Shown here: piece after piece, positions 1 through 64,000 of the stretch | Layout of the letters: each line of letters begins with the position of its first letter | Position numbering within the stretch: position 1 is the stretch's first letter | NCBI RefSeq assembly: GCF_030553305.1 | Contig: NZ_JARRAH010000001.1 | Coordinates: 558,001-622,000, forward strand | From: Halomarina ordinaria | GTDB taxonomy: Archaea; Halobacteriota; Halobacteria; Halobacteriales; Haloarculaceae | Direction of reading: 5' to 3' | Length of the DNA: 64,000 bases | Translations under genes and position numbers: made by a program | Notes under the pieces: model-generated | The model's database searches: none | What the model saw: the letters and a program-made list of their open reading frames with translations, nothing else | Told to the model about the DNA's origin: nothing

Positions 1-60
1 CGGGGACGAAACGGCATCGGTCGGCGAGAACGTCTTGCACCGCCCGCCCCTACCCCGGTC

Positions 61-498
61 GTGACCGACGACACAGGGAGAGGCGGGAACGCACGGGGAG
101 ACGACGGTGAGGCCCGCCGAGAGAGGGGGCAAACGGACCGCGACGAGGACGCAGTCGAAACCGACGGCGACCCGGTCGCCGTGACCGTCGAACACGACGG
201 CGGGCGCACACGACTCCTCGCGGCGTCCGGGACGAACCTCCGAGACGCTCTCCTCGAGGCCGGTCTGTCACCGTACACGTCGCTGACCCGACGGGCGAAC
301 TGTGGCGGGCGTGGGCTCTGTGCGACCTGTGGCGTTCGCCTCCTGACGCCGCACGCACCCGAACACTGGCACGACCGACTGGCCGCGCACTTCGGCTATC
401 CCCGACTCTCGTGTCAGGTGGCCGTCGAGCGCGACCTGCGCGTCGCACTGGTCGAGGACAAACGGGTCTGGGGTAGCAGGGAGCGACCGAGGGAGTGA
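61..498 (+). CDS. 2Fe-2S ferredoxin-type protein
   Basis: Small plant-type [2Fe-2S] ferredoxin-domain protein of 145 residues, probably a cytoplasmic electron carrier. The cluster ligands are visible as a Cys-x5-Cys-x2-Cys run (NCGGRGLCATC, about residues 80-90) with the fourth Cys about 30 residues later (RLSCQV), the family spacing. The first 40 residues are a charged, low-complexity acidic extension common in haloarchaeal homologues. The start taken is GTG at 61. No in-frame stop was confirmed between it and the window edge, so the true start could lie outside. The partner enzyme is unknown and the downstream orc gene is on the opposite strand. Confidence 0.85.
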   Translation: MTDDTGRGGNARGDDGEARRERGQTDRDEDAVETDGDPVAVTVEHDGGRTRLLAASGTNLRDALLEAGLSPYTSLTRRANCGGRGLCATCGVRLLTPHAPEHWHDRLAAHFGYPRLSCQVAVERDLRVALVEDKRVWGSRERPRE

Positions 499-621
499 GC
501 GGGTGACGGTCCGCGACCACAACGCACATACTCCCTCGGCGGGTCTCTCCGCCGTGGTGGCGGATAGGGTCGAGGCCGCCTCGTGACACCGCGCGCACCG
601 CGTACCGAGGGGTGTTCGTCG

Positions 622-644
622 CACCCCTCGTGTCCTGATAAACG
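622..644 (+). promoter_or_regulatory. ORB-like origin recognition box (third copy)
   Basis: CACCCCTCGTGTCC followed by a GATAA-containing tail, closely matching the two repeats upstream of the orc gene. It lies just past the 3' end of orc1/cdc6, so the gene is flanked by ORB-like sites. It probably belongs to the same origin but has a diverged 3' half. Confidence 0.55.
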
Positions 645-692
645 AGCTTTTTGTCGCACGTACGTGGATGTTTGGTCGTTTCTGGTGGTGTA

Positions 693-1922
693 TCAGAGCA
701 TTCCTTTCATCTCCGCGATGGCGCGGAGGTCCTCCGCTACTTCGTGCATCGCCTCGTCCACCTCCGAGAGCACCGTGATGGTGGCCTCGAGGTCCGTGTT
801 GAGTTCCGCGACGTAGTACGTCCCGCCTTTGACCCCACCGCTCTGGCTCGTGAGCGCTATCTGTCCGTGCAGCGAGAGTTCCTGCAGGTGGTCGCGCATC
901 CGTCGTCGGACGAGGGGTTCGCTCCCGACGCTCTCCGCGATCTCCCGGTAGACGGGGTACACCTCGCCGGTCCGGGCGGGTGTCTCCTCGCGTACTTCGA
1001 GGAGCGTCACCGCAGTGAGGACGTACTTGTTCTGCGGTGTGAGCCCGCGGATGCCCTCCATGACGTGGTTCCGCTTGAGGATGTCGTGAGCGGTCTCGAC
1101 GTGGTCGGTCGTCACCACGTCGTCACCGTCGGTCTGGGCCATCTTGCTCGCCTTGTAGAGGTGGTTGATGGCCTGTCGCGCGGAGCCCTCGTCCTTCGCG
1201 GCGTAGGCCGAGCAGAGTTCGATGACGCCGTCGTCGAGGACGTCCTCCGCGAGGGCGATGTCGGCGCGGCGGGTGAGGATGTCGCAGAGCTGTTCGGAGT
1301 CGTAGGAGGGGAAGTCGATGACGTAGTCGTAGAGGGTGTCCTTGACCTTCGGCGAGAGGTTGTCCCGGAAGGAGAAGTCGTTCGAGATGCCGATGAACGA
1401 CACCTTCGCCTCCTCGAGTTTGCCGTTCGAGTGCGCGCGCGGGATCTGGTAGAGTATCTGGTCGTCGTCGCCGATGGCGTCTATCTCGTCGAAGACGATG
1501 ACGATGGTCCCGCCGATCTCGTCGAGCCGACCGAACAGCCGCGAGTAGAGGATGTCGGGTGCGTGCCCGTTCGGCCGCTCGGTCACGTCCTCGTTCAGTT
1601 CGACGAGCAACTGCCCGGTGACCTGGTACGACGAGGAGAGTTCGTTACACGAGACGTAGACGGGCGTCAGTTCCTCGGGCATCTCGTCCTCGAAGAAGTG
1701 CTTGAGGTCGTTGAGGGCGGACCGGGTCGCCGCGGTCTTCCCCTGTCCGGCCTTCCCGTAGAGGAACATGTTGTCCGGAGTGAACCCCCGCGTCGCTGGC
1801 GACAGCGCCTCGTACATCTGGGAGAGCTCGGTTTCGCGTTCAGGGAGTTCCTTCGGCACCCAGTCCTCGCCGAGGACCATATCGTTCTCGATGATGTCGG
1901 TCTGCTTCCGGAACGAGGGCAT
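693..1922 (-). CDS. Orc1/Cdc6 family replication initiator
   Basis: Initiator ATPase that binds origin recognition boxes and loads the MCM helicase. The 409-residue protein has Walker A GKAGQGKT at residues 56-63 and Walker B VIVFDEID at 141-148, then the AAA+ lid (sensor region near SFIGISND) and a C-terminal winged helix that contacts ORBs. The length is normal for the family. It starts with ATG at 1922 and is transcribed away from the putative origin at about 2.0-2.2 kb, the usual arrangement in which an orc gene abuts the origin it serves. Haloarchaea carry many orc paralogues. Which one this is cannot be told from sequence alone, so no numbered symbol is given. Confidence 0.97.
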   Translation of the reverse strand: MPSFRKQTDIIENDMVLGEDWVPKELPERETELSQMYEALSPATRGFTPDNMFLYGKAGQGKTAATRSALNDLKHFFEDEMPEELTPVYVSCNELSSSYQVTGQLLVELNEDVTERPNGHAPDILYSRLFGRLDEIGGTIVIVFDEIDAIGDDDQILYQIPRAHSNGKLEEAKVSFIGISNDFSFRDNLSPKVKDTLYDYVIDFPSYDSEQLCDILTRRADIALAEDVLDDGVIELCSAYAAKDEGSARQAINHLYKASKMAQTDGDDVVTTDHVETAHDILKRNHVMEGIRGLTPQNKYVLTAVTLLEVREETPARTGEVYPVYREIAESVGSEPLVRRRMRDHLQELSLHGQIALTSQSGGVKGGTYYVAELNTDLEATITVLSEVDEAMHEVAEDLRAIAEMKGML

Positions 1923-2007
1923 ACTCGAACCCGCGACGCACGCGGTTAAGAACCTCGCGTCTTCATTGTCCGCATCGACCGCAAATCCCTCTATGACTTA
2001 AAGCCCT

Positions 2008-2030
2008 CCCACCCCTCGTGTCCGCATAAG
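2008..2030 (+). repeat. ORB-like repeat, left arm
   Basis: Contains CCCACCCCTCGTGTCCGC. Together with the opposite-strand copy at 2136-2158 it forms the inverted pair flanking the AT-rich core. Confidence 0.75.
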
Positions 2031-2135
2031 TGCTCGAGGGGTGGGGGTGGGGTGGGAGTGGCGCTGTATGTCACTCTCCCTCGCCATTTACAAGAAATAT
2101 TTGCCGGTATTCTGTGTCTAGACCGCCGTGAGCGA

Positions 2136-2158
2136 TTTATGCGGACACGAGGGGTGGG
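2136..2158 (-). repeat. ORB-like repeat, right arm
   Basis: Contains GCGGACACGAGGGGTGGG on the plus strand, the reverse complement of the left arm with one mismatch. Confidence 0.75.
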
Positions 2159-2360
2159 CCCCCCACGAAACGGTCCGTGTAGACAGGAGGTGGCGACGGC
2201 ACACCCGAACGCGGAACCGCCGGACGACGAACACCGAGACGCCGAGTGACCCACAGCCGACACGACGTGGATAAACGGCCTATCGCGATACACAACACAC
2301 ATCGTCACCGATAGCACGCTTCGGAGCGCTCCCCCGACTGACTCTGCCTCCTGGACCTCT

Positions 2361-2407
2361 CTAGTACGTACTAGTTCGGAACTAGAACTAGTTCTAGCCT
2401 AGACTAG
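2361..2407. repeat. Overlapping CTAG palindrome array
   Basis: Seven CTAG tetranucleotides start at 2361, 2371, 2382, 2388, 2394, 2399 and 2404. They are arranged as three overlapping dyads: CTAGTACGTACTAG (2361-2374, perfect), CTAGTTC-G-GAACTAG (2371-2385) and CTAGAACTAGTTCTAG (2382-2397, perfect). CTAG is strongly avoided in haloarchaeal DNA and is otherwise scattered singly in this window. An eighth copy lies inside the origin at 2118. The region from here to 2614 holds no recognised gene. Confidence 0.8.
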
Positions 2408-2614
2408 CAGAGACGACGAACGACACGATGACGGGAGCGACGCGACGCGTCGAGACGGGTCGAACGAGGAGGCCGTTGCCGTCCTCTCGACGTCTCGTCT
2501 ATCCGAGGGTCCGCCCGGACCGTTCGTCCGTCCACGAGCGACTCGTCACGGACCTCCGGTCGCCACTCCTCGCGGCCTCGTCGAAAAATACGGGTCGAGA
2601 CTGAACGTGAGAAC

Positions 2615-3625
2615 TCAGTCCTGGGACTGCTCCTGGCTCTGGTCCTGGGACTGGGGCTGGTCCGCGTTACCGCCGGCGTCACCGACCTGAATCCCGCCAT
2701 CCACCGTGGCGTCGCCGCCGCTCTGGCTCTGCCCGTCGGTGTCCTGGTTCTGCGTCATGCCGTCCTGACTCTGGGACTGCTCGCCGTTGGTCTGCTCCTG
2801 GTCCTGACTCTGGGTCTGGTCGTCGCCGTCGCCGTCACCGATTCCGCTCTGACCCTGGAACTGGGTCGTGGCGCCGTCGTCGTCGCTCTCGTGGAGCGAC
2901 TGGGTCTGGACGCCGCCCGACTGCGACGGTCCGGCGACCTGACCCTGAATCTGGTTCTCACCGGCGCTCGCTCCGTCGTTCGACCGGTCCTGCTGTGCGG
3001 ACTGGGTCCCGACCTGGAAGCCGCCGAAGCCGAAGCGGACCTGCGCCTGGCTCTGGCTCTCGTCCTGCGCCTGGGACTGCTCGCCGTCCTCGCCGTCCTG
3101 CGCCTGGGACTGCTCCTGGTTCTGGTCCTGACTCTGACTCTGGTCGCCGCCGTCGTTGAACTGGCCCTGGGCCTGTCGCTCGTCGAGCGACTGGCGCTGG
3201 TCCTGGTCGTTGTCCTCGCCCTCCTGAGTCTGCGTCTGGTCCTGACTCTGGTCCTGACTCTGGTCCTGCGAAGCGTCGTCAGCGTCCTGGACCTGCGACT
3301 GTTCCTCGCTGGCGTCCTGGTCCTGCTCCTGGTCGTTGTCCTCACCGCCCTGTGCCTGACCCTGGGCCTGGCTACGCCACTGGCTCTGGGCCTGCTCGCT
3401 GTCGTCGCCGAACTGGTACGACGACTGCGCCTGTTCGGCCGTCTGTGAACTGTCCTGGTCGTTGTCCTCTCCGTAGGAGTGATACCGCTCGTTCGTGTCC
3501 GCACTGACCACGCCGGCGAAACTGCCGGCGACGACCAGCGCGACGACCGCCACGACGAGGAGTCGCCCGGCAGTCCTGACTCGTCTGGCGCTCGATGTCG
3601 AGCGCCGGGTGCTATCTGGAATCAT
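2615..3625 (-). CDS. Secreted Gln/Asp-rich repeat protein (paralogue 1)
   Basis: Exported low-complexity protein, 336 residues from ATG at 3625. The N-terminus has basic residues, a hydrophobic segment (LLVVAVVALVVAGSFAGVVSA) and a likely cleavage before DTNE, so it is a probable Sec signal peptide. The mature part is dominated by Gln, Asp, Ser and Gly. Its first portion keeps about seven 21-residue units starting with GEDNDQ or variants (GDDSEQ, GEDGEQ), after which the period decays. No C-terminal anchor (PGF-CTERM, LPXTG) is visible. A GTG five codons upstream is possible, but the TATA element at 3653-3663 sits 28 bases before the ATG, which fits a leaderless transcript from the ATG. Function unknown; extracellular or surface matrix is inferred. 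Confidence 0.85.
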   Translation of the reverse strand: MIPDSTRRSTSSARRVRTAGRLLVVAVVALVVAGSFAGVVSADTNERYHSYGEDNDQDSSQTAEQAQSSYQFGDDSEQAQSQWRSQAQGQAQGGEDNDQEQDQDASEEQSQVQDADDASQDQSQDQSQDQTQTQEGEDNDQDQRQSLDERQAQGQFNDGGDQSQSQDQNQEQSQAQDGEDGEQSQAQDESQSQAQVRFGFGGFQVGTQSAQQDRSNDGASAGENQIQGQVAGPSQSGGVQTQSLHESDDDGATTQFQGQSGIGDGDGDDQTQSQDQEQTNGEQSQSQDGMTQNQDTDGQSQSGGDATVDGGIQVGDAGGNADQPQSQDQSQEQSQD

Positions 3626-3652
3626 CCGCGTCGGGACCACAGCCTACGCGTG

Positions 3653-3663
3653 CTTTATTATAG
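3653..3663 (-). promoter_or_regulatory. TATA-like promoter element, repeat protein 1
   Basis: CTATAATAAAG on the minus strand, 28 bases upstream of the ATG at 3625. The same element, with one change, precedes the next paralogue at almost identical spacing. Confidence 0.6.
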
Positions 3664-4204
3664 ACTGGTTGCGAACACTCTCAGACTGATTTAGCCGGCC
3701 ACCGCTCTCGTTAAAAGACTCATTATCGCCCTACGGCGGACGTGACGAACTCGTTCGTACCCCGATGAGAGTGCCGAAAGACGGCCGTTCACCGCCACGA
3801 GTACGTCCGACGACCGAACCGATTCGGTCGACCTACCGGCCCCTCACCGCTCCAGAGCAGGGGCCCGGAGCCCCGACTACCGCCCTGTCGCTCGCGGACC
3901 ACTCCCCCGACGCGCCCCGACCGAGCGGTACGACCGCCCGAGTCGTTCGAGACGCGACGGGTCGCGGTGCGCAGTCGTCCGTGACGAACGACGGTGGGAC
4001 CGAACGACGCGCGTGCCGCTGGCGGGTTCCGACGTGGCAGACGTGCCGTAGCGCGACCGACCGGAACACGACACGACCGCTCGTGTCCGATGCGACTGGC
4101 CGTGTCCGACAGGTGGCACGCGACGGACTGTGACGCGATGGACAGTGCGCGTCGCTCCTCGTCGGGGCGGCGCAAAAAACGGAAACCGATAGGCAGCAGC
4201 GTCG
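3664..4204. other. Gene-less spacer between repeat-protein genes
   Basis: About 540 bases between the promoter of repeat protein 1 and the 3' end of repeat protein 2. Open frames here are arginine- or threonine-rich shadows with no recognisable domain. No convincing RNA or dyad was seen. Confidence 0.6.
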
Positions 4205-6043
4205 TCAGAAGTCGTCGAACGAGACCTGCGTCTGTTCCTGACTCGACGACTGCGACTGCGACTGTTCGTTGTCGCTTCCGCTCTGGGACTGTTCGGCGTC
4301 CTGGTCGACCTCCTGGGACTGGTCCTGGTCGTTGTCGTCACCGGACTGCTGCTGGGCCTGACTCTGGTCCGCGGTCTGGCTCTGGTCCTGGTCGCTGTCG
4401 ACAGCGTCCTGGTCCTGCTCAGCGTCCTGGTCGACGTCCTGGTCCTGGTCCTGGTCGTTGTCTTCGCCGGTCTGACCCTGGGTCTGCTCCTGGTCAGCGT
4501 CCTGGTCCTGGTCCTGGTCGCTCAGGGCACCGTCCTGGGACTGTTCGGCGTCCTGGTCGGCGTCCTGGTCCTGGTCCTGGTCGCTGTCGTCAGCGTCCTG
4601 GGACTGGGTCTGTTCCTGGTCGGCGTCCTGGTCCTTCTCCTGCTCGTTCAGCACCCCGTCCTGGGACTGTTCGGAGTCCTGGTCGGCGTCCTGGTCCTGG
4701 TCCTGGTCGTTATCCTCACCGAACTGGTCCTGGCCCTGCGCCTGCTCGGCGTCCTGGTCCTGGTCCTGGTCGTTGAGGATACCGTCCTGGTTCTGCTCCT
4801 GGTCCTGGTCGGAACTCTGGTCCTGGTCCTGGTCGCTGTCGTCAGCGTCCTGGCCCTGCACCTGTTCCTGGTCGGTGTCCTGGTCCTGGTCCTGGTCGTT
4901 CAGGATGCCGTCCTGACTCTGACCCTGACCCTGTTCCGCTTCCTGGTCACCGTCCTGGTCGCTGTCCTCACCGGCCTGGACCGAACCCTGGTCCTGGTCG
5001 GTGTCCTGGTCCTGGTCCTGGTCGTTCAGGATACCGTCCTGACTCTGACCCTGGTCCTGGTCGGCGTCCTGGTCGAGGTCCTGCTCGTTGTCCTCACCGG
5101 TCTGGACCCCGCTCTGGCCCTGGTCGGTGTCCTGGTCCTGGTCCTGGTCGTTCAGGGCGCCGTCCTGGGTCTGACTCTGACCCTGCTCGGCGTCCTGGTC
5201 ACCGTTCTGGTCGCTGTCCTCGGCGTCCTGGCCGAGCGTCTGCTCCTGGTCGGTGTCCTGGTCCTGGTCCTGGTCGTTCAGCACGCCGTCCTGAGACTGG
5301 CCCTGGGACTGTTCGGCGTCCTGGTCACCGTCCTGGTCGTTGTCTTCACCGAACTGCGCCTGCGTGCTGTCCTGGTCGGTGTCCTGGTCCTGGTCCTGTT
5401 CGTTCAGGGCGCCGTCCTGGTCCTGACCCTGGCTCTGCTCGCTGGACTGGTCTTGCGACTGGTCGCTGTCCTCGGCGGACTGACCCTGGCTAGCGGACTG
5501 GTCGGCGTCCTGGTTCTGGTCCTGGTCGTTATCGACACCGTCCTGACCCTGACCCTGGGACTGGGCTGCGTCCTGACCCTGACTCTGGTCGTTGTCCTCG
5601 CCGGCTTGACCCTGCTCGGCGTCCTGGTCAGTGTCCTGACTCTGGTCCTGGTCGTTGTCGTCACCGGACTGTTCCTGTTCCTCGACCTGCTCGCTCGTCT
5701 GCGAGCCGGTCTGGCTGTTGTCCTCGCCGTACTGCTCGCCGACGGCGTCCTGGTCAGCGTCCTGGCCCTGGCTCTGGTCGCTGTCGTCAGCGTCCTGTGC
5801 CTGCTGCTGGGCCTGGGCCGCGCCCTGGAAGCCCGACTGGTCGCTGTCCTCGGCGTCCTGGGTCTGGTCGTTCGCCTGCTCGGTATCCTGGGACTGCTCC
5901 TGGTCGTTGTCCTCACCGTACTGGACCTGCTGCTGGTCCTGGATACCGTACTGCTCGAGGAACTGGGAACTGGCCGCGCCGTACTGCGAGGCGTCGGCGC
6001 TCTGGTCGCCGGTCTGCTCCTGGTCCTGTTCGTTCTCCTCGCC
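4202..6043 (-). repeat. 63-bp coding tandem repeat (29 units)
   Basis: DNA counterpart of the 21-residue protein repeats, units of 63 bp with a partial 126-bp super-period in the middle. The plus strand reads as runs of CTGGTC. Such arrays can expand or contract by recombination or slippage, so copy number is likely to vary between strains and the assembly may be fragile here. Confidence 0.85.
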
Positions 6044-6451
6044 GGCCTGTGCCTGCTGCTGGGCCTGCTGGTCGCCCTGGAAGACGAACTGGTAGTCGCT
6101 GGAACCGGCCTGACTCGCGTCACCGTCCTGCCACTGGGACTGGGACTGGCCCTGCGAACTCTCGTCGGCCTCCTGAATCTGGCCTTGCTCCTGGGCACCG
6201 TCCTGTGCGGTGTCCTGGTTGTTTCCGTCCCCGTCCTGGTCGCTGGACAGGTACTGGTCGCTATACTGCGTCGAATCCTGGTCGTTCGACATCGCTGTCG
6301 CATACGACCCGCCTCCGATCGCTCCGGAGACGGCGACGACGCTTCCCGTCAACACGAGGGTAGCCACCGTGAGCACCAGTAGGCGCGTCACGACCGCTCG
6401 CCCTCGAGAGGCGGTCTTCGTGTTACTTTCTTCGTCTGGTTTGTGCAACAT
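4205..6451 (-). CDS. Secreted Gln/Asp protein made of 29 tandem 21-residue repeats (paralogue 2)
   Basis: Large exported repeat protein, 748 residues from ATG at 6451 (754 from an upstream GTG at 6469). After a basic leader and hydrophobic signal (LLVLTVATLVLTGSVVAVSGA) and a short Q-rich region, the rest, residues 143-754 in the GTG numbering, divides without gaps into 28 units of 21 residues plus a last unit ending VSFDDF. In nearly every unit position 1 is Gly or Ala, position 4 is usually Asn or Ser, and positions 6, 10, 14 and 20 are nearly always Gln. From about unit 12 to 26 GEDN-type and G(I/A/V)LN-type units largely alternate, giving a 42-residue higher period. Even positions are mostly Gln and odd ones Asp/Glu. 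The spacing Q-x-G-x2-N-x-Q-x3-Q resembles curlin repeats with Gln replacing Ala. A beta-solenoid or amyloid-like fibre is inferred; function is unproven. Confidence 0.88.
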   Translation of the reverse strand: MLHKPDEESNTKTASRGRAVVTRLLVLTVATLVLTGSVVAVSGAIGGGSYATAMSNDQDSTQYSDQYLSSDQDGDGNNQDTAQDGAQEQGQIQEADESSQGQSQSQWQDGDASQAGSSDYQFVFQGDQQAQQQAQAGEENEQDQEQTGDQSADASQYGAASSQFLEQYGIQDQQQVQYGEDNDQEQSQDTEQANDQTQDAEDSDQSGFQGAAQAQQQAQDADDSDQSQGQDADQDAVGEQYGEDNSQTGSQTSEQVEEQEQSGDDNDQDQSQDTDQDAEQGQAGEDNDQSQGQDAAQSQGQGQDGVDNDQDQNQDADQSASQGQSAEDSDQSQDQSSEQSQGQDQDGALNEQDQDQDTDQDSTQAQFGEDNDQDGDQDAEQSQGQSQDGVLNDQDQDQDTDQEQTLGQDAEDSDQNGDQDAEQGQSQTQDGALNDQDQDQDTDQGQSGVQTGEDNEQDLDQDADQDQGQSQDGILNDQDQDQDTDQDQGSVQAGEDSDQDGDQEAEQGQGQSQDGILNDQDQDQDTDQEQVQGQDADDSDQDQDQSSDQDQEQNQDGILNDQDQDQDAEQAQGQDQFGEDNDQDQDQDADQDSEQSQDGVLNEQEKDQDADQEQTQSQDADDSDQDQDQDADQDAEQSQDGALSDQDQDQDADQEQTQGQTGEDNDQDQDQDVDQDAEQDQDAVDSDQDQSQTADQSQAQQQSGDDNDQDQSQEVDQDAEQSQSGSDNEQSQSQSSSQEQTQVSFDDF

Positions 6452-6479
6452 CCGCGTCGCATACCCCACCGCAGAGTCA

Positions 6480-6490
6480 CTTTACTATAG
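6480..6490 (-). promoter_or_regulatory. TATA-like promoter element, repeat protein 2
   Basis: CTATAGTAAAG on the minus strand, 29 bases before the ATG at 6451. It is the same element and spacing as in front of repeat protein 1, and both ATGs are preceded by CGACGCGG. This favours ATG 6451 over the GTG at 6469. Confidence 0.6.
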
Positions 6491-6788
6491 TTCGTTTAAT
6501 ACGGACTACATGAGCAATTAACACATGACAGAAATCGTAGGGTTCGGGTTAGACAGTCGATACAGGCCGTCTCGCGTGGGGTGAAACGAGACGAAACGTT
6601 CAACTAATCAAAAATATCAGATATAATACGTTCTCTTCCCTCTCGAGGTCGGGGCGTGAAACGAGCCCCACCGCTCGACCTCGTATTGGTACGAGTTAAC
6701 ATGATTTCGCTTTCCTTATCGGAATTGTCACTCGCCGAGTCGGGTCACCGTCTCGGTCTCCGTCGAAAAAACGGTCGACGTCGATGAG
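6491..6788. other. AT-rich spacer with a hairpin
   Basis: Region between the second and third repeat-protein genes. It is markedly AT-rich around 6600-6630 and contains a TATA-like ATATAATAC at about 6620-6628. A stem follows, with arms CGAGGTCG (6644-6651) and CGACCTCG (6676-6683) and an inner GGGC/GCCC pair. No protein gene was recognised. The TATA-to-hairpin distance of about 20-25 bases would suit a short plus-strand RNA, but this is weak evidence. Confidence 0.4.
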
Positions 6789-8456
6789 TTACGCGGCGGC
6801 CGCGGTGGCCGTCGTTCCGTTCGCGCTGGCCGTCGGTCCCTCGGGGGTCGACTGACCGAGCGCCGCCGAGAGCTGCTCGAGGACGTCCGGCGAGAGACCG
6901 GTCACGGTCTGACCGTTCTCGTCCTGAACGATGACGAGCGCCCGCGTCACGTCCGCGTCACCGGGGGTCTGCACCTGGATCTGCTGGGCTCCCTGTGCCT
7001 GTTGCTGGGAGTCCTCGCCCTCGCCGACCACCTGCTGCTGCAGGACGACCATCAGGAGGTTGACGGTGACGTTCCCGTCCGCCTGGACCTGCACGGTCTG
7101 GGTGGCGAGCGCCTGCTGCTGGTTGTCGCCCCCGGTCTGGCTCTGGGTGTTGTTCTGAACGGCGTCCTGCGACCCGTCGCCGTCGGACTGGGACTGCTCC
7201 TGGTCCTGGTCGGTCGACTGGTCCTGGGTCTGTTCGTTCCCGTCGCCGCTGCTCGACTGTTGCTGGTCCTGCTCGACGGCCTGGTCCTGCGACTGGTTCG
7301 CGTCGTCGCCGGTCTGGACCTGCTCCTGGTCCTGGTCGACCGTCTGGTTCTGGTCCTGAGTGCCGTTGGCACCCTCGTAGGACTGCTCCTGGTCCTGGTC
7401 GGCCGACTGGTTCTGACCCTGCGTAGCGTTCTCGCCGGTCTGGGCCTGTCCCTGGGACTGGTTCGTCCGCTGGTCCTGCGACTGGTCGCCGTCGGTTCCG
7501 TCGTACGACTGGTCGCTGTCCTGTTCGCTGTCCTGGGTCTGTTCCTGCGAGCTGTTCTCGCCGGCCTGGACCTGCTCCTGCTCCTGGTCGCTCCCCTGTG
7601 ACTGGTTCTGCGACCCGTTCTCGCCGTCGCCGACCTGACCCTGGTCGGCGTCCTGCGTCGCGTTCTGGGACTGGTCCTGGGTGCCGTTCTCACCGACCTG
7701 CCCCTGTCCCTGCTCTTGGTCGGCGCTCTGGTCCTGTGACTGGTCCGCGTCCTCGGCGGACTGGTTCGCCGACTGTTCGACGCCCTGGGTCTGGTTCCCG
7801 GCGTCGTCCGCCGGTTCGTCGTTCGCATCGGAACCGTCACCCGCGGAACCGTCGTGCGCGTTGGAGTCCTCCTCGTCGTCGCACTCGGTGGATTCTTCAC
7901 CCTCGTCGTCGGACGCGTCACCGGTTTCGTCGGTGTCGCTCGCGCCGTCACCGGCATCGGTCGACGCTCCGTTCCCGGAGAAGACGAACCCATCGTCGTC
8001 GTCCGACGAGTCCGCGGTCGACGAGCCGTCGCCCGAGGCGTCGTCGCCCGACGAAACGCGCTCGTCGGTGTCGTCCGCATCGGACGTGTCCGCCGCGCTG
8101 TCGCCGTCGTCGGTGTCGCCGTCGCCGCTCTCGGTCGAGCCGCCCGAACCGCTCCCGGCGTCGGCGTCCGCGCCTGTCGTCGGTTCGTCGGGCGCGTCTC
8201 GCGTGCCCGTCTCGTGGGTCGTGTCGGCCGTCGTCTCGTTCTCCGCCCCGAGGTCGGCGGGTCCGTCGCCCCCGTCGTCTCCGTCCAGCGCCCCCAGCGG
8301 GGCGTCACCGCCGAATCCCGCGAGCGCGACGGTTCCGACGCCCGCGGTCACGACGAGGACGGCGACCACTGCCACGATGGCACGCCGGGTGAGGCGGGTC
8401 CCCGGGGACCCCGACGCACGGTCGCTCGCCGGTTCGGTCGGTTCGTCCGAAGTCAT
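6789..8456 (-). CDS. Secreted or anchored Gln/Asp-rich, sequon-rich repeat protein (paralogue 3)
   Basis: 555-residue surface-type protein, ATG at 8456. A basic N-terminus precedes a hydrophobic segment (AIVAVVAVLVVTAGVGTVALA) acting as signal or membrane anchor. Next is a long Asp/Ser/Thr/Gly-rich acidic stalk, then a Gln-rich part with about eight 21-residue units of the type GENGTQDQSQN. The last 120 residues are less repetitive, with hydrophobic stretches (NLLMVVLQQQVV, RALVIVQDENG). About 17 N-x-S/T sequons fall mainly in the repeats, whereas paralogues 1 and 2 have almost none. Heavy N-glycosylation by AglB is therefore plausible. Head-to-tail location and shared unit length mark it as a relative of the two preceding genes. 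Function unknown. Confidence 0.85.
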   Translation of the reverse strand: MTSDEPTEPASDRASGSPGTRLTRRAIVAVVAVLVVTAGVGTVALAGFGGDAPLGALDGDDGGDGPADLGAENETTADTTHETGTRDAPDEPTTGADADAGSGSGGSTESGDGDTDDGDSAADTSDADDTDERVSSGDDASGDGSSTADSSDDDDGFVFSGNGASTDAGDGASDTDETGDASDDEGEESTECDDEEDSNAHDGSAGDGSDANDEPADDAGNQTQGVEQSANQSAEDADQSQDQSADQEQGQGQVGENGTQDQSQNATQDADQGQVGDGENGSQNQSQGSDQEQEQVQAGENSSQEQTQDSEQDSDQSYDGTDGDQSQDQRTNQSQGQAQTGENATQGQNQSADQDQEQSYEGANGTQDQNQTVDQDQEQVQTGDDANQSQDQAVEQDQQQSSSGDGNEQTQDQSTDQDQEQSQSDGDGSQDAVQNNTQSQTGGDNQQQALATQTVQVQADGNVTVNLLMVVLQQQVVGEGEDSQQQAQGAQQIQVQTPGDADVTRALVIVQDENGQTVTGLSPDVLEQLSAALGQSTPEGPTASANGTTATAAAA

Positions 8457-8906
8457 CTTGCTATCACGAACTAACACCCAACTATGATTATCTTAATTAC
8501 ACGTTGGGTAATTCGGATAACTCTCCGATTAACCGTCGGCAACGCGGACCGTCGTGAGCGACCACACGTCTCGGTCCGGCCCCTCGCCGTGGCCATCGTG
8601 ACGCAGACGTCTCCCCGCAGTCGCTCGGATTTCACACCGATTAACCCGCACTCTCACCGCGTCGCGTCCGTCGCGACCGCTTCGTCGTCCTCGCTCCGGC
8701 GAGGGTCTGTCCGCCCCGACGGTTCTTTCCCCGGATACGACTCGTCCTCGATAATACGACCGTTTATGCTCTCGACCGACCGGAGAGGGGGTCCAACCAG
8801 CCGTCTGTCGATGCGCCGTCTCGCGTCGACAGACGACCGGTGACGGCGTCGCTCGCGCTCAGACGTTCGGTCCCCCACCCGGATCGCTCCGAACGGTTTA
8901 TCTGGT
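8457..8906. other. Gene-less region upstream of repeat protein 3
   Basis: About 450 bases. Near 8486-8497 the minus strand has an AT-rich TTAAGATAATC stretch that could be the promoter of repeat protein 3. The rest contains only short unconvincing frames. Confidence 0.5.
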
Positions 8907-8922
8907 ATTAGGTGGACCTAAA
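8907..8922. promoter_or_regulatory. DtxR/Idr-type iron box
   Basis: ATTAGGT-GG-ACCTAAA, a two-base-spaced dyad with 6-bp perfect arms. It matches the TTAGG-n4-CCTAA pattern bound by DtxR-family iron repressors (Idr/SirR) in haloarchaea. It lies immediately before a broken ABC ATPase gene, a typical iron-transport target. Confidence 0.65.
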
Positions 8923-8925
8923 AAC

Positions 8926-9300
8926 GTGATTCGACCGACAGTGCATCGCGGGTCGCGCGGGCGACACTCGACGGTAGCGGACGCCGCGAGGGGAGCTCAC
9001 GGGGACGCGCGCGGACGACGGCGGGGACGCGATGACGGGCCGTCGACCTCGACCGACACCGTCCTGGGGTGGACGCTGATGCGGAACGGACACCGTGCCG
9101 ACGGCCGCTCGATGCGCGTCGACCTCGGCGGGGGAGCGGCCGGCGCCTGCGAACTGTTCGGCGAGGAACGCGCCGACGGCTACCCCTCGACGGACGAACC
9201 CGTCGTCGAGTGCGACTCCATCGTCGTCCCCGCGGGGGAGGTGACGGCGCTGGTCGGAGCGAACGGTTCCGGAAAGAGACCGTACAGTGCCCTCGAGTGA
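8926..9300 (+). pseudogene. Truncated ABC transporter ATP-binding protein
   Basis: Remnant of an iron/haem-type ABC ATPase. The frame from GTG 8926 reads about 60 residues of Arg-rich nonsense. From about 9112 it becomes a typical haloarchaeal ATPase N-terminus running into the Walker A motif (GEVTALVGANGSGK), and it stops nine residues later. The signature motif, Walker B and H-loop are absent, so it cannot hydrolyse ATP as a normal ABC subunit. The preceding iron box suggests the original was a siderophore or haem uptake ATPase. Partner permease genes are not nearby. A start at ATG 9112 is also possible. Confidence 0.6.
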
Positions 9301-9309
9301 GTGACCGTG

Positions 9310-10170
9310 ATGGGGAACACCCTGCGGACGATCCGTCGCCGCATCGACGCGCACTCGACGCCGACCGGTCGATTCTTCGTCCGGTGTGCGCGGACCGGCG
9401 AGCGTCCCGTCCCCGTCGCCACCGCTCGGTTCCTCGACCGCGAGACGGCCGTGGCGGCGGCCCGGCTGGCGTCGGCCTACCGTAGTGAACTGCGACGGTA
9501 CGACCCGGGCGTGCGCTGGCACGACCTCGTCGTCTGCGAGTCGGTCGGCCGAACCGCGGACGCGACGGCACCCGCTCGCGCCGACCGGACGAGGAACGAC
9601 CCGCTCGTCGAGTTCTGTCACGAAGTGGCGGCGACGGTCTTCGAGGCGCTCTCGGCCGGACCGCACCGCCGCGTCGAGCGCGCCGCGATGGACGCCTACC
9701 TCGAACACGCCGAGTCGGTGACCGACCCCGACGACCTCTGTCTCACGCTCCTCGTGGCCATCGCCCGCGCGCTCGACGAACACCTCGCCCCCGGTGAGCA
9801 GGCGGCCGTCCTCCGCGCGGCGGCCGACCGACTGGATGGCTCCGACGCGCCGCAGACGACCCGACCGCTCACGGCGGCGTTCGACGACCTCAGACGGGTC
9901 GCGCTCATCGACGACTACGAGGTCGAACCGGGCCGGGCGGTCGACGGCCGGCGGTGGACCGTTCGCGTCGACGGCTACGCGCTCGCCGCCGAGGAGGACG
10001 GACTCCCGACGCTCCCCATCGTCGTCGACCTCCTCCGGACGCTCCCGCGCGACGACGTCACCGTCACCGAGGCCAGCCGAATCGGCGGGGACTGGTCGCT
10101 CACGCTCGTCGTCGGGGGCTCCCGCTGTCGACCGCGAGCGCTCGCCCGGGTCCGGACAGGCGAGCACTGA
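9310..10170 (+). CDS. Conserved haloarchaeal hypothetical protein
   Basis: 286-residue acidic soluble protein without signal or membrane segments. The N-terminus (MGNTLRTIRRRIDAH, then CARTGERPVPV and a conserved RYDPG-x5-HDLVVCE stretch) resembles a family widespread in haloarchaea that is known only as domains of unknown function. A mid-protein helical part (residues about 95-170) and a C-terminal module (about 200-285) are distinguishable. ATG 9310 was preferred to GTG 9301 because family members begin at MG. It directly follows the broken ABC gene, with no obvious promoter of its own. The role is not known; family membership is from memory and unchecked. Confidence 0.75.
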   Translation: MGNTLRTIRRRIDAHSTPTGRFFVRCARTGERPVPVATARFLDRETAVAAARLASAYRSELRRYDPGVRWHDLVVCESVGRTADATAPARADRTRNDPLVEFCHEVAATVFEALSAGPHRRVERAAMDAYLEHAESVTDPDDLCLTLLVAIARALDEHLAPGEQAAVLRAAADRLDGSDAPQTTRPLTAAFDDLRRVALIDDYEVEPGRAVDGRRWTVRVDGYALAAEEDGLPTLPIVVDLLRTLPRDDVTVTEASRIGGDWSLTLVVGGSRCRPRALARVRTGEH

Positions 10171-10287
10171 CGCCCTCGGAGCGATTCGATATAGTGAACA
10201 CCGGTTCATCACGGATGGTGGAGTGAGCGCGCGGACGGCCGGTATCCGACGGGACACCCGTGGAGTCGACCCGAAACGGCCGACGGC

Positions 10288-10295
10288 TATTTACA
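10288..10295 (+). promoter_or_regulatory. TATA-like element before Bat-type regulator
   Basis: TATTTACA about 25 bases upstream of GTG 10317, which supports a leaderless start there. Confidence 0.4.
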
Positions 10296-10316
10296 TCCGC
10301 TACCGAATGTCCGTGC

Positions 10317-12335
10317 GTGAGTGGTGATTCGGGTGCAGCGGGGGGAGACGCTCGGAACCGACGCACTCGGGAGGACCGATGTGCGTACGACGAGTCCGTC
10401 GTCGGGAGAGTGGACGAAGTACCGCTCTTCCGGGACCTCCTCGCGCGCTGCACCGACGGGGTGTTCGTGGTCGACGACGGGGGGACGGTCGTCCTCGCCG
10501 ACGAGGCCGGTGCGGCAGTCGTCGGCGAGACACCGGACGTGGTCCTCGGGGGGTCGCTAGCGGCACTCGCGGGCGACCGGTGCGGAGAGCGCGTCCTGGC
10601 CGCTATCGACGACGCCCTGACCACCGGCGAGCGGAGCGACGTCGTGCTCCCACTGGACGGCGAAACGACCGGCACGGTTTCGTTCCGGGCCGTCGACCAC
10701 GGCGACGACCGCCTCGTGACCGGGGTGGTCCGCCGTGGAGGGTGGAGTCGGCGGGAATCCCCTGGTTCCCGCGAGCGGTATCGGCGCCTCTTCGACGCGG
10801 CACCGGACCCGATCGTCGTCGCCGACGCGACGACCGGAGAGTTACTCGACGTCAATGCGGCCGCGACGACGCTCGTCGGCGTTCCTCGCGACGAACTGGT
10901 CGGCCGCCAGCAGGCGTCGCTCCACCCGTCCGACGAGCGCGCGTACTGTACCGACGTCTTCGGCGACTCCCCGGAGGGCGCGGTCGAACGACGGGAGGTC
11001 CACGTCGTCCGCGACGACGGGCGTCGAATCGCCGTCGAAGCGACCGTCGCCACCGTCGAACTGGAGGGTAGAGCCGTCACCCAGACCATCTTCAGGGACG
11101 TCGGCGACCGCCAGCGCCGCGAACGCGAACTCGCGCTCGACCGCAACGAACTCGCGCGGCTGAACCGCGTCAATCGCATCATCCGGCGTATCAACCGCGC
11201 GCTCGTCGACGCCGAGAACCGTTCGGAGGTCGAGCGGGCCGTCTGCGAGGGGGTGGTCGAGGAGGCGCCGTACGTCTTCGCGTGGGTCGGCTCGGTCAAC
11301 CGGGCCCAGCAGGCGGTCGTCCCCGAGACGTGGGCCGGCGACCCCGAGGGCTACCTCGACGACATCGCCATCCCGCTGGGGGAGGAACCGCGAGGGCCGA
11401 CGGCGCTCGCCGTCGAGACCCACGAGGTACGCGCGATACAGGACCTCGCGGTCGACGAGTCCTACGGCCCGTGGCGCGACCAGGCGCTCGCCCGCGGGTA
11501 CCGGTCCTCGGCGGCGATTCCGGTCGTCTTCGAGGACCGACTGTTCGGGGTCCTCAACCTGTACGCCGACGAAGCGGACGCGTTCGACACGAAAGAGCGC
11601 GAGGTCCTCGCGGACCTCGGTCGCGCCATCGGACACGCGCTGAACGCACTCGAGCGCCGGGACGCGCTGATGAGCGACAGCGTCCTCGAGGTCGAGTTGC
11701 GCGCGGAGACGACCTCGGGGGGGTTGCTCGCGGCCGCGGCCGACGAGGGCGTCGTCCACTTCGACCGCATCATCCCGTCCGGCGAGGACCGCTACCTGCA
11801 GTACGTGACGGTCACCGGCCTCTCCGCCGACCGCTTCGAGGAACTGGTCGACCGATACCCGGGGTACGCGGACGTCCGGAAGATACGCGAGGACGAGGGG
11901 ACGGGGGAGGCGGTCTTCGAACTGCAGGCGACCGACCCCCCGGCGTCCTCGCTCGTCGCGAGTTACGGCGGACGCGTCACCGACGTCGTCGCCGACGACG
12001 AGGCGCTCACCCTGACGGTCGAACTCCCGACGCAGACCGACGTTCGCCAGTTCGTCGAGGCGCTCTCGGAGCCGTTCCCGGACGTCGCACTCGTCTCACA
12101 GCGGACGGTCCCGCGGCGCAACCGGACCCCCGACGGCATCCGCGTCTCCCTGGAGGACGAACTCACCGACCGCCAGCGGACGACGCTGGAGACGGCCTAC
12201 TACGCCGGCTACTTCGAGTGGCCGCGCGACAGCACCGCGGAGGACGTGGCCGAACGCCTCGACGTCTCCTCGCCGACGGTCCACAAGCACCTCCGGGCGG
12301 CCGAACAGAAGATCCTCCAGATGCTCCTCGACTGA
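10317..12335 (+). CDS. Bat-type PAS/GAF sensor-regulator with HTH-10 domain
   Basis: Bacterio-opsin-activator-like transcriptional regulator, 672 residues. In order: a divergent PAS-like segment (about 35-140), a PAS domain (RYRRLFDAAPDPIVVAD onward, about 155-275), a GAF domain (about 290-440, ending near a KEREVLADLG helix), a Bat domain (about 455-600) and a C-terminal HTH-10 helix-turn-helix (LTDRQRTTLETAYYAGYFEWP through SSPTVHKHLRAAEQK). These proteins sense redox, light or small molecules and activate transcription without a kinase step. GTG 10317 was chosen from the TATA position. GTG 10260 and 10410 are alternatives. The targets are not evident from the neighbourhood. Confidence 0.88.
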   Translation: MSGDSGAAGGDARNRRTREDRCAYDESVVGRVDEVPLFRDLLARCTDGVFVVDDGGTVVLADEAGAAVVGETPDVVLGGSLAALAGDRCGERVLAAIDDALTTGERSDVVLPLDGETTGTVSFRAVDHGDDRLVTGVVRRGGWSRRESPGSRERYRRLFDAAPDPIVVADATTGELLDVNAAATTLVGVPRDELVGRQQASLHPSDERAYCTDVFGDSPEGAVERREVHVVRDDGRRIAVEATVATVELEGRAVTQTIFRDVGDRQRRERELALDRNELARLNRVNRIIRRINRALVDAENRSEVERAVCEGVVEEAPYVFAWVGSVNRAQQAVVPETWAGDPEGYLDDIAIPLGEEPRGPTALAVETHEVRAIQDLAVDESYGPWRDQALARGYRSSAAIPVVFEDRLFGVLNLYADEADAFDTKEREVLADLGRAIGHALNALERRDALMSDSVLEVELRAETTSGGLLAAAADEGVVHFDRIIPSGEDRYLQYVTVTGLSADRFEELVDRYPGYADVRKIREDEGTGEAVFELQATDPPASSLVASYGGRVTDVVADDEALTLTVELPTQTDVRQFVEALSEPFPDVALVSQRTVPRRNRTPDGIRVSLEDELTDRQRTTLETAYYAGYFEWPRDSTAEDVAERLDVSSPTVHKHLRAAEQKILQMLLD

Positions 12336-12431
12336 GTCACACGTGAATTTCGCTACCTCGTGGTACTCTCCGATACAGGGTTAGCTGTCTAGCCTGACCG
12401 TTCATGTTTCGGAAGTGTTTATCGAGTAGCC

Positions 12432-12803
12432 ATGTCCGACGCATCCCAGCGACTCACCGATCAGCGGCGAGAGCGGCGAGGCACGGACCCAGACTCGAAC
12501 CACGGTCCGTCGATGGACGTCCTCCACGACATCCTCTCGAAGCGCCGCAGGCGTCGTCTCCTCGTCTATCTCGTCGAGACGGAAGCACCGGTCACACTCG
12601 AGGAACTCGTCGCTGCGGTCGCCACGGCGGAGGCCGGCGCGCCCGCGGACACGGTCGACGACGATGTACTCCGGTCGATTACCCTCTCGCTCGTCCACAG
12701 CCACCTTCCCCGCCTCGACGACGCCGGTGTCGTCGCCTTCGACCCGGACCGCGACCGGGCCGAACTCGCCGTCGACCCGTCGGTGCTCACACCCTACCTC
12801 TGA
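12432..12803 (+). CDS. Haloarchaeal winged-helix-like small regulator
   Basis: 123-residue protein with a disordered charged N-terminus. It then has MDVLHDILSKRRRRRLLVYL and a domain in which TLEELVAAVATAE could be the recognition helix region, followed by LVHSHLPRLDDAGVVAFD. This layout is that of a very common haloarchaeal winged-helix family of unknown function (DUF7344-like). It probably binds DNA. It stands alone between the Bat-type regulator and parA, and its regulatory target is unknown. Confidence 0.75.
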   Translation: MSDASQRLTDQRRERRGTDPDSNHGPSMDVLHDILSKRRRRRLLVYLVETEAPVTLEELVAAVATAEAGAPADTVDDDVLRSITLSLVHSHLPRLDDAGVVAFDPDRDRAELAVDPSVLTPYL

Positions 12804-12976
12804 GCGGCGGTTCGGACGCCGATACGTACTCTCTGTGTCTCTCCTTCGAGCAGTCGGTGACCGGTCCTGACAGTAATGACCGCATAGCCACCATAGCGCT
12901 CTAAGATGAATAAGCCGTCTCACCCGTCTCGTCTGACGTAGAGTTATGACGTCGTAACCGTCATGGATACGTACGA

Positions 12977-13747
12977 ATGACGTTCCGGCTCGCACTTTCG
13001 AACCAGAAGGGTGGCGTCGGGAAGACGACCGTCGCCATCAACGTCGCCGGCGCGCTCAACGCGCGCGGCAACGACGTCCTGTTCGTCGACCTCGACCCGC
13101 AGGGACACGGCACCGAGGGCCTCGGCCTGGCCGACGCGTACGACGCCGCGCCGCCGAGTCTCTTCGACGTGCTCCTCGACCTCGACGCTCGCCCGCACAT
13201 CAACGACCTGGTGTACGAACACGAGGAGTTCGACGTCGTCCCGTCGAACGTCGACATGTTCAGCGCCGAACCGAAGTTGACGACGGCGATGCGGAGTCGC
13301 GAGCGCCTCTCGATGGCGCTCGACGAACTCGACCACGACTACGAGTTCGTCGTCGTGGACTGTCCCCCGTCGCTCGGCAACCTGACCGACAACGCCCTGC
13401 TGGCCTGCCGGAATCTGCTCATCCCGGCGCTCGCGGAGGGGACGTCGATTCGCGCCCTGGAGATACTGTTCGACCAGGTGGAGACGCTGGAGCAGGGCTA
13501 CGGCGTCGACATCGACGACGTGGGACTGGTCGCCAACCGCGTCGAGACCGACGGCGAGGCGGTCGAGATGATGGACTGGTTCGAGGACACCTTCGAGGGG
13601 CGCATCCCCGTCTGGGAGGTGCGAAAGCGCGTCGCGCTCAAGCGCGCGTGGAACGAGGGGGTCTCCATCTTCACCCACCACGAGGAGTGCGACATGGAGC
13701 GCGCGTTCCTCGACGTCGCCGCCCACCTGGAGGAGGTGGCACGATGA
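12977..13747 (+). CDS. ParA-family ATPase
   Basis: 256-residue ParA/MinD-type partition or positioning ATPase. The deviant Walker A KGGVGKTT is at residues 11-18, the switch region is FVDLDPQGHGTEGLG, and Walker B is in FVVVDCPPSLG. Such proteins bind nucleoid DNA or membrane as ATP dimers and move cargo. The 3' end overlaps the next gene by the four bases ATGA, so the two are translationally coupled. Haloarchaea have several such orphan ParA pairs on chromosomes and plasmids. Cargo could be a replicon or a protein complex; with an orc gene 11 kb away, replicon segregation is possible but unproven. Confidence 0.93.
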   Translation: MTFRLALSNQKGGVGKTTVAINVAGALNARGNDVLFVDLDPQGHGTEGLGLADAYDAAPPSLFDVLLDLDARPHINDLVYEHEEFDVVPSNVDMFSAEPKLTTAMRSRERLSMALDELDHDYEFVVVDCPPSLGNLTDNALLACRNLLIPALAEGTSIRALEILFDQVETLEQGYGVDIDDVGLVANRVETDGEAVEMMDWFEDTFEGRIPVWEVRKRVALKRAWNEGVSIFTHHEECDMERAFLDVAAHLEEVAR

Positions 13748-14091
13748 CCGACCGCGACGAGCGTTCGAACCGGCTGAAACGACGGTTCGAGCGCGAGGAC
13801 CCCGACTCGACGCCTGGGCGCGAGGAGCGAGGCGACGCCTCCGCGGACACGCCGACGGACGACCCAGCCACCGACACCGGTGACGACCGGGCGTCCATCA
13901 AGGAGCGCCCGAGCGTCCTCATGTACCTCCCCGAGGACCTGCGTCAGGAACTGGACATCCGCTTCGACGAACTGAACGCGCGCCACAAGCGCGAACACGG
14001 GGAACCGCTGGAGAAGAACCGCGACTACTACCCGGCCGTCGTCGAGGCCGGACTGGAGGAGACCACCGTCGAAGACGTCCTGGACATCTGA
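13744..14091 (+). CDS. Small ParA partner protein
   Basis: 115-residue protein starting at the ATG that overlaps the parA stop. The N-terminal half is disordered and charged (DERSNRLKRRFERED, then Asp/Thr-rich). The C-terminal half is a conserved-looking compact module (KERPSVLMYLPEDLRQELDIRFDELNARHKREHG through LEKNRDYYPAVVEAGL), reminiscent of ribbon-helix-helix or ParB-like partner proteins in haloarchaeal parA operons. It probably stimulates or anchors the ATPase. No classical ParB HTH or CTPase motif is visible. Confidence 0.78.
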   Translation: MTDRDERSNRLKRRFEREDPDSTPGREERGDASADTPTDDPATDTGDDRASIKERPSVLMYLPEDLRQELDIRFDELNARHKREHGEPLEKNRDYYPAVVEAGLEETTVEDVLDI

Positions 14092-14938
14092 GGTAGTCCG
14101 CCTGGCTCTGGCGGTCCGACACTTCGAATCGAGCGAGCAGTCGCGAGTCACGCCGCTGTGTGCTCGGAGCGTCGTAGCGCGCGAGAACCGTCGGAGCGGC
14201 CGCCTCGACCGCTGTAGTGTGGCATCCTCCCGACGCTCTCGCCCGCCAATGCTGCCACAGCACCGGACACGACCACAGACGCCAAGTGCGACGTCGTCAC
14301 CGCGATCGTGATGGCTGGAATGTTCGTCGAGAGGTATCGGAGACGAGCGACCCATTGTAATTAAAGTTGTGTCACTTCAATCCGGGAACCCGTCTCCCAT
14401 CGTGTATACCCACGTGCTGGTCGAACCCGTGCGCCCCAGAAAACTCATGCCGGGGGGCGTCACAGCGAAGGACGCGCCCGGCGTCGTGCGTTGGCTATCG
14501 ACGGGCGCGCGGGCGGGCCTCGGGCCCGCCGACGCGGACACCGGCGGGGACGCTGGAACCCGGTCGTCATCGCACCCGATGGCTGTCTCCGCCGGCCACG
14601 GCCGCGTCCACGTGACGAAGCGTCACCACCCACTGACCGCCCTCCGAGAGCGAAGGTCGTGCGGCACCCCGACCGTAGGCGACGAGACGCGAGCGAACCC
14701 GTCCCCTGACGGAGGACACGATTCGTTCGTGGGCGATGCGCCGGCCGTCGTTCGAGTCGTGACGCCGGAGAGACGACTGTTTCACGATAGTTCGAACGTT
14801 CGTGAATATATGTTCCGTTTGTACGGTCTATCCCCGATGCGAGAGGTATATATCCTGCATATTTGCCGCTATCGAGTAAAATACGTCATGTCGCAGTTGT
14901 AGCGAGGTCTTAAGTCTCTTGGACGTCCTTGTCATGAC
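14092..14938. other. Gene-less region upstream of tfb
   Basis: About 850 bases. A 177-codon frame at 14369-14902 resembles no known protein and has irregular composition. AT-rich patches at 14355-14370 and 14800-14885 may be promoters, the latter for tfb. No RNA gene was recognised. Confidence 0.55.
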
Positions 14939-14941
14939 GTG

Positions 14942-15904
14942 ATGGACCATCGCACCCGCCAGCGCAAGCGCGAGTTCGAGACGGAGCAGGAAACGCAGAA
15001 ACCTGAGAGCCAGCGGGTGTGCGCCGAGTGTGAGTCGGAGAGCCTCATCAAGAGCGACGATCAGGGCGAACTCGTCTGCGAGCAGTGCGGGTTGATCGTC
15101 GAGGAGACCAACATCGACCACGGTCCCGAGTGGCGGGCGTTCAACCACTCCGAGCGACAGAGCAAGTCCCGCGTCGGGGCGCCGACGACGCAGACGATGC
15201 ACGACAAGGGGCTGACGACCCAGATCGACTGGAAGAACAAGGACGCCTACGGTCGGTCGCTCTCCTCGGAGAAGCGCAGCCAGATGCACCGCCTGCGCAA
15301 GTGGCAGGAACGCATCCGGACGAAGGACGCCGGCGAGCGTAACCTCCAGTTCGCCCTGAGCGAAATCGACCGCATGGCCAGCGCGCTGGGCGTCCCCCGG
15401 TCGGTCCGGGAGGTCGCCTCGGTCATCTACCGCCGCGCGCTCGCCGAGGACCTCATTCGCGGGCGCTCCATCGAGGGCGTCGCGACTGGGTGTCTCTACG
15501 CGGCGTGTCGCAAGGAGGGCATCCCGCGCAGCCTCGAGGAGATCGCGGAGGTCTCGCGCGTCGAGCGCAAGGAGATCGGTCGGACCTACCGCTACATCTC
15601 TCAGAGTCTCGGTCTCGAGATGCGTCCGGTCGACCCCCAGGAGTACGTCCCGCGGTTCTGTTCGGAACTCGACCTCAGCGAGGAGGTACAGGCGAAGACG
15701 AAGGAGATCATCCGCGTGACCACCGAGAAGGGCCTGCTGTCGGGGAAGTCGCCGACGGGGTACGCGGCGGCGGCCATCTACGCCGCCTCCCTGCTCTGTA
15801 ACGAGAAGAAGACCCAGCGCGAGGTCGCCGACGTCGCTCAGGTCACCGAGGTCACCATCCGCAACCGCTATCAAGAACAGATCGAAGCCATGGGCATCCA
15901 GTAG
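14942..15904 (+). CDS. tfb: Transcription initiation factor TFB
   Basis: Archaeal TFIIB homologue that joins TBP on the TATA box and recruits RNA polymerase. 320 residues from ATG 14942 (a GTG precedes it by one codon). The zinc ribbon has Cys pairs CAEC and CEQC near residues 28-50. A linker carrying the B-finger ([13 protein letters not shown]) follows, then two cyclin folds (about 120-210 and 215-310), the second ending in the [17 protein letters not shown] that reads the BRE. All parts are complete. Haloarchaea encode many TFBs, so no paralogue letter is assigned. It has a long upstream region and may be separately regulated. Confidence 0.97.
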
Positions 15905-16236
15905 GGAGCGTCGCGCTCTCGACGGGTCGACTGCGGACTCTCGGACACACCTCGGCCGCACCCGCTCTCCACACGGTCACACAGGACGCGCAGCGCGCCG
16001 TCTCCGTCCCTCCGCGGACATCGGGGGGCTTCGCCCGAATGGTCCGAATAATCGCTAAACGTTTCGATATTCTCGCGGAGTAACTACACACGTCCGGAGA
16101 CGTGTGCACTACTATTGACATACGAAAGTTACATGCCGAACGTCTCCCTACGGTTGTTAGTAACTAGCAATGAGTAGCAGGCCAGCGTCCGCGACCGGGT
16201 CCGGAGGGGACAGCGTGTGGGGAGACAGGGGGTATC
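15905..16236. other. Intergenic region with a perfect dyad upstream of gshA
   Basis: About 330 bases. It contains CACACGTC-CGGA-GACGTGTG at 16087-16106 (8-bp perfect arms) about 130 bases before the gshA start, and AT-rich patches around 16040-16080. The dyad may be an operator. No gene was recognised. Confidence 0.45.
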
Positions 16237-17349
16237 GTGTCGGGAGGTGACGTCGGTTCGCTCCGACGAAGCGTCGAAGTCGAGTACTGGGTCGTCGACG
16301 GGGAGGGCCGACTGGCCGAACCGGGCGACCTCGTCGAGGCGTCGGCGGAGGTCGAACGGGAGTTCGTCGAGCCGATGCTCGAGATCAAGACGCCACCGTG
16401 CGAGACGACGGCCGAACTGCGCGAGGAACTGTTCGAGCGCCTCTGGCGCGTCCTCCGTCGCGCCGAGGACCGCGACAGACACCTCGTCCCGCTCGCGACG
16501 CCCCTGAACGACGAGGCGGTGGCCGAGCGCTCGGGCGAGCGGATACGGATCCAGAACCGGGTCGTCGGGGACGACTTCGAGTACGTCCGTCACTGCGCGG
16601 GCACTCACATCCACGTCGAACAGCGACCCGGCCGCGAGATAGACCAGCTGAACACGCTCATCGCGCTCGACCCCGCGCTGGCGCTGGTCAACTCCTCCCC
16701 GTACTACCGTGGGCGTACCATCGCCGCCGGCGCCCGGTCGAAACTGTACCGGCGGATGGCCTACGAGAGCCTCCCCCACCAGGGGTGGCTGTGGTCGTAC
16801 GCCGACGACACCGACCAGTGGACCCGCCGCGTCGAACGCCGCTACGAGGAGTTCGTCGAGGCCGCCCTCGACGCGGGCGTCGAGCGGCGAGCCATCGAGG
16901 CGAACTTCGACCCCGAGAGCGCCGTCTGGACGCCCGTCCAGTTACGCGAGTCGTTCCCCACCGTCGAGTGGCGTTCGCCCGACACCGCCCTCCCGGGACA
17001 GGTCGTCCGCCTGGCCGACGAGGTGGCGACCGCGGTCGGTCGACTCGACGACACCGACCTCCGCATCGAGGGGAGCGAGGGCGGGATGACTGCGGACGCC
17101 GTCGTCCTCCCCGAGTTCGACTCGCTGCTCGGGTACGTCAACGCCGCCATCGACGACGGACTGCGGTCGGAGGCCGTCCGACTGTACCTCGAACGGATGG
17201 GCTTCGACGTCGACGCCTACCAGCCGGTGACCCACGAACTGGCGGAGCGCGGGACCGTGACGCCCGAGGAGGCGCGTGACATCCGCCTGGAACACGCAGC
17301 ACGTCTCGAACGCGACGTCCGGCGGGCGATGTCGGTGCGGAGCGACTGA
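16237..17349 (+). CDS. gshA: Glutamate-cysteine ligase
   Basis: GCS2-family ATP-dependent ligase joining glutamate and cysteine to gamma-glutamylcysteine, the main low-molecular-weight thiol of haloarchaea. 370 residues, normal length. Family features include the N-terminal RRSVEVEYWVVD (substrate-binding Glu), EIKTPPCET, and the metal-binding region HCAGTHIHVEQRPG near residue 125. The C-terminal half carries RSPDTALPGQ and EGGMTADAVVLPEF. The start is GTG 16237. It stands alone on the plus strand, directly followed by a truncated regulator gene; a perfect dyad lies 130 bases upstream. Confidence 0.92.
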   Translation: MSGGDVGSLRRSVEVEYWVVDGEGRLAEPGDLVEASAEVEREFVEPMLEIKTPPCETTAELREELFERLWRVLRRAEDRDRHLVPLATPLNDEAVAERSGERIRIQNRVVGDDFEYVRHCAGTHIHVEQRPGREIDQLNTLIALDPALALVNSSPYYRGRTIAAGARSKLYRRMAYESLPHQGWLWSYADDTDQWTRRVERRYEEFVEAALDAGVERRAIEANFDPESAVWTPVQLRESFPTVEWRSPDTALPGQVVRLADEVATAVGRLDDTDLRIEGSEGGMTADAVVLPEFDSLLGYVNAAIDDGLRSEAVRLYLERMGFDVDAYQPVTHELAERGTVTPEEARDIRLEHAARLERDVRRAMSVRSD

Positions 17350-17352
17350 CCG

Positions 17353-17671
17353 TCCCTCCCGGCGCCTCGACCCGACCGGCTCACACGAGCGGCTGTCGCG
17401 GTTCGTCGAGGAACTGCGGTCGGCCGGTATCCCCCACGAGGTCGAGACGGTGACGCAGTCCCACGGGACGGCGGACCTGCTCACCGAGCGCCAGCGCGAG
17501 TTCGTCCTCGAAGCCGTCGACCGCGGTTACTACGACAGCCCACGTGGCTGTACGCTGACCGACCTCGCGGAGACGTTCGGCGTGAACAGGTCGGCCGCGA
17601 GCGGCGTGCTCAGGCGGGCGGAGAGGCGAATCATCGAGGGGTTCGTCGAGACCGAGAGGGTGACCGATTGA
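17353..17671 (+). pseudogene. C-terminal fragment of a Bat-type HTH-10 regulator
   Basis: The frame reads ERLSRFVEELRSAGIPHEV, then LTERQREFVLEAVDRGYYDSP, then the HTH LAETFGVNRSAASGVLRRAE, which is the C-terminal half of the about 215-residue HTH-10 regulators. The N-terminal half is missing because gshA ends only a few bases earlier and the sequence before it in this frame is unrelated. No good start codon exists at the fragment's beginning; an in-frame start at 17276 lies inside gshA. It is probably a decayed gene. A short functional protein from an internal GTG is a less likely alternative. Confidence 0.6.
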
Positions 17672-17754
17672 CGTCCCCCCGTTCCGAGGACGAGGCTACG
17701 GAAGGTCCCTGCTTTCGCCGCCGTGCGACGTAGTCGCACTGCCCCAGATACCTG

Positions 17755-18297
17755 ATGTCCGGTGGTGGAGTACACGGAGACGTGATACGAGTAGGACAGG
17801 AGGCACCGACGTTCGCGCTCCCCGGCGCGGCCGGTGGCACTATCGAGACCCACGCGCTCGCCGAGTACACGGACCGGGGCTGGACGGCGGTTCTCGTCTT
17901 CTATCCGTTCGATTTCCACCCGGCGTGTACCGACCAGTGGTGTTCGCTGCGAGACGCCGACTGGCTCACGCTGCTGGACGACGTCGTCGTCCTCGGCGTG
18001 GGGTCGGACGGAGCCTACGCTCACCGTGAGTACGCGACCGAGTACGGCATCCAGTTCCCGCTGCTGGCAGACACGAGCGGGAAGGTCGGCCGAGCGTACG
18101 GCGTCCTGGTCGAGGAATTCGAAGGCCACCATGACGTTCCGGGGCGAGCGGCGTTCGTCGTCGACCCCGACCGCGTCGTCCAGTTCGCGTGGTCGGCCAC
18201 CTCCCCGGAGGAACAGCCGGACCTCGACGCACTGCGGAAGGCGACGAACTGCCGCGACGACCAGTGTACCGTCGAGGAACCCGACGAGTCGGCGTGA
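17755..18297 (+). CDS. Peroxiredoxin (AhpC/TSA family)
   Basis: Thiol peroxidase reducing H2O2 or organic peroxides, cytoplasmic. 180 residues with the thioredoxin-like core. The peroxidatic Cys is in FYPFDFHPACTDQWC, with a second Cys four residues later as in BCP-type enzymes. Other landmarks are VVVLGVGSDGAYAHREYATEYGI and GRAAFVVDPDRVVQFAW. A C-terminal CRDDQC pair is an extra feature that could also take part in disulfide exchange. ATG 17755 was used; GTG 17782 (VIRVGQEAP) matches the typical family start better and may be the true one. Confidence 0.92.
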   Translation: MSGGGVHGDVIRVGQEAPTFALPGAAGGTIETHALAEYTDRGWTAVLVFYPFDFHPACTDQWCSLRDADWLTLLDDVVVLGVGSDGAYAHREYATEYGIQFPLLADTSGKVGRAYGVLVEEFEGHHDVPGRAAFVVDPDRVVQFAWSATSPEEQPDLDALRKATNCRDDQCTVEEPDESA

Positions 18298-18429
18298 CCT
18301 CGATCACGAGGACTACTATCAAGGAATGTGCCACAAGAACGCCACAGATGGGGGCCACTGGTGTCCACAATCGGTGGCGTCGACGAGGCGATCTCTAAGT
18401 GAGACCCCGAGTGAGAGAGAAGGGCCGCC

Positions 18430-18699
18430 TCAGTGCTGGCCATTGACGAACGCGCGTTCGAACGTACCGAGTGGGCGAAGCGACCACTCGCCATCGGCGT
18501 TGATCTCGATCTCGCCGAGGACGTCGCCCGCACTCGCCTGTGTGATGTCGACGTGGTACTCCAGTTCGTCAACGATAGCGTCGACGCCATCGTGACCGAG
18601 TGCCATCCGATTATCGCCAGCTGACCCGGTTATGCGGATGGGAGCGGAGACACTGTTCCCCGCACCGTCAGACGTTTTGAGTATCTCGTGTGTGCTCAT
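18430..18699 (-). CDS. Small hypothetical protein
   Basis: 89 residues from ATG 18699 (MSTHEILKTSDGAG). It is not recognised. It contains ITGSAGDNRMALGHDGVDAIVDELEYHVDI and ends EWSLRPLGTFERAFVNGQH, and looks like a compact alpha/beta protein. Base composition is less GC-rich than the neighbours, like the next gene, which suggests the two arrived together. The frame extends upstream to 18777, but the AT-rich TATA-like TATACT stretch lies inside that extension, favouring the shorter form. Confidence 0.55.
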   Translation of the reverse strand: MSTHEILKTSDGAGNSVSAPIRITGSAGDNRMALGHDGVDAIVDELEYHVDITQASAGDVLGEIEINADGEWSLRPLGTFERAFVNGQH

Positions 18700-18843
18700 C
18701 TGAAGGTGCTCCTCGGTATAGTATTGAGACGACCTCTTAACTGTTTTGAGTGCGTGAAATTCTTGAAGAAATATCAATTCTTGATTTAATAATCGCTATC
18801 GACGATGGGACCATAAGTCACGACACGGTCGTCCAGCGAGTCT

Positions 18844-19737
18844 CTATTTGTAGCCTAGTGCTTCGAGTCGCTCCTCGATTTCGGCGTCAGTTATGTCGTC
18901 GGTTTCAGGAACCGGTTCGGGATCGTGGTCGCCCGGTCCGCGCCCTGTTGCTTCGACCCACGGAACACGGCGGATGGACGGGTGGAGAACTATCCTCGGA
19001 TGGCCCCAGATCCCGAACTCACCCATCGCGTTCGCGTGGTCGGCTGTGATCGAAACGTGCTCAGCGTCGATGTTGTCGAGCAAGAGGTTCACTTCCGCCA
19101 GTACGTACCGAAGGTTATCGTCGTACGCCTCTCTGACGACGTGTTCGGGAATTATCTCGCCAGCATCTCCCCAGACGGTGTTCCAGCCGTGGCCAAAGTC
19201 ACCAAGGTCGCCAAACTCTCCGACGTCTGGATGGGGTATCGAAGGAAAGTGCGGCTGCATATAGTGGACGATCATCCGGTCTGCCTCGCTTTCTCGCCAC
19301 GTTGTTAGCGCGGCGTCCGTGACTGGACGGGCGGGCACACCCTTGATTTCGTGGTCCCATCCGTACGTCCAGACTTCCTCGAGTGTCGCTACGTCCCACT
19401 CGTGATTTCGCGTGAACGGGTTGCCGCTGACGTACGCAGTCCGCGCAATTTCGTCGGCGTACTCGTCGACGAACGTGCGCTCCATCCACTCGTTGGACAT
19501 ATTGGCGATTGACCACACCGTTTCGACGTCGCCGAATCCGTACTCCGGTCCGATTCGACGCATCATTCCTGGGCGACAGGCGTCCAGAATGACGAGTACA
19601 TCCCAGTCACGCTCGTAAACGTTCATACCCGGGTTGTAAATTTTCAGGGCGAACTCTGAAACCTTCCACAGCGCCTCCAACGACGTTACTCCTGTCGCTC
19701 GTTCGACCGCGTTAATCCAGGACTGTATTCGTGACAT
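18844..19737 (-). CDS. Alkaline-phosphatase-fold (sulfatase-like) protein
   Basis: 297-residue soluble protein with an alkaline phosphatase/sulfatase-like fold. The strand-turn WDVLVILDACRPGMMRRIG carries a metal-binding Asp. VHYMQPHFPSIPH is the middle motif and VSITADHANAMGE the second metal site near residue 235. Haloarchaeal members typically sit in surface-polysaccharide and S-layer glycosylation loci and are thought to transfer or hydrolyse phospho- or sulfo-groups on glycans. No signal peptide is seen. Codon use is noticeably less GC-biased than flanking genes, consistent with horizontal acquisition; it lies 170 bases from tRNA-Val. Confidence 0.8.
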   Translation of the reverse strand: MSRIQSWINAVERATGVTSLEALWKVSEFALKIYNPGMNVYERDWDVLVILDACRPGMMRRIGPEYGFGDVETVWSIANMSNEWMERTFVDEYADEIARTAYVSGNPFTRNHEWDVATLEEVWTYGWDHEIKGVPARPVTDAALTTWRESEADRMIVHYMQPHFPSIPHPDVGEFGDLGDFGHGWNTVWGDAGEIIPEHVVREAYDDNLRYVLAEVNLLLDNIDAEHVSITADHANAMGEFGIWGHPRIVLHPSIRRVPWVEATGRGPGDHDPEPVPETDDITDAEIEERLEALGYK

Positions 19738-19908
19738 ATCGTGTATGAGACCTACCCAGGATTACCTCTTTCTGCTGGGCGTGCATATTGGATGAAGGCG
19801 GATTATAACCCACGAGAACCGACGCTGTTCGTTTTCCGGGACCACCTCCCTGGGACCACCTCCGGTCACGGACTCCTCGCTTCGCTCGTCGTTGCGAGGG
19901 ATCAGAAG

Positions 19909-19983
19909 TGGGTTGGGGCGGATTTGAACCGCCGACGTCCTCCGTGTGAAGGAGGTATCATAACCGGACTAGATCACCAACCC
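19909..19983 (-). tRNA. tRNA-Val (CAC)
   Basis: 75-nt cloverleaf on the minus strand. The acceptor stem is GGGTTGG/CCAACCC with discriminator A. The anticodon stem CCTCC/GGAGG encloses loop TTCACAC, giving anticodon CAC. The T-arm is GGCGG-TTCAAAT-CCGCC. CCA is not encoded and no intron is present. Confidence 0.96.
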
Positions 19984-20416
19984 GCAGTCGAAACCAACGA
20001 CCCGCGTAACTTAACGCTTCCTTTCGGCTACGCCACCGGGCGTTTCCCGCGCTCTCGTTCGAGGCGCGAGAGCGACCCCTCGCTCGCCGCGCGTGCGTCG
20101 GGGTGCTCCTAGTGATTCGGCAGGGCAATTCTGAGCCCGTCGAGCCGCGACTGTCCCGACCGCTCCTCGACCAGCGGGCCCTCGACGTGCCAATCCGTGC
20201 CGAGTGGTACCAACCGTGCGAACGAAACGGTGCTGCCCGTCGGACGGGAAGGCAATCTTTTTGTAGTTTTAGGTTTACCTAAACCTGTGGCGCGGCCGGT
20301 CGCGCCGTCCCGTATCGCCGCCGCGAGGCGTGAACACCATCAACAGTGGGCCCCGGCACCCCCGCCGGAACGTCTGTCCAATCCGCCCATTTCTCCAGCA
20401 CCCTCCCGACGAGCGC
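19984..20416. other. Intergenic region with orphan iron box
   Basis: 430 bases between tRNA-Val and the cobalamin adenosyltransferase 3' end. It contains a perfect DtxR-type box (20268-20283) and an adjacent T-tract, but no recognisable gene on either side in a suitable orientation. Confidence 0.6.
20268..20283. promoter_or_regulatory. DtxR/Idr-type iron box, perfect dyad
   Basis: TTTAGGT-TT-ACCTAAA, 7-bp perfect arms with a 2-base spacer, the same pattern as at 8907 and 43916. No target gene is evident: the nearest genes converge on it or point away. Confidence 0.65.
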
Positions 20417-20950
20417 TCAGTACGTCGGTGCCTCCTCGCGCTCGCCGTCGCGCTTGTTCACCAGGCGCGCGAAGACGAACAGCGCGTCCGAGAGGCGGTT
20501 GAGGTAGGTGACGGCGTGTTCGTTGACGGGTTCCTCGGCGGCGAGGGCGACGGCCCGGCGCTCCGCGCGCCGGACGACCGCTCTCGCGTGGTGGAGTTTC
20601 GCGCCCGCCTCGCTCCCGCCGGGGAGGATGAACGACTGGAGGGGGTCGAGTTCCTCGTCGCACTCGTCCATCCACGCCTCCAGTCGCTCGCTCTCCTCCT
20701 CGCCGATGCGGGGGCCGTCGCTGTCGGTCTCCGGGTCGGCGAAGTCCGCCTGGATGACGTGGAGGTGGTTCTGGATGGCCTTCAGGCGCTCGTCCACGTC
20801 GTCGTGGCCCGAGGGTCGGACGACGCCGAGGAGCGCGTTCGCCTCGTCGACCGTCCCGTACGCCTCGATACGCGCGTCGGTCTTCGAGACGCGGTCCATG
20901 TTCCGCAGGTCCGTCATCCCCTCGTCGCCGCGCCCCGTGTATATCTTCAT
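20417..20950 (-). CDS. Cob(I)alamin adenosyltransferase, PduO type
   Basis: Transfers the adenosyl group of ATP to cob(I)alamin, the last step in making coenzyme B12. 177 residues beginning MKIYTGRGDEGMTDL (the family's glycine-rich ATP loop), with RIEAYGTVDEANALLG and the helix LHHARAVVRRAERR followed by YLNRLSDALFVFAR. All are PduO landmarks. The start is ATG 20950. A divergent zinc-ribbon gene begins 88 bases away. Haloarchaea use adenosylcobalamin in ribonucleotide reductase and methylmalonyl-CoA mutase. Confidence 0.95.
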   Translation of the reverse strand: MKIYTGRGDEGMTDLRNMDRVSKTDARIEAYGTVDEANALLGVVRPSGHDDVDERLKAIQNHLHVIQADFADPETDSDGPRIGEEESERLEAWMDECDEELDPLQSFILPGGSEAGAKLHHARAVVRRAERRAVALAAEEPVNEHAVTYLNRLSDALFVFARLVNKRDGEREEAPTY

Positions 20951-21037
20951 ACCAGTGGCTACCGCACACAGCGACTTATACCTGCAGCGTCCGGAGGAAA
21001 GCGAAGCGTGAAGTGCCTCCCGGGCGCACCGGGGCGT

Positions 21038-21214
21038 ATGAGCCTCGAGATCGAGCACTACTGTCCGAAGTGCGGGGAGGAGCGCGACTTCTACCGGACC
21101 GCGAGCACGCTCGTCCACCTCGGCGAGAAGACGAAGTGGCGCTGCACCGAGTGCGATTACGGCTTCGTGAAGATCGGCGACGACATCGAGTCCGACGCCG
21201 AGGTCGCCGCCTGA
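21038..21214 (+). CDS. Small zinc-ribbon protein
   Basis: 58-residue protein with two Cys pairs, CPKCGEERDF and CTECDYGF, separated by about 26 residues, forming one zinc ribbon, and an acidic tail ending EVAA. ATG 21038. Family function is unknown; such haloarchaeal micro-proteins are abundant and may bind nucleic acid or protein partners. It is divergent from the adenosyltransferase gene. Confidence 0.85.
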   Translation: MSLEIEHYCPKCGEERDFYRTASTLVHLGEKTKWRCTECDYGFVKIGDDIESDAEVAA

Positions 21215-21312
21215 GCAGGCCGGAGACGCCGCGCTCTCGCCCACTTCTTCCGCATCTCGTGACGTCATCGCGTCCGTGACTGTGTTCCGACATCGCACAG
21301 TAACTGAAGGCT

Positions 21313-21331
21313 TATGCCAGTCGGTGGCATA
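21313..21331. promoter_or_regulatory. Inverted repeat upstream of small gene
   Basis: TATGCCA-GTCGG-TGGCATA, 7-bp perfect arms, 48 bases before the ATG at 21379. Possibly an operator; the regulator is unknown. Confidence 0.35.
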
Positions 21332-21378
21332 CCTACGGGTGTAGGACGACCACTACATCGAGAACGTAGCCCCCAACA

Positions 21379-21552
21379 ATGAGCACTCGAACGCACGACG
21401 AGACGAACCCGGTGCCGGACACGACTGACCCGAACTGCGTCGCCCTCCCGCTGGACGACGGGCAGGTCATCCTCTATGACCCCTCCAACCACCGCGCGTG
21501 GATCCAATCCGACACCGCCGTCGAACTCGCGCGCGCCCCCGCGGACGACTAG
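21379..21552 (+). CDS. Very small haloarchaeal protein
   Basis: 57 residues (MSTRTHDETNPVPD onward). A disordered start is followed by LPLDDGQVILYDPSNHRAWIQSD, a short beta-type motif seen in a family of about 60-residue haloarchaeal proteins of unknown function (DUF7331-like, from memory). ATG 21379 ends at TAG 21552. A dyad lies just upstream. Confidence 0.7.
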   Translation: MSTRTHDETNPVPDTTDPNCVALPLDDGQVILYDPSNHRAWIQSDTAVELARAPADD

Positions 21553-21612
21553 AACGCGGCTATTTCTCTCCCCTTCGAGAACGACTATAGCGCTGGCCGT
21601 CGCACCTCACGT

Positions 21613-23007
21613 ATGACTCACGTCGTCGTCATCGGCGCGTACGGGAGCGCGGGAGTCGCCGTCGCCGACGCCCTCGCGGACGAACCGGACGTGGAACTCA
21701 CGCTCGTCGACAACGGCGACCCGGGCGGCGGCCTCTGCATCCTCCGGGGGTGTATGCCCTCGAAGGACGTGTTCTCGGCGGCCGAACACCGCTACCGCGC
21801 ACGGACCGACGACCGACTGGCCGGCGACCCGCCGGCGGTCGACCTCGAACGGACCGTCGCCCGCAAGGACGAACACGTCTCGACGTTCGCGGAGCACCGC
21901 CGGGCGACGGTCGACGAACTCGCCGGACGCGAGAACGTCACCTTCCACCACGAGACGGCGCACTTCCTCGACGACCACACGGTCGCCGTCGGCGAGGAAC
22001 GCGTCGAGGCCGACTACGTCGTCGTCGCCACCGGGTCGACGCCGAACGTCCCCGACATCCCGGGGCTCGACGAGGTCCCGTACCACACCAGCGCGGACGT
22101 CCTCGACGCCACCGACCTCCCCGACTCCGGTATCGTCGTCGGGTTCGGCTACGTCGGCGTCGAGATGGCGCCGTACCTCGCCGAGGCCGGCGGGATGGAC
22201 GTCACGGTCGTCGAACACGACCCGCGACCCCTCGACGAGGCGGACGACGAGTTCGGCGACGCCCTCCTCGACATCTATCGCGAGGAGTTCGACATCGACG
22301 TGCTCACCGAGACGACGGAGCGGTCGTTCGCTCCCACCGACGACGGCGTCGAACTCACCTACGAACGCGACGGCGAGACGGGCACCGTCGAGGCCGACTC
22401 CCTCTTCCTGTTCACGGGTCGGCGCCCCGACGTCGACGCCCTCGCACTGGAGAACACGTCGCTCGAAGCGGAGGAGGGGTGGGTCGACGCGACCATGCAC
22501 GCACGGGACGCCGAACGGGTCTTCGTCGTGGGCGACGTCAACGGCCGCGAACCCATCCTCCACGTCGCGAAGGAGCAGGGCCACGTCGCCGCCGAGAACG
22601 TCCTCCGTCACCGCGACGGCGAGTCCCTCCGCGAGTACGAGAACGTCCACCACCACGTGATGTTCTCGGGGCTCGCGGTCTACCCGTTCGCCCGCGTCGG
22701 CCACTCCGCCACCTCCGCGAGCGACGCCGGCCTCGACCACGTCGCGGTCACGCGCGAGGCGGCCAGCGACGGCGTCTTCAAGACGAAGGACGCCGCACGC
22801 GGCCTGGCCCGCCTCGTCGTCGGGACTGACGGGACGGTCCTCGGCTACCAGGGGCTGCACTACCACGCCGACGTGATGGCGAAGACGATGCAGGTCGCCG
22901 TCGAACTCGGGATGGACGTCCGCGACCTCCCGGACCGGGCGTATCACCCGACGACGCCCGAGATACTCGACGGCCTCTTTCGCGACGCGAAACGGGAACT
23001 CGACTGA
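21613..23007 (+). CDS. FAD-dependent pyridine nucleotide-disulfide oxidoreductase
   Basis: 464-residue class I flavin disulfide reductase (dihydrolipoyl dehydrogenase/mercuric reductase superfamily). It has an N-terminal FAD loop GAYGSAG (residues 8-14), a redox-active pair in CILRGCMPSK (Cys-x4-Cys, about 45-50), an NAD(P)-binding loop GFGYVGVEMAPYLAE near 180, a second FAD motif ERVFVVGDVNG near 305 and a C-terminal dimerisation domain with HYHADVMAKTMQ. The first loop is GxYGxxG rather than the standard GxGxxG, a small oddity. No lipoamide complex genes are adjacent, so the substrate is unknown. It may be a general thiol/disulfide reductase; a bis-gamma-glutamylcystine reductase role cannot be assigned. 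Confidence 0.88.
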   Translation: MTHVVVIGAYGSAGVAVADALADEPDVELTLVDNGDPGGGLCILRGCMPSKDVFSAAEHRYRARTDDRLAGDPPAVDLERTVARKDEHVSTFAEHRRATVDELAGRENVTFHHETAHFLDDHTVAVGEERVEADYVVVATGSTPNVPDIPGLDEVPYHTSADVLDATDLPDSGIVVGFGYVGVEMAPYLAEAGGMDVTVVEHDPRPLDEADDEFGDALLDIYREEFDIDVLTETTERSFAPTDDGVELTYERDGETGTVEADSLFLFTGRRPDVDALALENTSLEAEEGWVDATMHARDAERVFVVGDVNGREPILHVAKEQGHVAAENVLRHRDGESLREYENVHHHVMFSGLAVYPFARVGHSATSASDAGLDHVAVTREAASDGVFKTKDAARGLARLVVGTDGTVLGYQGLHYHADVMAKTMQVAVELGMDVRDLPDRAYHPTTPEILDGLFRDAKRELD

Positions 23008-23048
23008 GGCGCGAGCAGGCTTTTCCGCGTCCGCGCGCTACCGTCCCC

Positions 23049-23150
23049 ATGACAGAGAACGGCGACTACGCGTGTCCGGCCTGCGAACGCTCGTTCGAGA
23101 GCGACGAGGAGCGCCAGCGCCACCTCCGCGAGGTCGGTCTCGTCGACTAG
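23049..23150 (+). CDS. 33-residue C2H2-like zinc finger protein
   Basis: ATG 23049 to TAG 23150, reading MTENGDYACPACERSF, then ESDEERQRHLREVGLVD. One CxxC pair and a single His in the finger helix give an incomplete C2H2 finger, a kind of micro-protein common in haloarchaea. Its stop overlaps the stop of the convergent HAD gene by 4 bases. Confidence 0.75.
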   Translation: MTENGDYACPACERSFESDEERQRHLREVGLVD

Positions 23151-23827
23151 ACCAACTCGTCGGCCAGGTCGTGGAGCGTCTCGACGACCAGGTCCGGGTC
23201 GCCGTCGAACGGTTCCCACGGACTCCCCTTCCGGTCGGCCCAGACGCCCTGCATCCCGGCGTGCATCGCGCCCTGGACGTCGAGCCACAGCGCGCTCACG
23301 TGCGCCATCGACTCGATGGGCGTGCCGGTCCGCGCCGCCGCGTGGCGGTACAGCTCCCGCGCCGGCTTGAACGTCCGTATCTCGTCGGCGCTCACCGTAC
23401 CGTCGAGGAGGTCGCCGATGTCGGCGTGCTCGACCATCGAGTCGAGCATCTCGGGGTTCCCGTTCGAGACGACGTAGCAGGGATAGCCCGCGTCCCGGAC
23501 GCGCTCGATGGCGTCGCGCACGTCCGGGAAGACGTCGAGTTCGTGGTAGACCGCGAGAATCTCGTCGCGTTCTTCTTCCGGCAGGTCGACGCCGTGGGCG
23601 TCGAGGGCGTACCCGAGCGCGTCCCGGTTCATCTCGTAGAACGGCTGGTAGGCGTCGAGTTCGTTGGCGACCATCGTGTACTCGAGCGAGCGCGTCCGCC
23701 AGAGCCGCGAGACGGGTTCGGGGTCGTCGATGCGTTCGCGCAGAGCGTTCTCGGCCGCGTCCACGTCGACTAGCGTGCTGTAGGAGTCGAACGTCACCGT
23801 CGAGACCCGTTCGGCGTCGAAACTCAT
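23147..23827 (-). CDS. HAD-superfamily hydrolase (haloacid dehalogenase type II-like)
   Basis: 226-residue hydrolase. Motif I is TFDSYSTLVDVD near residue 13 (nucleophile Asp), a cap domain follows, motif II is YVVSNGNPEML, motif III the Lys in RTFKPARELYRHAA, and motif IV the region HVSALWLDVQGAMHAGMQGVWADR. Motif IV lacks the usual Asp-Asp near the start (SALWLD), as in 2-haloacid dehalogenases. The substrate is unknown. ATG 23827. Convergent with the tiny zinc finger gene. Confidence 0.88.
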   Translation of the reverse strand: MSFDAERVSTVTFDSYSTLVDVDAAENALRERIDDPEPVSRLWRTRSLEYTMVANELDAYQPFYEMNRDALGYALDAHGVDLPEEERDEILAVYHELDVFPDVRDAIERVRDAGYPCYVVSNGNPEMLDSMVEHADIGDLLDGTVSADEIRTFKPARELYRHAAARTGTPIESMAHVSALWLDVQGAMHAGMQGVWADRKGSPWEPFDGDPDLVVETLHDLADELV

Positions 23828-23966
23828 GCCCGGGCGTTCTCGCGCCGCGGGCATAGCTGTGGGGCCGCCGTGCGCTCCCGCCGCCGACGCGACGCCCCTC
23901 GCAACTCGTGACGACTTCGACGGAGCTATCTTCGGCGCTCGCATCAGCGGGTAGGGGTTCACACCA

Positions 23967-25004
23967 ATGCACGTCAGAACCGGACTCTCGTACGGCGACG
24001 CCCTGCTGGTCCCCCAGCGCTCGCCCGTCGACAGCCGCAGTGACGTCGACCTCTCGACGCACCTCACGCCGTCGCTCGAGCTCGAACTGCCCGTCCTCTC
24101 GGCGCCGATGGACACCGTCACCGAGGTCGACACCGCCGTCGCGCTCTCGTCGATGGGCGGCTTCGGGACGATTCACCGCTTCCTGGGCATCGACGAGCAG
24201 GCCGAGCAGGTCCGGGCCGTCTCGACGGCGGGCGAACGAGTCGGCGCCGCCGTCGGCATCGACGAGGAGTTCCTCGACCGGGCCGAGGCCGCGCTGGCGG
24301 CGGGCGCCGACTGTCTCGTGGTCGACGTCGCCCACGGCCACATGGAGGCGGCGCTCGACGCCGTCGCCGCCATCGACCGCGAGTTCCCCGACGCGCCGCT
24401 CGTCGCCGGCAACGTCGTCACGCCGGCCGGCGTCCGCGACCTCCACGCCGCCGGCGCGGACGGCGTGAAGGTCGGCGTCGGCCCCGGCTCGCACTGTACC
24501 ACCCGTGAGGTCGCCGGAGCGGGCGTCCCGCAGCTCACGGCGGTCGACGACTGCGCGTCGGTCGCGCGCGACCTCGGCGTCACCGTCGTCGCCGACGGCG
24601 GCATCCAGACCTCCGGCGACGCGGCGAAGGCGCTGATGGCGGGTGCCGACACCGTCATGCTCGGCGGCTTCTTCGCCGGGACCGACGAGGCGCCGGGCGA
24701 CGTCGTCGAGGTCGACGGCGAGCGCTACAAGCGCTCGCGCGGCATGGCGACGACGAGCGCGAACGAGGCGCGCACCGACAAGGACCTCGCACCCGACGCG
24801 GACGAGGGGGTCGACGGCCTCTCGCCGTACCGCGGTCCGCTCGAAGTCGCGCTCTCCGAGTTCGTCGCCGGCGTCCGCTCGGGCGTGAGCTACTGCGGCG
24901 GCCACACGCTCGCAGAGGCCCGCTCGAAGGCCGAGTTCATCCGTGTCGAGGCCGGGGCCAAGGAGCGCGAGGGCGCCCACTCCATCCGCGCACGCGAGGA
25001 GTAG
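23967..25004 (+). CDS. IMP dehydrogenase/GMP reductase family enzyme, probably GMP reductase
   Basis: 345-residue TIM-barrel enzyme of purine nucleotide metabolism without the two CBS domains of typical IMPDH. The catalytic loop [12 protein letters not shown] (Cys177) has the GPGS-x-CTTR form of GMP reductases rather than the IMPDH form, and the later [16 protein letters not shown] and ERYKRSRGM also match. The reaction would be NADPH-dependent deamination of GMP to IMP. ATG 23967. Annotation pipelines often label such proteins guaB; the motif argues against that, but substrate use was not tested. Confidence 0.88.
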
Positions 25005-25055
25005 AGTGCAGTGGTCTCACAGGTGAGACCTACTTGAGCGACCCGCACGCCCCGG

Positions 25056-25202
25056 TCAGAGCGGCGAGGCGTTCCGGTCGCCGCAGACCGGGCACTGCAC
25101 CCGCCCCCCGTCGGGGACCTCGAACGTCTCGGGGCACGCCGAGCACTGGTACGTCGTCGGGCTGTCGTCGTCTCCGCCGAACACGCGGTTCACGAGTCCC
25201 AT
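25056..25202 (-). CDS. 48-residue zinc-ribbon protein
   Basis: MGLVNRVFGGDDDSPTTYQC start, with CSACPETFEVP and CPVCGDRNA pairs forming a rubredoxin-like or zinc-ribbon knuckle. ATG 25202. Short amphipathic N-terminus; function unknown. Convergent with the upstream GMP reductase-like gene. Confidence 0.8.
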   Translation of the reverse strand: MGLVNRVFGGDDDSPTTYQCSACPETFEVPDGGRVQCPVCGDRNASPL

Positions 25203-25337
25203 CTGGATTCCTCCAGTATCGAGGACGCTCGACGCGAGAGTAAAACGGCTCGCTCGTTGCGGTGGTTGCATCCCCGGAACCGTCGAAACCACCCGACGTG
25301 AACGGTACGAACCGTCGGATAGGCGGAGGATTACGGG

Positions 25338-26804
25338 TTACTCCTGCTCGTCGAGTGCCTGCCACGACAGCCGCGGGTTCCGCGCCGCGCCCGCCTGGTC
25401 GATGCGTCGGGCGGCGGTCCGCTGGGGGGCCGACTCGATGGCCGCCTCGTCCTCCTCGGCGACGGCGTCGAACGCCGCGGCGAGCTGGTCGAGCGACGCG
25501 CGGTTCTCCACCTCCGTCGGTTCGGTCATCAGCGCCTCGGGGACCGCCTCGGGCCACTTCGTCGTCGGTGGGTGGACGCCGTAGTCGAGCATGCGCTTGG
25601 CCACGTCGGCGGCGTCCGTATCGGCGCTCGCGACGAACTCGTGGTGGAACGGCTCGAAGGGGACGTCGTAGTCCACCTGCGAGGCGAGGTAGTTGGCGTT
25701 GAGCACCGCCTTCGCGCTGGCGTCGGAGAGCCCCTCGTCGCCGAGGCGGGCGATGTAGGCGTACGCCTTCACCAGCACGAGCCAGTTGCCCTGCTCGCCG
25801 TGGACCTTCCCGATGGACCGCTCGGGGGTGAACAGCTCGTAGCCGCCGTCGGTCCGCCGGACGCGGGGGTCGGGGAGGAACTCCGCGAGGTCCTCGCGGA
25901 CACCGACCGGTCCCGCACCGGGGCCGCCGCCGCCGTGGGGCGTCGCGAACGTCTTGTGGACGTTGTAGTGCATGACGTCGAAGCCCATGTCGCCGGGGCG
26001 GACGCGCCCGAGGAGGGCGTTGAGGTTCGCACCGTCGTAGTAGAGCAGGCCGCCGGCCTCGTGGACGACGTCGGCGATGCGCTCGATGTCGCGCTCGAAC
26101 AGCCCGAGCGTGTTCGGGTTGGTGAGCATGAGCGCGGCGGTGTCGTCGCCGACGGCCGCCTCGAGCGCCTCCAGGTCGACGCGGCCGTCGTCCGCACCGG
26201 GGAGTTCGACCACGTCGTAGCCCGCCAGCGCGGCGCTCGCGAAGTTCGTCCCGTGGGCGGAGTCGGGGACGATGACCTCCGACCGCTCCTCGCCGTTGGC
26301 CTCGTGGTAGGCCTTCGCGACGAGGATGCCCGCGAACTCGCCGGCCGCACCCGCCGGGGGCTGGAGCGTGACGGCGTCCATCCCGCCGATGCGACCGAGG
26401 TAGTCCTGCAGGCGGTAGAGGAGTTCGAGCGTCCCCTGGACGCTCTCGGGCGAGCGGTCGGGGTGGACCGCGGCGTGAGGGTTCGCGGCGACGTCCTCGG
26501 TGAACTTCGGGTTGTACTTCATCGTGCAGGAGCCGAGGGGGAACGGGCCGTTCTCGACGCCGTAGTTCATCTCCGAGAGGCGCGTGTAGTGGCGCGCGAG
26601 TTCCGGCTCCGAGAGGTCGGGCAGTTCGAGCGTGTCGCGCGTCAGGCCGTCGGGGAGCGAGGACTCCACCTCGACCTCGCGGGTGTGTTTCTCCGAGAGC
26701 AACGGCTCGTAGCGCTCCTCGTCGGCCGTCCAGCGCGCCTGGTCGAAGGTCAGCGTCCGGTCGCTCCCACGGGTCGCTCCGTCGTCGCGTTCGCTGTCGC
26801 TCAC
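25338..26804 (-). CDS. gcvPB: Glycine dehydrogenase (decarboxylating) subunit 2
   Basis: PLP-carrying subunit of the glycine cleavage P-protein, which decarboxylates glycine and passes the aminomethyl group to GcvH. 488 residues with the cofactor lysine in [12 protein letters not shown] and further motifs [23 protein letters not shown] and NPNTLGLFE. The GTG start at 26804 overlaps the gcvPA stop (GTGA), showing coupled translation as a split P-protein. It works with gcvT and gcvH found at 38.4-39.8 kb. Confidence 0.96.
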
Positions 26805-28132
26805 GCGACCACCTCCAGCGCTTCGACGAGCGCGTCGCGCTTCGCGGCGTTCGTCTCGGTCGTACAGAGCTGGACGTGGTGTTCGTCGACGACGTGGACG
26901 GCGAACCCCTCGGCTTCGAGGTCGGCGGCCACCGCGGCCGCCGGCTGGTCCGTGTGGGCGACGAACTCCCGGAAGTGGTGACGGTCGTCGACCGGCGCCT
27001 GCAGGCCCACGACGTCGTCCACCCTCGCCGCGAGGTCCGCGGTCGCCGTCACGCACTCCTCGGCGAGGTCGGCCAGCCCCTGCGGGCCGAGCATCGCGGC
27101 GTGCATCGCGGTCCGCAACGCGACCCACGCCTGGTTCGTGCAGATGTTGCTCGTCGCGCGCTCGCGGCGGATGTGCTGTTCGCGCGTCTGGAGCGTGAGC
27201 GTGTAGGCGCGCCGGCCGGTCGCGTCCTCGCTCGCGCCGACCAGCCGCCCCGGTACCTGCCGGAGGTGCTCCTCGCGACAGGCGAACAGCCCGAGACCCA
27301 TCCCGTAGCTGGTCCCCAGCCCGAGGGAGGCGGCCTCCCCGACGACGACGTCCGCACCGACGCTCGCGGGTTCCTGCAGCAGCGCCAGCGCGAGGATGTC
27401 GGTGCCGAGGACGAACAGCGCGTCGTGCTCGTCGGCGAGGTCGCCGAGGTCGGCGAGGCGCTCCTCTATCGCACCCCGGACGGTGGGGTTCTCGGCGTAG
27501 AGCATCACCACGTCCTCGTCGAGGCGTTCGGCGAGCGCGTCGACGTCGGCGTTCGCGGCCGTCATCGGGTACGACTCGACGGCGAGGTCCGTCCCCGTCA
27601 CGTAGTTCTCGAGGACGCCGCGTCGTCCCTCGTGGAGCTGTTCGGGGACGAGAACCGTCTCGCCCGACACGCCGCGAAGCCGGTCGGCGAGCGTCGCCGC
27701 CTCTCCCAGCGCCGTCGCCGCGTCGTACATCGAGCAGTTCGCGACCTCGAGGCCGGTGAGCTCGACGAGCATCGACTGGTACTCGAAGAGCGCCTGCAGG
27801 AACCCCTGCGCGACCTCGGGCTGGTACTGCGTGTAGGAGGTGAGGAACTCCGAGCGAAGCGAGAGGTGGTCGACGAGCGAGGGGACGTAGTGGTCGTAGT
27901 GACCCCGCCCGAGGAACTCGGTGAGGTCGGCGTTGCGCCCGAGCGTGACGTCGAGGTGGGTGCGGACCGCCTGCTCGCTTCGCTGGTCGATACCGAACGC
28001 GCCGTCGAAGCGCAGTTCGTCGGGGACGTCGAAGAGGTCCTCCTCGCTCGCGACGCCGACGGCGTCGAGCATCGCCGCCGTCTCCGCCGGCGTGTGCGGC
28101 GCGAAGGGACTCCCGGATTCGTGGCTGCTCAT
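26801..28132 (-). CDS. gcvPA: Glycine dehydrogenase (decarboxylating) subunit 1
   Basis: 443-residue N-terminal-half subunit of the split P-protein. Typical features are [51 protein letters not shown] and [18 protein letters not shown] 28132. It forms a heterotetramer with GcvPB, whose gene overlaps its 3' end. The region upstream (28133-28364) has no gene and probably carries the operon promoter. Confidence 0.96.
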
Positions 28133-28364
28133 GATTGGATGAGAGTGGATGTCCGTGAACTGGACATCGAGTGGTCATCGGTTACAAGTCCCTGCATATG
28201 ATACCGTCGGATTCGCGGTGAAAGACGCACGGTCGTGGTGTCTCGCGAGGAGAAGGTCGCGTGAGATGGGCACGAACGTGTGAGACCGGTGGCGCACGGG
28301 TGAGCGGCGTCGACGGACCGTGCGAACGAGCGAGGGTGGAGAAGAGAGCGCGACGCGACCCGGA

Positions 28365-29705
28365 CTACTCGACGTAGCGGTACTTGCGCTCGCCCATGCG
28401 GCCCCAGCCGTCGAAGGCGAACTCGTCCTCGGGGACGGTGAACTCCTCGACGTCGTCGACGCGCTTGTCGTGGTTGTGGGCGTCGTGGACGCGCTCGTAC
28501 TCCTCGAAGGCGATGTCGCGGCGGTTCGCCAGCTGTTCGTCGACCGTGAGCCCTTCGATTTCCTCCTCCCAGCCCGGCTGGACGGTCTCGGCGTGGATCT
28601 CGGCCTGAGCGCCGCTGCCGTAGGAGCCGACGAGGAGTTTCTCGCCCGTCAGGTCCCAGCCGTTCTCGTAGGCGTGTTTCAGGCCGCTCGCGCGGGCGAC
28701 GTGGACCGAGCCGGTGTACCAGTTGCCCACCTCGCGGGCGATTTTCAGCGTCGGGGCGATGGCGCGGTCGTACCACTCGCGGTAACGCTCGGTCTCCTTC
28801 AGGGAATCGGTGTACTCGAGGACGGCGTCGAGGAACGCCTCCTCGTCGTCGAACGCCTCGTAGCGCGGCTGGCGGCCGATGTCGCCGGCGAGTTCCTCCT
28901 CGATGCTGGTGTCGCGAATCATGTGCCGGTAGCCGAGCAGCGCCGCCTTCCGGACCATGCCGGGGAAGGGGGTGTGGAAGGGGACGAGTCTGTAGTCGTC
29001 GGGGTGGGTGTCGCCGGCGACGCTCTCGAAGTCCTCCAGCGCCTCACGCATACGTGCGAGGTACACCTGCACCGAGCGCTTGCCGTCGACGCTCGGGAAC
29101 TGCTGGTTGGGCTTGAGGAAGTCCGTCTCGTCGGCGCTCCCGTAACCCTGCTCGGCCGAGAGTTCGACGAGGTCGGGGTCCTCGCTGATGAGCATGGCCA
29201 CCGCGCCGGCGCCCTGGGTCGCCTCGCCGGCGTCGCCGCGCGCGTACAGCGCGGTGTCGGTGGCGATGACGAGCGCGCTCCGGCCGCGGTTGCGCCCCGC
29301 ACGAATCCAGTTGTAGGCGTCGTCGAGGCTCTGGGTACCCGAGATGCAGGCGAACTTCCGCTCGCCCTTGTTGGCGTGGTGGAAGTCGCCGTCGAAGACC
29401 TGTTCCAGACAGCCGGCGATGTACGTCGAGACCGGTTTGGAGTTGTCGAACGCGGACTCGGTGGCGACGTCGATACGGCCGATGTCGGCCGGTTCGAGGT
29501 CACGCCGGTCCATCAGTCGGTAGGCGGCGTTCGCCCCCATGGTGACGATGTCTTCGTAGGTGTCGGGAAAGGAACTGGCCGCGAGGCCGAGACCCTTCGT
29601 GTACTTCTCCGGTTCCTCCCCCTTCGCGGGGGCGAACGTGTTGGCGAGGTCGAGTTTCAACTTACCCGTGTGAATCTCGATGGCGTCGATGCCGACGGAC
29701 GTCAT
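28365..29705 (-). CDS. hmgB: Hydroxymethylglutaryl-CoA synthase
   Basis: Condenses acetyl-CoA with acetoacetyl-CoA to HMG-CoA, the first committed step of the mevalonate route to archaeal isoprenoid lipids. 446 residues. Catalytic Glu lies in ATESAFDNSK (residue 83) and catalytic Cys in KFACISGTQS (Cys120). The active-site His region is FHTPFPGMV. Full length, ATG 29705, single gene with its own upstream region. Symbol follows haloarchaeal usage. Confidence 0.96.
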   Translation of the reverse strand: MTSVGIDAIEIHTGKLKLDLANTFAPAKGEEPEKYTKGLGLAASSFPDTYEDIVTMGANAAYRLMDRRDLEPADIGRIDVATESAFDNSKPVSTYIAGCLEQVFDGDFHHANKGERKFACISGTQSLDDAYNWIRAGRNRGRSALVIATDTALYARGDAGEATQGAGAVAMLISEDPDLVELSAEQGYGSADETDFLKPNQQFPSVDGKRSVQVYLARMREALEDFESVAGDTHPDDYRLVPFHTPFPGMVRKAALLGYRHMIRDTSIEEELAGDIGRQPRYEAFDDEEAFLDAVLEYTDSLKETERYREWYDRAIAPTLKIAREVGNWYTGSVHVARASGLKHAYENGWDLTGEKLLVGSYGSGAQAEIHAETVQPGWEEEIEGLTVDEQLANRRDIAFEEYERVHDAHNHDKRVDDVEEFTVPEDEFAFDGWGRMGERKYRYVE

Positions 29706-29864
29706 GACAGACGAGTGGACTGGTTCGTATAAGTGTTTGACGACACCGAATTCGTCGTTCGTCGAAGTCGTCCGACGCGGGGCTGACGCTCCCCGTCGTG
29801 AGTTGGTGGAAGAACGCGACGACCGACCGCCGAGGGGTCCGGAGAGGTGGGGCCGTCCGGGAGG

Positions 29865-30446
29865 TTACTCCTCGTCGTCCTCGATGACCTCTGGGTCCCG
29901 GAGCGCCTCGTGGAGGCTGTTGAGGCCGTCGACCCACTCGGCGACGAGGCCGTACTCGATGTCCTCGACGGCGCTCACGTCGAGGTCGGCTCCGTCGATG
30001 ATGAGCGTCCCCGCCGTCACGCAGTGGACGTGGGCGGCGTCGACGTCCTCCTCGGCCTCGGCGTTGCGCGCGGCCTCGATGTGGTCCTCGGGGGTCCCGT
30101 CGCCCGCGACGCCCGCGACGACGTACTCCTGGGCGGCGTGGAAGACGCAGACGAGTGCGGTCTGGACCGCGTCGATGAGCATCAGCGTCTCCTCGTCGTC
30201 GATGTCGACCTCGGTGAGGACGATGTCGCTGATGCCCTCTATCTCCTCCATCGCCGCCTCCTCGTCGAGGTCGCCCTCGTCGTATGCGGAGACGACCTTC
30301 GCCACCGCGATGACGGCGTCGTCCTGGAGGTTCATTCGGAGGCGGGCGGAGTTCTCGTCTTCGAGGTCCACGCCCTCCTCGTCGAGGCGGTCGAGCCAGT
30401 TCTGCCAGCGTTCGTCGGTGTAGTACTCACCCTCCGGCGTACTCAT
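29865..30446 (-). CDS. DUF2150-like conserved archaeal protein
   Basis: 193-residue, very acidic, helical cytoplasmic protein (MSTPEGEYYTDERWQNWL; LEDENSARLRMNLQDDAV; EDIEYGLVAEWVDG). The pattern fits a haloarchaeal/archaeal family of unknown function recalled as DUF2150. ATG 30446 was preferred to the one two codons upstream. It is probably cotranscribed with the TatD-like gene, 38 bases before it. Confidence 0.8.
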   Translation of the reverse strand: MSTPEGEYYTDERWQNWLDRLDEEGVDLEDENSARLRMNLQDDAVIAVAKVVSAYDEGDLDEEAAMEEIEGISDIVLTEVDIDDEETLMLIDAVQTALVCVFHAAQEYVVAGVAGDGTPEDHIEAARNAEAEEDVDAAHVHCVTAGTLIIDGADLDVSAVEDIEYGLVAEWVDGLNSLHEALRDPEVIEDDEE

Positions 30447-30483
30447 ACCCACGACTTCGGGCGCCCGGCCATATGCCTTTTCG

Positions 30484-31314
30484 TTACGCCAACGTCCCGA
30501 GAGTGTCGATACCGTACACCAATCGCGGGGTCTCGACGTGCGCGCGCTCCAGCGCCTCGTCGTACCCCTCCTCGCGGAGCCAGCGGGTCCGCCGGGGGAC
30601 CGTCTTCGGCCCGAGCACCGCGCCCGGTCGGTCCGGGTCGTCGATGAAGTCCGTCTCCATCATGAACGGCACGTCGCGCTCGACGACGCGTTCGAGTTCG
30701 TCCTTGTCGGCGAGGACGCTCGGCGTCGGGCCGACGACGCCGCCCGTCGAGTAGTGTTTCACCACCCGCTCGCGCGCCATCCCCGCCTCCTCGGCCCAGT
30801 CGGCGACCTCGGTGAAGTCCTCGCTCCCCTCGGCGTGGAGTTGCACCGCGCAGCCGAGGTCGGCACCGAGTGCGAACGCGTGGCGCATCACCTCGTTCGA
30901 GGCCGCCCACACCGCCTCGGAGACGTCGTAGTGCGGGCGTCCCGACTTGAGCGCGAGCGCGCGTCCCTCCTCGACGTACTCGGCGGCGACGTCGAGGCCC
31001 GCACACATCAGGTCGCGCGCGTCCTCGGGGTCGTAGCCGCGCTCGACCAGTTGCGAGACGAGCGCCGGGTGGACCCCGAGGACGGGCCACGCGCGTCCGG
31101 GCAGCACCTCGGTCGAGTCGGCGACGACGTCGAGGGTGTGGTCGTAGGCGACGCGGAAGTCGTCTCCCGCCTCGACCGCGACGTCGTAGTGCCAGGAGGG
31201 TTTGTTCAACACGAGCAGGTGGGTGCCGCCGTGGTCGGCGAACTCCTCGGCCGCCTCCACCCCGCGTCCCTTCACCGGGTCGAGGTGCAGGTGGTCGTCG
31301 AGAATCGGGTCCAT
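30484..31314 (-). CDS. TatD-like metal-dependent hydrolase
   Basis: 276-residue amidohydrolase-fold protein. The N-terminal metal motif is DDHLHLDP, then WPVLGVHPALV, LALKSGRPHY (Lys strand), VQLHAEGSEDF and METDFIDDPDRPG near the C-terminus, consistent with a two-metal TatD-type site. Archaeal members may be nucleases or deaminase-like hydrolases; the substrate is not known. ATG 31314. Confidence 0.85.
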   Translation of the reverse strand: MDPILDDHLHLDPVKGRGVEAAEEFADHGGTHLLVLNKPSWHYDVAVEAGDDFRVAYDHTLDVVADSTEVLPGRAWPVLGVHPALVSQLVERGYDPEDARDLMCAGLDVAAEYVEEGRALALKSGRPHYDVSEAVWAASNEVMRHAFALGADLGCAVQLHAEGSEDFTEVADWAEEAGMARERVVKHYSTGGVVGPTPSVLADKDELERVVERDVPFMMETDFIDDPDRPGAVLGPKTVPRRTRWLREEGYDEALERAHVETPRLVYGIDTLGTLA

Positions 31315-31431
31315 ACCTCGATTCCTCCCAGCGTCGGCAAAAGCCCCGCGCTCTCGGGGCAATTCACTCTCGCCTTCTGAAGAGGAACCGGGGAGGACAC
31401 GTCTCGACAGCCGTGTCGGGGGACAAAACGT

Positions 31432-31878
31432 TCAGTCGAGCGTCACGGCCTCGTGGGCCGTACTCGGGAGGGCGTCCGAGCGGCCGTAGTCGCCGGGCGC
31501 GATGGCGAGCGTTCGAGCGCCGCGGGCGGCGGCCACCTCCAGCACCGGCTTGAAGTCCATGTCCCGGGAGGCGACGGCGAGGACGTCGACGTCGCCGTCG
31601 ACGACGGCCGTCGTCGCGTCCACGGCGAGTTTCACGTCCACGTCGCCGCTCGTCGTCACCACCTCGAAGCCGTGGGCCTCGGCCGCCTGTATCAGCCCCG
31701 GCGTCGCGTGCTCGTCGACGTAGAGCCGTGCGTGCGTGATGCGCCCCCGCTCGGCGGCCGCGGTCCTGACGTCGTCGAGGTCGACGTCGAACTCCGTCCG
31801 GAAGACGTTCGGCCCGTCGACGAACAACCCGACCCGCCGCTCCTCGTCGCCCACGAATCGGCGCAGCAGCCCGCTCAT
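31432..31878 (-). CDS. NYN-domain (PIN-like) protein
   Basis: 148 residues. The acidic residues of the NYN/PIN RNase fold are in VGLFVDGPNVFRTEF (Asp21), GDVDVKLAVDAT and VLAVASRDMDFKPVLEVAAARG. Such LabA/DUF88-type proteins are predicted metal-dependent RNases. ATG 31878. Monocistronic, upstream of the subtilase in divergent orientation. Confidence 0.85.
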   Translation of the reverse strand: MSGLLRRFVGDEERRVGLFVDGPNVFRTEFDVDLDDVRTAAAERGRITHARLYVDEHATPGLIQAAEAHGFEVVTTSGDVDVKLAVDATTAVVDGDVDVLAVASRDMDFKPVLEVAAARGARTLAIAPGDYGRSDALPSTAHEAVTLD

Positions 31879-31951
31879 GGCCGACCCGAACCGGCGCCCG
31901 GCTATAGTCGTGCTGGTTCGGGTTGTTATCCCTTTATTACTATCTAAATTA

Positions 31952-31970
31952 AATCTATTATCAATAGATT
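31952..31970. promoter_or_regulatory. AT-rich dyad upstream of subtilase
   Basis: AATCTATT-ATC-AATAGATT, 8-bp perfect arms in an extremely AT-rich patch. A TATA-like TTAAAATA follows directly at about 31969-31976, some 25 bases before ATG 32001. The position suits a repressor or activator site on a leaderless promoter. Confidence 0.5.
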
Positions 31971-32000
31971 AAAATACTGTCTCTCGAAGGGATAGTCACT

Positions 32001-33608
32001 ATGCGTGAGAGAACCTCACTCGGCCGCCGTAGCTTCCTTCGACTGTCCGGACTCGCCGGCGTCGGCGCCTTCACCGGTATCACGGGCGCGACGCCCGGCC
32101 GTTCGCCGGGGGCGAGAGGGGACGAACTCCTCGTCGGCGTCAGTCGGAGCGACGAGTCGAAGCGGAAGGGACCGGGGCGGGCCATCGAGAAGGACCTCCC
32201 GGAGCAGGCCCGTATCGCACACGAGAACGCGGCACTCGGCTACGCTGCCGTCGAGTTCCCCGGGGAGGGGACCGACCGCGCCCGCGAGAACTTCCGCCGG
32301 GCGATGGCCAGACGGGAGGACGTGAAGTACGTCGAGGAGAACGCCACCTTCGAGACGCTGCTCGTCCCGAACGACCCGCGCTTCGACGACCAGTACGCGG
32401 ACCAGACGGTGAACGCGCCGACGGCGTGGGACGTCACGCTCGGCGACGCGGACGTCACCGTCGCGGTCGTCGACCAGGGCGTGAAGTACGACCACCCGGA
32501 CCTCGACGGGAACGTCGCCTCCGACCCGGGGTACGACTTCGTCGACGACGACGGCGACCCCTACCCCGACGACCTCGGAGAGGAGATACACGGGACCCAC
32601 GTCGCCGGCATCGCCGCCGCCGAGGTGGACAACGGCGAGGGCGTCTCCGGCATCGGCAACTCGACGATACTCGCCGCGCGCGCGCTGAGCGAGACGGGCA
32701 GCGGGAGCACGAGCGACATCGCCGACGCCATCCAGTGGGCCGCCGACGAGGGTGCCGACGTCGTCAACCTCTCGCTGGGCGGGGGCGGCTACACGAACAC
32801 GATGAAGAACGCCGTCTCCTACGCGACGGACCAGGGGGCGCTCGTCGTCGCCGCCGCCGGCAACGACTCCGGTCAGCCCGTCTCGTACCCGGCGGCCTAC
32901 AGCGAGTGTCTCGCCGTCTCGGCGCTCGACCCCGACGAGGGCCTCGCGTCGTACTCCAACGTCGGCCCCGAGATAGAACTCGCCGCGCCCGGGACGAACG
33001 TCCTCTCGACGTGGACGGGTGACGACTACGAGACGATATCGGGCACCTCGATGGCGACGCCCGTCGTCGCCGGCGTCGCCGGCCTGACGCTCGCCGCGTG
33101 GGACCTCTCGAACGAGGAACTCCGGACGCACCTGAAGGACACCGCCGTCGATATCGGCCTCGCGGACGACGAACAGGGGAGCGGACGCGTCGACGCCGGT
33201 AACGCCGTGACGACCGAACCGGGGAGCGGGTCCGGCGGCGACGACGGCGACGACGGCGACGACGGTGGGGACGACGGCGGGAGCGGCGACTCCGAGTCCG
33301 TCTCCGTGAGCGACTCGCTGTCGGGCTACTGGGACGCCGACTGCTGGAGCTATCCGTTCCAGTACGACGCCCCGAGTCGCGTCGTCGTCGAACTGAGCGG
33401 CCCGTCGAACGCCGACTTCGACCTCTACGTGAACGACGGCGTCGGCTCCTGCCCCTCGACGTCGGACTACGACTACCGGTCGTGGACCGTCGACAGCCAG
33501 GAGCGCATCAGCATCGACGCACCCGACACCTCGACGGACCTGCGCGTGCTCGTCGACTCCTACAGCGGGGGCGGCGACTACACGGTGACCATCACCGAGT
33601 TCGCCTGA
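32001..33608 (+). CDS. Tat-exported subtilisin-like serine protease (halolysin type)
   Basis: 535-residue extracellular S8 peptidase. The twin-arginine signal is GRRSFLRLSG (9-18), then an I9-type propeptide to about 125. The catalytic triad is Asp158 (AVVDQGVKYDHPDL), His197 (HGTHVAGIAAAE) and Ser350 (GTSMATPVVAG), with oxyanion Asn288. After an Asp/Gly linker (about 410-430) a C-terminal beta domain of the pre-peptidase C type follows (about 440-535: PSRVVVELSGPSNADFDLYV). Folding in the cytoplasm before Tat export is usual for halolysins. The promoter carries an AT-rich dyad. Confidence 0.95.
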   Translation: MRERTSLGRRSFLRLSGLAGVGAFTGITGATPGRSPGARGDELLVGVSRSDESKRKGPGRAIEKDLPEQARIAHENAALGYAAVEFPGEGTDRARENFRRAMARREDVKYVEENATFETLLVPNDPRFDDQYADQTVNAPTAWDVTLGDADVTVAVVDQGVKYDHPDLDGNVASDPGYDFVDDDGDPYPDDLGEEIHGTHVAGIAAAEVDNGEGVSGIGNSTILAARALSETGSGSTSDIADAIQWAADEGADVVNLSLGGGGYTNTMKNAVSYATDQGALVVAAAGNDSGQPVSYPAAYSECLAVSALDPDEGLASYSNVGPEIELAAPGTNVLSTWTGDDYETISGTSMATPVVAGVAGLTLAAWDLSNEELRTHLKDTAVDIGLADDEQGSGRVDAGNAVTTEPGSGSGGDDGDDGDDGGDDGGSGDSESVSVSDSLSGYWDADCWSYPFQYDAPSRVVVELSGPSNADFDLYVNDGVGSCPSTSDYDYRSWTVDSQERISIDAPDTSTDLRVLVDSYSGGGDYTVTITEFA

Positions 33609-33732
33609 CCCCGTCGCCTCGATATCCCTCGACCGTCGCACTCGGCTCTGACTGCGACGTTCTCACCCGACCCCTCGTTCTGACCTGACCGGTGCCACTA
33701 GATATATCCGACCGGGTCGAGTAGCCCGGCGT

Positions 33733-33960
33733 ATGTCCGACGACGAACACGGCCGCGACGTGGAACTCGCGAAGGAGAAAGACGAGGAAGAGGCGGAGGA
33801 CATCGAGGAGGCGGAAGCCGAGGCGAAGGAGGCCGCCCGCGAGCAGCAAGAGAAGGAGATAGCGGAGGAAGTCGAGCGCAAGTCCGAGGTTCGCGAGGAG
33901 GAGGCCGCGGACCAGGAGAACATCGACAACCACCGCGACGAGCGACCCTTCGAGAGCTGA
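33733..33960 (+). CDS. Small charged coiled-coil protein
   Basis: 75 residues, almost entirely Glu, Ala, Lys and Arg in heptad-like order (EAEDIEEAEAEAKEAAREQQ), predicted as a single long helix or coiled coil. No domain is recognised. ATG 33733. Codon bias is normal, so it is probably expressed; function unknown. Confidence 0.6.
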   Translation: MSDDEHGRDVELAKEKDEEEAEDIEEAEAEAKEAAREQQEKEIAEEVERKSEVREEEAADQENIDNHRDERPFES

Positions 33961-34050
33961 ACGGCACGCTTCGAGTTTTTCCTGTTCGACCACCGCGTCG
34001 AGCCCCCGGTACGGCCACCCGGTGGTGTCGACGCGTCCCGTCGTCGCCCC

Positions 34051-34326
34051 CTACGTGCCGTTCCCGCCCGTGACGGGCGGACAGATGCTCACCCGGTCGT
34101 CCGGTGTCAGTTCCGCGTCGAGGTCCGCCCGCTTCCCGTCGTGGAGGACGGCCACCGAGGGGGGCGTCCCCTCGCCGTCGAGGAGTTCCCCGTCGAGTGC
34201 GGGGTAGTCGGCTTCGAGCGCCGCGAGCAGGTCACGGACCGTCGTTCCCGGGGCGACCGCCCGGTCGAGCGTCCGCTCGCCGACCCGCTCGCGGAACGTG
34301 GCGAACAACCTGAGTTCCACCTCCAT
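34051..34326 (-). CDS. MoaD/SAMP-like beta-grasp protein with C-terminal tail beyond GG
   Basis: 91-residue ubiquitin-fold protein (VELRLFATFRERVGERTLD; DLLAALEADYPALDG; VAVLHDGKRADLDAEL; DRVSICPPVTGG). MoaD carries sulfur to molybdopterin via a C-terminal Gly-Gly thiocarboxylate, and haloarchaeal SAMPs use the same tail to modify proteins. Here the diglycine is followed by Asn-Gly-Thr before the stop, so it is not terminal and would need trimming. The neighbourhood (iron alcohol dehydrogenase, tungsten-type aldehyde oxidoreductase) favours a role in pterin cofactor supply. ATG 34326. Confidence 0.85.
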   Translation of the reverse strand: MEVELRLFATFRERVGERTLDRAVAPGTTVRDLLAALEADYPALDGELLDGEGTPPSVAVLHDGKRADLDAELTPDDRVSICPPVTGGNGT

Positions 34327-34427
34327 GGTGGAGCGAGGGGCCGACGGGTGATGAACCCCGACCTCCTCCGAGCGGTTGGAGGGGGTCGACAGGTCGAAGG
34401 AGGCCGACCGGCGCAGTGCGAACCGTC

Positions 34428-35660
34428 CTACGACCGCCGGGGGCTGTCGGGTGCCAGCGCGTCGTCGTAGATGGTGACGAACAGGTCCTCGATCTCCTCG
34501 CGGGTGGGCCGACGCGGGTTGTTGTCCGGCGACCCGGAGTCGATGGCGTCCTGGGCCATCGTCCCGACCACGTCGAGGTAGGCCTCCCGGTCGGGAACGT
34601 CGCCGAACTCGTCGAGGTAGGAGGCGAGCGAGACGTCTTCACAGACCTGCAGGACGGCGTCGGCGGCGGCCTCGGCGGCCTCGCGGGTCGGCGTGTGCGC
34701 ATCGGCTGCACCCATCAGACGCGCGATTTCGGCGTACTTCTCGGGGGCCGCCATCACCGAGAACTCCATCACGTAGGGGAGGATGAGCGCGTTCGCGAGG
34801 CCGTGAGGGATGTGCAGTTGCGCGCCGAGCGGCCGGGCCATCCCGTGGACGAGCGCCACCGAGGAGTTGGTGAACGCCTGGCCGGCCTGGAGCTGGCCGA
34901 TCATCATCTCGGTGCGGGCCTCGATGTCGTCGCCGTTGGCCCACGCCTTCGTGAACGAGTCGCTGATGCGCCTGATGGCCGACCGGGCGTAGTCGTCGGG
35001 GACGCTGTAGGACTTCACGGAGACGAACGCCTCGATGGCGTGGGTGAGCGCGTCGATGCCGGTGAAGGCGGTGTGGCTCCGGGGGAGCGAGCGGGTTATC
35101 TCGGGGTCCTCGATGGCGACGGTCGGGACGACGTTCTGCGAGACGATGAGGAACTTCGTCGAGGTGGACTCGTCGGAGACGACGACCGACCGGGTCGCCT
35201 CGCTGCCGGTCCCCGCCGTCGTGTTGACGGCGACGATGGGCGGCGAGGGGTTCGGGACGCCCTCGTAGCCCGCGCGGTCGACGCCGTAGTCGCGGATGGA
35301 CCCGCCGTTGGCCGCGAGGATGCCGACCCCCTTGCCCGTGTCGATGGACGACCCGCCGCCGAGCGTCACGATGACGTCGCAGTCCTCCGACTCCCAGAGG
35401 GCGAACGCGTCCTCGATGTTCTCCACCGTGGGGTCGGGCCGGACGTCGGTGTAGGTGACGACGTCGAGGCCCGCGTCCTCGATGGTCTCGACGAGCGACT
35501 CGCCGTGGATGTCGAAGATGACCTCGCTCGCGACGACCAGCGCCCGGTCGCCGTAGGTGGCGGCGTAGTCGCCGACCTCGTCGGCGGCGCCGCTGCCGAG
35601 GACGACCTTGCTCGGCGAGACGACCAGTCGGGTTCCGTGCTGTAAGTCAGAGTCCGGCAT
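34428..35660 (-). CDS. Iron-containing alcohol dehydrogenase
   Basis: 410-residue group III dehydrogenase. NAD-binding is in VIVTLGGGSSIDTGKGVG and TTAGTGSEATRSVV. Iron ligands lie in FTGIDALTHAIEAFV (Asp/His), VHGMARPLGAQLHIPHG and a downstream Asn/His region. It oxidises an alcohol or 4-hydroxy-acid to the aldehyde with NAD(P)+, or the reverse. It is divergent from the aldehyde ferredoxin oxidoreductase (start about 140 bases away), so the pair could interconvert alcohol, aldehyde and acid. ATG 35660. Confidence 0.93.
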   Translation of the reverse strand: MPDSDLQHGTRLVVSPSKVVLGSGAADEVGDYAATYGDRALVVASEVIFDIHGESLVETIEDAGLDVVTYTDVRPDPTVENIEDAFALWESEDCDVIVTLGGGSSIDTGKGVGILAANGGSIRDYGVDRAGYEGVPNPSPPIVAVNTTAGTGSEATRSVVVSDESTSTKFLIVSQNVVPTVAIEDPEITRSLPRSHTAFTGIDALTHAIEAFVSVKSYSVPDDYARSAIRRISDSFTKAWANGDDIEARTEMMIGQLQAGQAFTNSSVALVHGMARPLGAQLHIPHGLANALILPYVMEFSVMAAPEKYAEIARLMGAADAHTPTREAAEAAADAVLQVCEDVSLASYLDEFGDVPDREAYLDVVGTMAQDAIDSGSPDNNPRRPTREEIEDLFVTIYDDALAPDSPRRS

Positions 35661-35801
35661 GGTGGCGGACACCACGGACCGGGGGGCCTACCGCTTTTCG
35701 GACCTCGTCTGACATGACCGCCGGGCGACCGAACGCACAACGCCTTTGCTCGCGGCGCCCGCTCCACTACGTACCATGGGTGACGACGACACGGCGAACC
35801 G

Positions 35802-37691
35802 GTGCGGACGGACGCGGGCGAGCCGCGGGGGCGGGCGGTGAGCGACCTCCCCCCGGTGTACGGCGGCGAGATACTCCACGTCCACCTCGACACCGGCGAG
35901 ACGGAGCGGGAGGCCATCGACCCGGCGGACGCCCGGCGCTTCCTCGGCGGGAACGGTTTCGCCGCGAAGCAGGTGTACGAACACGTCCCCGACGACGCGG
36001 ACGCCTTCGACCCCGAGAACGTCCTCGCGTTCGCCGTCGGGCCGATGAACTACACGCCCTTCCAGAGCACGAGTCGCGGCGTCGTCGGGTTCGTCTCCCC
36101 GATGACCGGCGGCTTCTTCGACTCCACGTTCGGCGGGACGTTCCCGCAGGCCCAGAAGACGACGGGCTTCGAGGTGGTGGTCCTCCACGGCGTCGCCGAG
36201 GACCTCTCGTACGTCCACGTCGACGAGGAGGGAGCGCGCCTGGAGGACGCGAGCGAGTTCGCCGGGATGGACACCTACGAGACGTGTGCGGCGGTCCGCG
36301 AGGCGGAGGGCCGGGGCCACGAGACGCACGTCGTCGCCGCCGGCCCCGCCGGCGAGAACCGGGTGCGGTTCGCCTGCCTCCTCCACGACGGGAAGTTACG
36401 GGAGGGCGTCGCCGGGCGCGGCGGCGCGGGGGCCGTCCTCGGGTCGAAGAACGTGAAGGCTGTCGCGATTCGGGAGGGCGAGTTCACCCCCGAACCGGCC
36501 GACGAGAGCGGTCTCAGGGAGCTCGCCAACGGGCAGATGGGCGAGCTGATGAACGAGACGGAGATGCTCCAGGAGTACGGCACGAGCGGCCTCGTCAATC
36601 CCATCAACGAGATGGGGAAACTCGGGACCCACAACTACCAGCACGAGCAGGCCGACGAGGCCGACGCCGAGGCGGTCAGCGGCGAGACCCTCAAATCGAA
36701 GTACGTCACTGAGGACACCACCTGCGCGAACTGCGCCGTCCGCTGCGGGAAGCACGTCTCCGTCCAGTCCGAGGGGCTGACCGAGGCGAAGATACCCGAG
36801 TTCGAGAGCCTCTTCGCCACGACGACGATGCAGGAGGTGTACGACATCAAGCGCGTGATGAAGGCCAACGACCTCTGTGACCGCCTCGGGATGGACACCA
36901 TCTCGTGGGGCGTCACGGTCGCGTTCGCGCGCGAGTGCAACGAACAGGGGTTGCTCGACCACCACGACTCGCCGCACCTCGACTTCGGGGACGCCGACGG
37001 TCTGGTCGAACTGGCCCGCCAGACCGCCCACCGCGAGGGGTTCGGCGACCGGCTCGCCGAGGGGTCGTTCCGCCTCGCCGCGTCGCTGGAGGACACCGAG
37101 AGCGCCGAGCGCTTCCTCCACGGCTCGAAGGACCTGGAGTTCGCCGCCCACTCCCCGCGGGGCCTGAAGGGGATGAGCATCGGCTACGCCACCGCGACGC
37201 GCGGCGGGTCGCACCACGACACCCGCCCGACGCGCCAGTACGGCGGCGAGCACGACGAGACCACCGAGGGGACGCCCGAGTTCGCCGCCCGCTCGCAGCA
37301 CTACACCGCCCTCGGCGACTCGCTCACCCAGTGTCGGTTCGTCAGCGAGGGGGGCTGGGGCAAGGAGGTGAACGAGAACTACCGCGACGCCCTCAGCCTC
37401 GCGACCGGGTGGGACCTCTCGGTCGACGACGTCGAGGAAATCGGCGAGCGGGTGTACAACCTCGAACGCCTCATCAACGTCCGGCGGGGCGTCGCCAGAC
37501 GGGAGACGGACACGCTCTCGCATCGCGTCACGCACGAACCCATCCCCGACGGCCCCTCGGAGGGGATGTACTGTCCGCCCGAGGAACTCGACGCGATGCT
37601 CACCGAGTACTACGACGTCCGGGGCTGGGACGACGACGGGACGCCCACCGAGGCGACGCTCTCCCGCCTCGACATGGGCGAGTTCGCCTGA
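35802..37691 (+). CDS. Tungsten-type aldehyde ferredoxin oxidoreductase
   Basis: Oxidises aldehydes to acids with ferredoxin at a bis-pterin tungsten centre and one 4Fe-4S cluster. 629 residues (617 from GTG 35838). The N-terminal domain has RRFLGGNGFAAKQVYEHVP, the family's LGGNG motif, and FVSPMTGGFFDSTFGG. Cluster ligands are Cys-x2-Cys-x3-Cys in TTCANCAVRCGKH (about residue 310), with the fourth Cys in NDLCDRLGMDT. The C-terminal pterin-binding region includes SPRGLKGMSIGYATATRGG. Lack of GTG-distinguishing signals leaves the start uncertain. An adjacent MoaD-like gene and a divergent alcohol dehydrogenase suggest a small aldehyde module. Confidence 0.93.
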   Translation: MRTDAGEPRGRAVSDLPPVYGGEILHVHLDTGETEREAIDPADARRFLGGNGFAAKQVYEHVPDDADAFDPENVLAFAVGPMNYTPFQSTSRGVVGFVSPMTGGFFDSTFGGTFPQAQKTTGFEVVVLHGVAEDLSYVHVDEEGARLEDASEFAGMDTYETCAAVREAEGRGHETHVVAAGPAGENRVRFACLLHDGKLREGVAGRGGAGAVLGSKNVKAVAIREGEFTPEPADESGLRELANGQMGELMNETEMLQEYGTSGLVNPINEMGKLGTHNYQHEQADEADAEAVSGETLKSKYVTEDTTCANCAVRCGKHVSVQSEGLTEAKIPEFESLFATTTMQEVYDIKRVMKANDLCDRLGMDTISWGVTVAFARECNEQGLLDHHDSPHLDFGDADGLVELARQTAHREGFGDRLAEGSFRLAASLEDTESAERFLHGSKDLEFAAHSPRGLKGMSIGYATATRGGSHHDTRPTRQYGGEHDETTEGTPEFAARSQHYTALGDSLTQCRFVSEGGWGKEVNENYRDALSLATGWDLSVDDVEEIGERVYNLERLINVRRGVARRETDTLSHRVTHEPIPDGPSEGMYCPPEELDAMLTEYYDVRGWDDDGTPTEATLSRLDMGEFA

Positions 37692-37738
37692 GGCGACCCG
37701 GGGGAAACGGTGAAGCGACCTCCGTGCGAGGGGTCACC

Positions 37739-38233
37739 ATGACAAACGTCGGCGACGAGGCACCCGACTTCACGGTACCGAAGGCGGGCGGCGAGGCGTA
37801 CAACGACCTCGAGGCGTTCACGCTCTCGGAGGCAGTGAGCGAGGGCCCGACGGTCCTCGCCTTCTACCCGGCCGCGTTCACCAGCGGTTGTACCGCGGAG
37901 ATGTGCGCCTTCCGGGACTCGATGGGGCTGTTCGACGACCTCGACGCGCGAGTGTACGGGGTCAGCGTCGACCTCCCGTTCGCCCAGAACATCTGGATAC
38001 GGGCGGAGAACCTGAACTTCCCGATGCTCTCGGACTGGACCCACGAGGTCATCCACGCCTACGACGTGGTGCTCGACGACATGTATGGGATGATAGAGGT
38101 CGCCCAGCGGAGCGTCTTCGTCGTCGATACCGACGGCGTCGTCACGTACCGCTGGGTTCGCGGCGACGAGAACCCCGACTTCGAGGAACTGGTCGGCGAA
38201 GTCGGAGACGCCGTCGAGGAGGCGGCACGCTGA
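37739..38233 (+). CDS. Peroxiredoxin
   Basis: 164-residue AhpC/TSA thiol peroxidase. The peroxidatic Cys is in [15 protein letters not shown], with a second Cys five residues later. Other features are [16 protein letters not shown] and [20 protein letters not shown] 37739, 47 bases after the aldehyde oxidoreductase stop, so it may be cotranscribed and protect the oxygen-sensitive enzyme. That link is inference. It is distinct from the peroxiredoxin at 17.8 kb. Confidence 0.93.
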
Positions 38234-38352
38234 GGCGGGGCGCACTCGTCGACCTCTCGGCCATTTCGATATAGCAGCTGTTAATACACGAGTTCGTGAA
38301 TATCGGCGACGGATAACCAAATCATTACGTCGCTGGCCCCGAGGTGTCGGGT

Positions 38353-39444
38353 ATGGCCCTTCGCAAACCGCCGCTGTGGGACGTCCACGCCGAGCGGGAC
38401 GCCACGTTCACGGAGTTCGGCGGCTGGGACATGCCGGTGGAGTTCGACTCCATCCGGACCGAACACGAGGCCGTCCGCGAGACTGTCGGTCTCTTCGACG
38501 TCTCGCACATGGGCGAACTCGAGGTCCGAGGCCCCGACGCCGCGGCCCTCATGCAACGGCTCACCACCAACGACGTCTCCCGACTCGCGCCGGGCGAGGG
38601 CCAGTACTCGGCCATCACCGACAGCGAGGGCGTCATCCTCGACGACACCATCGTCTACGCGCTCCCGGAGGCGCGCCAGCCCGACACCGGCGAGGGCTTC
38701 CTGTTCATCCCGAACGCGGGCCACGACGGGGAGATGGAAGCGCGGTGGGTCGACCACCGCGACGAGTGGGACCTCGACTGCGAGGTCGAGAACCGAACCG
38801 CCGAGTACGCGATGGTCGCGCTCCAGGGTCCAGACAGCGAGGACCTCCTCGCCGACGCCGCGGGCGAGGCCGTCCGCGACGTGGCCCCCTTCGACTTCGT
38901 CGAGGCCGATATCGAGGGCGTTCCGGTCCTCGCGGCCCGGAGCGGCTACACGGGCGAGGACGGCTTCGAACTCCTCTGTCCGTGGGACGACGCCGAGGCC
39001 GTCTGGTCGGCGCTCCCCTGTCAGCCCTGCGGCCTCGGCGCGCGGGACACCCTCCGACTGGAGAAGGGCTTCCTCCTCTCGGGGCAGGACTTCGACGCCG
39101 AGTCGAACCCGCGGACGCCCTACGAGGCCGGCATCGACTTCGTCGTCGCCCTCGACACGGACTTCGTCGGGCGCGACGCGCTGGCCGACGCCACCGACCC
39201 CGACGAGCGGTTCGTCGGCTTCGAACTCCGAGAGCGGGGGATTCCCCGGGGCGGGTACGACATCACCGACGCCGAGGGGACCGTCATCGGGACCGTCACC
39301 AGCGGGACGATGAGTCCCTCGCTGGGCGAGGGCATCGGCCTCGGCTACGTCCCGCGCGAGTTCGCAGCCCCCGGCACCGACATCGGCATCGTGGTCCGCG
39401 GCCAGCGGAAAGACGCACGCATCACCGACATACCCTTCCTATGA
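38353..39444 (+). CDS. gcvT: Aminomethyltransferase (T-protein)
   Basis: Transfers the methylene of aminomethyl-lipoyl-GcvH to tetrahydrofolate and releases ammonia. 363 residues from ATG 38353 (GTG 38344 possible). Landmarks are [31 protein letters not shown], the folate-binding Asp region [13 protein letters not shown] and [14 protein letters not shown]. The stop overlaps the gcvH start (ATGA), so the two are coupled. It lies 10 kb from gcvPA-gcvPB, a split arrangement. Confidence 0.96.
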
Positions 39445-39824
39445 GCTTCGAGATACCCGACGACCTGTACTACCTGGAATCGCACGAGTGGGCACGCATC
39501 GACGGCGACACCGCGAGGGTCGGCATCTCCGACTTCGCGCAGGACGAACTGGGCGACGTGGTCTTCGTCGAACTCCCCGACGGAGGGGAGTCCCTCGACC
39601 AGGAGGCGCAGTTCGGCGTCATCGAGTCCATCAAGGCCGTCTCCGACCTCTACACTCCCCTCTCGGGGACCGTGAGCGCGGTCAACGAGGACCTGTTCGA
39701 CGCGCCGGAACTCGTCAACGAGGACCCCTTCGGCGACGGCTGGCTGCTCGAACTCGAAGGCGTAGACGAGGACGAACTCGACGCACTCCTCACGCCCGAG
39801 GCGTACGAAGAACAGATCGCCTGA
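39441..39824 (+). CDS. gcvH: Glycine cleavage system H protein
   Basis: 127-residue lipoyl carrier that shuttles the aminomethyl group between P-, T- and L-proteins. The lipoylated lysine is in [13 protein letters not shown]-terminal [11 protein letters not shown] and C-terminal [12 protein letters not shown] match the family. It overlaps gcvT. No lipoate ligase gene is in the window. Confidence 0.97.
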
Positions 39825-40084
39825 CTGCGACCTTCTCCCTCCGTCTCGCTCCCGTGGAGCGATGCGACTGGACGATGTATCTTCTACTGCTATACGAAGT
39901 ATCAGGCACACGTATTTATACGATACTAAAAATCTCACAGAAGATTCCATACCACAGTTGCGTCCGCTGTGTCAGCGATGAACGTATCGCGGCGAGGGGC
40001 GCTCGCGGTCGGTTCTGGGGGGAGGGACCCGACCCGCCGCGGTGAGCGTGCGGTTTCAAGCGTGCGTCCCCCGTTGTCGGGACG

Positions 40085-41215
40085 ATGCCGTTCGAGTTGA
40101 CACGAGACCAGCGGACTCTCCGCGAGGAGACGCGCCGGTTCACCCGAGAGGAGATAGCGCCCGTCGCGGACGAGTTGGACGCGAACCGCGAGTACCCCGG
40201 CGAGATACTGGACGCGCTCGCGGAGCGCGGGGTGACGGGGCTCACCGTCGCCGAGACGTACGGGGGGCGGGGGGCCGGCCCCGTCGAACTCGCCGTCGTC
40301 GTCGAGGAACTGTCTGCGGGACTGATGTCGGTCGCCGCGGCGCTGTCGTTGCACCTCGGCGTCGCCGAGGTCGTCGAGCGCTTCGGCACCGACGCCCAGC
40401 GCGAGCGGTTCCTGCCGGCGATGGCGGCCTTCGAGCGGGTCGGCGCGCTCGGCCTCGCCGAGGCGGGGGCGGGCAGCGACAAGGCGGCGATGGAGACGCG
40501 CGCGGAGCGAGACGGCGACGAGTGGGTGCTCTCGGGACACAAGCAGTGGGTGACGAACGTCGCGGACGCCGACGTCGTCCTCCTCTACGCGCGGACCGAC
40601 CCGCCCGAGGAGCGAGGTGGCATCAGCGCCTTCCTCGTCCCGGCCGGGGCGCTCGACGTCGTCCGCGAGTGGGACGTCATCGGTGGGCGCAGCGTCGGCA
40701 CCTACCGCGTCGAGTTCGACGGCGTCCGGGTGGGAACGGACCGTCTCGTGGGCGAGCGCGGCCGTGCGCTCGAACGGCGGGGGGCCCTCCGGACGGGCGT
40801 GAACCTCCCCGCGCGGGCCGTCGGCGTCGCCCGTGCGGCGCTCTCCGACGCCGTCGACTACGTCCACGAACGCGAGCAGTTCGGGCGGGCCGTCGAGGAG
40901 TACCAGGGCGTCCGCTGGCGCGTCGCGGAGATGAGCCAGCGCGTCGAGGCCGCCCGGTTGCTGACGCTCCGGGCCGCGAGTGCGGCGGCCCGCGACGCGC
41001 CGACCGCGAGCGGCGATACGAGCCTGGCGAAGGTGTACGCCACCGAGGCGGCCGTCGACACCGCTTCTGACGCGATGGGACTCCACGGCGGGGTGGGGTA
41101 CACCGGCGAACACAGCGTCGAGCGGTACTTCCGCGACGCGAAACTGCTGACCATCGCCGGCGGGTCGAACGACGTCCACCGCAACGCGGTCGCCGACGCC
41201 GCCTTCTCGCGGTGA
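40085..41215 (+). CDS. Acyl-CoA dehydrogenase
   Basis: 376-residue FAD enzyme introducing the alpha-beta double bond in acyl-CoA, a step of fatty-acid or branched-chain degradation. It has GALGLAEAGAGSDKAAMETRAERDG and KQWVTNVADADVVLLYARTD in the middle beta domain. ERRGALRTGVNLPARAVGVARAAL and GLHGGVGYTGEHSVERYFRDAKLLTIAGGSND (Glu base in the last stretch) complete the C-terminal helical domain. The AT-rich stretch at 39895-39945 probably contains the promoter. Chain-length specificity is unknown. Confidence 0.94.
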   Translation: MPFELTRDQRTLREETRRFTREEIAPVADELDANREYPGEILDALAERGVTGLTVAETYGGRGAGPVELAVVVEELSAGLMSVAAALSLHLGVAEVVERFGTDAQRERFLPAMAAFERVGALGLAEAGAGSDKAAMETRAERDGDEWVLSGHKQWVTNVADADVVLLYARTDPPEERGGISAFLVPAGALDVVREWDVIGGRSVGTYRVEFDGVRVGTDRLVGERGRALERRGALRTGVNLPARAVGVARAALSDAVDYVHEREQFGRAVEEYQGVRWRVAEMSQRVEAARLLTLRAASAAARDAPTASGDTSLAKVYATEAAVDTASDAMGLHGGVGYTGEHSVERYFRDAKLLTIAGGSNDVHRNAVADAAFSR

Positions 41216-41290
41216 CGCGTCGGCACTCGGCGTTCGGATAGGCGTTCGGTCGCGGGTAGTAATCGAGAGGAGTGGGTCGAATCGGGTGGC

Positions 41291-42568
41291 TCAGTCCTGT
41301 CCGGCGGGAGTGCCCGACGTACTCGGCGTGCCGTCCCGGACGCGCCGAATCTTCAACCGGAGCGCGACGGTCGCGAGGAAGCCGACGGCGAGGGCGCCGG
41401 CGACGACGTAGAACGCCGTCGTGTAGTTCCCGGTCGACTCGACGACGTACGCGACCAGCGAGGGGCCGGCGACGCCGGCGAGCGCCCACGCGGTGAGCAG
41501 GTAGCCGTGGATGGCGCTGAGCTCTTTCGTCCCGAACAGGTCGCCGATGTACGCCGGCAGGCAGGCGAACCCGCCGCCGTAGCAGGTGATGATGAGGAAC
41601 AGCAGGACGGCGAATATCGTCACGTTCGTCACCCGCGGGAGGAGGGCGAACGCGACGACCTGGATGGCGAAGAACAGGGTGTAGGTGTTCGTCCGCCCGA
41701 TGTAGTCGGAGCCGCTGGCCCACCCGATGCGCCCGAGGCCGTTGAACAGTCCAGTGACGCCGACGATGGAGGCGGCCGTCGCCGCCGTGGCGCCGGTGAT
41801 GGCCTGCGTCATGTTCGAGGCCACCGACAGCAGCATGATGCCGGCCGAGACGTTGATGAACATCATGAGCCACAGCAGGTAGAACCGGGGCGTCCTGAGC
41901 GACTCCCGCGCCCGCAACTGTGCGAGGTCGCCCCCCTCCTCCTCGTCCTCCAGGGCGTCCGGGTCGGCCCCCTCGGGGACCCACCCCTCCGGGGGCTTCT
42001 GCAGGTAACTCGCGCCGGCCGCCATGAACAGGAAGTAACTGGCGCCGAGGACGTAGAACGCGGTCGGGACGGACGTCGCCTCCATCAGGAAGGCGGCGAC
42101 CGGACTGGTGATGAGCGCGCCGGCACCGAAGCCCATGACCGCCATCCCGGTCGCCAGCCCGCGCCGGTCGGGGAACCACTGGACCAGCGTGGAGATGGGG
42201 GCGATGTACCCGATACCGAGGCCGACGCCGCCGACGACGCCGTAGGTCGCGAGGAACAGCGGGTAGTTCCCGAGCTGGACGCTGAGACCGGCGCCGACGG
42301 TCCCGAGACCGAACAGGACGGCGGAGGCCAGCCCCGATACCCGTGGACCGTACTTCTCGACGAACGTCCCGAGGAAGGCGGCGGCCATCCCGAGCATGAA
42401 GATGGCGACGGTGAACCCGAGCGTGACGTCCGAGATGGCCCACCCCTGGGTCTCGTTGAGCGGGTTCTGGTAGACACTGTAGGCGTATATCGAGCCGATA
42501 GAGACGTGGATAGCGACGGCGGACAGCGCGATCAACCAACGGTTCTTCGACGCGGTTGTCTGTGGCAT
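41291..42568 (-). CDS. OFA-type major facilitator transporter
   Basis: 425-residue membrane protein with 12 predicted segments, oxalate/formate antiporter family. It starts NRWLIALSAVAIHVSIGSIYAYSVYQNPL, the signature opening. Other motifs are FVEKYGPR (loop 2-3), YIAPISTLVQWFPDRRGLATGMAV and a central acidic cytoplasmic loop (EGADPDALEDEEEGGDL). It probably moves a monocarboxylate or related anion. ATG 42568 was chosen because the upstream in-frame extension is hydrophilic and atypical. Confidence 0.9.
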   Translation of the reverse strand: MPQTTASKNRWLIALSAVAIHVSIGSIYAYSVYQNPLNETQGWAISDVTLGFTVAIFMLGMAAAFLGTFVEKYGPRVSGLASAVLFGLGTVGAGLSVQLGNYPLFLATYGVVGGVGLGIGYIAPISTLVQWFPDRRGLATGMAVMGFGAGALITSPVAAFLMEATSVPTAFYVLGASYFLFMAAGASYLQKPPEGWVPEGADPDALEDEEEGGDLAQLRARESLRTPRFYLLWLMMFINVSAGIMLLSVASNMTQAITGATAATAASIVGVTGLFNGLGRIGWASGSDYIGRTNTYTLFFAIQVVAFALLPRVTNVTIFAVLLFLIITCYGGGFACLPAYIGDLFGTKELSAIHGYLLTAWALAGVAGPSLVAYVVESTGNYTTAFYVVAGALAVGFLATVALRLKIRRVRDGTPSTSGTPAGQD

Positions 42569-42680
42569 CGGCTGACAGGACTCGTGCACAACTGTAATAG
42601 TTTGTGGCTTAGCGTACATGGTTGTACACTCGAACACCGTGAAAACACGCCGGAGTCGGCGGGTCGGTCGACCGGCGGAC

Positions 42681-43916
42681 TCACTCGCCGCGCACGACGG
42701 TCGCGAGTTCGTCCCGGTCGAAGAGGCGCTCGTCCTCGGGGACCTCGGGGTAGCTGTCGCCGTCCTCGTAGCCAGGCCACTCGCCGAACAGGTCCGGGTA
42801 CAGTTGCTTGGCGGTCATCTCCAGTTGGAAGAGGTTGACGATGGGGCCCTGGAAGGCGGTACCGGAGGCGTAGAAGCGGTCGTTCTCGACGGCCGAGAGC
42901 TGACTCCCGACGGGGTGGTCCCGGACCGTCTCCAGAATCGAGTCGAACTCGTAGAACGGTGTGATGGCGAAGTGGTGGAGGACGACGTCGGGGTCGTACT
43001 CCAGCATCCCCTCGAAGTCGTAGCTCGCCTCGTAGTTCTCGGCGTACGTCCGGTCGCTGTCGGCGAACACGTCCCTGGCCCCGAGCGGCGCGGTGTGCGC
43101 GCGGCCGAAGCCGGGGCCGTTTATCCGGTACGGCGAGAACCGTTCGTCGTAGAACGCGACCTGTCCGACGGTCGGCCGTTCGTCCTCGGGCGGGAGGGCC
43201 GACTCGATGGTCCCAATGAGGTCGTCGTGCATCGCCGAGAGCGCCTCGAAGCGCTCGCGCTCCCGGAAGACGTCGGCGACCTTCCCGCACAGCTCCCAGA
43301 GCGAGTAGTACTCGTAGCCGTCCCGACAGCCCTCCGGCGGTTCGGAGTGCTGTCGGCTGTATCGGTTGCCGAACCACGGACCGACGTCGCGCCGGACGTC
43401 CTCGACGTCGGCCTCGCTCCACGCGTCGAAGGTCATCGCCCAGCAGGGGTCCATCAGGTGGACGTCGCTGTCGAGTTCGTAGTACACCTCCTTGTCCATC
43501 CCCTCGTTGAACAACTGCGTGAGGCCGTCCACCTCGAAGGAGACACCGTCCAGCGCGTCGTAGAAGTACGCCGCCGTCTCGCCGTAGCCGTCCGTGAACC
43601 CGAGGGAGTTCACCGACGCTCCGTGGCCGAACGCGACGGCCATGTCCGCGTAGTGGGGGCTGTAGGCCATCACCGACTCGGGGACGGCGTCGAACTCGAC
43701 GTCCCCGACGGGCGAGAGCGTCACCGTGTACGACCCGTCCCCCTCGTCTCCGGTGTCGTTCGTTCCGTCCGTCCCGTTCGCCGGCCCACCGCCGGCGCTC
43801 CCGTTCGAGTCGCCCGCGCTCGGACCGCCGAGACACCCGGCGAGCAGTCCACCAGCCGCGATACCCGTCCCGCCGAGGAGGCGGCGACGCGTGAGTTCGC
43901 TGTCCGTCACCGACAT
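42681..43916 (-). CDS. Iron-siderophore ABC transporter substrate-binding lipoprotein
   Basis: 411-residue periplasmic-binding protein of the FepB/BtuF fold. It has a Tat signal TRRRLLGGTGIAAGG with lipobox LAGC, then a Gly/Ser/Asn tether, then SPVGDVEFDAVPESVMAYSPHYADMAVAFG. The C-terminal lobe contains DVVLHHFAITPF and VENDRFYASGTAF. It should deliver an iron chelate to a FecCD-type permease, but no permease or ATPase is adjacent. A perfect iron box overlaps the A of its start codon, so it is predicted to be repressed by iron. Confidence 0.92.
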   Translation of the reverse strand: MSVTDSELTRRRLLGGTGIAAGGLLAGCLGGPSAGDSNGSAGGGPANGTDGTNDTGDEGDGSYTVTLSPVGDVEFDAVPESVMAYSPHYADMAVAFGHGASVNSLGFTDGYGETAAYFYDALDGVSFEVDGLTQLFNEGMDKEVYYELDSDVHLMDPCWAMTFDAWSEADVEDVRRDVGPWFGNRYSRQHSEPPEGCRDGYEYYSLWELCGKVADVFRERERFEALSAMHDDLIGTIESALPPEDERPTVGQVAFYDERFSPYRINGPGFGRAHTAPLGARDVFADSDRTYAENYEASYDFEGMLEYDPDVVLHHFAITPFYEFDSILETVRDHPVGSQLSAVENDRFYASGTAFQGPIVNLFQLEMTAKQLYPDLFGEWPGYEDGDSYPEVPEDERLFDRDELATVVRGE

Positions 43917-43931
43917 TTAGGCTCGCCTAAA
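43916..43931. promoter_or_regulatory. DtxR/Idr-type iron box at the start of the siderophore-binding gene
   Basis: TTTAGGC-TC-GCCTAAA, 7-bp perfect arms. A degenerate second copy (GTACCTAAA, about 43959-43967) lies 30 bases further upstream. The first box touches the start codon, so occupancy would block a leaderless start. Confidence 0.75.
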
Positions 43932-44077
43932 CCAACATAGCTGTTGCGAAGTTTCGGCGTACCTAAACCAGCGTGTCCGGGTACGCTCCGGACCGTCGTC
44001 GACGGTCAGATGACTCGTCCGCCGCTCGGCGGGTGTGTCGGATTGCGACGAAGACGAGCGCTCCGACGTCGGCGGTC

Positions 44078-45085
44078 TCAGGACCCCTCGTAGAGGTGCA
44101 TCTCGTCGAAGAAACGGTCGGTGACCTGTTCGGCGGCGTAGCGGAGGACGATGGTGTCGTCGGCGGCGTCCGCGAACAGGCCGAGCGGTATCTCGCCCTC
44201 GCCCATGTCCCGGTAGCCGCCGGCGCTCCCGACGTCGTCGAACGCGTGTTCGAGGACCGCCCCGGCGTTGACGCGGGGGTCGGTCGAGCGGATGCTCATT
44301 CGGATGTCGTTCTCGACGATGCCGAAGACGAGCACCGTCCGGACGCCCTCGAGGTTCAGGAGGTAGCGCGCAGCCTGCGGGAGGGCGTCCGTCTCGGGCG
44401 TGATACCGGCGGAGGTGACGAGCACCGACCCCCGGACCTCGCGGTTGCGGATGGCCTCGCCGATGGCGTCGAGGGTGGTGGGGCTGAACGCCGCGCCGTA
44501 CATCTCCTCGACGAGTTCCACGTCGGCGTAGGGCCGGACGTACGCGCCGGCGGCGTACTCGTTCGCCGTCGGGTTGCGGACGTGGTCGAGGCGCTCGCGG
44601 TGGAGGGCGAACAGGAGCGCGGAGGCGAGGCGCTCGCTCGGTTCGACCGAGAGGTCCCGGAGGTACTCGACGAGGATGGCCGCCGTCGTGGCGTAGCCGG
44701 TCCGGCAGTCGACGAACGCCCCCTCGGGGACCCCCTCGCACGGCCGGTGGTCGACGACGACGTCGACGGTCCCCAACCCCCGGTCCTCGAAGGCGGTGGG
44801 GTCGGTGTGACCGACCAGCGCCACCCGGTCGAACCCCTCGGGACTGACCCCCTTCGCCTCCCTGAGGTCCACGTCGAGCAGGTTGACGAACGCCCGGTTC
44901 TCCTGGTGGGAGAGGTCCTCCGTGTAGACGAGCCGGACCGTCTCGACGCCGGCGCTGTGGGCGATGGTCTCGAGTGCGAGCGCGCTCGCTATGCAGTCCG
45001 GGTCGGGGTTGGCGTGACAGACCACGAGCACGGACCCGGCGCCGTCGAACGCCTCCACGAGTTGCTGTGCGTGACCCACGTCCAC
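44078..45085 (-). CDS. DHH-family phosphoesterase
   Basis: 335 residues. DHH motifs are VVCHANPDPDCIASALAL (NPDPDC replaces the usual NxDxD), VALVGHTDP and VVVDHRPCEG. The C-terminal DHHA1 region includes VFGIVENDIRMSIRSTD. Members hydrolyse oligonucleotides or cyclic dinucleotides. Which one this targets is not known. ATG 45085. Confidence 0.88.
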   Translation of the reverse strand: MDVGHAQQLVEAFDGAGSVLVVCHANPDPDCIASALALETIAHSAGVETVRLVYTEDLSHQENRAFVNLLDVDLREAKGVSPEGFDRVALVGHTDPTAFEDRGLGTVDVVVDHRPCEGVPEGAFVDCRTGYATTAAILVEYLRDLSVEPSERLASALLFALHRERLDHVRNPTANEYAAGAYVRPYADVELVEEMYGAAFSPTTLDAIGEAIRNREVRGSVLVTSAGITPETDALPQAARYLLNLEGVRTVLVFGIVENDIRMSIRSTDPRVNAGAVLEHAFDDVGSAGGYRDMGEGEIPLGLFADAADDTIVLRYAAEQVTDRFFDEMHLYEGS

Positions 45086-45181
45086 AGTAGGTGCGATTCG
45101 GAAATAAGTCTCGCCTCACCGTCACGACCGGGAGAGGGTCACGCGGGACGTGGTCGCGGCCGGGTAGACGGGTTCGGGCGT

Positions 45182-45886
45182 TCAGCCGACGGTCCGGAGC
45201 GCGTCGAGCATCGTCCCGATGTCGGTGTCGGTGATGGCGAGGGAGAACCCGTCGACGCGCGCGAGCGCGGGGGCGTGCTCCCAGAGGGCGTCGGGGTCGA
45301 GGCCGTGGAGGACGACGACGCTCGGCGTGGGCGTCACGACGCGCAGCGCGACCAGCGGGGACTCCCCCCGGGTGACGTCGGTGAAGACGAGCGCTCGGTT
45401 GGTCGACTGGCCGTAGAGGCGGTAGAACTCCTCGCTCGACAGGCGGGTGATGGCCTCGATGGAGTTGATGACGGTGTGACCGGCGATGGTGCGCTGGCGG
45501 CCGGCGACCAGTTCCTCGGCGTCGATGGCCTCGTACAGTCGTTCGACGGGGATGGTCGTAGGGTACTCCCGGAGGTCGTAGACGATGTCGCTCTCGAAGC
45601 CGGCGGAGATGACCCGCGCGAACTGCCGGATGTGACTGCCCCCGCGCTCCTCGTCGATGTCGAGCAGCGCCTCGATGACCCGCCGGACGACGCCGATGCC
45701 GGGGCTCTTTCGCCGGCCGCTCTCGTAGTCCGAGACGACCGACGGCGAGACGTCGAGGCGGTCGGCGAGCGTCGTCTGGGCGACGTCGAAGTCCGTGCGC
45801 CACTTCCGGAGCGTCCCGCCGGGGTCGTCGCTCAGCACCACCTCGCCCGCGATGCGCTGCGCCAGGGTGCGCCGGAGGTCGGTCAT
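45182..45886 (-). CDS. XRE-type transcriptional regulator
   Basis: 234-residue regulator. The N-terminal helix-turn-helix (residues about 28-75) contains TTLADRLDVSPSVVSDYESGRR. The C-terminal part (about 90-234) is an effector or dimerisation domain with IRQFARVISAGFESDIVYDLREY and NRALVFTDVTRGESPLVALR. Proteins of this architecture are conserved across archaea. It is divergent from radB with 81 shared bases. Confidence 0.88.
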   Translation of the reverse strand: MTDLRRTLAQRIAGEVVLSDDPGGTLRKWRTDFDVAQTTLADRLDVSPSVVSDYESGRRKSPGIGVVRRVIEALLDIDEERGGSHIRQFARVISAGFESDIVYDLREYPTTIPVERLYEAIDAEELVAGRQRTIAGHTVINSIEAITRLSSEEFYRLYGQSTNRALVFTDVTRGESPLVALRVVTPTPSVVVLHGLDPDALWEHAPALARVDGFSLAITDTDIGTMLDALRTVG

Positions 45887-45967
45887 TCGGTCACTCTCGG
45901 ACCGGCGGCGGCTAAAGCGCTGCCGTATCGCGGACGTTTTTATCCGAACCTGTCCAAGTTCGACGCA

Positions 45968-46660
45968 GTGACCGACTCCATCCCGACCGGCTGCGCCCCC
46001 GTCGACGACCTGCTGGGCGGCGGCTTCGAGCGCGGCACCGTCACCCAGGTGTACGGCCCGCCCGCGGCGGGCAAGACCAACCTCGCGCTCGGCGCCACCG
46101 TCGAGACCGTCGCCGGCGGCGAGCGCGCCCTCTACATCGACACGGAGGGGCTCTCCATCGACCGCTTCGAGCAACTCGCGCGCGCTCGCGCCGGCGACGA
46201 AGGCGTCGACGGTCTCGCCTCGCGCGTCATGATCTCGGAGGCGCTCGACTTCGAGGAGCAGGCCGAGGCCGTCCGCGACGCCGCCGACGTCGCCTCCGGG
46301 GTCGACCTCGTCGTCCTCGACAGCGCGACCGGCTTCTACCGCCTCGAACGCGGCAGCGACGACGAGGGCGAGACCCTCCGGAAGGTCGTCCGGCAGGTGA
46401 CCCACCTCCTCTCGCTGGCCCGTCGCTACGACCTCGCGGTCGTCATCACCAACCAGGTGTTCACGGACCCAGAGGGCGACCGCGCGCGCCCGCTCGGCGG
46501 CCACACGCTCACCCACTGGTCCGGGGCGGTCGTCCGCCTCGAACGATTCCGGGGGGGCAACCGCCGCGCGACGCTCGAGAAACACCGCTCGAAGGCGGCC
46601 GGCGCAACCGCGCGCTTCCGCATCGCCGAGGAGGGCCTCGTGGCCGCGGAGGAACCCTGA
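45968..46660 (+). CDS. radB: DNA repair and recombination protein RadB
   Basis: RecA-family recombination mediator that assists RadA, 230 residues. Walker A is GPPAAGKT at 30-37 and Walker B in VDLVVLDSATGFY. The late motif AVVITNQVFTDP and GGHTLTHWSGAVVRLE are RecA-core signatures. The N-terminal HhH domain of RadA is absent, which distinguishes RadB. GTG start at 45968. Followed after 42 bases by an RNase H-like gene. Confidence 0.95.
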   Translation: MTDSIPTGCAPVDDLLGGGFERGTVTQVYGPPAAGKTNLALGATVETVAGGERALYIDTEGLSIDRFEQLARARAGDEGVDGLASRVMISEALDFEEQAEAVRDAADVASGVDLVVLDSATGFYRLERGSDDEGETLRKVVRQVTHLLSLARRYDLAVVITNQVFTDPEGDRARPLGGHTLTHWSGAVVRLERFRGGNRRATLEKHRSKAAGATARFRIAEEGLVAAEEP

Positions 46661-46702
46661 CCGTGCCATGACGTCGCACGCACCGCGAGGAGCGAGACAC
46701 CG

Positions 46703-47443
46703 ATGATCGTGGTCGCTACCGCGGACTTCGAGGTGTACCACGGGGTGGTCAACGAGTTGCGCGACCGGGGCGCGCAGTTCACCACCCGCGAACCGGACGA
46801 GGGGCTCCCGGCGAACGCGCGCCTCGTCATCGTCGGTCCCGGGGAGGACCCCCCGGACGAGGAGGGGGCGGTGGCGGTGGTTCGAGCCGACCCCACCGAC
46901 CCCCGCGGCGCGGTCGAGGAGGCGCTGGCGACGCTCCGGGGGGCGGAGGGGCGTACCGTCGTCGGCGTCGACCCCGGCGAGCGCCCCGGCATCGCCGTCC
47001 TCTCGGGTGACCTCGTCGTGGCGGCGTTCCAGGTGGACGCGAACGACGCCGCGGACGTCGTCCTCGACGAACTGTCGACGGCGACCGACCCCGTGGTCAG
47101 AATCGGCGACGGTGCGCGGCTGGTCGGCGCTCGCATCGTCGACGCCCTCGCCGACGCCGGCGTACCCGTCGAACTGGTCGACGAGACGGGCACGACCCCC
47201 TACGAGGGGACCGGCGCTCGCGGGATGGGTGACGTGCTCGCGGCCGTCAACATCGCTCGCCTCCCCGGCGAGCGCATCGAGGGGCGGAGCATCGAGCCGA
47301 CCGCCGGCGAGATTCAGGTCATCAAGAGCCGGTCGCGCGAGGAGAGCGAGGACAACCGCACCATCACGGAGGCGCTCGCGCGCCGCGTCGCCCGCGGCGA
47401 GTTGAGTCTGGAGGAGGCGCTCGACGAGCACCGCGGGGAGTAA
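46703..47443 (+). CDS. Conserved archaeal RNase H-fold-like protein
   Basis: 246 residues. The N-terminal Rossmann-like part (MIVVATADFEVYHGVVNEL) is followed by TVVGVDPGERPGIAVLSGD, a motif of the RuvC/YqgF RNase H-like fold. Then come DEVGTTPYEG-like residues (VDETGTTPYEG) and GDVLAAVNIAR. It may act on nucleic acid, in keeping with its position behind radB, but no activity is established. Confidence 0.75.
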   Translation: MIVVATADFEVYHGVVNELRDRGAQFTTREPDEGLPANARLVIVGPGEDPPDEEGAVAVVRADPTDPRGAVEEALATLRGAEGRTVVGVDPGERPGIAVLSGDLVVAAFQVDANDAADVVLDELSTATDPVVRIGDGARLVGARIVDALADAGVPVELVDETGTTPYEGTGARGMGDVLAAVNIARLPGERIEGRSIEPTAGEIQVIKSRSREESEDNRTITEALARRVARGELSLEEALDEHRGE

Positions 47444-47610
47444 CCTGACTATCTCGCTCGGCTGACACCATCGTAACCGATATTATCGAGGGAAGAGTAC
47501 GGTGGAGACATCCATAGTACTACAAACGTCTACTGTTCGTCACGGAGGGGTCCGTACCACGTCGACGCGAGGGGAACGCCAGGGGGAACGACCGATGGAG
47601 TGGGCGTCGA

Positions 47611-48627
47611 GTGAGCGTTCTCGGCTCCACGACGACGGCGTTGAAGCCGGGACGCCTCTGGCGCGCGGCTACGATGCACACGCAGAAAGCGGGCGTATTG
47701 CTCGAACGGGGGCTGTACCGTCACTTCGGCGGCTACGCTATCGAACTCGCGTCCGGCTGGAACCCGAACGAGACGTCCGACTCCGCCGCGCGCTACGTCG
47801 CACGGGACATCCACGACTGGCGGATGTGGCTCGACAGCGAGGACGACGGTATCTCGCGGACGCTGCGCTGTTACGGCCTCCACGAACAGCTCTCGTCGGA
47901 CGCGTTCGCCGCGGCACTCGCCGACGTGCGAGAACGGGTCGACGGGACCGTCCCCGTCGTCGACGTCGGCGCGAACATCGGCTACTACGCGCTCCTCGAG
48001 GCGGCGGTGCTGGGCGAACAGGCGCGGGTCTTCGCCATCGAACCGGCGCCCGACAACCTCGAACTGCTCACCCGGAACGTCAGGTCCAACGGCCTCGAGA
48101 CGACCGTCGAGGTCGAACAGTGCGCCATCGGCGGGACGAACGAACCCGTTGAGTTGCGGCTGAGTAACTACTCCAACCGGCACACGGTGCGCGAACTGCC
48201 GGGCGACGTCTGGCGGAGCGGCTGTCAACACGACCGAGAGCGCGTCGAGGTCCCCCAGCGGACGGTCGACCGGTTCGTCGCCGACCGGGGGCTGTCCCCC
48301 GCGGACGTCGCCGCCGTCAGGATGGACCTGGAGGGCTACGAGACGGCCGTCGTCGAGGGGATGGAGGGGGTCCTCGACGCCGACGGGCCGCTCGTGGTCT
48401 TCGTCGAACTCCACCCCGTCCTCTCGGACGCGGAACTCGACGACGTCCTGTCGGCGTTCGACCGTGGCGGACTGTCCGTCGTCTCGGCCGTGGTCGACGA
48501 GTCGGTCGCCGGGACGAACCACACGATGAAGTGGCGTGGGGTCGACCTGCACGCGGAGTCGTTCGAGGAGGTCGCGGCGGCCATCCGCGAGACCGACCGC
48601 CCCGTCGAACTCGTCGCCAGCCGCTGA
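47611..48627 (+). CDS. FkbM-family methyltransferase
   Basis: SAM-dependent methyltransferase of 338 residues. Motif I is VPVVDVGANIGYYALLE (about residue 115), then VFAIEPAPDNLELLTRNV. The catalytic strand region is RMDLEGYETAVVEGM. FkbM enzymes O-methylate sugars or polyketides; in haloarchaea they often act on surface glycans. GTG 47611 was used, and ATG 47674 is an alternative. Isolated from other glycan genes here. Confidence 0.88.
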   Translation: MSVLGSTTTALKPGRLWRAATMHTQKAGVLLERGLYRHFGGYAIELASGWNPNETSDSAARYVARDIHDWRMWLDSEDDGISRTLRCYGLHEQLSSDAFAAALADVRERVDGTVPVVDVGANIGYYALLEAAVLGEQARVFAIEPAPDNLELLTRNVRSNGLETTVEVEQCAIGGTNEPVELRLSNYSNRHTVRELPGDVWRSGCQHDRERVEVPQRTVDRFVADRGLSPADVAAVRMDLEGYETAVVEGMEGVLDADGPLVVFVELHPVLSDAELDDVLSAFDRGGLSVVSAVVDESVAGTNHTMKWRGVDLHAESFEEVAAAIRETDRPVELVASR

Positions 48628-48633
48628 CGGCGG

Positions 48634-49980
48634 TCACCGGTCGCCGAGCGCCGCCTCCGCCCATCGCATGACTTCGCGCACGGGCAGGTCCGTCTCGCGG
48701 GCCACCCGGGCCGCGTCGTCGTACTCCGCGCTCACGTCGAAGACCCGTCCCTCGTCGTCGCGCGCGACCTTGACCGCCACCTCGTGAGTCCCGTCGGCGA
48801 GGTCGAGTTCGACCGTCTCGAACTCGCGGTCGGCGACGAAGCGGTGGCGGACGCCCGTCTCGCGCACGCCGAGCGTGCCCGTCTCCTCGGCGAGTCTGCG
48901 CGCGACGCGCTCCGTGTCCTCGGGTCGCACGATGACCTTCACGAGGTGGCCCGGTCGGGACTTCTTCATCGTCGCCGGGAGGACCGACACGTCGCGCGCG
49001 CCGACCGCCGCGAGCGACTCGTGGAGGTCACCGAGTACCTCCGGCGGGACGTCGTCGACGTTCGTCTCGAGGACGCGGACCCCCTCGCGCGTGAGGCCGC
49101 CGCTCGTCGCGCCGACGGTCGCGCGGAGCACGTTCGGGTGGTCGGGGAAGTCGTGGCCGCCGGCGCCGTACCCCACGCGCTCGACCGAAAGCGTCGGGAA
49201 GGCGTCGACGCCCTCGGCGAGGTGCGCGAGGAGCGCCGCACCCGTAGGGGTGAGCAGTTCCGCCTCGACGGGGCCGCCGCGGACCTCCCAGTCGGCCTCG
49301 GCGGCGATGTTCAGCACCGCGGGCGCCGGGACGGGGTAGGTGCCGTGGCTCATCGACACCTCGCCGCCGCCCGTCGCGACCGGCGTCGTGACGACCCGGT
49401 CGGGGTCGAGGTCGGCGAGGAGCAGACAGGTCCCGACGACGTCCGCGATGGCGTCGTCCGCGCCGACCTCGTGGAAGTGCGTCGCCTCCAGGTCGGTCCC
49501 GTGGACCTGTGCTTCGGCCTCGCCAAGGACGCGGAAGACGGCGGTCGCGTCGGCCTCGACGTCGCTCGGGAGGCCCATCCCTTCCACCAGTTCGACGACC
49601 TCGCGATAGGTCCGGAGGGGACCGGCCCCCTCCGCGTGGTCGTGTTCGTGGTGGTCGTGGTGGCTGTGGCCGTGGTGGTCGTCCCCGTGATGATGGTGGT
49701 CGTGTTCGGCGTCGTCCCCGTGGTGATGATGGTCGTGTTCGGCGTCGTCCGCGTCGTGGTCGGCGTCATCGTCGCTCGCCTCGTCCTCGCCTCCCGTGTG
49801 TCGGACGACGACGCGCGTGGCGCTGATGCCGTTCTTCTCGACGGTGTCGACCTCGTACTCGACGGGCAGTCGCTCCTCGACCCGCGCGAGGACCGCGGGG
49901 TCGGCGCCGGCGGCGACGAGCGCCCCGAGGAGCATGTCACCGCTCGCACCCATCCGCCCGTCGAAGGCGATGGTGGTCAT
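48634..49980 (-). CDS. larC: Nickel insertion protein LarC
   Basis: CTP-dependent enzyme inserting nickel into the pincer cofactor of lactate racemase-type enzymes. 448 residues with N-terminal IAFDGRMGASGDMLLGALVAAGADP, a His/Asp-rich segment (residues 61-115, including two copies of DDAEHDHHHHG), TDLEATHFHEVGADDAIAD and C-terminal MKKSRPGHLVKVIV. ATG 49980. larB, larE and the racemase are not nearby. The His-rich insert probably stores nickel, as in other nickel chaperones. Confidence 0.93.
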   Translation of the reverse strand: MTTIAFDGRMGASGDMLLGALVAAGADPAVLARVEERLPVEYEVDTVEKNGISATRVVVRHTGGEDEASDDDADHDADDAEHDHHHHGDDAEHDHHHHGDDHHGHSHHDHHEHDHAEGAGPLRTYREVVELVEGMGLPSDVEADATAVFRVLGEAEAQVHGTDLEATHFHEVGADDAIADVVGTCLLLADLDPDRVVTTPVATGGGEVSMSHGTYPVPAPAVLNIAAEADWEVRGGPVEAELLTPTGAALLAHLAEGVDAFPTLSVERVGYGAGGHDFPDHPNVLRATVGATSGGLTREGVRVLETNVDDVPPEVLGDLHESLAAVGARDVSVLPATMKKSRPGHLVKVIVRPEDTERVARRLAEETGTLGVRETGVRHRFVADREFETVELDLADGTHEVAVKVARDDEGRVFDVSAEYDDAARVARETDLPVREVMRWAEAALGDR

Positions 49981-50103
49981 GTGTGGAGGGGTGGTCGCGT
50001 ACCGCGAAAAAGCCGCGTGGTTCGGTGCGTGCACGCCCGACCGTGAGAAAGGTGAGCAAAAGGGATATACCCGGTCGCATCCGACCTACTGGTAATCCCG
50101 CAC

Positions 50104-52323
50104 ATGAACGAAGTGCAACTGGAGGTGGCGAAGGCCTACCCCAACGACTCGGGGCGCGGCATCGCACGCCTCGACCCGGACACGCTGCTTCACCTGAAGC
50201 TGAGCCCCGGTGACATCATCGAGATAGAGGGTGCGGACCGGACGGCCGCCAAGGTCTGGCGCGCCGACCGGCAGGACTGGAACACGGACACCGTCCGCAT
50301 CGACGGGTTCACCCGGCAGAACGCCGACGTGGGCATCGGCGAGCGCGTGACCATCCGTAAAGCAGAGCACCGTAAAGCGAACAAGCTCGTCCTCGCACCG
50401 CCCGAGGAGGCGAGCGTCCAGTTCGGCTCCGACGCCGCCGGCATGGTCAAGCGCCAGATACTGAAGCGCCCCGTCGTCGAGCGCGACATCGTACCCGTCA
50501 TGTCGAGCACGAACCACCCGTTCATGCGCTCGCCGGGGCAGGCCATCCCGCTCATCGCCGTCGAGACCGACCCCGACGGCGTCGCGCTCATCACCGAGGA
50601 CACGGAGGTGGAACTCCGCGAGGAGCCCATCTCGGGCTTCGAGAAGACCGGCGGCGGCATCACCTACGAGGACATCGGGGGGCTCCAGGGGGAGATCCAG
50701 CGCGTCCGCGAGATGGTCGAACTGCCGATGAAACACCCCCAGATATTCAAGAAACTCGGCATCGAGCCGCCCCAGGGGGTGTTGCTCCACGGCCCGCCCG
50801 GCACCGGCAAGACGCTGCTGGCGAAGGCCGTCGCCAACGAGACCTCCGCGAGTTTCTTCTCCATCGCCGGCCCGGAGATCATCTCGAAGTACTACGGCGA
50901 GTCCGAACAGCAACTGCGCGAGATATTCGAGGACGCGAGCGAGGAGTCGCCCTCCATCATCTTCATCGACGAACTCGACTCCATCGCCCCCAAGCGTGAG
51001 GACGTCACCGGCGAGGTCGAGCGCCGCGTCGTCGCCCAGTTGCTGACGATGATGGACGGCCTCGAATCGCGCGGGCAGGTCATCGTCATCGCGGCGACCA
51101 ACCGCGTCGACAGCGTCGACCCGGCGCTCCGCAGGCCCGGCCGGTTCGACCGCGAGATCGAGATCGGCGTCCCCGACGAGACGGGTCGCAAGGAAATCCT
51201 GCAGATCCACACCCGCGGGATGCCGCTCTCCGACGACGTGAGCCTCGACCATCTGGCCGACGAGACCCACGGCTTCGTCGGCGCGGACATCGAGAGCCTC
51301 ACGAAGGAGGCCGCGATGAAGGCCCTGCGGCGCTACCTCCCCGAGATAGACCTCGACGAGGAGGACATCCCGCCGAGCCTCATCGACAAGATGATCATCA
51401 AACGCGACGACTTCCGCGGCGCCCTCGCGGAGGTCGACCCGAGCGCCATGCGGGAGGTGCTCGTCGAACTCCCGAAGGTGACGTGGGACGACGTCGGCGG
51501 CCTCGAGGACCCCAAACAGCAGGTCCAGGAGTCCGTCGAGTGGCCGATGAACAACCCCGAGCGCTTCGAGCGCATGGGTATCTCCCCGCCGTCGGGCGTC
51601 CTGCTCTACGGGCCGCCGGGCACGGGCAAGACCCTCATGGCGAAGGCCGTCGCCAACGAGACGAACGCGAACTTCATCTCGGTGCGCGGCCCGCAACTGC
51701 TCTCGAAGTGGGTCGGCGAGAGCGAGAAGGCCATCCGCCAGACCTTCCGGAAGGCGCGGCAGGTCGCCCCGACGGTCGTGTTCTTCGACGAACTCGACTC
51801 GCTCGCGCCCGGTCGCGGTCGCGACGTCGGCTCGAACGTCTCCGAGCGCGTCGTCAACCAGCTCCTGACGGAACTCGACGGGCTGGAGGAGATGGAGAAC
51901 GTGATGGTCATCGGCGCGACCAACCGCCCGGACATGATCGACCCGGCGCTCATCCGTTCGGGACGCTTCGACCGCCTCGTGTTCATCGGTGAACCCGAGG
52001 TGGAGGGGCGCGAGCAGATCCTCCGCATCCACTCCGGCGACACGCCGCTCGCCCCGGACGTGAGCCTGCGCGAACTCGCGGAGGTGACCGGCGGCTACGT
52101 CGGTTCCGACCTGGAGAGCATCTGCCGCGAGGCGGCCATCGAGGCCCTGCGCGAGGACCACGAGGCCGACGAGGTCGAGATGCGCCACTTCCGCACGGCG
52201 ATGGAGTCGGTCCGCCCGACCATCACCGACGACATCCGCTCGTACTACGAGGACATCGCCGACCAGTTCCGCGGCGGCCAGCGCACCCCCGAGCGCCAGA
52301 GCGGCCGCATCGGCTTCCAGTAA
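50104..52323 (+). CDS. Cdc48/VCP-type AAA+ ATPase
   Basis: 739-residue homologue of p97/Cdc48 that unfolds proteins for the proteasome or remodels complexes. It has an N-terminal double-psi barrel and beta-clam ([19 protein letters not shown], about 1-190). D1 ATPase Walker A begins at residue 230 (GPPGTGKT) and the D2 copy at about residue 503. Walker B in both is DELDS ([18 protein letters not shown]), and SRH arginines occur in both. The C-terminal [16 protein letters not shown] is a likely partner-binding tail. Full length. Promoter-like AAAGGGATATACC at about 50059-50071. Confidence 0.96.
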
Positions 52324-52389
52324 TCGGGAGCACTCCGGAACGCTTCGTTCTTCTCTCTCTCGCTTCGTTCACCGACCTCGGGAGTCCAC

Positions 52390-52742
52390 TCACCGGCGTA
52401 CTGCTCGTTCCGTGACCCGTTCACGCGTGACGACCACTGGCTGCGAGGTGCCCCGGGCAGCGAGGGAACCGGCGACGACCACCCGTCGGCCCAGCACGCG
52501 TCCGAGGTAGTGCAGTTCGACAACGACGGCGTCACTCCCGGTGCGACCCTCTACGTCGGCGACACCACGTGCGACGTCACCGCTGCCTGTGCGTTCGGGA
52601 TGGACGTCGCGCTCCTCGGCCGGTCCGCCCCGCCGACGGCGTGTTAGACGGGGAACCCACCTACGACACCGAGTCGCTCGGCGCGTTCGCGGGGCTCGTG
52701 GGGGCGGAATCGGTCGATTCGCCGATACGAACGACGAGTGAC
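52390..52742 (+). pseudogene. Remnant of a HAD-like hydrolase gene
   Basis: One frame reads ATLYVGDTTCDVTAACAFGMDVALLGRSAPPTAC then a stop. After a shift of frame it continues PTYDTESLGAFAGLVGAESVD and ends at 52742. The join (VGD-x-x-x-D, GMDVALLGR, then a typical helix) matches the C-terminal end of HAD hydrolases. Upstream sequence (YCSFRDPFTRDDHWL) has no start or motif I. It looks like a frameshifted 3' remnant. Could be chance given the GC bias. Confidence 0.4.
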
Positions 52743-53248
52743 TGAACGAGACGTGCCACGGACCGTGGTCCCCGAACGGGCGACGCCGCGGCGGGGCGAG
52801 GTTTGCAGGGCATGGCGTCGTCCCGCGAGTGAGCGCCGCAGGCGCGAGCGACCGGACGCGCCGAACGACCGCAGGGAGTGAGGCGCGGTTTTCGTCCATA
52901 TTTTGCCGGGGAGCGAGCGTAGCGAGCGACCGCGGCAAAACGTTGGCGTGCAGGCGACGCCACGGCGGACTCACGGGGCGTGGCGTCGCGCGACCGCGAG
53001 CACCCCGCGACGAGTGTCAGCGCACGGCGGGTGTGGTCCCGTTCTCGGATATAAACGGTCGGACGGATGGTCCGGACGGCGTCGCTGTCTCGGCGTAGCA
53101 TCCGCGAGCCGTCGCACCGCGAGCGACCGGAGTGAGCGAGCGGGCCGAGGAACCCCCGAAGGAGCGAAGCGACTGCGGGGGTGACGACGTGCTTTTGTCC
53201 TCGCTTTTGCCAGCGGGCGACGAAGCCGCCCGCACAGCGAAAGGTAGG
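52743..53248. other. Gene-less GAGCG-rich region between Cdc48 and PhoU
   Basis: About 500 bases rich in AGCGAGCG-type words. It has one dyad, TTTTGCCG (52900-52907) and CGGCAAAA (52932-52939), flanking an AGCGAGCGTAGCGAGCGA core. Long frames here are low-complexity Arg-rich shadows. Similar GAGCG-rich spacers are common in haloarchaeal intergenic DNA. Confidence 0.55.
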
Positions 53249-53926
53249 TCAGTAGATGAGTTCGTCCGAGTTCTCGACCATGTAGAGAGTGCGGGCAGCG
53301 ATGTTGACGGCGTGGTCGCCGACGCGTTCGAGGTCCCGGACGGTGAGCAGGAGGCGCGAGACGTCCTGCATGAGCGACTCGATCTCGTGCTCGCCGTCCT
53401 CGGTCACCTCGCGTTCGATGAGGTCGCGGACGACGACCTCGGAGGCGCGCTCGCAGAGGCGGTCGAGTTCGTCGTCGCGGTCGGCCAGTTCGAAGCAGGC
53501 GTCGGGGTCCTCGCGGTCGTAGGCGTCCATCGCGTCCTCGACCATCTCGACGGTCACCCGGCCGAGGCCCTGGACGTCGACGTCGGGGTAGACGTCGCGC
53601 TGGGCGTCGAGCGTGTAGCGCCCGAGGTTGGTGGCGAGGTCGGCGATACGTTCGAGGTCGGTGATGATCTTGAACGAGGAGGCGACGAAGCGCAGGTCGC
53701 CCGCGACGGGTTGCTGGAGCGCCAGCAGGTCGATACACTGGCGTTCGAGGTCGAGGTACATGTCGTTGACCTCGGCGTCGCCCTGAATGACGTCCAGCGC
53801 GAGTTCGTCGTCCTTCTGTTCGAGCGCCGACAGCCCCATGCGGAGGCGGTCGACGACCACCTCGCTCATGTAGAGGACGTCCTCCTCGAGCGAGGCGAGT
53901 TTCTCCTGGTAACCCTGTCGTGCCAT
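53249..53926 (-). CDS. phoU: PhoU-family phosphate regulator
   Basis: 225-residue all-helical protein with two PhoU three-helix repeats (about 15-100 and 120-210). Each carries the metal-binding EXXXD pattern: SSFKIITDLERIADLATNLGRY and LLLTVRDLERVGDHAVNIAART. PhoU links the Pst phosphate transporter to regulation. ATG 53926, with a TATA-like CTATATG 26 bases upstream. Divergent from an AbrB-PhoU gene. No pst genes are in the window. Confidence 0.93.
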   Translation of the reverse strand: MARQGYQEKLASLEEDVLYMSEVVVDRLRMGLSALEQKDDELALDVIQGDAEVNDMYLDLERQCIDLLALQQPVAGDLRFVASSFKIITDLERIADLATNLGRYTLDAQRDVYPDVDVQGLGRVTVEMVEDAMDAYDREDPDACFELADRDDELDRLCERASEVVVRDLIEREVTEDGEHEIESLMQDVSRLLLTVRDLERVGDHAVNIAARTLYMVENSDELIY

Positions 53927-54224
53927 TACCGAACCACCACGGCGAAGTCGTTCATATAGCTGTGGGTGACGCCACGAAGTAAATATCCTCCTATTGGTAT
54001 AGCCATCGGGACATGTGACTATGTTTGACGAAGTACCGCGAGGGAGCCCCTCGACGCGGGGAACGGTCCCACTCGCGACGGTGAGGGGGTCGTCTGGTCC
54101 GTCAGGGTCCGGAGTCGGTCTCGCTCGACCGGTCGTATCGGGTCGCTGGCAGTCGAGTCAGTATTCGGCCGATTTGTATATAGAAATAGGTTGATTTATG
54201 TTCCGCCGTTCGCCACACTCCGGT
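53927..54224. promoter_or_regulatory. Divergent promoter region between two phoU-type genes
   Basis: 300 bases. Toward the left gene, CTATATG at 53952-53958. Toward the right gene, TGTATATAGAAATA at 54175-54188. The middle part (53980-54020) is AT-rich with a possible third promoter. No gene was seen. Confidence 0.45.
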
Positions 54225-55220
54225 ATGGAGACCCGCAAGGTCCAGGTGACGGGGGGGTCGACCTACACCGTCTCGCTTCCGAAGTCGTGGGCGACTGACA
54301 ACGGCATCAGTGCCGGGAGCGTCGTGGAGTTCTACCCCGAGGAGGACTCGCTCTTGCTCACCCCGAAGGGGGACGAGGAACGGACGGAGGGGAGCCTCGA
54401 CATCACGAACCTCGAAGGCGAGGAACTGATGCGTGCGGTGGTGACGATGTACGTCAGCGGGTTCGACATCATCACCCTCGAGACGGGGCGCGTGACGGCC
54501 GCCCAGCGTCGGTCCATCCGCGAGGCGGCCCAGCGCCTCGTCGGCCTCGAGGTCATCGGTGAGACGGGCGACAACGTCGTCCTCCAGGACCTCCTCGACT
54601 CCTCCGAGCTCTCCATCACCAACGCCATCACGCGGATGCGTCTGGTCTCGCTCAGCATGCTCGCCGACGCGCTGACCGCGCTCATCGAGGACGACGACGA
54701 CCTCGCACAGGACGTCGTCGAGCGCGACGACGACGTCGACCGCCTCTGGGCGCTCGTCTCGCGGGTGTTCCGGTCGGTGCTGCGCGACCCCGGCACCGCG
54801 ACGGACGTCGGTCTCAGCCGCGAGGTCTGCTTCGACTACCACTCCAGCGCCCGGCAACTGGAGCGCATCGCCGACCACGCGACGAAGATAGCGATCCACG
54901 CCCTGGAACTGGGCGCGGTCCCCGAGGAGGCCGCCGAGCGACTCACCACGCTACAGGCCGACGCCACCGACATCACCGAGCGGGCGATGGACGCGCTGCT
55001 GGAGGAGGACACCAGCCGGGCGAACCGTCTCGCCAACGACGCCCGCGAGCGCGTCGACGAGGTCGACCAGACCGCCCGCGAGGTGGACCAGGCCATCCGC
55101 GAACTCGACCCCCAGCAGGCGCAGCTGCTCGGCCTCGTCGTCGACTCGCTCACCCGCAGCGCCGACTACGGCGGCAACATCGCCGAGGCGGCGCTCCAGA
55201 AGGCGGCTCCGAAACCGTAG
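54225..55220 (+). CDS. AbrB-PhoU fusion regulator
   Basis: 331 residues from ATG 54225 (METRKVQVTGGSTYTVSLPK). The N-terminal SpoVT/AbrB DNA-binding fold (about 1-45) contains STYTVSLPKSWATDNGISAGSVVEF, followed by two PhoU repeats (about 110-200 and 215-310: EVCFDYHSSARQLERIADHATKIAIH). This architecture, a PhoU with its own DNA-binding domain, is characteristic of haloarchaeal phosphate regulators. ATG 54198 is possible, but it lies only 10-20 bases after the TATA element, too close for a start. Confidence 0.92.
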   Translation: METRKVQVTGGSTYTVSLPKSWATDNGISAGSVVEFYPEEDSLLLTPKGDEERTEGSLDITNLEGEELMRAVVTMYVSGFDIITLETGRVTAAQRRSIREAAQRLVGLEVIGETGDNVVLQDLLDSSELSITNAITRMRLVSLSMLADALTALIEDDDDLAQDVVERDDDVDRLWALVSRVFRSVLRDPGTATDVGLSREVCFDYHSSARQLERIADHATKIAIHALELGAVPEEAAERLTTLQADATDITERAMDALLEEDTSRANRLANDARERVDEVDQTAREVDQAIRELDPQQAQLLGLVVDSLTRSADYGGNIAEAALQKAAPKP

Positions 55221-55289
55221 CCTGCTCCGCCCGACCACTTCTCGCGGCGCTCGCGACGACTCGAGACCGAAAGAGAGAGCCGTAGTACC

Positions 55290-55667
55290 TTACTCCTCGT
55301 CGACGAGGACGGCGTTGACCTGACCGTCCTGGCCCGGGCGGGACGTGACGCGGGCGGTGCCCGCGGACGTGTCGATGACGGCGCCCTTCGTGACGATGTT
55401 CCGGCGGACGTAGTTGGGGTTCGCGTCGTTGCGCGTCACGCCCTCGATGTCGGCCGAGACGACGCCGTCTGCGGTGGCGACGCTCGCGACGTTCGTCGAC
55501 ATGGCGCGGACCTTCTCGTTGGCGCCGCGGGTCTCGACGACTTTCAGCTTCGTGTCGTCGACGCGGGTCTCCGTCGGGGAGGAGCCGAGCTGGTGCTTTC
55601 GCTTCTTGCGGATGGGGCGACGTCGACCGCCGGTGCGCTTCGTCGTGGAGCGTCCCTGGAACTTCAT
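55290..55667 (-). CDS. rps8e: Ribosomal protein S8e
   Basis: 125-residue small-subunit protein beginning MKFQGRSTTKRTGGRRRP with a basic N-terminal tail and KVVETRGANEKVRAM. Normal length for archaeal S8e. ATG 55667. It has its own promoter in the 82-base region shared with the divergent DUF2240 gene. Confidence 0.97.
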   Translation of the reverse strand: MKFQGRSTTKRTGGRRRPIRKKRKHQLGSSPTETRVDDTKLKVVETRGANEKVRAMSTNVASVATADGVVSADIEGVTRNDANPNYVRRNIVTKGAVIDTSAGTARVTSRPGQDGQVNAVLVDEE

Positions 55668-55749
55668 ACGGAGGGGTGTCCCGAGACGTGCTTAAAACGC
55701 TCGATGCGGACCGACAGCGGTATGACCTCGGCCCCACCCCTCCCGGTAG

Positions 55750-56190
55750 ATGACTCTCCGGAAGGCCGTCGCCGCTCCGTTTCGCGCGAAGGGACGCGAG
55801 CGCATCGCCGAGAGCGAGTTCGTCGTCGCGCTCTCGCTCGACCGCGACTGGTTCTCCCCCGACCAGGCCAAGCGCCTCCTCGACGTGGCGGCGAGCGAGG
55901 GGCTGCTCTCGCGCGACGGCTCGGACCTCGTCTGCGGGTTCGACCCCGACGAGGAGTCCGTCCCCGACGGCTTCCGCCCGGACGAGTCGATACTCCAGCG
56001 ACGGAGCACCTTCCAGCGCCTCCTCGACGCGCTCGTCGACGCCGGCGAGGCGAAACAGGACGCCGTCGCCGGCATCAACGCCCTCCAGTCCGACCTCGGC
56101 GTCACGGTCGAGGCGGCCGCGGTGCTGTACGCCCACGAACGCGGCATCGACGTGAGCGAGCACGCCGCCCGCGCCCGCGAGGGCCTGTGA
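55750..56190 (+). CDS. DUF2240-like conserved archaeal protein
   Basis: 146 residues. The N-terminal winged-helix-like part (MTLRKAVAAPFRAKGRERI; FSPDQAKRLLDVAASEGLL) is followed by a helical C-terminus (FQRLLDALVDAGEAKQDAVAGINALQ). It matches an archaeal family of unknown function recalled as DUF2240. First gene of a rightward run to 60.9 kb. Confidence 0.85.
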   Translation: MTLRKAVAAPFRAKGRERIAESEFVVALSLDRDWFSPDQAKRLLDVAASEGLLSRDGSDLVCGFDPDEESVPDGFRPDESILQRRSTFQRLLDALVDAGEAKQDAVAGINALQSDLGVTVEAAAVLYAHERGIDVSEHAARAREGL

Positions 56191-56260
56191 GTGTGACCGT
56201 GGCCGTGACTGCCGACCCGGCACCGTCGACAGCTAACCACGTCCGTCTCCACCCCCACCC

Positions 56261-56635
56261 ATGACCGACGACACCGTCACCGCCGGCCGTCGCATCGCCG
56301 AGCTGCTCGCGAGCGAACTCGTCGCCCGCGAGGACGGCCCGCTCGCCGCCCTCGACCTCGCGGAGGTACAGGACGTCGACGGCGACACGTTCGGCGAGTT
56401 CGCCTACGGCGTCGAGCGTGACGGCGAGCGCGTCGCCGACGTGTACGTCCACGACGACCGCGTACGCGTCGAGTTCCGCGTCGGGGTCGACGCGGTCCCG
56501 CCGGCCGCCGACGAGCGCGGCCTGCGCGTCCGCCCGAAGGCGACCCGGCCCCCCAGAACCATCGTCTTCCTCGAGGACGGCGCGGCGGTCAAACGCGTCC
56601 TCCCGGTGGTCACCGCCGCACTGGACGCCGCCTGA
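56261..56635 (+). CDS. Conserved haloarchaeal hypothetical protein
   Basis: 124-residue acidic protein. A helix (GRRIAELLASELVARE) is followed by beta strands (FAYGVERDGERVADVYVHDDRVRVEFRVG) and a conserved-looking RVRPKATRPPRTIVFLEDGAAVKRV. No catalytic motif. 70 bases after the DUF2240 gene and 46 before the flavin oxidoreductase, so probably one operon. Confidence 0.75.
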   Translation: MTDDTVTAGRRIAELLASELVAREDGPLAALDLAEVQDVDGDTFGEFAYGVERDGERVADVYVHDDRVRVEFRVGVDAVPPAADERGLRVRPKATRPPRTIVFLEDGAAVKRVLPVVTAALDAA

Positions 56636-56681
56636 CGCCCGCCCCGGAGGTTTTTGCCCGCGCTCGCCCCACGGACGGTCG

Positions 56682-57992
56682 ATGGTCTCGCTCGACGACG
56701 GGGTGGACGTCGCCGGCCTCCGCCTCCGCAACCGTCTCTACCGCGCCCCCCTGCTCGAATGCGCCGGCGACGGCCCCGACGCCGGCGAGCGCCTCGCCGA
56801 CGAACTCGAACCCGCGGCCGCCGCCGGCGCCGGCCTCGTCGTCCAGGGTGCGACCGTCGTCGCGGAGGAGGGGGGATGCGTCGCGCCGAACATGACCCGG
56901 CTCGCCGACGACGCGGCGGTCGAACGCCTGCGGCCGGTCACCGACGCCGTCCACGCCCACGGGGGTCGCATCGTCGTCCAGCTCGACCACGGCGGCCTCC
57001 GGAGCCTCGAGACCTGGCACCGCGAGTACGGCGCGGCGAACCCGTACCTCTCGCAACTCGCCGTCTCGCGTCCGCCACGCCTCCTGCGCGCGCTCGACCG
57101 GCTGGGGGCGCTCGACTACGACCCGCACGTCCTCTCCACCGAGGAAGCGTACGACGTCGCCGCCGACTTCGGTCGAGCCGCCCGCCGCGCGGTCGAGGCG
57201 GGCTACGACGGCGTCCACCTCGCCGGCGGGAACATGGGCCTGCTCCAGCAGTTCTGTTCGCCGTACTACAACCGCCGCGACGACGAGTTCGCCGACCCCG
57301 GGCGCTTCCTCGAAGTCGTCCACGACGAGGTGCGCGACCGGGCGGGCGACGTCCCGCTGCTCGTCAAACTCACGACCGAGTCGCGCCGACCGCCGTTCGT
57401 CCGCCGGGGCATCGAGCGCGCGGACGTCGTCCACCTCGCGGAGCGCCTCGCCGACCACGGCTACGACGCCGTCTCCCCCGTCGAGGGGTCGGTGTTCTGG
57501 GACGCGAGCCTCGTCCGCGGCGAGCACCCCGAGCGAGCGTGGGCCGCCTCGCAGTTCGAGTCGGGCTACGCGGCGGCGTTCGGGGGGCGTACCCGTGCGG
57601 CGCTGGTGCGTGAACTCGCGCGGGCGAGCGCCCGGCTGAACCCCTTCGAGGCGTGCTGGAACGCCGACCTCTGCCGGGCCGTCCGCGAGGCGGTCGACAT
57701 CCCCGTCCTCTGCGAGGGGGGCATCAGAACGCGGACGGAGATGGACGCCCTGCTCGGGGACGCGTGCGACCTCGTGGGCCTCGCACGCCCGTTCTACGCC
57801 GAACCGCGCCTGCCGGCCCGCCTGCTGGGTGGGGGAGACGAGGTGGTCTGCGAGAACTGCAACAACTGCGTCGTCCCGCAGGCGACCGGCGCGCCGGGGA
57901 TGTGTCGCACGCCGAGCGTCCTCCGCGAGCGCGGCGCGTACGAGCGCGCGGGCGCGTACGACACCCCGTCGACGCCGTCGGACCCCGAGTGA
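56682..57992 (+). CDS. Old-yellow-enzyme-type NADH:flavin oxidoreductase
   Basis: 436-residue FMN enzyme (2,4-dienoyl-CoA reductase branch of the OYE family). The N-terminal barrel starts VAGLRLRNRLYRAPLLECAG. QLDHGG, YDGVHLAG and PVLCEGGIRTRTEMDALLGD are the FMN-binding elements. C-terminally CENCNNCVVPQATGAPGMC supplies Cys for a 4Fe-4S cluster, but the FAD/NAD domain of full dienoyl-CoA reductases is absent. The electron donor is therefore uncertain. ATG 56682. Confidence 0.88.
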   Translation: MVSLDDGVDVAGLRLRNRLYRAPLLECAGDGPDAGERLADELEPAAAAGAGLVVQGATVVAEEGGCVAPNMTRLADDAAVERLRPVTDAVHAHGGRIVVQLDHGGLRSLETWHREYGAANPYLSQLAVSRPPRLLRALDRLGALDYDPHVLSTEEAYDVAADFGRAARRAVEAGYDGVHLAGGNMGLLQQFCSPYYNRRDDEFADPGRFLEVVHDEVRDRAGDVPLLVKLTTESRRPPFVRRGIERADVVHLAERLADHGYDAVSPVEGSVFWDASLVRGEHPERAWAASQFESGYAAAFGGRTRAALVRELARASARLNPFEACWNADLCRAVREAVDIPVLCEGGIRTRTEMDALLGDACDLVGLARPFYAEPRLPARLLGGGDEVVCENCNNCVVPQATGAPGMCRTPSVLRERGAYERAGAYDTPSTPSDPE

Positions 57993-58039
57993 GCGCGCGG
58001 CGCCATCGTTTTGGTGTCACCGAGCGTCGTCGAAGCGGA

Positions 58040-60010
58040 ATGGACATCGCCATCGTCGGCTGTGGCACCATCTCGGCGGCGTACGCGGCCGGCCTCGCGG
58101 CGCACGACGACCTCTCGCTGGTCGCCGCGACGGACCTCGTCCCCGAGCGGCGAGAGCGGTTCGCCGCCGCCCACGACTGCGCCGCCGCCCCGGACCTCGA
58201 CGCCCTCCTCGCCGACCACGACCCCGCCCTCGTCGTCAACCTCACCATCCACGACGCGCACGCGCCGGTGACCCGGGCCTGCCTCGACGCCGGCGTCCAC
58301 GTCTTCAGCGAGAAACCGCTCGCGCTCGACGGCGAGACGGCGACCGAACTGGTGGAACTCGCCGACGAGCGTGGGGTCCGCCTCGCCTGCGCGCCCGGCA
58401 ACCGCGCCGGCGACGCCCAGCGCCAGACGCTTCGCTACCTCCGGGAGGGGCGACTCGGGGAGGTCCGCCTCGCGGACGTCACCTGCAACCTCGGGCGGAC
58501 GACCGAGTGGAACGAGAACCCGGAACCGTTCCTTCGGGTCGGCCCGCTGTACGACGGCGCGGTCTACCCGCTGACGCTCCTGACGGGCCTGTTCGGCCCG
58601 GTCGAGCGCGTCCTGTCGGCGCACAGTTCGCTCCTCCTGGCCGACCACGACCACGACGGCGAACAGTTCTCCGTCGAGACGCCCGACCACACGGTCGCGG
58701 TGCTCGAACACGCTGACGGGACGCGGGTGCAGCTGACCGCGAGCACGTACGTCCCCCACCGGACGCGGGAGTTCAACGCGCTCGAACTCCACGGCGACGA
58801 CGGCTCGCTCTACCTCGACGACACCGGCGACACCGGACGCTTCGCGTCGCCCCGCGTCTCCTTCGCCCGCCTCGGCCGGTCGTACGTCCCCGTCCCCCTC
58901 CAGCGTGCTCCCGCGCCGCGCGACTACGCCGACGCCGTCGCCGACTTCGTCCGCGCCATCGAGACGGGCGGCGACCACCCCGCCGAGGGCGAGCGGGCGG
59001 CCCACGTCGTGCGCTGTATCGAGGCCGTCGAGCGGTGCGCCGAGGGCGGCGGCCCCGTCCCCGTCGACCCGTCGGGTGCGCCCGCCGACGAGGCCCCGGC
59101 ACCGCCCGCCGCCGACGGCGGTGCGGGCGTCACCCTGCCCCCCGTGGGGTTCGGCTGTTCGCGGTACCGCGACGGCGAGTACGTCGAGGTGGGAGCGGCC
59201 GTCGAGCGGGCACTCGACGCGGGCTATCGCCTGCTCGACTCCGCCGAACTGTACGGCGTCGAACCGACGCTCGGGGAGGTCCTCGACCGCCCGGGGAGTC
59301 CCGACCGTGAGGCGCTGTTCCTCGTCAGCAAGGTGTGGAACACGAACCACGCCCCCGAGGACGCCGTGGCGGCCTGCGAGAAGACGCTGCGCGAACTCGG
59401 CGTTGACGCCCTCGACTGCTACATGGTCCACTGGCCCGACGCGTGGGTCAACCGGGGGTCGCTGGCCGGCCTCGACTCGCTCCCGCGCGACGAACAGGAG
59501 CGCCGGACCTTCCCGACCGACGAGTCGGGCGACCCGCTGACCGTCGACGTCGCCATCGAGGAGACGTGGGAGGCGCTGGAGTCGCTCCACGACCGCGGCC
59601 TCGTCCGCTCGCTCGGGGTGAGCAACTTCGACCGCCTTGAACTCGAATCGCTCCGGGCGCACGCGCGAATCCCGCCGCGCGTGGTCCAGTTCGAGCGCCA
59701 CCCCTACCTCCCGAACGAGACGCTCCTCGACGACTGCGAGACACACGGCGCGACGCCCGTGGCACACTCGCCGCTGTCGGCGCCCGGCCTACTGGCAGAG
59801 GAGGTGCTCGCCGAGGTGGCGGCGACCCACGGCATGACGCCCGCGCAGGTCGTCCTGCGGTGGAACGTCGAGGCCGGCGTCGTCCCCATCCCGTCGAGCA
59901 CGGACCCCGAGCACGTCGTCGAGAACCTCGACGTGTTCGATTTCTCGCTCTCCCGGGAGGAGATAGCGCGTATCGACGCGCTGGCCGACCCGACGTTCTC
60001 GCGCGGGTGA
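58040..60010 (+). CDS. Gfo/Idh/MocA oxidoreductase fused to aldo-keto reductase
   Basis: 656-residue two-domain oxidoreductase. The N-terminal NAD(P) Rossmann domain (MDIAIVGCGTISAAYAAGL) and C-terminal fold (about 125-330, with the EKPLALDG motif) are Gfo/Idh/MocA-type. After an Ala/Pro-rich linker (about 345-368) a complete aldo-keto reductase follows: LPPVGFGCSRYRDGEY, LLDSAELYG (catalytic Asp/Tyr), LVSKVWNTNH (Lys), YMVHWPDAW (His), GVSNFDRLEL and a C-terminal PIPSSTDPEHVVENL. Each domain usually exists alone, so the fusion suggests sequential redox of one sugar or polyol. ATG 58040. Confidence 0.9.
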   Translation: MDIAIVGCGTISAAYAAGLAAHDDLSLVAATDLVPERRERFAAAHDCAAAPDLDALLADHDPALVVNLTIHDAHAPVTRACLDAGVHVFSEKPLALDGETATELVELADERGVRLACAPGNRAGDAQRQTLRYLREGRLGEVRLADVTCNLGRTTEWNENPEPFLRVGPLYDGAVYPLTLLTGLFGPVERVLSAHSSLLLADHDHDGEQFSVETPDHTVAVLEHADGTRVQLTASTYVPHRTREFNALELHGDDGSLYLDDTGDTGRFASPRVSFARLGRSYVPVPLQRAPAPRDYADAVADFVRAIETGGDHPAEGERAAHVVRCIEAVERCAEGGGPVPVDPSGAPADEAPAPPAADGGAGVTLPPVGFGCSRYRDGEYVEVGAAVERALDAGYRLLDSAELYGVEPTLGEVLDRPGSPDREALFLVSKVWNTNHAPEDAVAACEKTLRELGVDALDCYMVHWPDAWVNRGSLAGLDSLPRDEQERRTFPTDESGDPLTVDVAIEETWEALESLHDRGLVRSLGVSNFDRLELESLRAHARIPPRVVQFERHPYLPNETLLDDCETHGATPVAHSPLSAPGLLAEEVLAEVAATHGMTPAQVVLRWNVEAGVVPIPSSTDPEHVVENLDVFDFSLSREEIARIDALADPTFSRG

Positions 60011-60051
60011 GGACCGAAAGCTTGTAGCGACTCCTCCGGAACCTTCCGCCG

Positions 60052-60888
60052 ATGAGTGCCTCTGAGGACTTTTTCGCCCGCCTGCGCGAGCGCATCGACG
60101 CGGTCGACAGCGTCGTGAGCGTCGGCCTCGACCCCGACCCCGCCCGCCTGCCCGACCACCTCGCCGACCACGACCTGCCCCGGTGGGCGTTCAACCGCCG
60201 CATCATCGACGCGACCCACGAGCACGCCGCCTGCTACAAGCCGAACGTCGCCTTCTACGAGGACGCCGACGGCTGGCGCGCGCTCCGCGAGACGCTCGCC
60301 TACGCCGAGGGGAAGGGCGTGCCCGTCCTCCTCGACGCCAAGCGCGGCGACATCGGCAACACCGCCCGCCAGTACGCGACACTGCTCGACAGCGGGGCCT
60401 CCGGCCCCGGCGCCGACGCCATCACCGTCAACCCCTACATGGGCCGCGACTCGCTCGAACCGTTCCTCTCGCGGACCGACAAGGGGGTGTTCGTCCTCTG
60501 TCGCACCTCCAACCCCGGCGGCGCGGACTTCCAGAACCTCGAGGTCGGTCCGAACAAGCGCCTCTTCGAGTACGTCGCCCAGCGCGCGAGCGAGTGGAAC
60601 GAGCGCGGGAACGTCGGCCTCGTCGTCGGGGCGACGGAACCCGAGGAACTCGAACGGGTCCGCGACCTCGTCCCGACGCTCCCCTTCCTCGTCCCCGGCG
60701 TGGGCGCACAGGGCGGCGACGCGGAGGCGGCCGTCACGTTCGGGCCCGCGAGCGGCGGCGACGCCGCTGGCGTCGGCCTCGTCAACTCCTCGCGGGGTAT
60801 CGTCTTCGCCGGGGAGGGCGAGTCGTTCGACCGCGCGGCCGGCGAGGCGGCAAAGCGCCTGAAGCGGCGGCTGAACGGCCACCGATAG
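60052..60888 (+). CDS. pyrF: Orotidine-5'-phosphate decarboxylase
   Basis: Final step of UMP synthesis. 278 residues, the longer type-2 form. SVGLDPDPARLPDHL opens the barrel. The active-site DAKRGDIGNT is at residues 95-104 (Lys97), then NPYMGRDSLEPF and VNSSRGIVF. ATG 60052, 41 bases after the fusion oxidoreductase. Complete. Confidence 0.95.
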   Translation: MSASEDFFARLRERIDAVDSVVSVGLDPDPARLPDHLADHDLPRWAFNRRIIDATHEHAACYKPNVAFYEDADGWRALRETLAYAEGKGVPVLLDAKRGDIGNTARQYATLLDSGASGPGADAITVNPYMGRDSLEPFLSRTDKGVFVLCRTSNPGGADFQNLEVGPNKRLFEYVAQRASEWNERGNVGLVVGATEPEELERVRDLVPTLPFLVPGVGAQGGDAEAAVTFGPASGGDAAGVGLVNSSRGIVFAGEGESFDRAAGEAAKRLKRRLNGHR

Positions 60889-61006
60889 GCACCCCGACGG
60901 TCTCTGGCACTACTTCCGGGCCGGGCCGCCCCGAACGCGGCCCGAGGGACCATCACCCGATGCGAGCCACGAGGAACGTTAATGCCCGGGAGCGCCAACC
61001 GGCAGT

Positions 61007-61246
61007 ATGAGACGACACGAGGCATCCTTCGAGATAGACTCGAAGACCGACTCCTACGCCGCCAGCCGCATCCTGGAGCGCGTGTACGACACGGTCCGAG
61101 AGGAGTCCCGCAGCGTCCGGGCGGGGACCGACGACGCGAGCGCGCTCCTCGACGAGTTCGGAACGCTTCGAGACGCGGCCGCGACGCCAGCGACGGGGAA
61201 ACTGACCATCACCTACGAGCGATACGACGACGAGTTCGACGGGTGA
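61007..61246 (+). CDS. Small hypothetical haloarchaeal protein
   Basis: 79 residues (MRRHEASFEIDSKTDSYAA onward), with helix SRILERVYDTVREE and a strand KLTITYERYDDEF. No family recalled with confidence. ATG 61007. Codon use is normal, and it lies alone after pyrF, convergent with the zinc-ribbon gene. Confidence 0.7.
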   Translation: MRRHEASFEIDSKTDSYAASRILERVYDTVREESRSVRAGTDDASALLDEFGTLRDAAATPATGKLTITYERYDDEFDG

Positions 61247-61315
61247 CGGTGCGCGACGGCGTCGCGGCTCCCCTCGGCGGACCCGACAGGCAGTGCGAAC
61301 GTCCCGCTGCGGGAC

Positions 61316-61495
61316 TCACTCCCCGGGCGCCGTTGCGACGACGTCCTCGGTCCCGCACTCCGGACATCGGTCGTGCTGGACGTGGTATCGCGCGTCGCAC
61401 GCTCGGCACCGGTAGTCCGCGTCTCCCTCGGCTGTCTCCGTCGCCGTCTGTTTGAACTGCTCGACCTGCCTGCCGAGTCGTTTGAAGAGGCCCAT
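61316..61495 (-). CDS. 59-residue zinc-ribbon protein with amphipathic N-terminus
   Basis: ATG 61495, starts MGLFKRLGRQVEQFKQTATE, then one zinc ribbon CRACDARYHV and CPECGTED, ending APGE. The N-terminal MGLFKRLG helix recurs in several haloarchaeal micro-proteins and could dock to a membrane or partner. Function unknown. Confidence 0.8.
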   Translation of the reverse strand: MGLFKRLGRQVEQFKQTATETAEGDADYRCRACDARYHVQHDRCPECGTEDVVATAPGE

Positions 61496-61708
61496 CTGTC
61501 CCGTAGAGGGAGGACGCCGAGGGCGAAAAGCGTTGGCCGCCGTGCCGGCAGAGAGGCGTGTCCGGACAGTCGGATTCCGGCGGTGGCGACGACGCGTTCG
61601 ACTGTTCCCCCGAACGCGTCGTCGTGCGGCGCGTCACCGGTCGTCGCGCTCGTCCGGTCGGTACGGGGAGATACCAGTCCTTTTCCCCGGTAAACGTCTC
61701 CGTTAGGT

Positions 61709-63580
61709 ATGTCTTTCTCTCCGGCCTCTCCGGTCGTCCAGGGCGCGCCCTCGACGTCGGTGACGGCCGAGATGCTCGTCGTCTTCGCGCTCGTCCTCCT
61801 CGCGCTCGTACTGTTCGCCACCGAGCGGTTCCCCATCGACGTCACTGCCATCCTGATAATGGTCCTCTTGATGGTGCTCGAACCGTGGACGCAGGTCTCC
61901 GCCCGGGAGGGTATCTCGGGGTTCGCCAACCCGGCCACGATAACCGTCCTCGCCATGCTCATCCTGAGTACGGGCGTCAACCGGACCGGTATCGTCCAGC
62001 TCTTCGGTCGGAAGATGGCCGCGTTCGCGGGCACGGACAGGCGCAAGCAGCTGGCGGCGACGATCGGCGTCACCGGGCCGGTCTCGGGGTTCGTCAACAA
62101 CACGCCGGTCGTCGCGATTCTGGTCCCGGTCATCAACGACCTCGCCCACGAGGGCAAGACCTCACCGTCGAAGCTCCTGATGCCGCTGTCGTTCGCTTCG
62201 ATGCTCGGGGGGACGCTCACGCTCATCGGCACCTCCACCAACATCCTCGCCAGCGACATCGCGGCCCAGCTCGGCGCGGAGTCGCCCGGCCTCGGACTGG
62301 AGGCGTTCGGGATGTTCGAGTTCACGAAACTCGGCGTCGTCGTCTTCGCGGTCGGCTCCCTCTATCTGATGACGGTCGGCGTTCGTCTCCTCCCCGAACG
62401 GATTCCGGCCGAGGAGGACCTCGTCCAGGAGTACGCCCTCCAAGAGTACCTCGCGGACGTCGTTGTACCGGCGGACTCGTCGTTGATCGGGCAGACGGTC
62501 GAGGAGGCACTGGGCGACGACGACCTCGATATCGACGTGTTACAGCTGCTTCGAGACGGCGAATACTTCGCCGACCCGCTCGCTCGCAAGGAGATACGCG
62601 AGGGCGACACCCTCCGGCTCAGGACGAACCGTGAGACGCTCGAACGCATCATCGAAGCGGAGGGCCTCACGCTGGTAGGTAGTCCCCGGACCGAGGAGGA
62701 CTTCCACCAGGACGGGGACGACCCCGTCCTCGTCGAGGTGGTCGTCCCCTCGGGGTCGTTCCTCGTCGGGGAGACCCTGGCGAGTTCGACGTTCCGACAG
62801 CGCTACGACGCGAACGTCCTCGCCTTCCGGACCCGAGGTGACGTCGTGCGAGACCGGTTCGAGGCAATCGGCATCCGCGTCGGCGACACCCTCCTCGTCC
62901 AGGCGCCGCCCGATAGCCTCACCCGCCTCGTCGAGAACGAGGACTTCATCGTCGCTCACGAGTTCGACGAGGTGTCCTACCGGAGCGAGAAGGTCCCGTT
63001 CGCCGTCGCCATCATCGCCGGCGTCGTCGCGCTCCCGGCGCTGAACGTCCTCCCCATCGTCGTCTCGGCATTGGCTGGGGTGGTGGCGATGGTCTTCACC
63101 GGCGTCCTCAAACCGACCGAACTCTACTCCTCCGTCGAGTGGAACGTCATCTTCCTGCTCGCGGGCGTCATCCCCCTCGGCATCGCCCTCCAGCAGACGG
63201 GGGCCGCCGCGTTGCTCGGGGACGCCGTCGCCTCGACGGCCACGTTCCTCCCCGCCATCGGTGTCCTCTGGGTGTTCTACCTCGCGACCGGCCTGTTGAC
63301 GAGCGTCATCAGCAACAACGCGAGCGTCGTGCTGATGATACCCGTCGCGGCCAGCGCCGCCCAGTCCATCGACGCGAACGCGTTCGCGTTCGTCCTCGCC
63401 GTCACCTTCGCCGCCTCGACGGCGTTCATGACCCCCGTCGGCTACCAGACGAACCTCTTCGTCTACGGCCCGGGTGGCTACACGTTCTCTGACTTCATCC
63501 GCGTCGGCGCCCCCCTCCAGTTCCTGCTGTCGGTCGTGACGGTCCTCGGCATCGCGTTCTTCTGGGGGGTCCGCGCCTGA
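61709..63580 (+). CDS. SLC13-type permease with two RCK-C domains
   Basis: 623-residue membrane protein of the divalent-anion/sodium symporter family. The N-terminal membrane half (about 20-230) contains FVNNTPVVAILVPVINDL and GTLTLIGTSTNILAS. Two TrkA-C (RCK-C) regulatory domains (about 245-320 and 345-430) contain PADSSLIGQTVEEAL and PSGSFLVGETLASSTF. The C-terminal membrane half (about 435-623) has SVISNNASVVLMIPV and FMTPVGYQTNLFVYGPGGY. The substrate may be sulfate, phosphate or a dicarboxylate. ATG 61709. Confidence 0.93.
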   Translation: MSFSPASPVVQGAPSTSVTAEMLVVFALVLLALVLFATERFPIDVTAILIMVLLMVLEPWTQVSAREGISGFANPATITVLAMLILSTGVNRTGIVQLFGRKMAAFAGTDRRKQLAATIGVTGPVSGFVNNTPVVAILVPVINDLAHEGKTSPSKLLMPLSFASMLGGTLTLIGTSTNILASDIAAQLGAESPGLGLEAFGMFEFTKLGVVVFAVGSLYLMTVGVRLLPERIPAEEDLVQEYALQEYLADVVVPADSSLIGQTVEEALGDDDLDIDVLQLLRDGEYFADPLARKEIREGDTLRLRTNRETLERIIEAEGLTLVGSPRTEEDFHQDGDDPVLVEVVVPSGSFLVGETLASSTFRQRYDANVLAFRTRGDVVRDRFEAIGIRVGDTLLVQAPPDSLTRLVENEDFIVAHEFDEVSYRSEKVPFAVAIIAGVVALPALNVLPIVVSALAGVVAMVFTGVLKPTELYSSVEWNVIFLLAGVIPLGIALQQTGAAALLGDAVASTATFLPAIGVLWVFYLATGLLTSVISNNASVVLMIPVAASAAQSIDANAFAFVLAVTFAASTAFMTPVGYQTNLFVYGPGGYTFSDFIRVGAPLQFLLSVVTVLGIAFFWGVRA

Positions 63581-63653
63581 GTGGACCGGCCTCCCCACCG
63601 CGAACCGGGGACGTCGTGCGAACATTGATTCGCGTCGCCGTCCTCCTAGAGCT

Positions 63654-64000
63654 ATGACCGAGTTTCCGGACGAGCGACAGCTCGTACTGCGGGCGCGCGC
63701 TCACCTAGAGGAGTGGACGAACAGTGCGCGGACGACAGTGTACGCCGAACTGTTCGAAGGCGACGAGTCGCTGCTCGGCGAGGACGACCTTCGGCTCCTC
63801 GACGCGCTCGACTCCGAACTGGAGCGAGGGGGTGGCGATGGGGTCTGGGGAACGGACCGGTACGGAATCCACGCGGCGGGCGGCTCGGGTTCGGACACCT
63901 CGCTCGGGGTGGTGTGCGTCTACCATCCACAGATAACCAAGGACTCCGTCCTTCGCGGGGGGGACGGGCTGGACGACGAGACCGAGGAGCGACTCAACGC
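63654..64000 (+). CDS. Hypothetical haloarchaeal protein, cut by window end
   Basis: ATG 63654, 115 codons present, running off the window without a stop. N-terminus MTEFPDERQLVLRARAHLEE, then TTVYAELFEGDESLLGEDDLRLLDALDSEL and WGTDRYGIHA. Resembles a haloarchaeal family of unknown function (DUF7539-like, from memory). Confidence 0.7.
   Translation, partial: MTEFPDERQLVLRARAHLEEWTNSARTTVYAELFEGDESLLGEDDLRLLDALDSELERGGGDGVWGTDRYGIHAAGGSGSDTSLGVVCVYHPQITKDSVLRGGDGLDDETEERLN

Follow-up and report, generated by a model that had tools for sequence, protein, structure and literature searches.

A CTAG array beside a replication origin

The stretch of 64 000 nucleotides from Halomarina ordinaria that we analysed (the window) carries an orc1/cdc6 initiator gene on the minus strand [693–1922; TIGR02928 (E 1.9e-109), PF22703 and PF09079]. 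Next to it lie two identical origin recognition boxes (ORBs) of 22 bp: ORB1 on the plus strand (2008–2029) and its exact inverted copy ORB2 on the minus strand (2137–2158). The interval between them (2030–2136) is, by its position, the presumed unwinding region. An orc gene adjoining inverted ORBs around such a region is the layout of an archaeal Orc1/Cdc6 origin, and from this architecture we infer origin activity close to the array described below. An earlier note on this DNA had placed the array beside a replication origin, and the initiator gene and the perfect ORB pair agree with that. Downstream of the orc gene (620–641) is a third ORB-like sequence, which differs at 3 positions; it is reminiscent of Haloarcula hispanica oriC2, where a downstream ORB region has been reported as restraining (PMC3936714). 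Three long, repetitive ORFs rich in Q, D and S occupy 2615–8477 on the minus strand (2615–3640, 4205–6469 and 6789–8477), the first of which had no Pfam match.

Seven CTAGs are packed into 47 bp (2361–2407), starting at 2361, 2371, 2382, 2388, 2394, 2399 and 2404 and thus at steps of 10, 11, 6, 6, 5 and 5. They form a perfect 14 bp palindrome (2361–2374), a perfect 16 bp palindrome (2382–2397) and a 14 bp dyad with one mismatch (2394–2407). None of the seven is enclosed by the ORB pair, since the array starts 203 bp past ORB2. One more CTAG (2118–2121) lies between the two ORBs (all of these, like the inter-ORB interval, are strandless). Our recount reproduced exactly the number, spacings and eighth site given in the earlier note, as well as its two palindromes and its dyad.

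CTAG had also been called rare, and the window contains 21 where dinucleotide shuffles predict 93; eight of the 21 are the array and the site at 2118. A Markov estimate ranks CTAG second in depletion among the window's tetranucleotides (o/e 0.37), behind GATC (o/e 0.25). No shuffle contained seven CTAGs within 47 bp: the highest count was 4 among 5000 shuffles of 1923–2614 and 3 among 100 of the complete window. These counts confirm the cluster as such.

Orthologous origins in the genus

The window's genus (g1) is represented by eight genomes, including the window's own (G000). Three of the others carry an orthologue of the window Orc (86–95% identity), and ORB2 is conserved in all three (G005, G004 and G001). 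The earlier note had named absence of the array from orthologous origins as evidence against its reading. An array was present in two of the three: G005 has six CTAGs within 34 bp, some 80 bp beyond ORB2, and G004 has two CTAGs about 58 bp past ORB2 and four more about 1 kb further, with other DNA in between. It was missing from the intergenic region of the orthologous origin in G001, which has a CTAG triplet within the orc coding region. Clusters therefore occupy orthologous places in related genomes with the exception of G001. G000, G005 and G004 share the position of the single CTAG just before ORB2; G001 also has a CTAG in its inter-ORB interval, but at another position. Between the CTAGs, no sequence conservation was visible by eye among the orthologous origins.

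In G005 and G004, as in the window, this origin is followed by a Q-rich ORF of similar kind. In G004, the roughly 1 kb (3023–4080 of the stretch examined) between the two CTAGs near the origin and the four near the Q-rich gene contains a cupin-like ORF (by eye); an insertion may have split this array.

The array could instead belong to the Q-rich gene, as a regulator array, transcription terminator or cruciform unrelated to the origin. Its position downstream of that gene in the window, G005 and G004, its palindromes and the four CTAGs of G004 that stay with the gene, about 1 kb from the origin, fit this explanation. However, arrays recur at many orc genes genome-wide (see below), and the fold of 2350–2418 was no more stable than that of shuffled sequence [z −0.28 (RNA, minus strand) and 0.14 (DNA, plus strand)]; the counterpart arrays gave z −1.05 (G004, again no better than shuffles) and −2.34 (G005). 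A terminator scan found none. We rejected a cruciform, hairpin or terminator on these grounds, so that the cruciform offered as an alternative in the earlier note is not supported, and we regard an element of the Q-rich gene as improbable overall.

GATC triplets differ sharply within the genus, with 207–342 in G003, G004 and G005 vs 4–16 in the remaining five, a pattern that would fit gain or loss of a GATC methylase system within it.

CTAG clusters across genomes

We searched the genus for CTAGN{0,12}CTAGN{0,12}CTAG, merging overlapping or adjacent matches, and 36 relatives with gaps of 0–8. The orc genes were placed by profile search of the genome stretches around the loci or taken from an earlier Orc homology search, and a locus of the genus count was scored as orc-linked when within 2 kb of an orc gene. 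Seven of the eight genomes of the genus contained a total of 18 triplet loci, 17 of them orc-linked (one within the orc gene itself). The 36 relatives had 34 cluster loci, 22 orc-linked and 12 not; one of these 12 is at a contig edge, and another is some 4.8 kb away from the start of an orc gene. Clusters are thus not equally common away from origins; equal frequency would have spoken against the earlier note. The same comparison was less favourable in the Halorubrum-like, methyltransferase-poor genus g24 (52 genomes), where only 10 of 35 loci were orc-linked. With chance linkage set at 1.7%, from up to 17 orc genes per 4 Mb, the binomial tails were 1e-29 (genus), 5e-31 (relatives) and 3e-10 (g24, computed on 36 loci); they are only a guide, because loci of related genomes are not independent.

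In G000, the upstream regions of eight of 16 loosely matched orc places held 38 CTAGs in 12 kb, or 3.17 per kb vs 0.27 per kb in the rest. One of the eight regions had none.

The exception among the 18 loci of the genus, the sole G000 triplet away from an orc gene (G000:C1:419555), is flanked by two equally scoring tRNA genes and has a gene nearby that resembles a tyrosine recombinase (by eye); the region (5060–10691 of G000:C1:412500–426500) is probably an integrated mobile element. Two or three CTAGs also lie about 19–35 bp upstream of a recombinase-like gene in four close homologues. We dismissed a recombinase promoter as a second conserved CTAG target, since only these four closest of 20 homologues checked have clusters. 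A further dense cluster was seen in non-coding DNA of G022:C72 (about 5144–5210 of the stretch examined), with no orc gene within the 9 kb examined; it is perhaps an origin with another initiator.

CTAG sites between the ORBs of oriC1

The conserved oriC1-type orc served as the yardstick across genomes (36 loci from relatives, six of these from the window's genus). At the 36 loci, the 1.7 kb upstream of this gene contained 3.40 CTAG per kb vs 0.31 per kb in the flanks, which was 1.8 times the frequency in shuffles (z 9). GATC showed no upstream excess over shuffles in any group.

The excess was concentrated between the ORBs. At 29 loci, the inter-ORB intervals held 137 CTAGs vs 38 in shuffles (sd 5.4; maximum 51 in 300), a density of 15.8 per kb with a median of 5 per locus and no locus without a site. 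Immediately outside the ORBs the density was down to 1.4–1.9 per kb. Putative methylation targets are thus concentrated in the origin itself, as in systems of the Dam/SeqA type. Seven of the 36 relatives were left out of this count for want of a recognisable ORB pair, as were three of 50 Halorubrum-like loci in the corresponding count below; Halorubrum-like G068 and G094, whose origin is at a contig start, were also left out. G017 (60% complete) and G033 (77% complete) were kept among the 29 despite having no strong methyltransferase match.

A CTAG doublet, CTAGRACTAGAA, is kept in six congeneric oriC1 regions whose surroundings diverge. The bases flanking CTAG are A or T in 80% of cases. Neighbouring CTAGs show an excess of spacings of 5 bp (n=26) and 6 bp (n=24) vs 4 bp (n=9) and 7 bp (n=6), counted over 79 loci, some possibly from the same genomes. 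Helical phasing at 10.5 bp was not significant, which leaves only the excess of 5–6 bp neighbours.

A candidate CTAG methyltransferase and its absence

The earlier note had stated that haloarchaea carry an orphan CTAG methyltransferase (Zim). The strongest PF01555 match of the window's genome, P0001, is chromosomal (G000:C1:1505642–1506661) and adjoins an ORF that is TFB-like by eye. Methyltransferases of this type (E below 1e-90) were found in 54 of 59 genomes of relatives vs eight of 52 genomes of g24. This distribution is in line with that of the published orphan CTAG enzyme, which is described as patchy in Halorubrum (PMC6471742), and P0001 is thus a candidate enzyme of the Zim/HVO_0794 type that would recognise CTAG.

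In several lineages without the enzyme, the inter-ORB enrichment is missing too. In g24, 40 loci without enzyme had 14 CTAGs between the ORBs (21.9 in shuffles). The seven g24 loci with enzyme had two (4.0 in shuffles): in Halorubrum-like species that have the enzyme, the enrichment has not returned. Enzyme-bearing loci from other genera of the same family had 8.6 CTAG per kb between the ORBs (15 loci, 14 genera), with three loci at zero. At least two inter-ORB CTAGs were present at nine of these 15 loci vs none of 11 loci of the family without enzyme (Fisher p 0.0024), and genus means also differed with enzyme status (p 0.009, G122 removed). In this comparison G125, G139 and G145 had no ORB pair and were uncounted; G122 was removed afterwards since its pair lies downstream of orc.

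A quick Orc tree required 14 changes of the enzyme label, at least four of them on well-supported branches, and placed genera g44 and g53 apart from g24. The number of independent enzyme losses is uncertain because the tree has many weak branches. We conclude that CTAG enrichment at oriC1 is absent in several lineages that lack the methyltransferase. GATC had been considered as a replacement origin motif in such lineages and was discarded, as no group was enriched in it.

These data bear on a further explanation, in which CTAG was purged genome-wide and non-coding DNA near origins merely spared, so that the clusters are relics without a role. CTAG is indeed strongly depleted elsewhere, origin DNA is non-coding and AT-richer, and clusters away from orc genes exist (1 of 18 loci in the genus, 12 of 34 in the relatives and 25 of 35 in g24). 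Sparing would not, however, raise inter-ORB CTAGs above the shuffle expectation while leaving GATC without enrichment, and the equivalent g24 regions, of similar composition, fall below their expected CTAG count. The doublet conserved in six species also argues against it. We therefore think it improbable that the clusters are such relics.

A plasmid-type origin that keeps its array

Nine g24 genomes carry a second kind of origin, called plasmid-type here on the basis of contig sizes, with an array 380–404 bp (once 774–778 bp) upstream of orc. The enzyme is missing in eight of these nine hosts. Similar arrays, with repeated AACAAATCGAT-type elements around them, occur in the enzyme-bearing genomes G001, G022 and G039. 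The association of CTAG sites with the methyltransferase thus holds at oriC1 across lineages and fails at the plasmid-type origin. That eight enzyme-less hosts keep the array argues against a strict dependence on methylation, and we abandoned that form of the idea. The exception could stem from recent transfer, an unrelated CTAG methyltransferase or a binder that is blind to methylation.

A binder of this kind is central to another explanation: the array would be the site of a dedicated CTAG-binding protein, such as a chromatin protein or helicase recruiter, and methylation would be secondary or irrelevant. The persistence of arrays in the eight enzyme-less hosts speaks for it, and the 5 and 6 bp spacings and A/T neighbours suggest a protein footprint. 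There is also a parallel in Sulfolobus, where UBP binds the ucm motif midway between ORBs and is required for origin firing (PMC12141716). A binder alone, however, does not account for the lack of oriC1 enrichment in lineages without the methyltransferase, and the spacing has no significant 10.5 bp phase. On balance we hold a dedicated binder to be unlikely, though a serious contender.

Discussion

The explanation that we favour, and to which we give an even chance, is that the array is a target cluster of the orphan m4C methyltransferase within an orc1/cdc6-dependent origin and makes initiation responsive to methylation. Most relatives likewise have a tight CTAG cluster at an origin. The array probably lets a DNA-marking enzyme mark the site at which replication starts, and it may help control the timing of chromosome copying. 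Until initiation, CTAGs within the unwinding region and next to it would carry methyl groups on both strands. Passage of the fork would leave them hemimethylated, and until the enzyme catches up the origin would be less able to fire again, either if hemimethylated DNA opens or loads helicase less readily or if a reader protein binds it. To our knowledge, no counterpart of SeqA has been described for a CTAG system.

Several observations support a methylation-responsive origin: the array lies by orc and the ORBs, clusters are orc-linked, CTAGs are concentrated between the oriC1 ORBs (137 vs 38), a doublet is conserved, the enzyme is present in 54 of 59 genomes, and the enrichment is absent from lineages without the enzyme. 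Others count against it. The seven enzyme-bearing g24 loci are not enriched and three of 15 enzyme-bearing loci of the family have no CTAG; the plasmid-type array occurs without the enzyme; the window array itself lies outside the ORBs; and one of eight G000 regions is CTAG-free. Deletion of the H. volcanii enzymes caused no growth defect (Ouellette et al. 2018, PMC5867850), a further point against the model, although this species is able to grow without origins. The methylation idea of the earlier note is partly supported: orc-linked clusters and a candidate enzyme are in its favour, and the array kept without enzyme at the plasmid-type origin goes against a strict form of it.

As background, m4C makes the DNA duplex less stable, and oriC opens more easily when methylated by Dam. 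More speculatively, CTAG may be built into the haloarchaeal unwinding element and m4C between the ORBs may license firing, in which case archaea would have arrived by convergence at an equivalent of E. coli oriC with its many GATCs. A dedicated reader of CTAG would then also act at plasmid origins without methylation, and lineages that lost the methyltransferase would have rebuilt oriC1 without CTAG. We offer this wider proposal tentatively and would sooner expect it to fail than to hold.

Little is known about how archaea keep an origin from firing a second time, and Fullmer et al. 2019 (PMC6471742) leave open what the widespread orphan CTAG methyltransferase does. Blow et al. 2016 (PMC4752239, Fig. 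6D) reported that CTAG clusters lie upstream of orc genes in Haloarchaea and correlate with this methyltransferase. There as here, several orc genes of one genome are preceded by CTAG clusters in non-coding DNA, and the window's genome encodes a candidate for the orphan enzyme. The window array, non-coding, upstream of orc1/cdc6 and denser than chance, belongs to this known kind, since the general association is already published. Of the H. volcanii origins, Ouellette et al. 2018 found just one to be dense in CTAG (PMC5867850).

CTAG does not appear in the main text of three papers on haloarchaeal origins or replication (PMC3528665, PMC3936714 and the review PMC7776575), and we found no published report of CTAGs placed between ORBs in the literature searched, which excluded most subscription journals. 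What is new here is that CTAGs are placed between the ORBs at oriC1, that they are not enriched there in several enzyme-less lineages, and that a plasmid-type origin forms an exception. With sites placed at base resolution, enzyme-less lineages and this exception, the published correlation becomes directly testable. Blow et al. 2016 worked at gene scale with 500 bp windows, whereas we placed sites relative to the ORBs; an array outside the ORBs, as in the window, and one at a plasmid-type origin without enzyme differ from what is described there (PMC4752239).

Two other archaeal systems offer partial likenesses. The Sulfolobus ucm motif with UBP is likewise a short sequence flanked by ORBs in an archaeal origin; it differs in sequence and phylum and is a single motif rather than an array, and its description in the parts of PMC12141716 on which we draw mentions no methylation. 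The G-rich inverted repeat enhancer of H. hispanica oriC1 is also a cis element just inside the ORBs that modulates firing, but its sequence differs from CTAG (PMC3936714).

The comparison with GATC in E. coli oriC, drawn in the earlier note, is already in print (Blow et al. 2016, PMC4752239; Ouellette et al. 2018, PMC5867850), and the concentration of sites at the origin fits it. Both systems have palindromic 4 bp sites gathered at an origin: methylation targets in E. coli, with Dam and SeqA (PMC6471742, PMC5867850), and presumed ones here. In E. coli, however, the mark is m6A on a frequent GATC, whereas here it would be m4C on CTAG, at an archaeal Orc1/Cdc6 origin and in genomes where CTAG is rare elsewhere.

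Follow-up and report, generated by a model that had tools for sequence, protein, structure and literature searches.

Protein B, encoded by one of three Q/D-repeat genes (C, B and A, all on the minus strand) in the 64-kb window, that is, the whole stretch of DNA that was analysed, consists largely of 21-residue repeats kept in a fixed register. Judging from its sequence, we lean towards the view that it is a salt-adapted curlin-type beta-solenoid with an amide core, exported and polymerising, probably a matrix fibre. We infer the fold, the export route, the polymerisation and the biological role from the observations below, which concern the following features.

2615..3640, minus strand: protein A, 341 aa, a Q/D-rich secreted paralogue whose 21-residue repeats are degenerate
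3653..3663, minus strand: box CTATAATAAAG upstream of gene A, the same element as the gene B box
4205..6469, minus strand: gene of protein B, secreted Q/D-repeat protein, 754 aa from GTG 6469 or 748 aa from ATG 6451
4217..6043, minus strand: 29 gapless 21-residue units of protein B, residues 143-751 (GTG numbering); a degenerate 63/126-bp tandem array in DNA
4217..4279, minus strand: last unit of protein B, GSDNEQSQSQSSSQEQTQVSF, of the C-terminal type G-x-x-N-x-x-S-Q-S-Q-S-S-S-Q-x-Q
6300..6400, minus strand: Sec-like signal sequence of protein B, VTRLLVLTVATLVLTGSVVAVSGA (approximate, placed by eye from the hydropathy maximum)
6480..6490, minus strand: promoter-like box CTATAGTAAAG of gene B, preceding the ATG by about 30 bp
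6789..8477, minus strand: protein C, 562 aa, with an acidic S/D/T linker, 21-residue Q/D repeats and a hydrophobic Q-rich C-terminal domain

The three genes are flanked by an Orc1/Cdc6 gene (693-1922) and the gene of a PAS-GAF-BAT-HTH_10 regulator (10260-12335). The more likely start of protein B is ATG 6451 rather than GTG 6469, because A, B and the orthologues of both in two other Halomarina genomes have the context GCGGATG, and because a CTATARTAAAG box precedes this ATG by about 30 bp. There are two copies of this box in the window, before A and B only (0.06 expected), and it recurs at both orthologues in the two other Halomarina genomes. Protein B has a single hydrophobic segment, at the N-terminus, and lacks an anchor at the C-terminus, in agreement with the original prediction of a signal peptide without an anchor. 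In protein C the N-terminal hydrophobic segment lacks an obvious cleavage site, and no Pfam match was found for this protein. The C-terminal domain of C-type proteins (the window; L069:8263-10176; L082:5230-7083) is hydrophobic and Q-rich; its two halves, each of about 40 residues, resemble each other and have the pattern QQQAxAxQxVxVQxDGxVxV.

The units of protein B follow each other without gaps from residue 143, as first described, and end at residue 751, leaving only DDF; four degenerate units before residue 143 carry the same register back to about residue 59. Position 1 is Gly or Ala in all 29 units (G22/A7). Gln, predicted to be nearly invariant, occupies positions 6, 10 and 14 in 29 units each and position 20 in 28, and it is also the main residue at positions 8, 16 and 18, as at position 6. 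Asn or Ser at position 4 had been called usual, which is too weak: this position is fixed (N19/S10). The pattern Q-x-G-x2-N-x-Q-x3-Q, read across units, has 20 exact occurrences, and 31 if G/A and N/S are permitted. The residue-by-residue alternation of Gln with Asp/Glu holds as well, the ratio of even to odd positions being 178:3 for Gln and that of odd to even positions 178:18 for Asp/Glu. The identity of the protein with itself is 0.50 at lag 21 and 0.61 at lag 42, more than 12 standard deviations above 1000 parity-preserving shuffles (0.32 +/- 0.014, maximum 0.36). The 42-residue period is the stronger one because two unit types alternate. Turn positions 2-3 switch between acidic (ED) and aliphatic (IL/VL/AL) residues unit by unit, and across the family these positions are correlated at n+2 and anticorrelated at n+1. 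In a solenoid, this alternation would give a striped edge.

The 609-residue repeat region contains 27% Q, 22% D, one K/R and 33 V/I/L/M/F residues. This composition is also compatible with the main rival of a solenoid, a disordered exported acidic Gln/Asp polymer that would serve as an ion buffer or as a hydrated, polyanionic coat, similar to halomucin, in which the register would reflect nothing but the 63/126-bp duplication of DNA. The tandem array at the DNA level and AlphaFold2 confidence below 65 point in the same direction. However, the positions that evolve tell another story. Between the B orthologues of two Halomarina species, changes were observed at 11 of 184 inward and 50 of 138 outward positions (p = 5e-12), and between B orthologues in a second genus at 2 of 184 and 33 of 138 (p = 1.5e-11), with units selected by Gln10/14/20 in just one protein of each pair. 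Gln6, Gln10, Gln14 and Gln20 have no changes in either pair, and pairs of small paralogues agree. For the Halomarina pair dS is about 0.34 and dN/dS of the whole protein about 0.49; nearly all Gln codons are CAG and there are few silent changes, so dN/dS by position is uninformative and the inward/outward contrast rests on amino acid changes. Thus the Gln face and the acidic face suggested for an extended strand are visible in evolution, the former nearly constant and the latter changing. Changes are about 6- to 22-fold rarer at inward Gln/Asn positions than at the outward positions next to them, and different genera retain the register, Gly1, Asn4 and the C-terminal unit despite differing outer residues. 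Since a disordered coat should need neither inward constraint nor a conserved register, we consider it unlikely. The inward constraint could also stem from some other extended, two-faced structure. Among even positions, the top raw covariation signal is between 6 and 18, which face each other in the structural model, although it arises between proteins only (z = -0.6 within proteins). The i,i+4 covariation signals at odd positions are weak.

Relatives of protein B form a family. The same three genes are present in the closely related genomes G004 and G005, and these genes occur in three of the eight Halomarina genomes searched, including that of the window. In a second cluster, about 18 kb beyond the window, there is one paralogue of 337 aa and there are two small ones of 145-148 aa. 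When genomes of the class were searched with a profile of the last four units, 6 of 391 were seen to contain relatives. The named records with relatives are from Halomarina, Halobellus and Halogranum, and further haloarchaea have others. None was found on plasmids. B-type and C-type genes are neighbours in the clusters of G000, G004, G005, G116, G132, G287, G400 (L069) and Halogranum (L082). The small relatives, of about 130-220 aa, contain four to eight units in the same register and end in the common final unit, which the Halomarina B orthologues also have, with small changes. Several of them have Ile, Val or Ala at position 6 and Ala or Ser at position 18, e.g. GEDNEIHQDQDNYQKQFAAQF.

Some relatives have peculiarities of their own. 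Small paralogues from two genera (L019, L021, L023, L070) are preceded by a TAACAAATACG-like element, unlike the CTATARTAAAG box of A and B. Two small relatives (L023:7316-7804 and L084:5380-6318) contain a long Lys/His/Asp-rich linker (KKDHKKD..., KHHDKHHD...) between the signal peptide and the repeats, which might bind metal or a surface. A 938-aa protein in G180 (L076:4570-7386) has E/Q/N-rich repeats GDDNEQEAEQENE... of similar composition in a different register.

The curlin kernel is N-$-psi1-$-psi2-$-Q followed by an X-G-X-X arc, then repeated, and the average repeat is 23 +/- 5 residues (Sleutel et al., PMC10192328). The 29 gapless 21-residue units of protein B fall within this range and can be laid on the kernel with strand a at 4-10, arc 1 at 11-13, strand b at 14-20 and arc 2 at 21-3. 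Matched features are N/S4 (29/29), Q10 (29/29), Q20 (28/29) and G/A1 (29/29), the last in the X-G-X-X arc that follows strand b. The inward psi positions, which in curlins are hydrophobic (or Ser/Thr), are mainly Gln in protein B. Curlins proper (PF07012, CsgA/CsgB; especially the centrosymmetric class, e.g. R15.5 of Pontibacter korlensis) share with protein B the Asn opening strand a, the Gln closing both strands, the X-G-X-X arc, polar/acidic alternate residues, a period near 22, a signal peptide and uncapped end-to-end repeats; Ser4 in ten units resembles strand a of E. coli CsgA. They differ in having hydrophobic residues at the four psi positions occupied by Gln in protein B, and Asn rather than Gln14 at the start of strand b. 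In protein B arc 1 is one residue shorter and usually formed by Asn/Ala/Ser/Thr without Gly. As in curlins, position 6 of the small relatives is Ala/Ile/Val and position 18 is Ala.

Unlike curlins, protein B is below Pfam detection. No match to Curlin_rpt (PF07012) was obtained for A, B, C or the small relatives, and none over the cut-off in the window's own genome. A haloarchaeal curlin (L077), used as positive control for the small relatives, scored E = 2e-45. Weak own-genome matches were rejected, as by eye their frames look antisense or out-of-frame within other genes. CsgG, the only csg gene searched for, is not encoded in the genome, again unlike the situation in curlins; this is expected for a haloarchaeon, which has no outer membrane. 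Bona fide Pfam curlins exist in haloarchaea (L077:7052-7789 and L079:4885-5508, from G210 and G220; also in G319 and G379). The proteins at L077 and L079 are, like members of the protein B family, small secreted repeat proteins from the same class of organisms with the half-repeat Q-x-G-x-x-N-x-A/Q-x-x-x-Q. However, they are found in another family (f7) of organisms and have 19-residue units QDGKNNDADVDQRNKAFVD, an Ala/Val hydrophobic core and a shorter second half-repeat.

Several sequence comparisons bear on the curlin relationship. In a phmmer search of PDB, the sole match of protein B at E up to 10, and the closest solved sequence, was the solved curlin 8c50 (E = 0.045); an orthologue of protein B had no matches and the small relative L024 unrelated ones only. 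The best cyclic alignment of unit columns to the columns of haloarchaeal curlins, assessed with a parity-preserving null, was significant for the family (p = 0.0015) and not for protein B alone (p = 0.30), so the pattern in one sequence is insufficient. In a second test, residue order was permuted inside the repeats, keeping composition and period. Against 8c50 (a 293-residue stretch; 400 controls) the B-only profile scored 15.6 bits, with a permuted null mean of -20 to -25 (p = 0.0025-0.005), and against one haloarchaeal curlin it gave p = 0.02-0.045. The family profile scored 28-37 bits against true haloarchaeal curlins (p <= 0.005). Finally, a profile of the small relatives, built with signal sequences and no curlin, matched each of the four haloarchaeal genomes that exceed the Pfam cut-off for curlin, at E from 1e-6 to 2e-5. 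However, a few secreted proteins of other kinds, also rich in Q/N, have similar values (E about 2e-5 to 7e-5, in one case 2e-9), so these matches support the curlin link but do not prove it. Matches in G159, G133, G352 and G411 were excluded from the family as different Q/N-rich secreted proteins. Other small secreted Q/N/A-rich proteins (L100, L101, L102, L103, L104), most of them matching this profile weakly, are possibly further beta-solenoid families.

At the level of sequence, then, the family does resemble curlins, and more strongly than the first description was able to establish. The curlin-like spacing proposed for protein B survives tests controlled for composition and period, and recurs in relatives with an Ala/Ile core; however, as a property of protein B taken alone it is less secure, given the column-profile result and the silence of Pfam.

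AlphaFold2 folded nine units of protein B (mean pLDDT 51, pTM 0.34) and seven units of a small Halogranum relative (mean pLDDT 63, pTM 0.54) into solenoids with two strands per unit. The suggested beta-solenoid is thus predicted for several units, at low pLDDT. Moreover, AlphaFold2 over-predicts beta-solenoids for repeats (PMC11795689), so these models are weak evidence. With Foldseek, the CsgA fibril ranked first for the Halogranum relative, at a non-significant E = 0.37, and no curlin was listed for the model of protein B. VIA-align placed SufB (Z 14.3) and other beta-helices above CsgA (Z 10.4, rmsd 8.3).

As these structural matches include non-amyloid beta-helices (SufB, adhesins), protein B might be a monomeric two-sheet beta-solenoid that serves as a spacer or adhesin stalk without polymerising and resembles curlins by convergence of fold; its 29-33 units would be enough for a rod alone. 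We find this rather improbable, since protein B shows neither a terminal cap nor an adhesive domain, its last unit is an ordinary repeat, as is the case for curlin subunits with end-to-end stacking, and the small relatives with four to eight units would be too short for a stalk. RTX structures are also among the VIA-align matches, and Asp-rich repeats with Gly could suggest an RTX-like acidic repeat that binds calcium or other divalent ions and folds upon binding. However, the period is 21, there is no GGxGxDxUx nonapeptide in the unit listing of protein B and no Pfam match, and the invariant residue is Gln, not Asp, while the Asp positions drift to Glu, Ser or Thr. The RTX-like reading is very hard to sustain.

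Hydrophilic cores have precedents. In polyglutamine, or polar-zipper, amyloids the core consists of stacked ladders of Gln side-chain amides. Similar amide ladders are envisaged for protein B. In contrast to polyglutamine, its Gln and acidic residues alternate, the register is fixed and there are turns, and a defined solenoid rather than a homopolymer aggregate would therefore be expected. CsgA-like proteins with a Ser/Thr core encoded outside csg operons have been described, e.g. A0A249PTX6 of Sinorhizobium fredii (PMC10192328). Proteins of this type share with protein B the curlin kernel, a hydrophilic core and the lack of a Csg operon, but they are bacterial, their core is Ser/Thr, and Asn is kept at the start of strand b in the kernel given in that paper.

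For the curlin-type solenoid that we favour, the following model can be suggested. Each 21-residue repeat would form one beta-arch with strands 4-10 and 14-20, joined by the tight three-residue arc 11-13 and the X-G-X-X arc 21-3, and the arches would stack into a two-sheet beta-solenoid. Inward Asn4, Gln6, Gln8, Gln10, Gln14, Gln16, Gln18 and Gln20 would form an amide-ladder core in place of the bacterial hydrophobic core, whereas the outward Asp/Glu/Ser/Thr would make an acidic surface suited to high salt and protecting against salting-out. Given its signal sequence, protein B would leave the cell by Sec and fold outside, with no outer membrane to cross, and then polymerise end to end, giving fibres for the extracellular matrix or for adhesion. 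Protein C, with its apparent membrane anchor, acidic linker and repeats, may tether or nucleate protein B. A bolder proposal, which we put forward only tentatively and consider doubtful as a whole, is that this is a distinct archaeal class of functional amyloid, adapted to salt, namely a curlin-type beta-solenoid with an all-amide (Asn/Gln) core, an acidic skin, single-membrane export without Csg machinery and nucleation by the membrane-anchored protein C, and that it makes up the matrix fibres in some biofilms of haloarchaea.

A 2012 survey found one archaeal protein with curli-like repeats (PMC3521004), and no report of a Gln-core haloarchaeal curlin-like family was found in the open-access literature. 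Biofilms of Haloferax volcanii stain with amyloid dyes, and the 2014 study mentions only a possible genetic determinant, HVO_1403, without naming the protein (PMC4180959). A link between the Q/D-repeat family and this staining is a suggestion only. In other haloarchaea the family provides concrete sequence candidates for a biofilm amyloid, which statistics and intermediates connect with curlin. If the model is true, a core almost free of hydrophobic residues is compatible with the curlin fold, curlin-type fibres are possible without the Gram-negative secretion system, and the family shows how a functional amyloid adapts to molar salt. Simple repeats with an acidic surface may also be useful for the design of salt-stable protein fibres.
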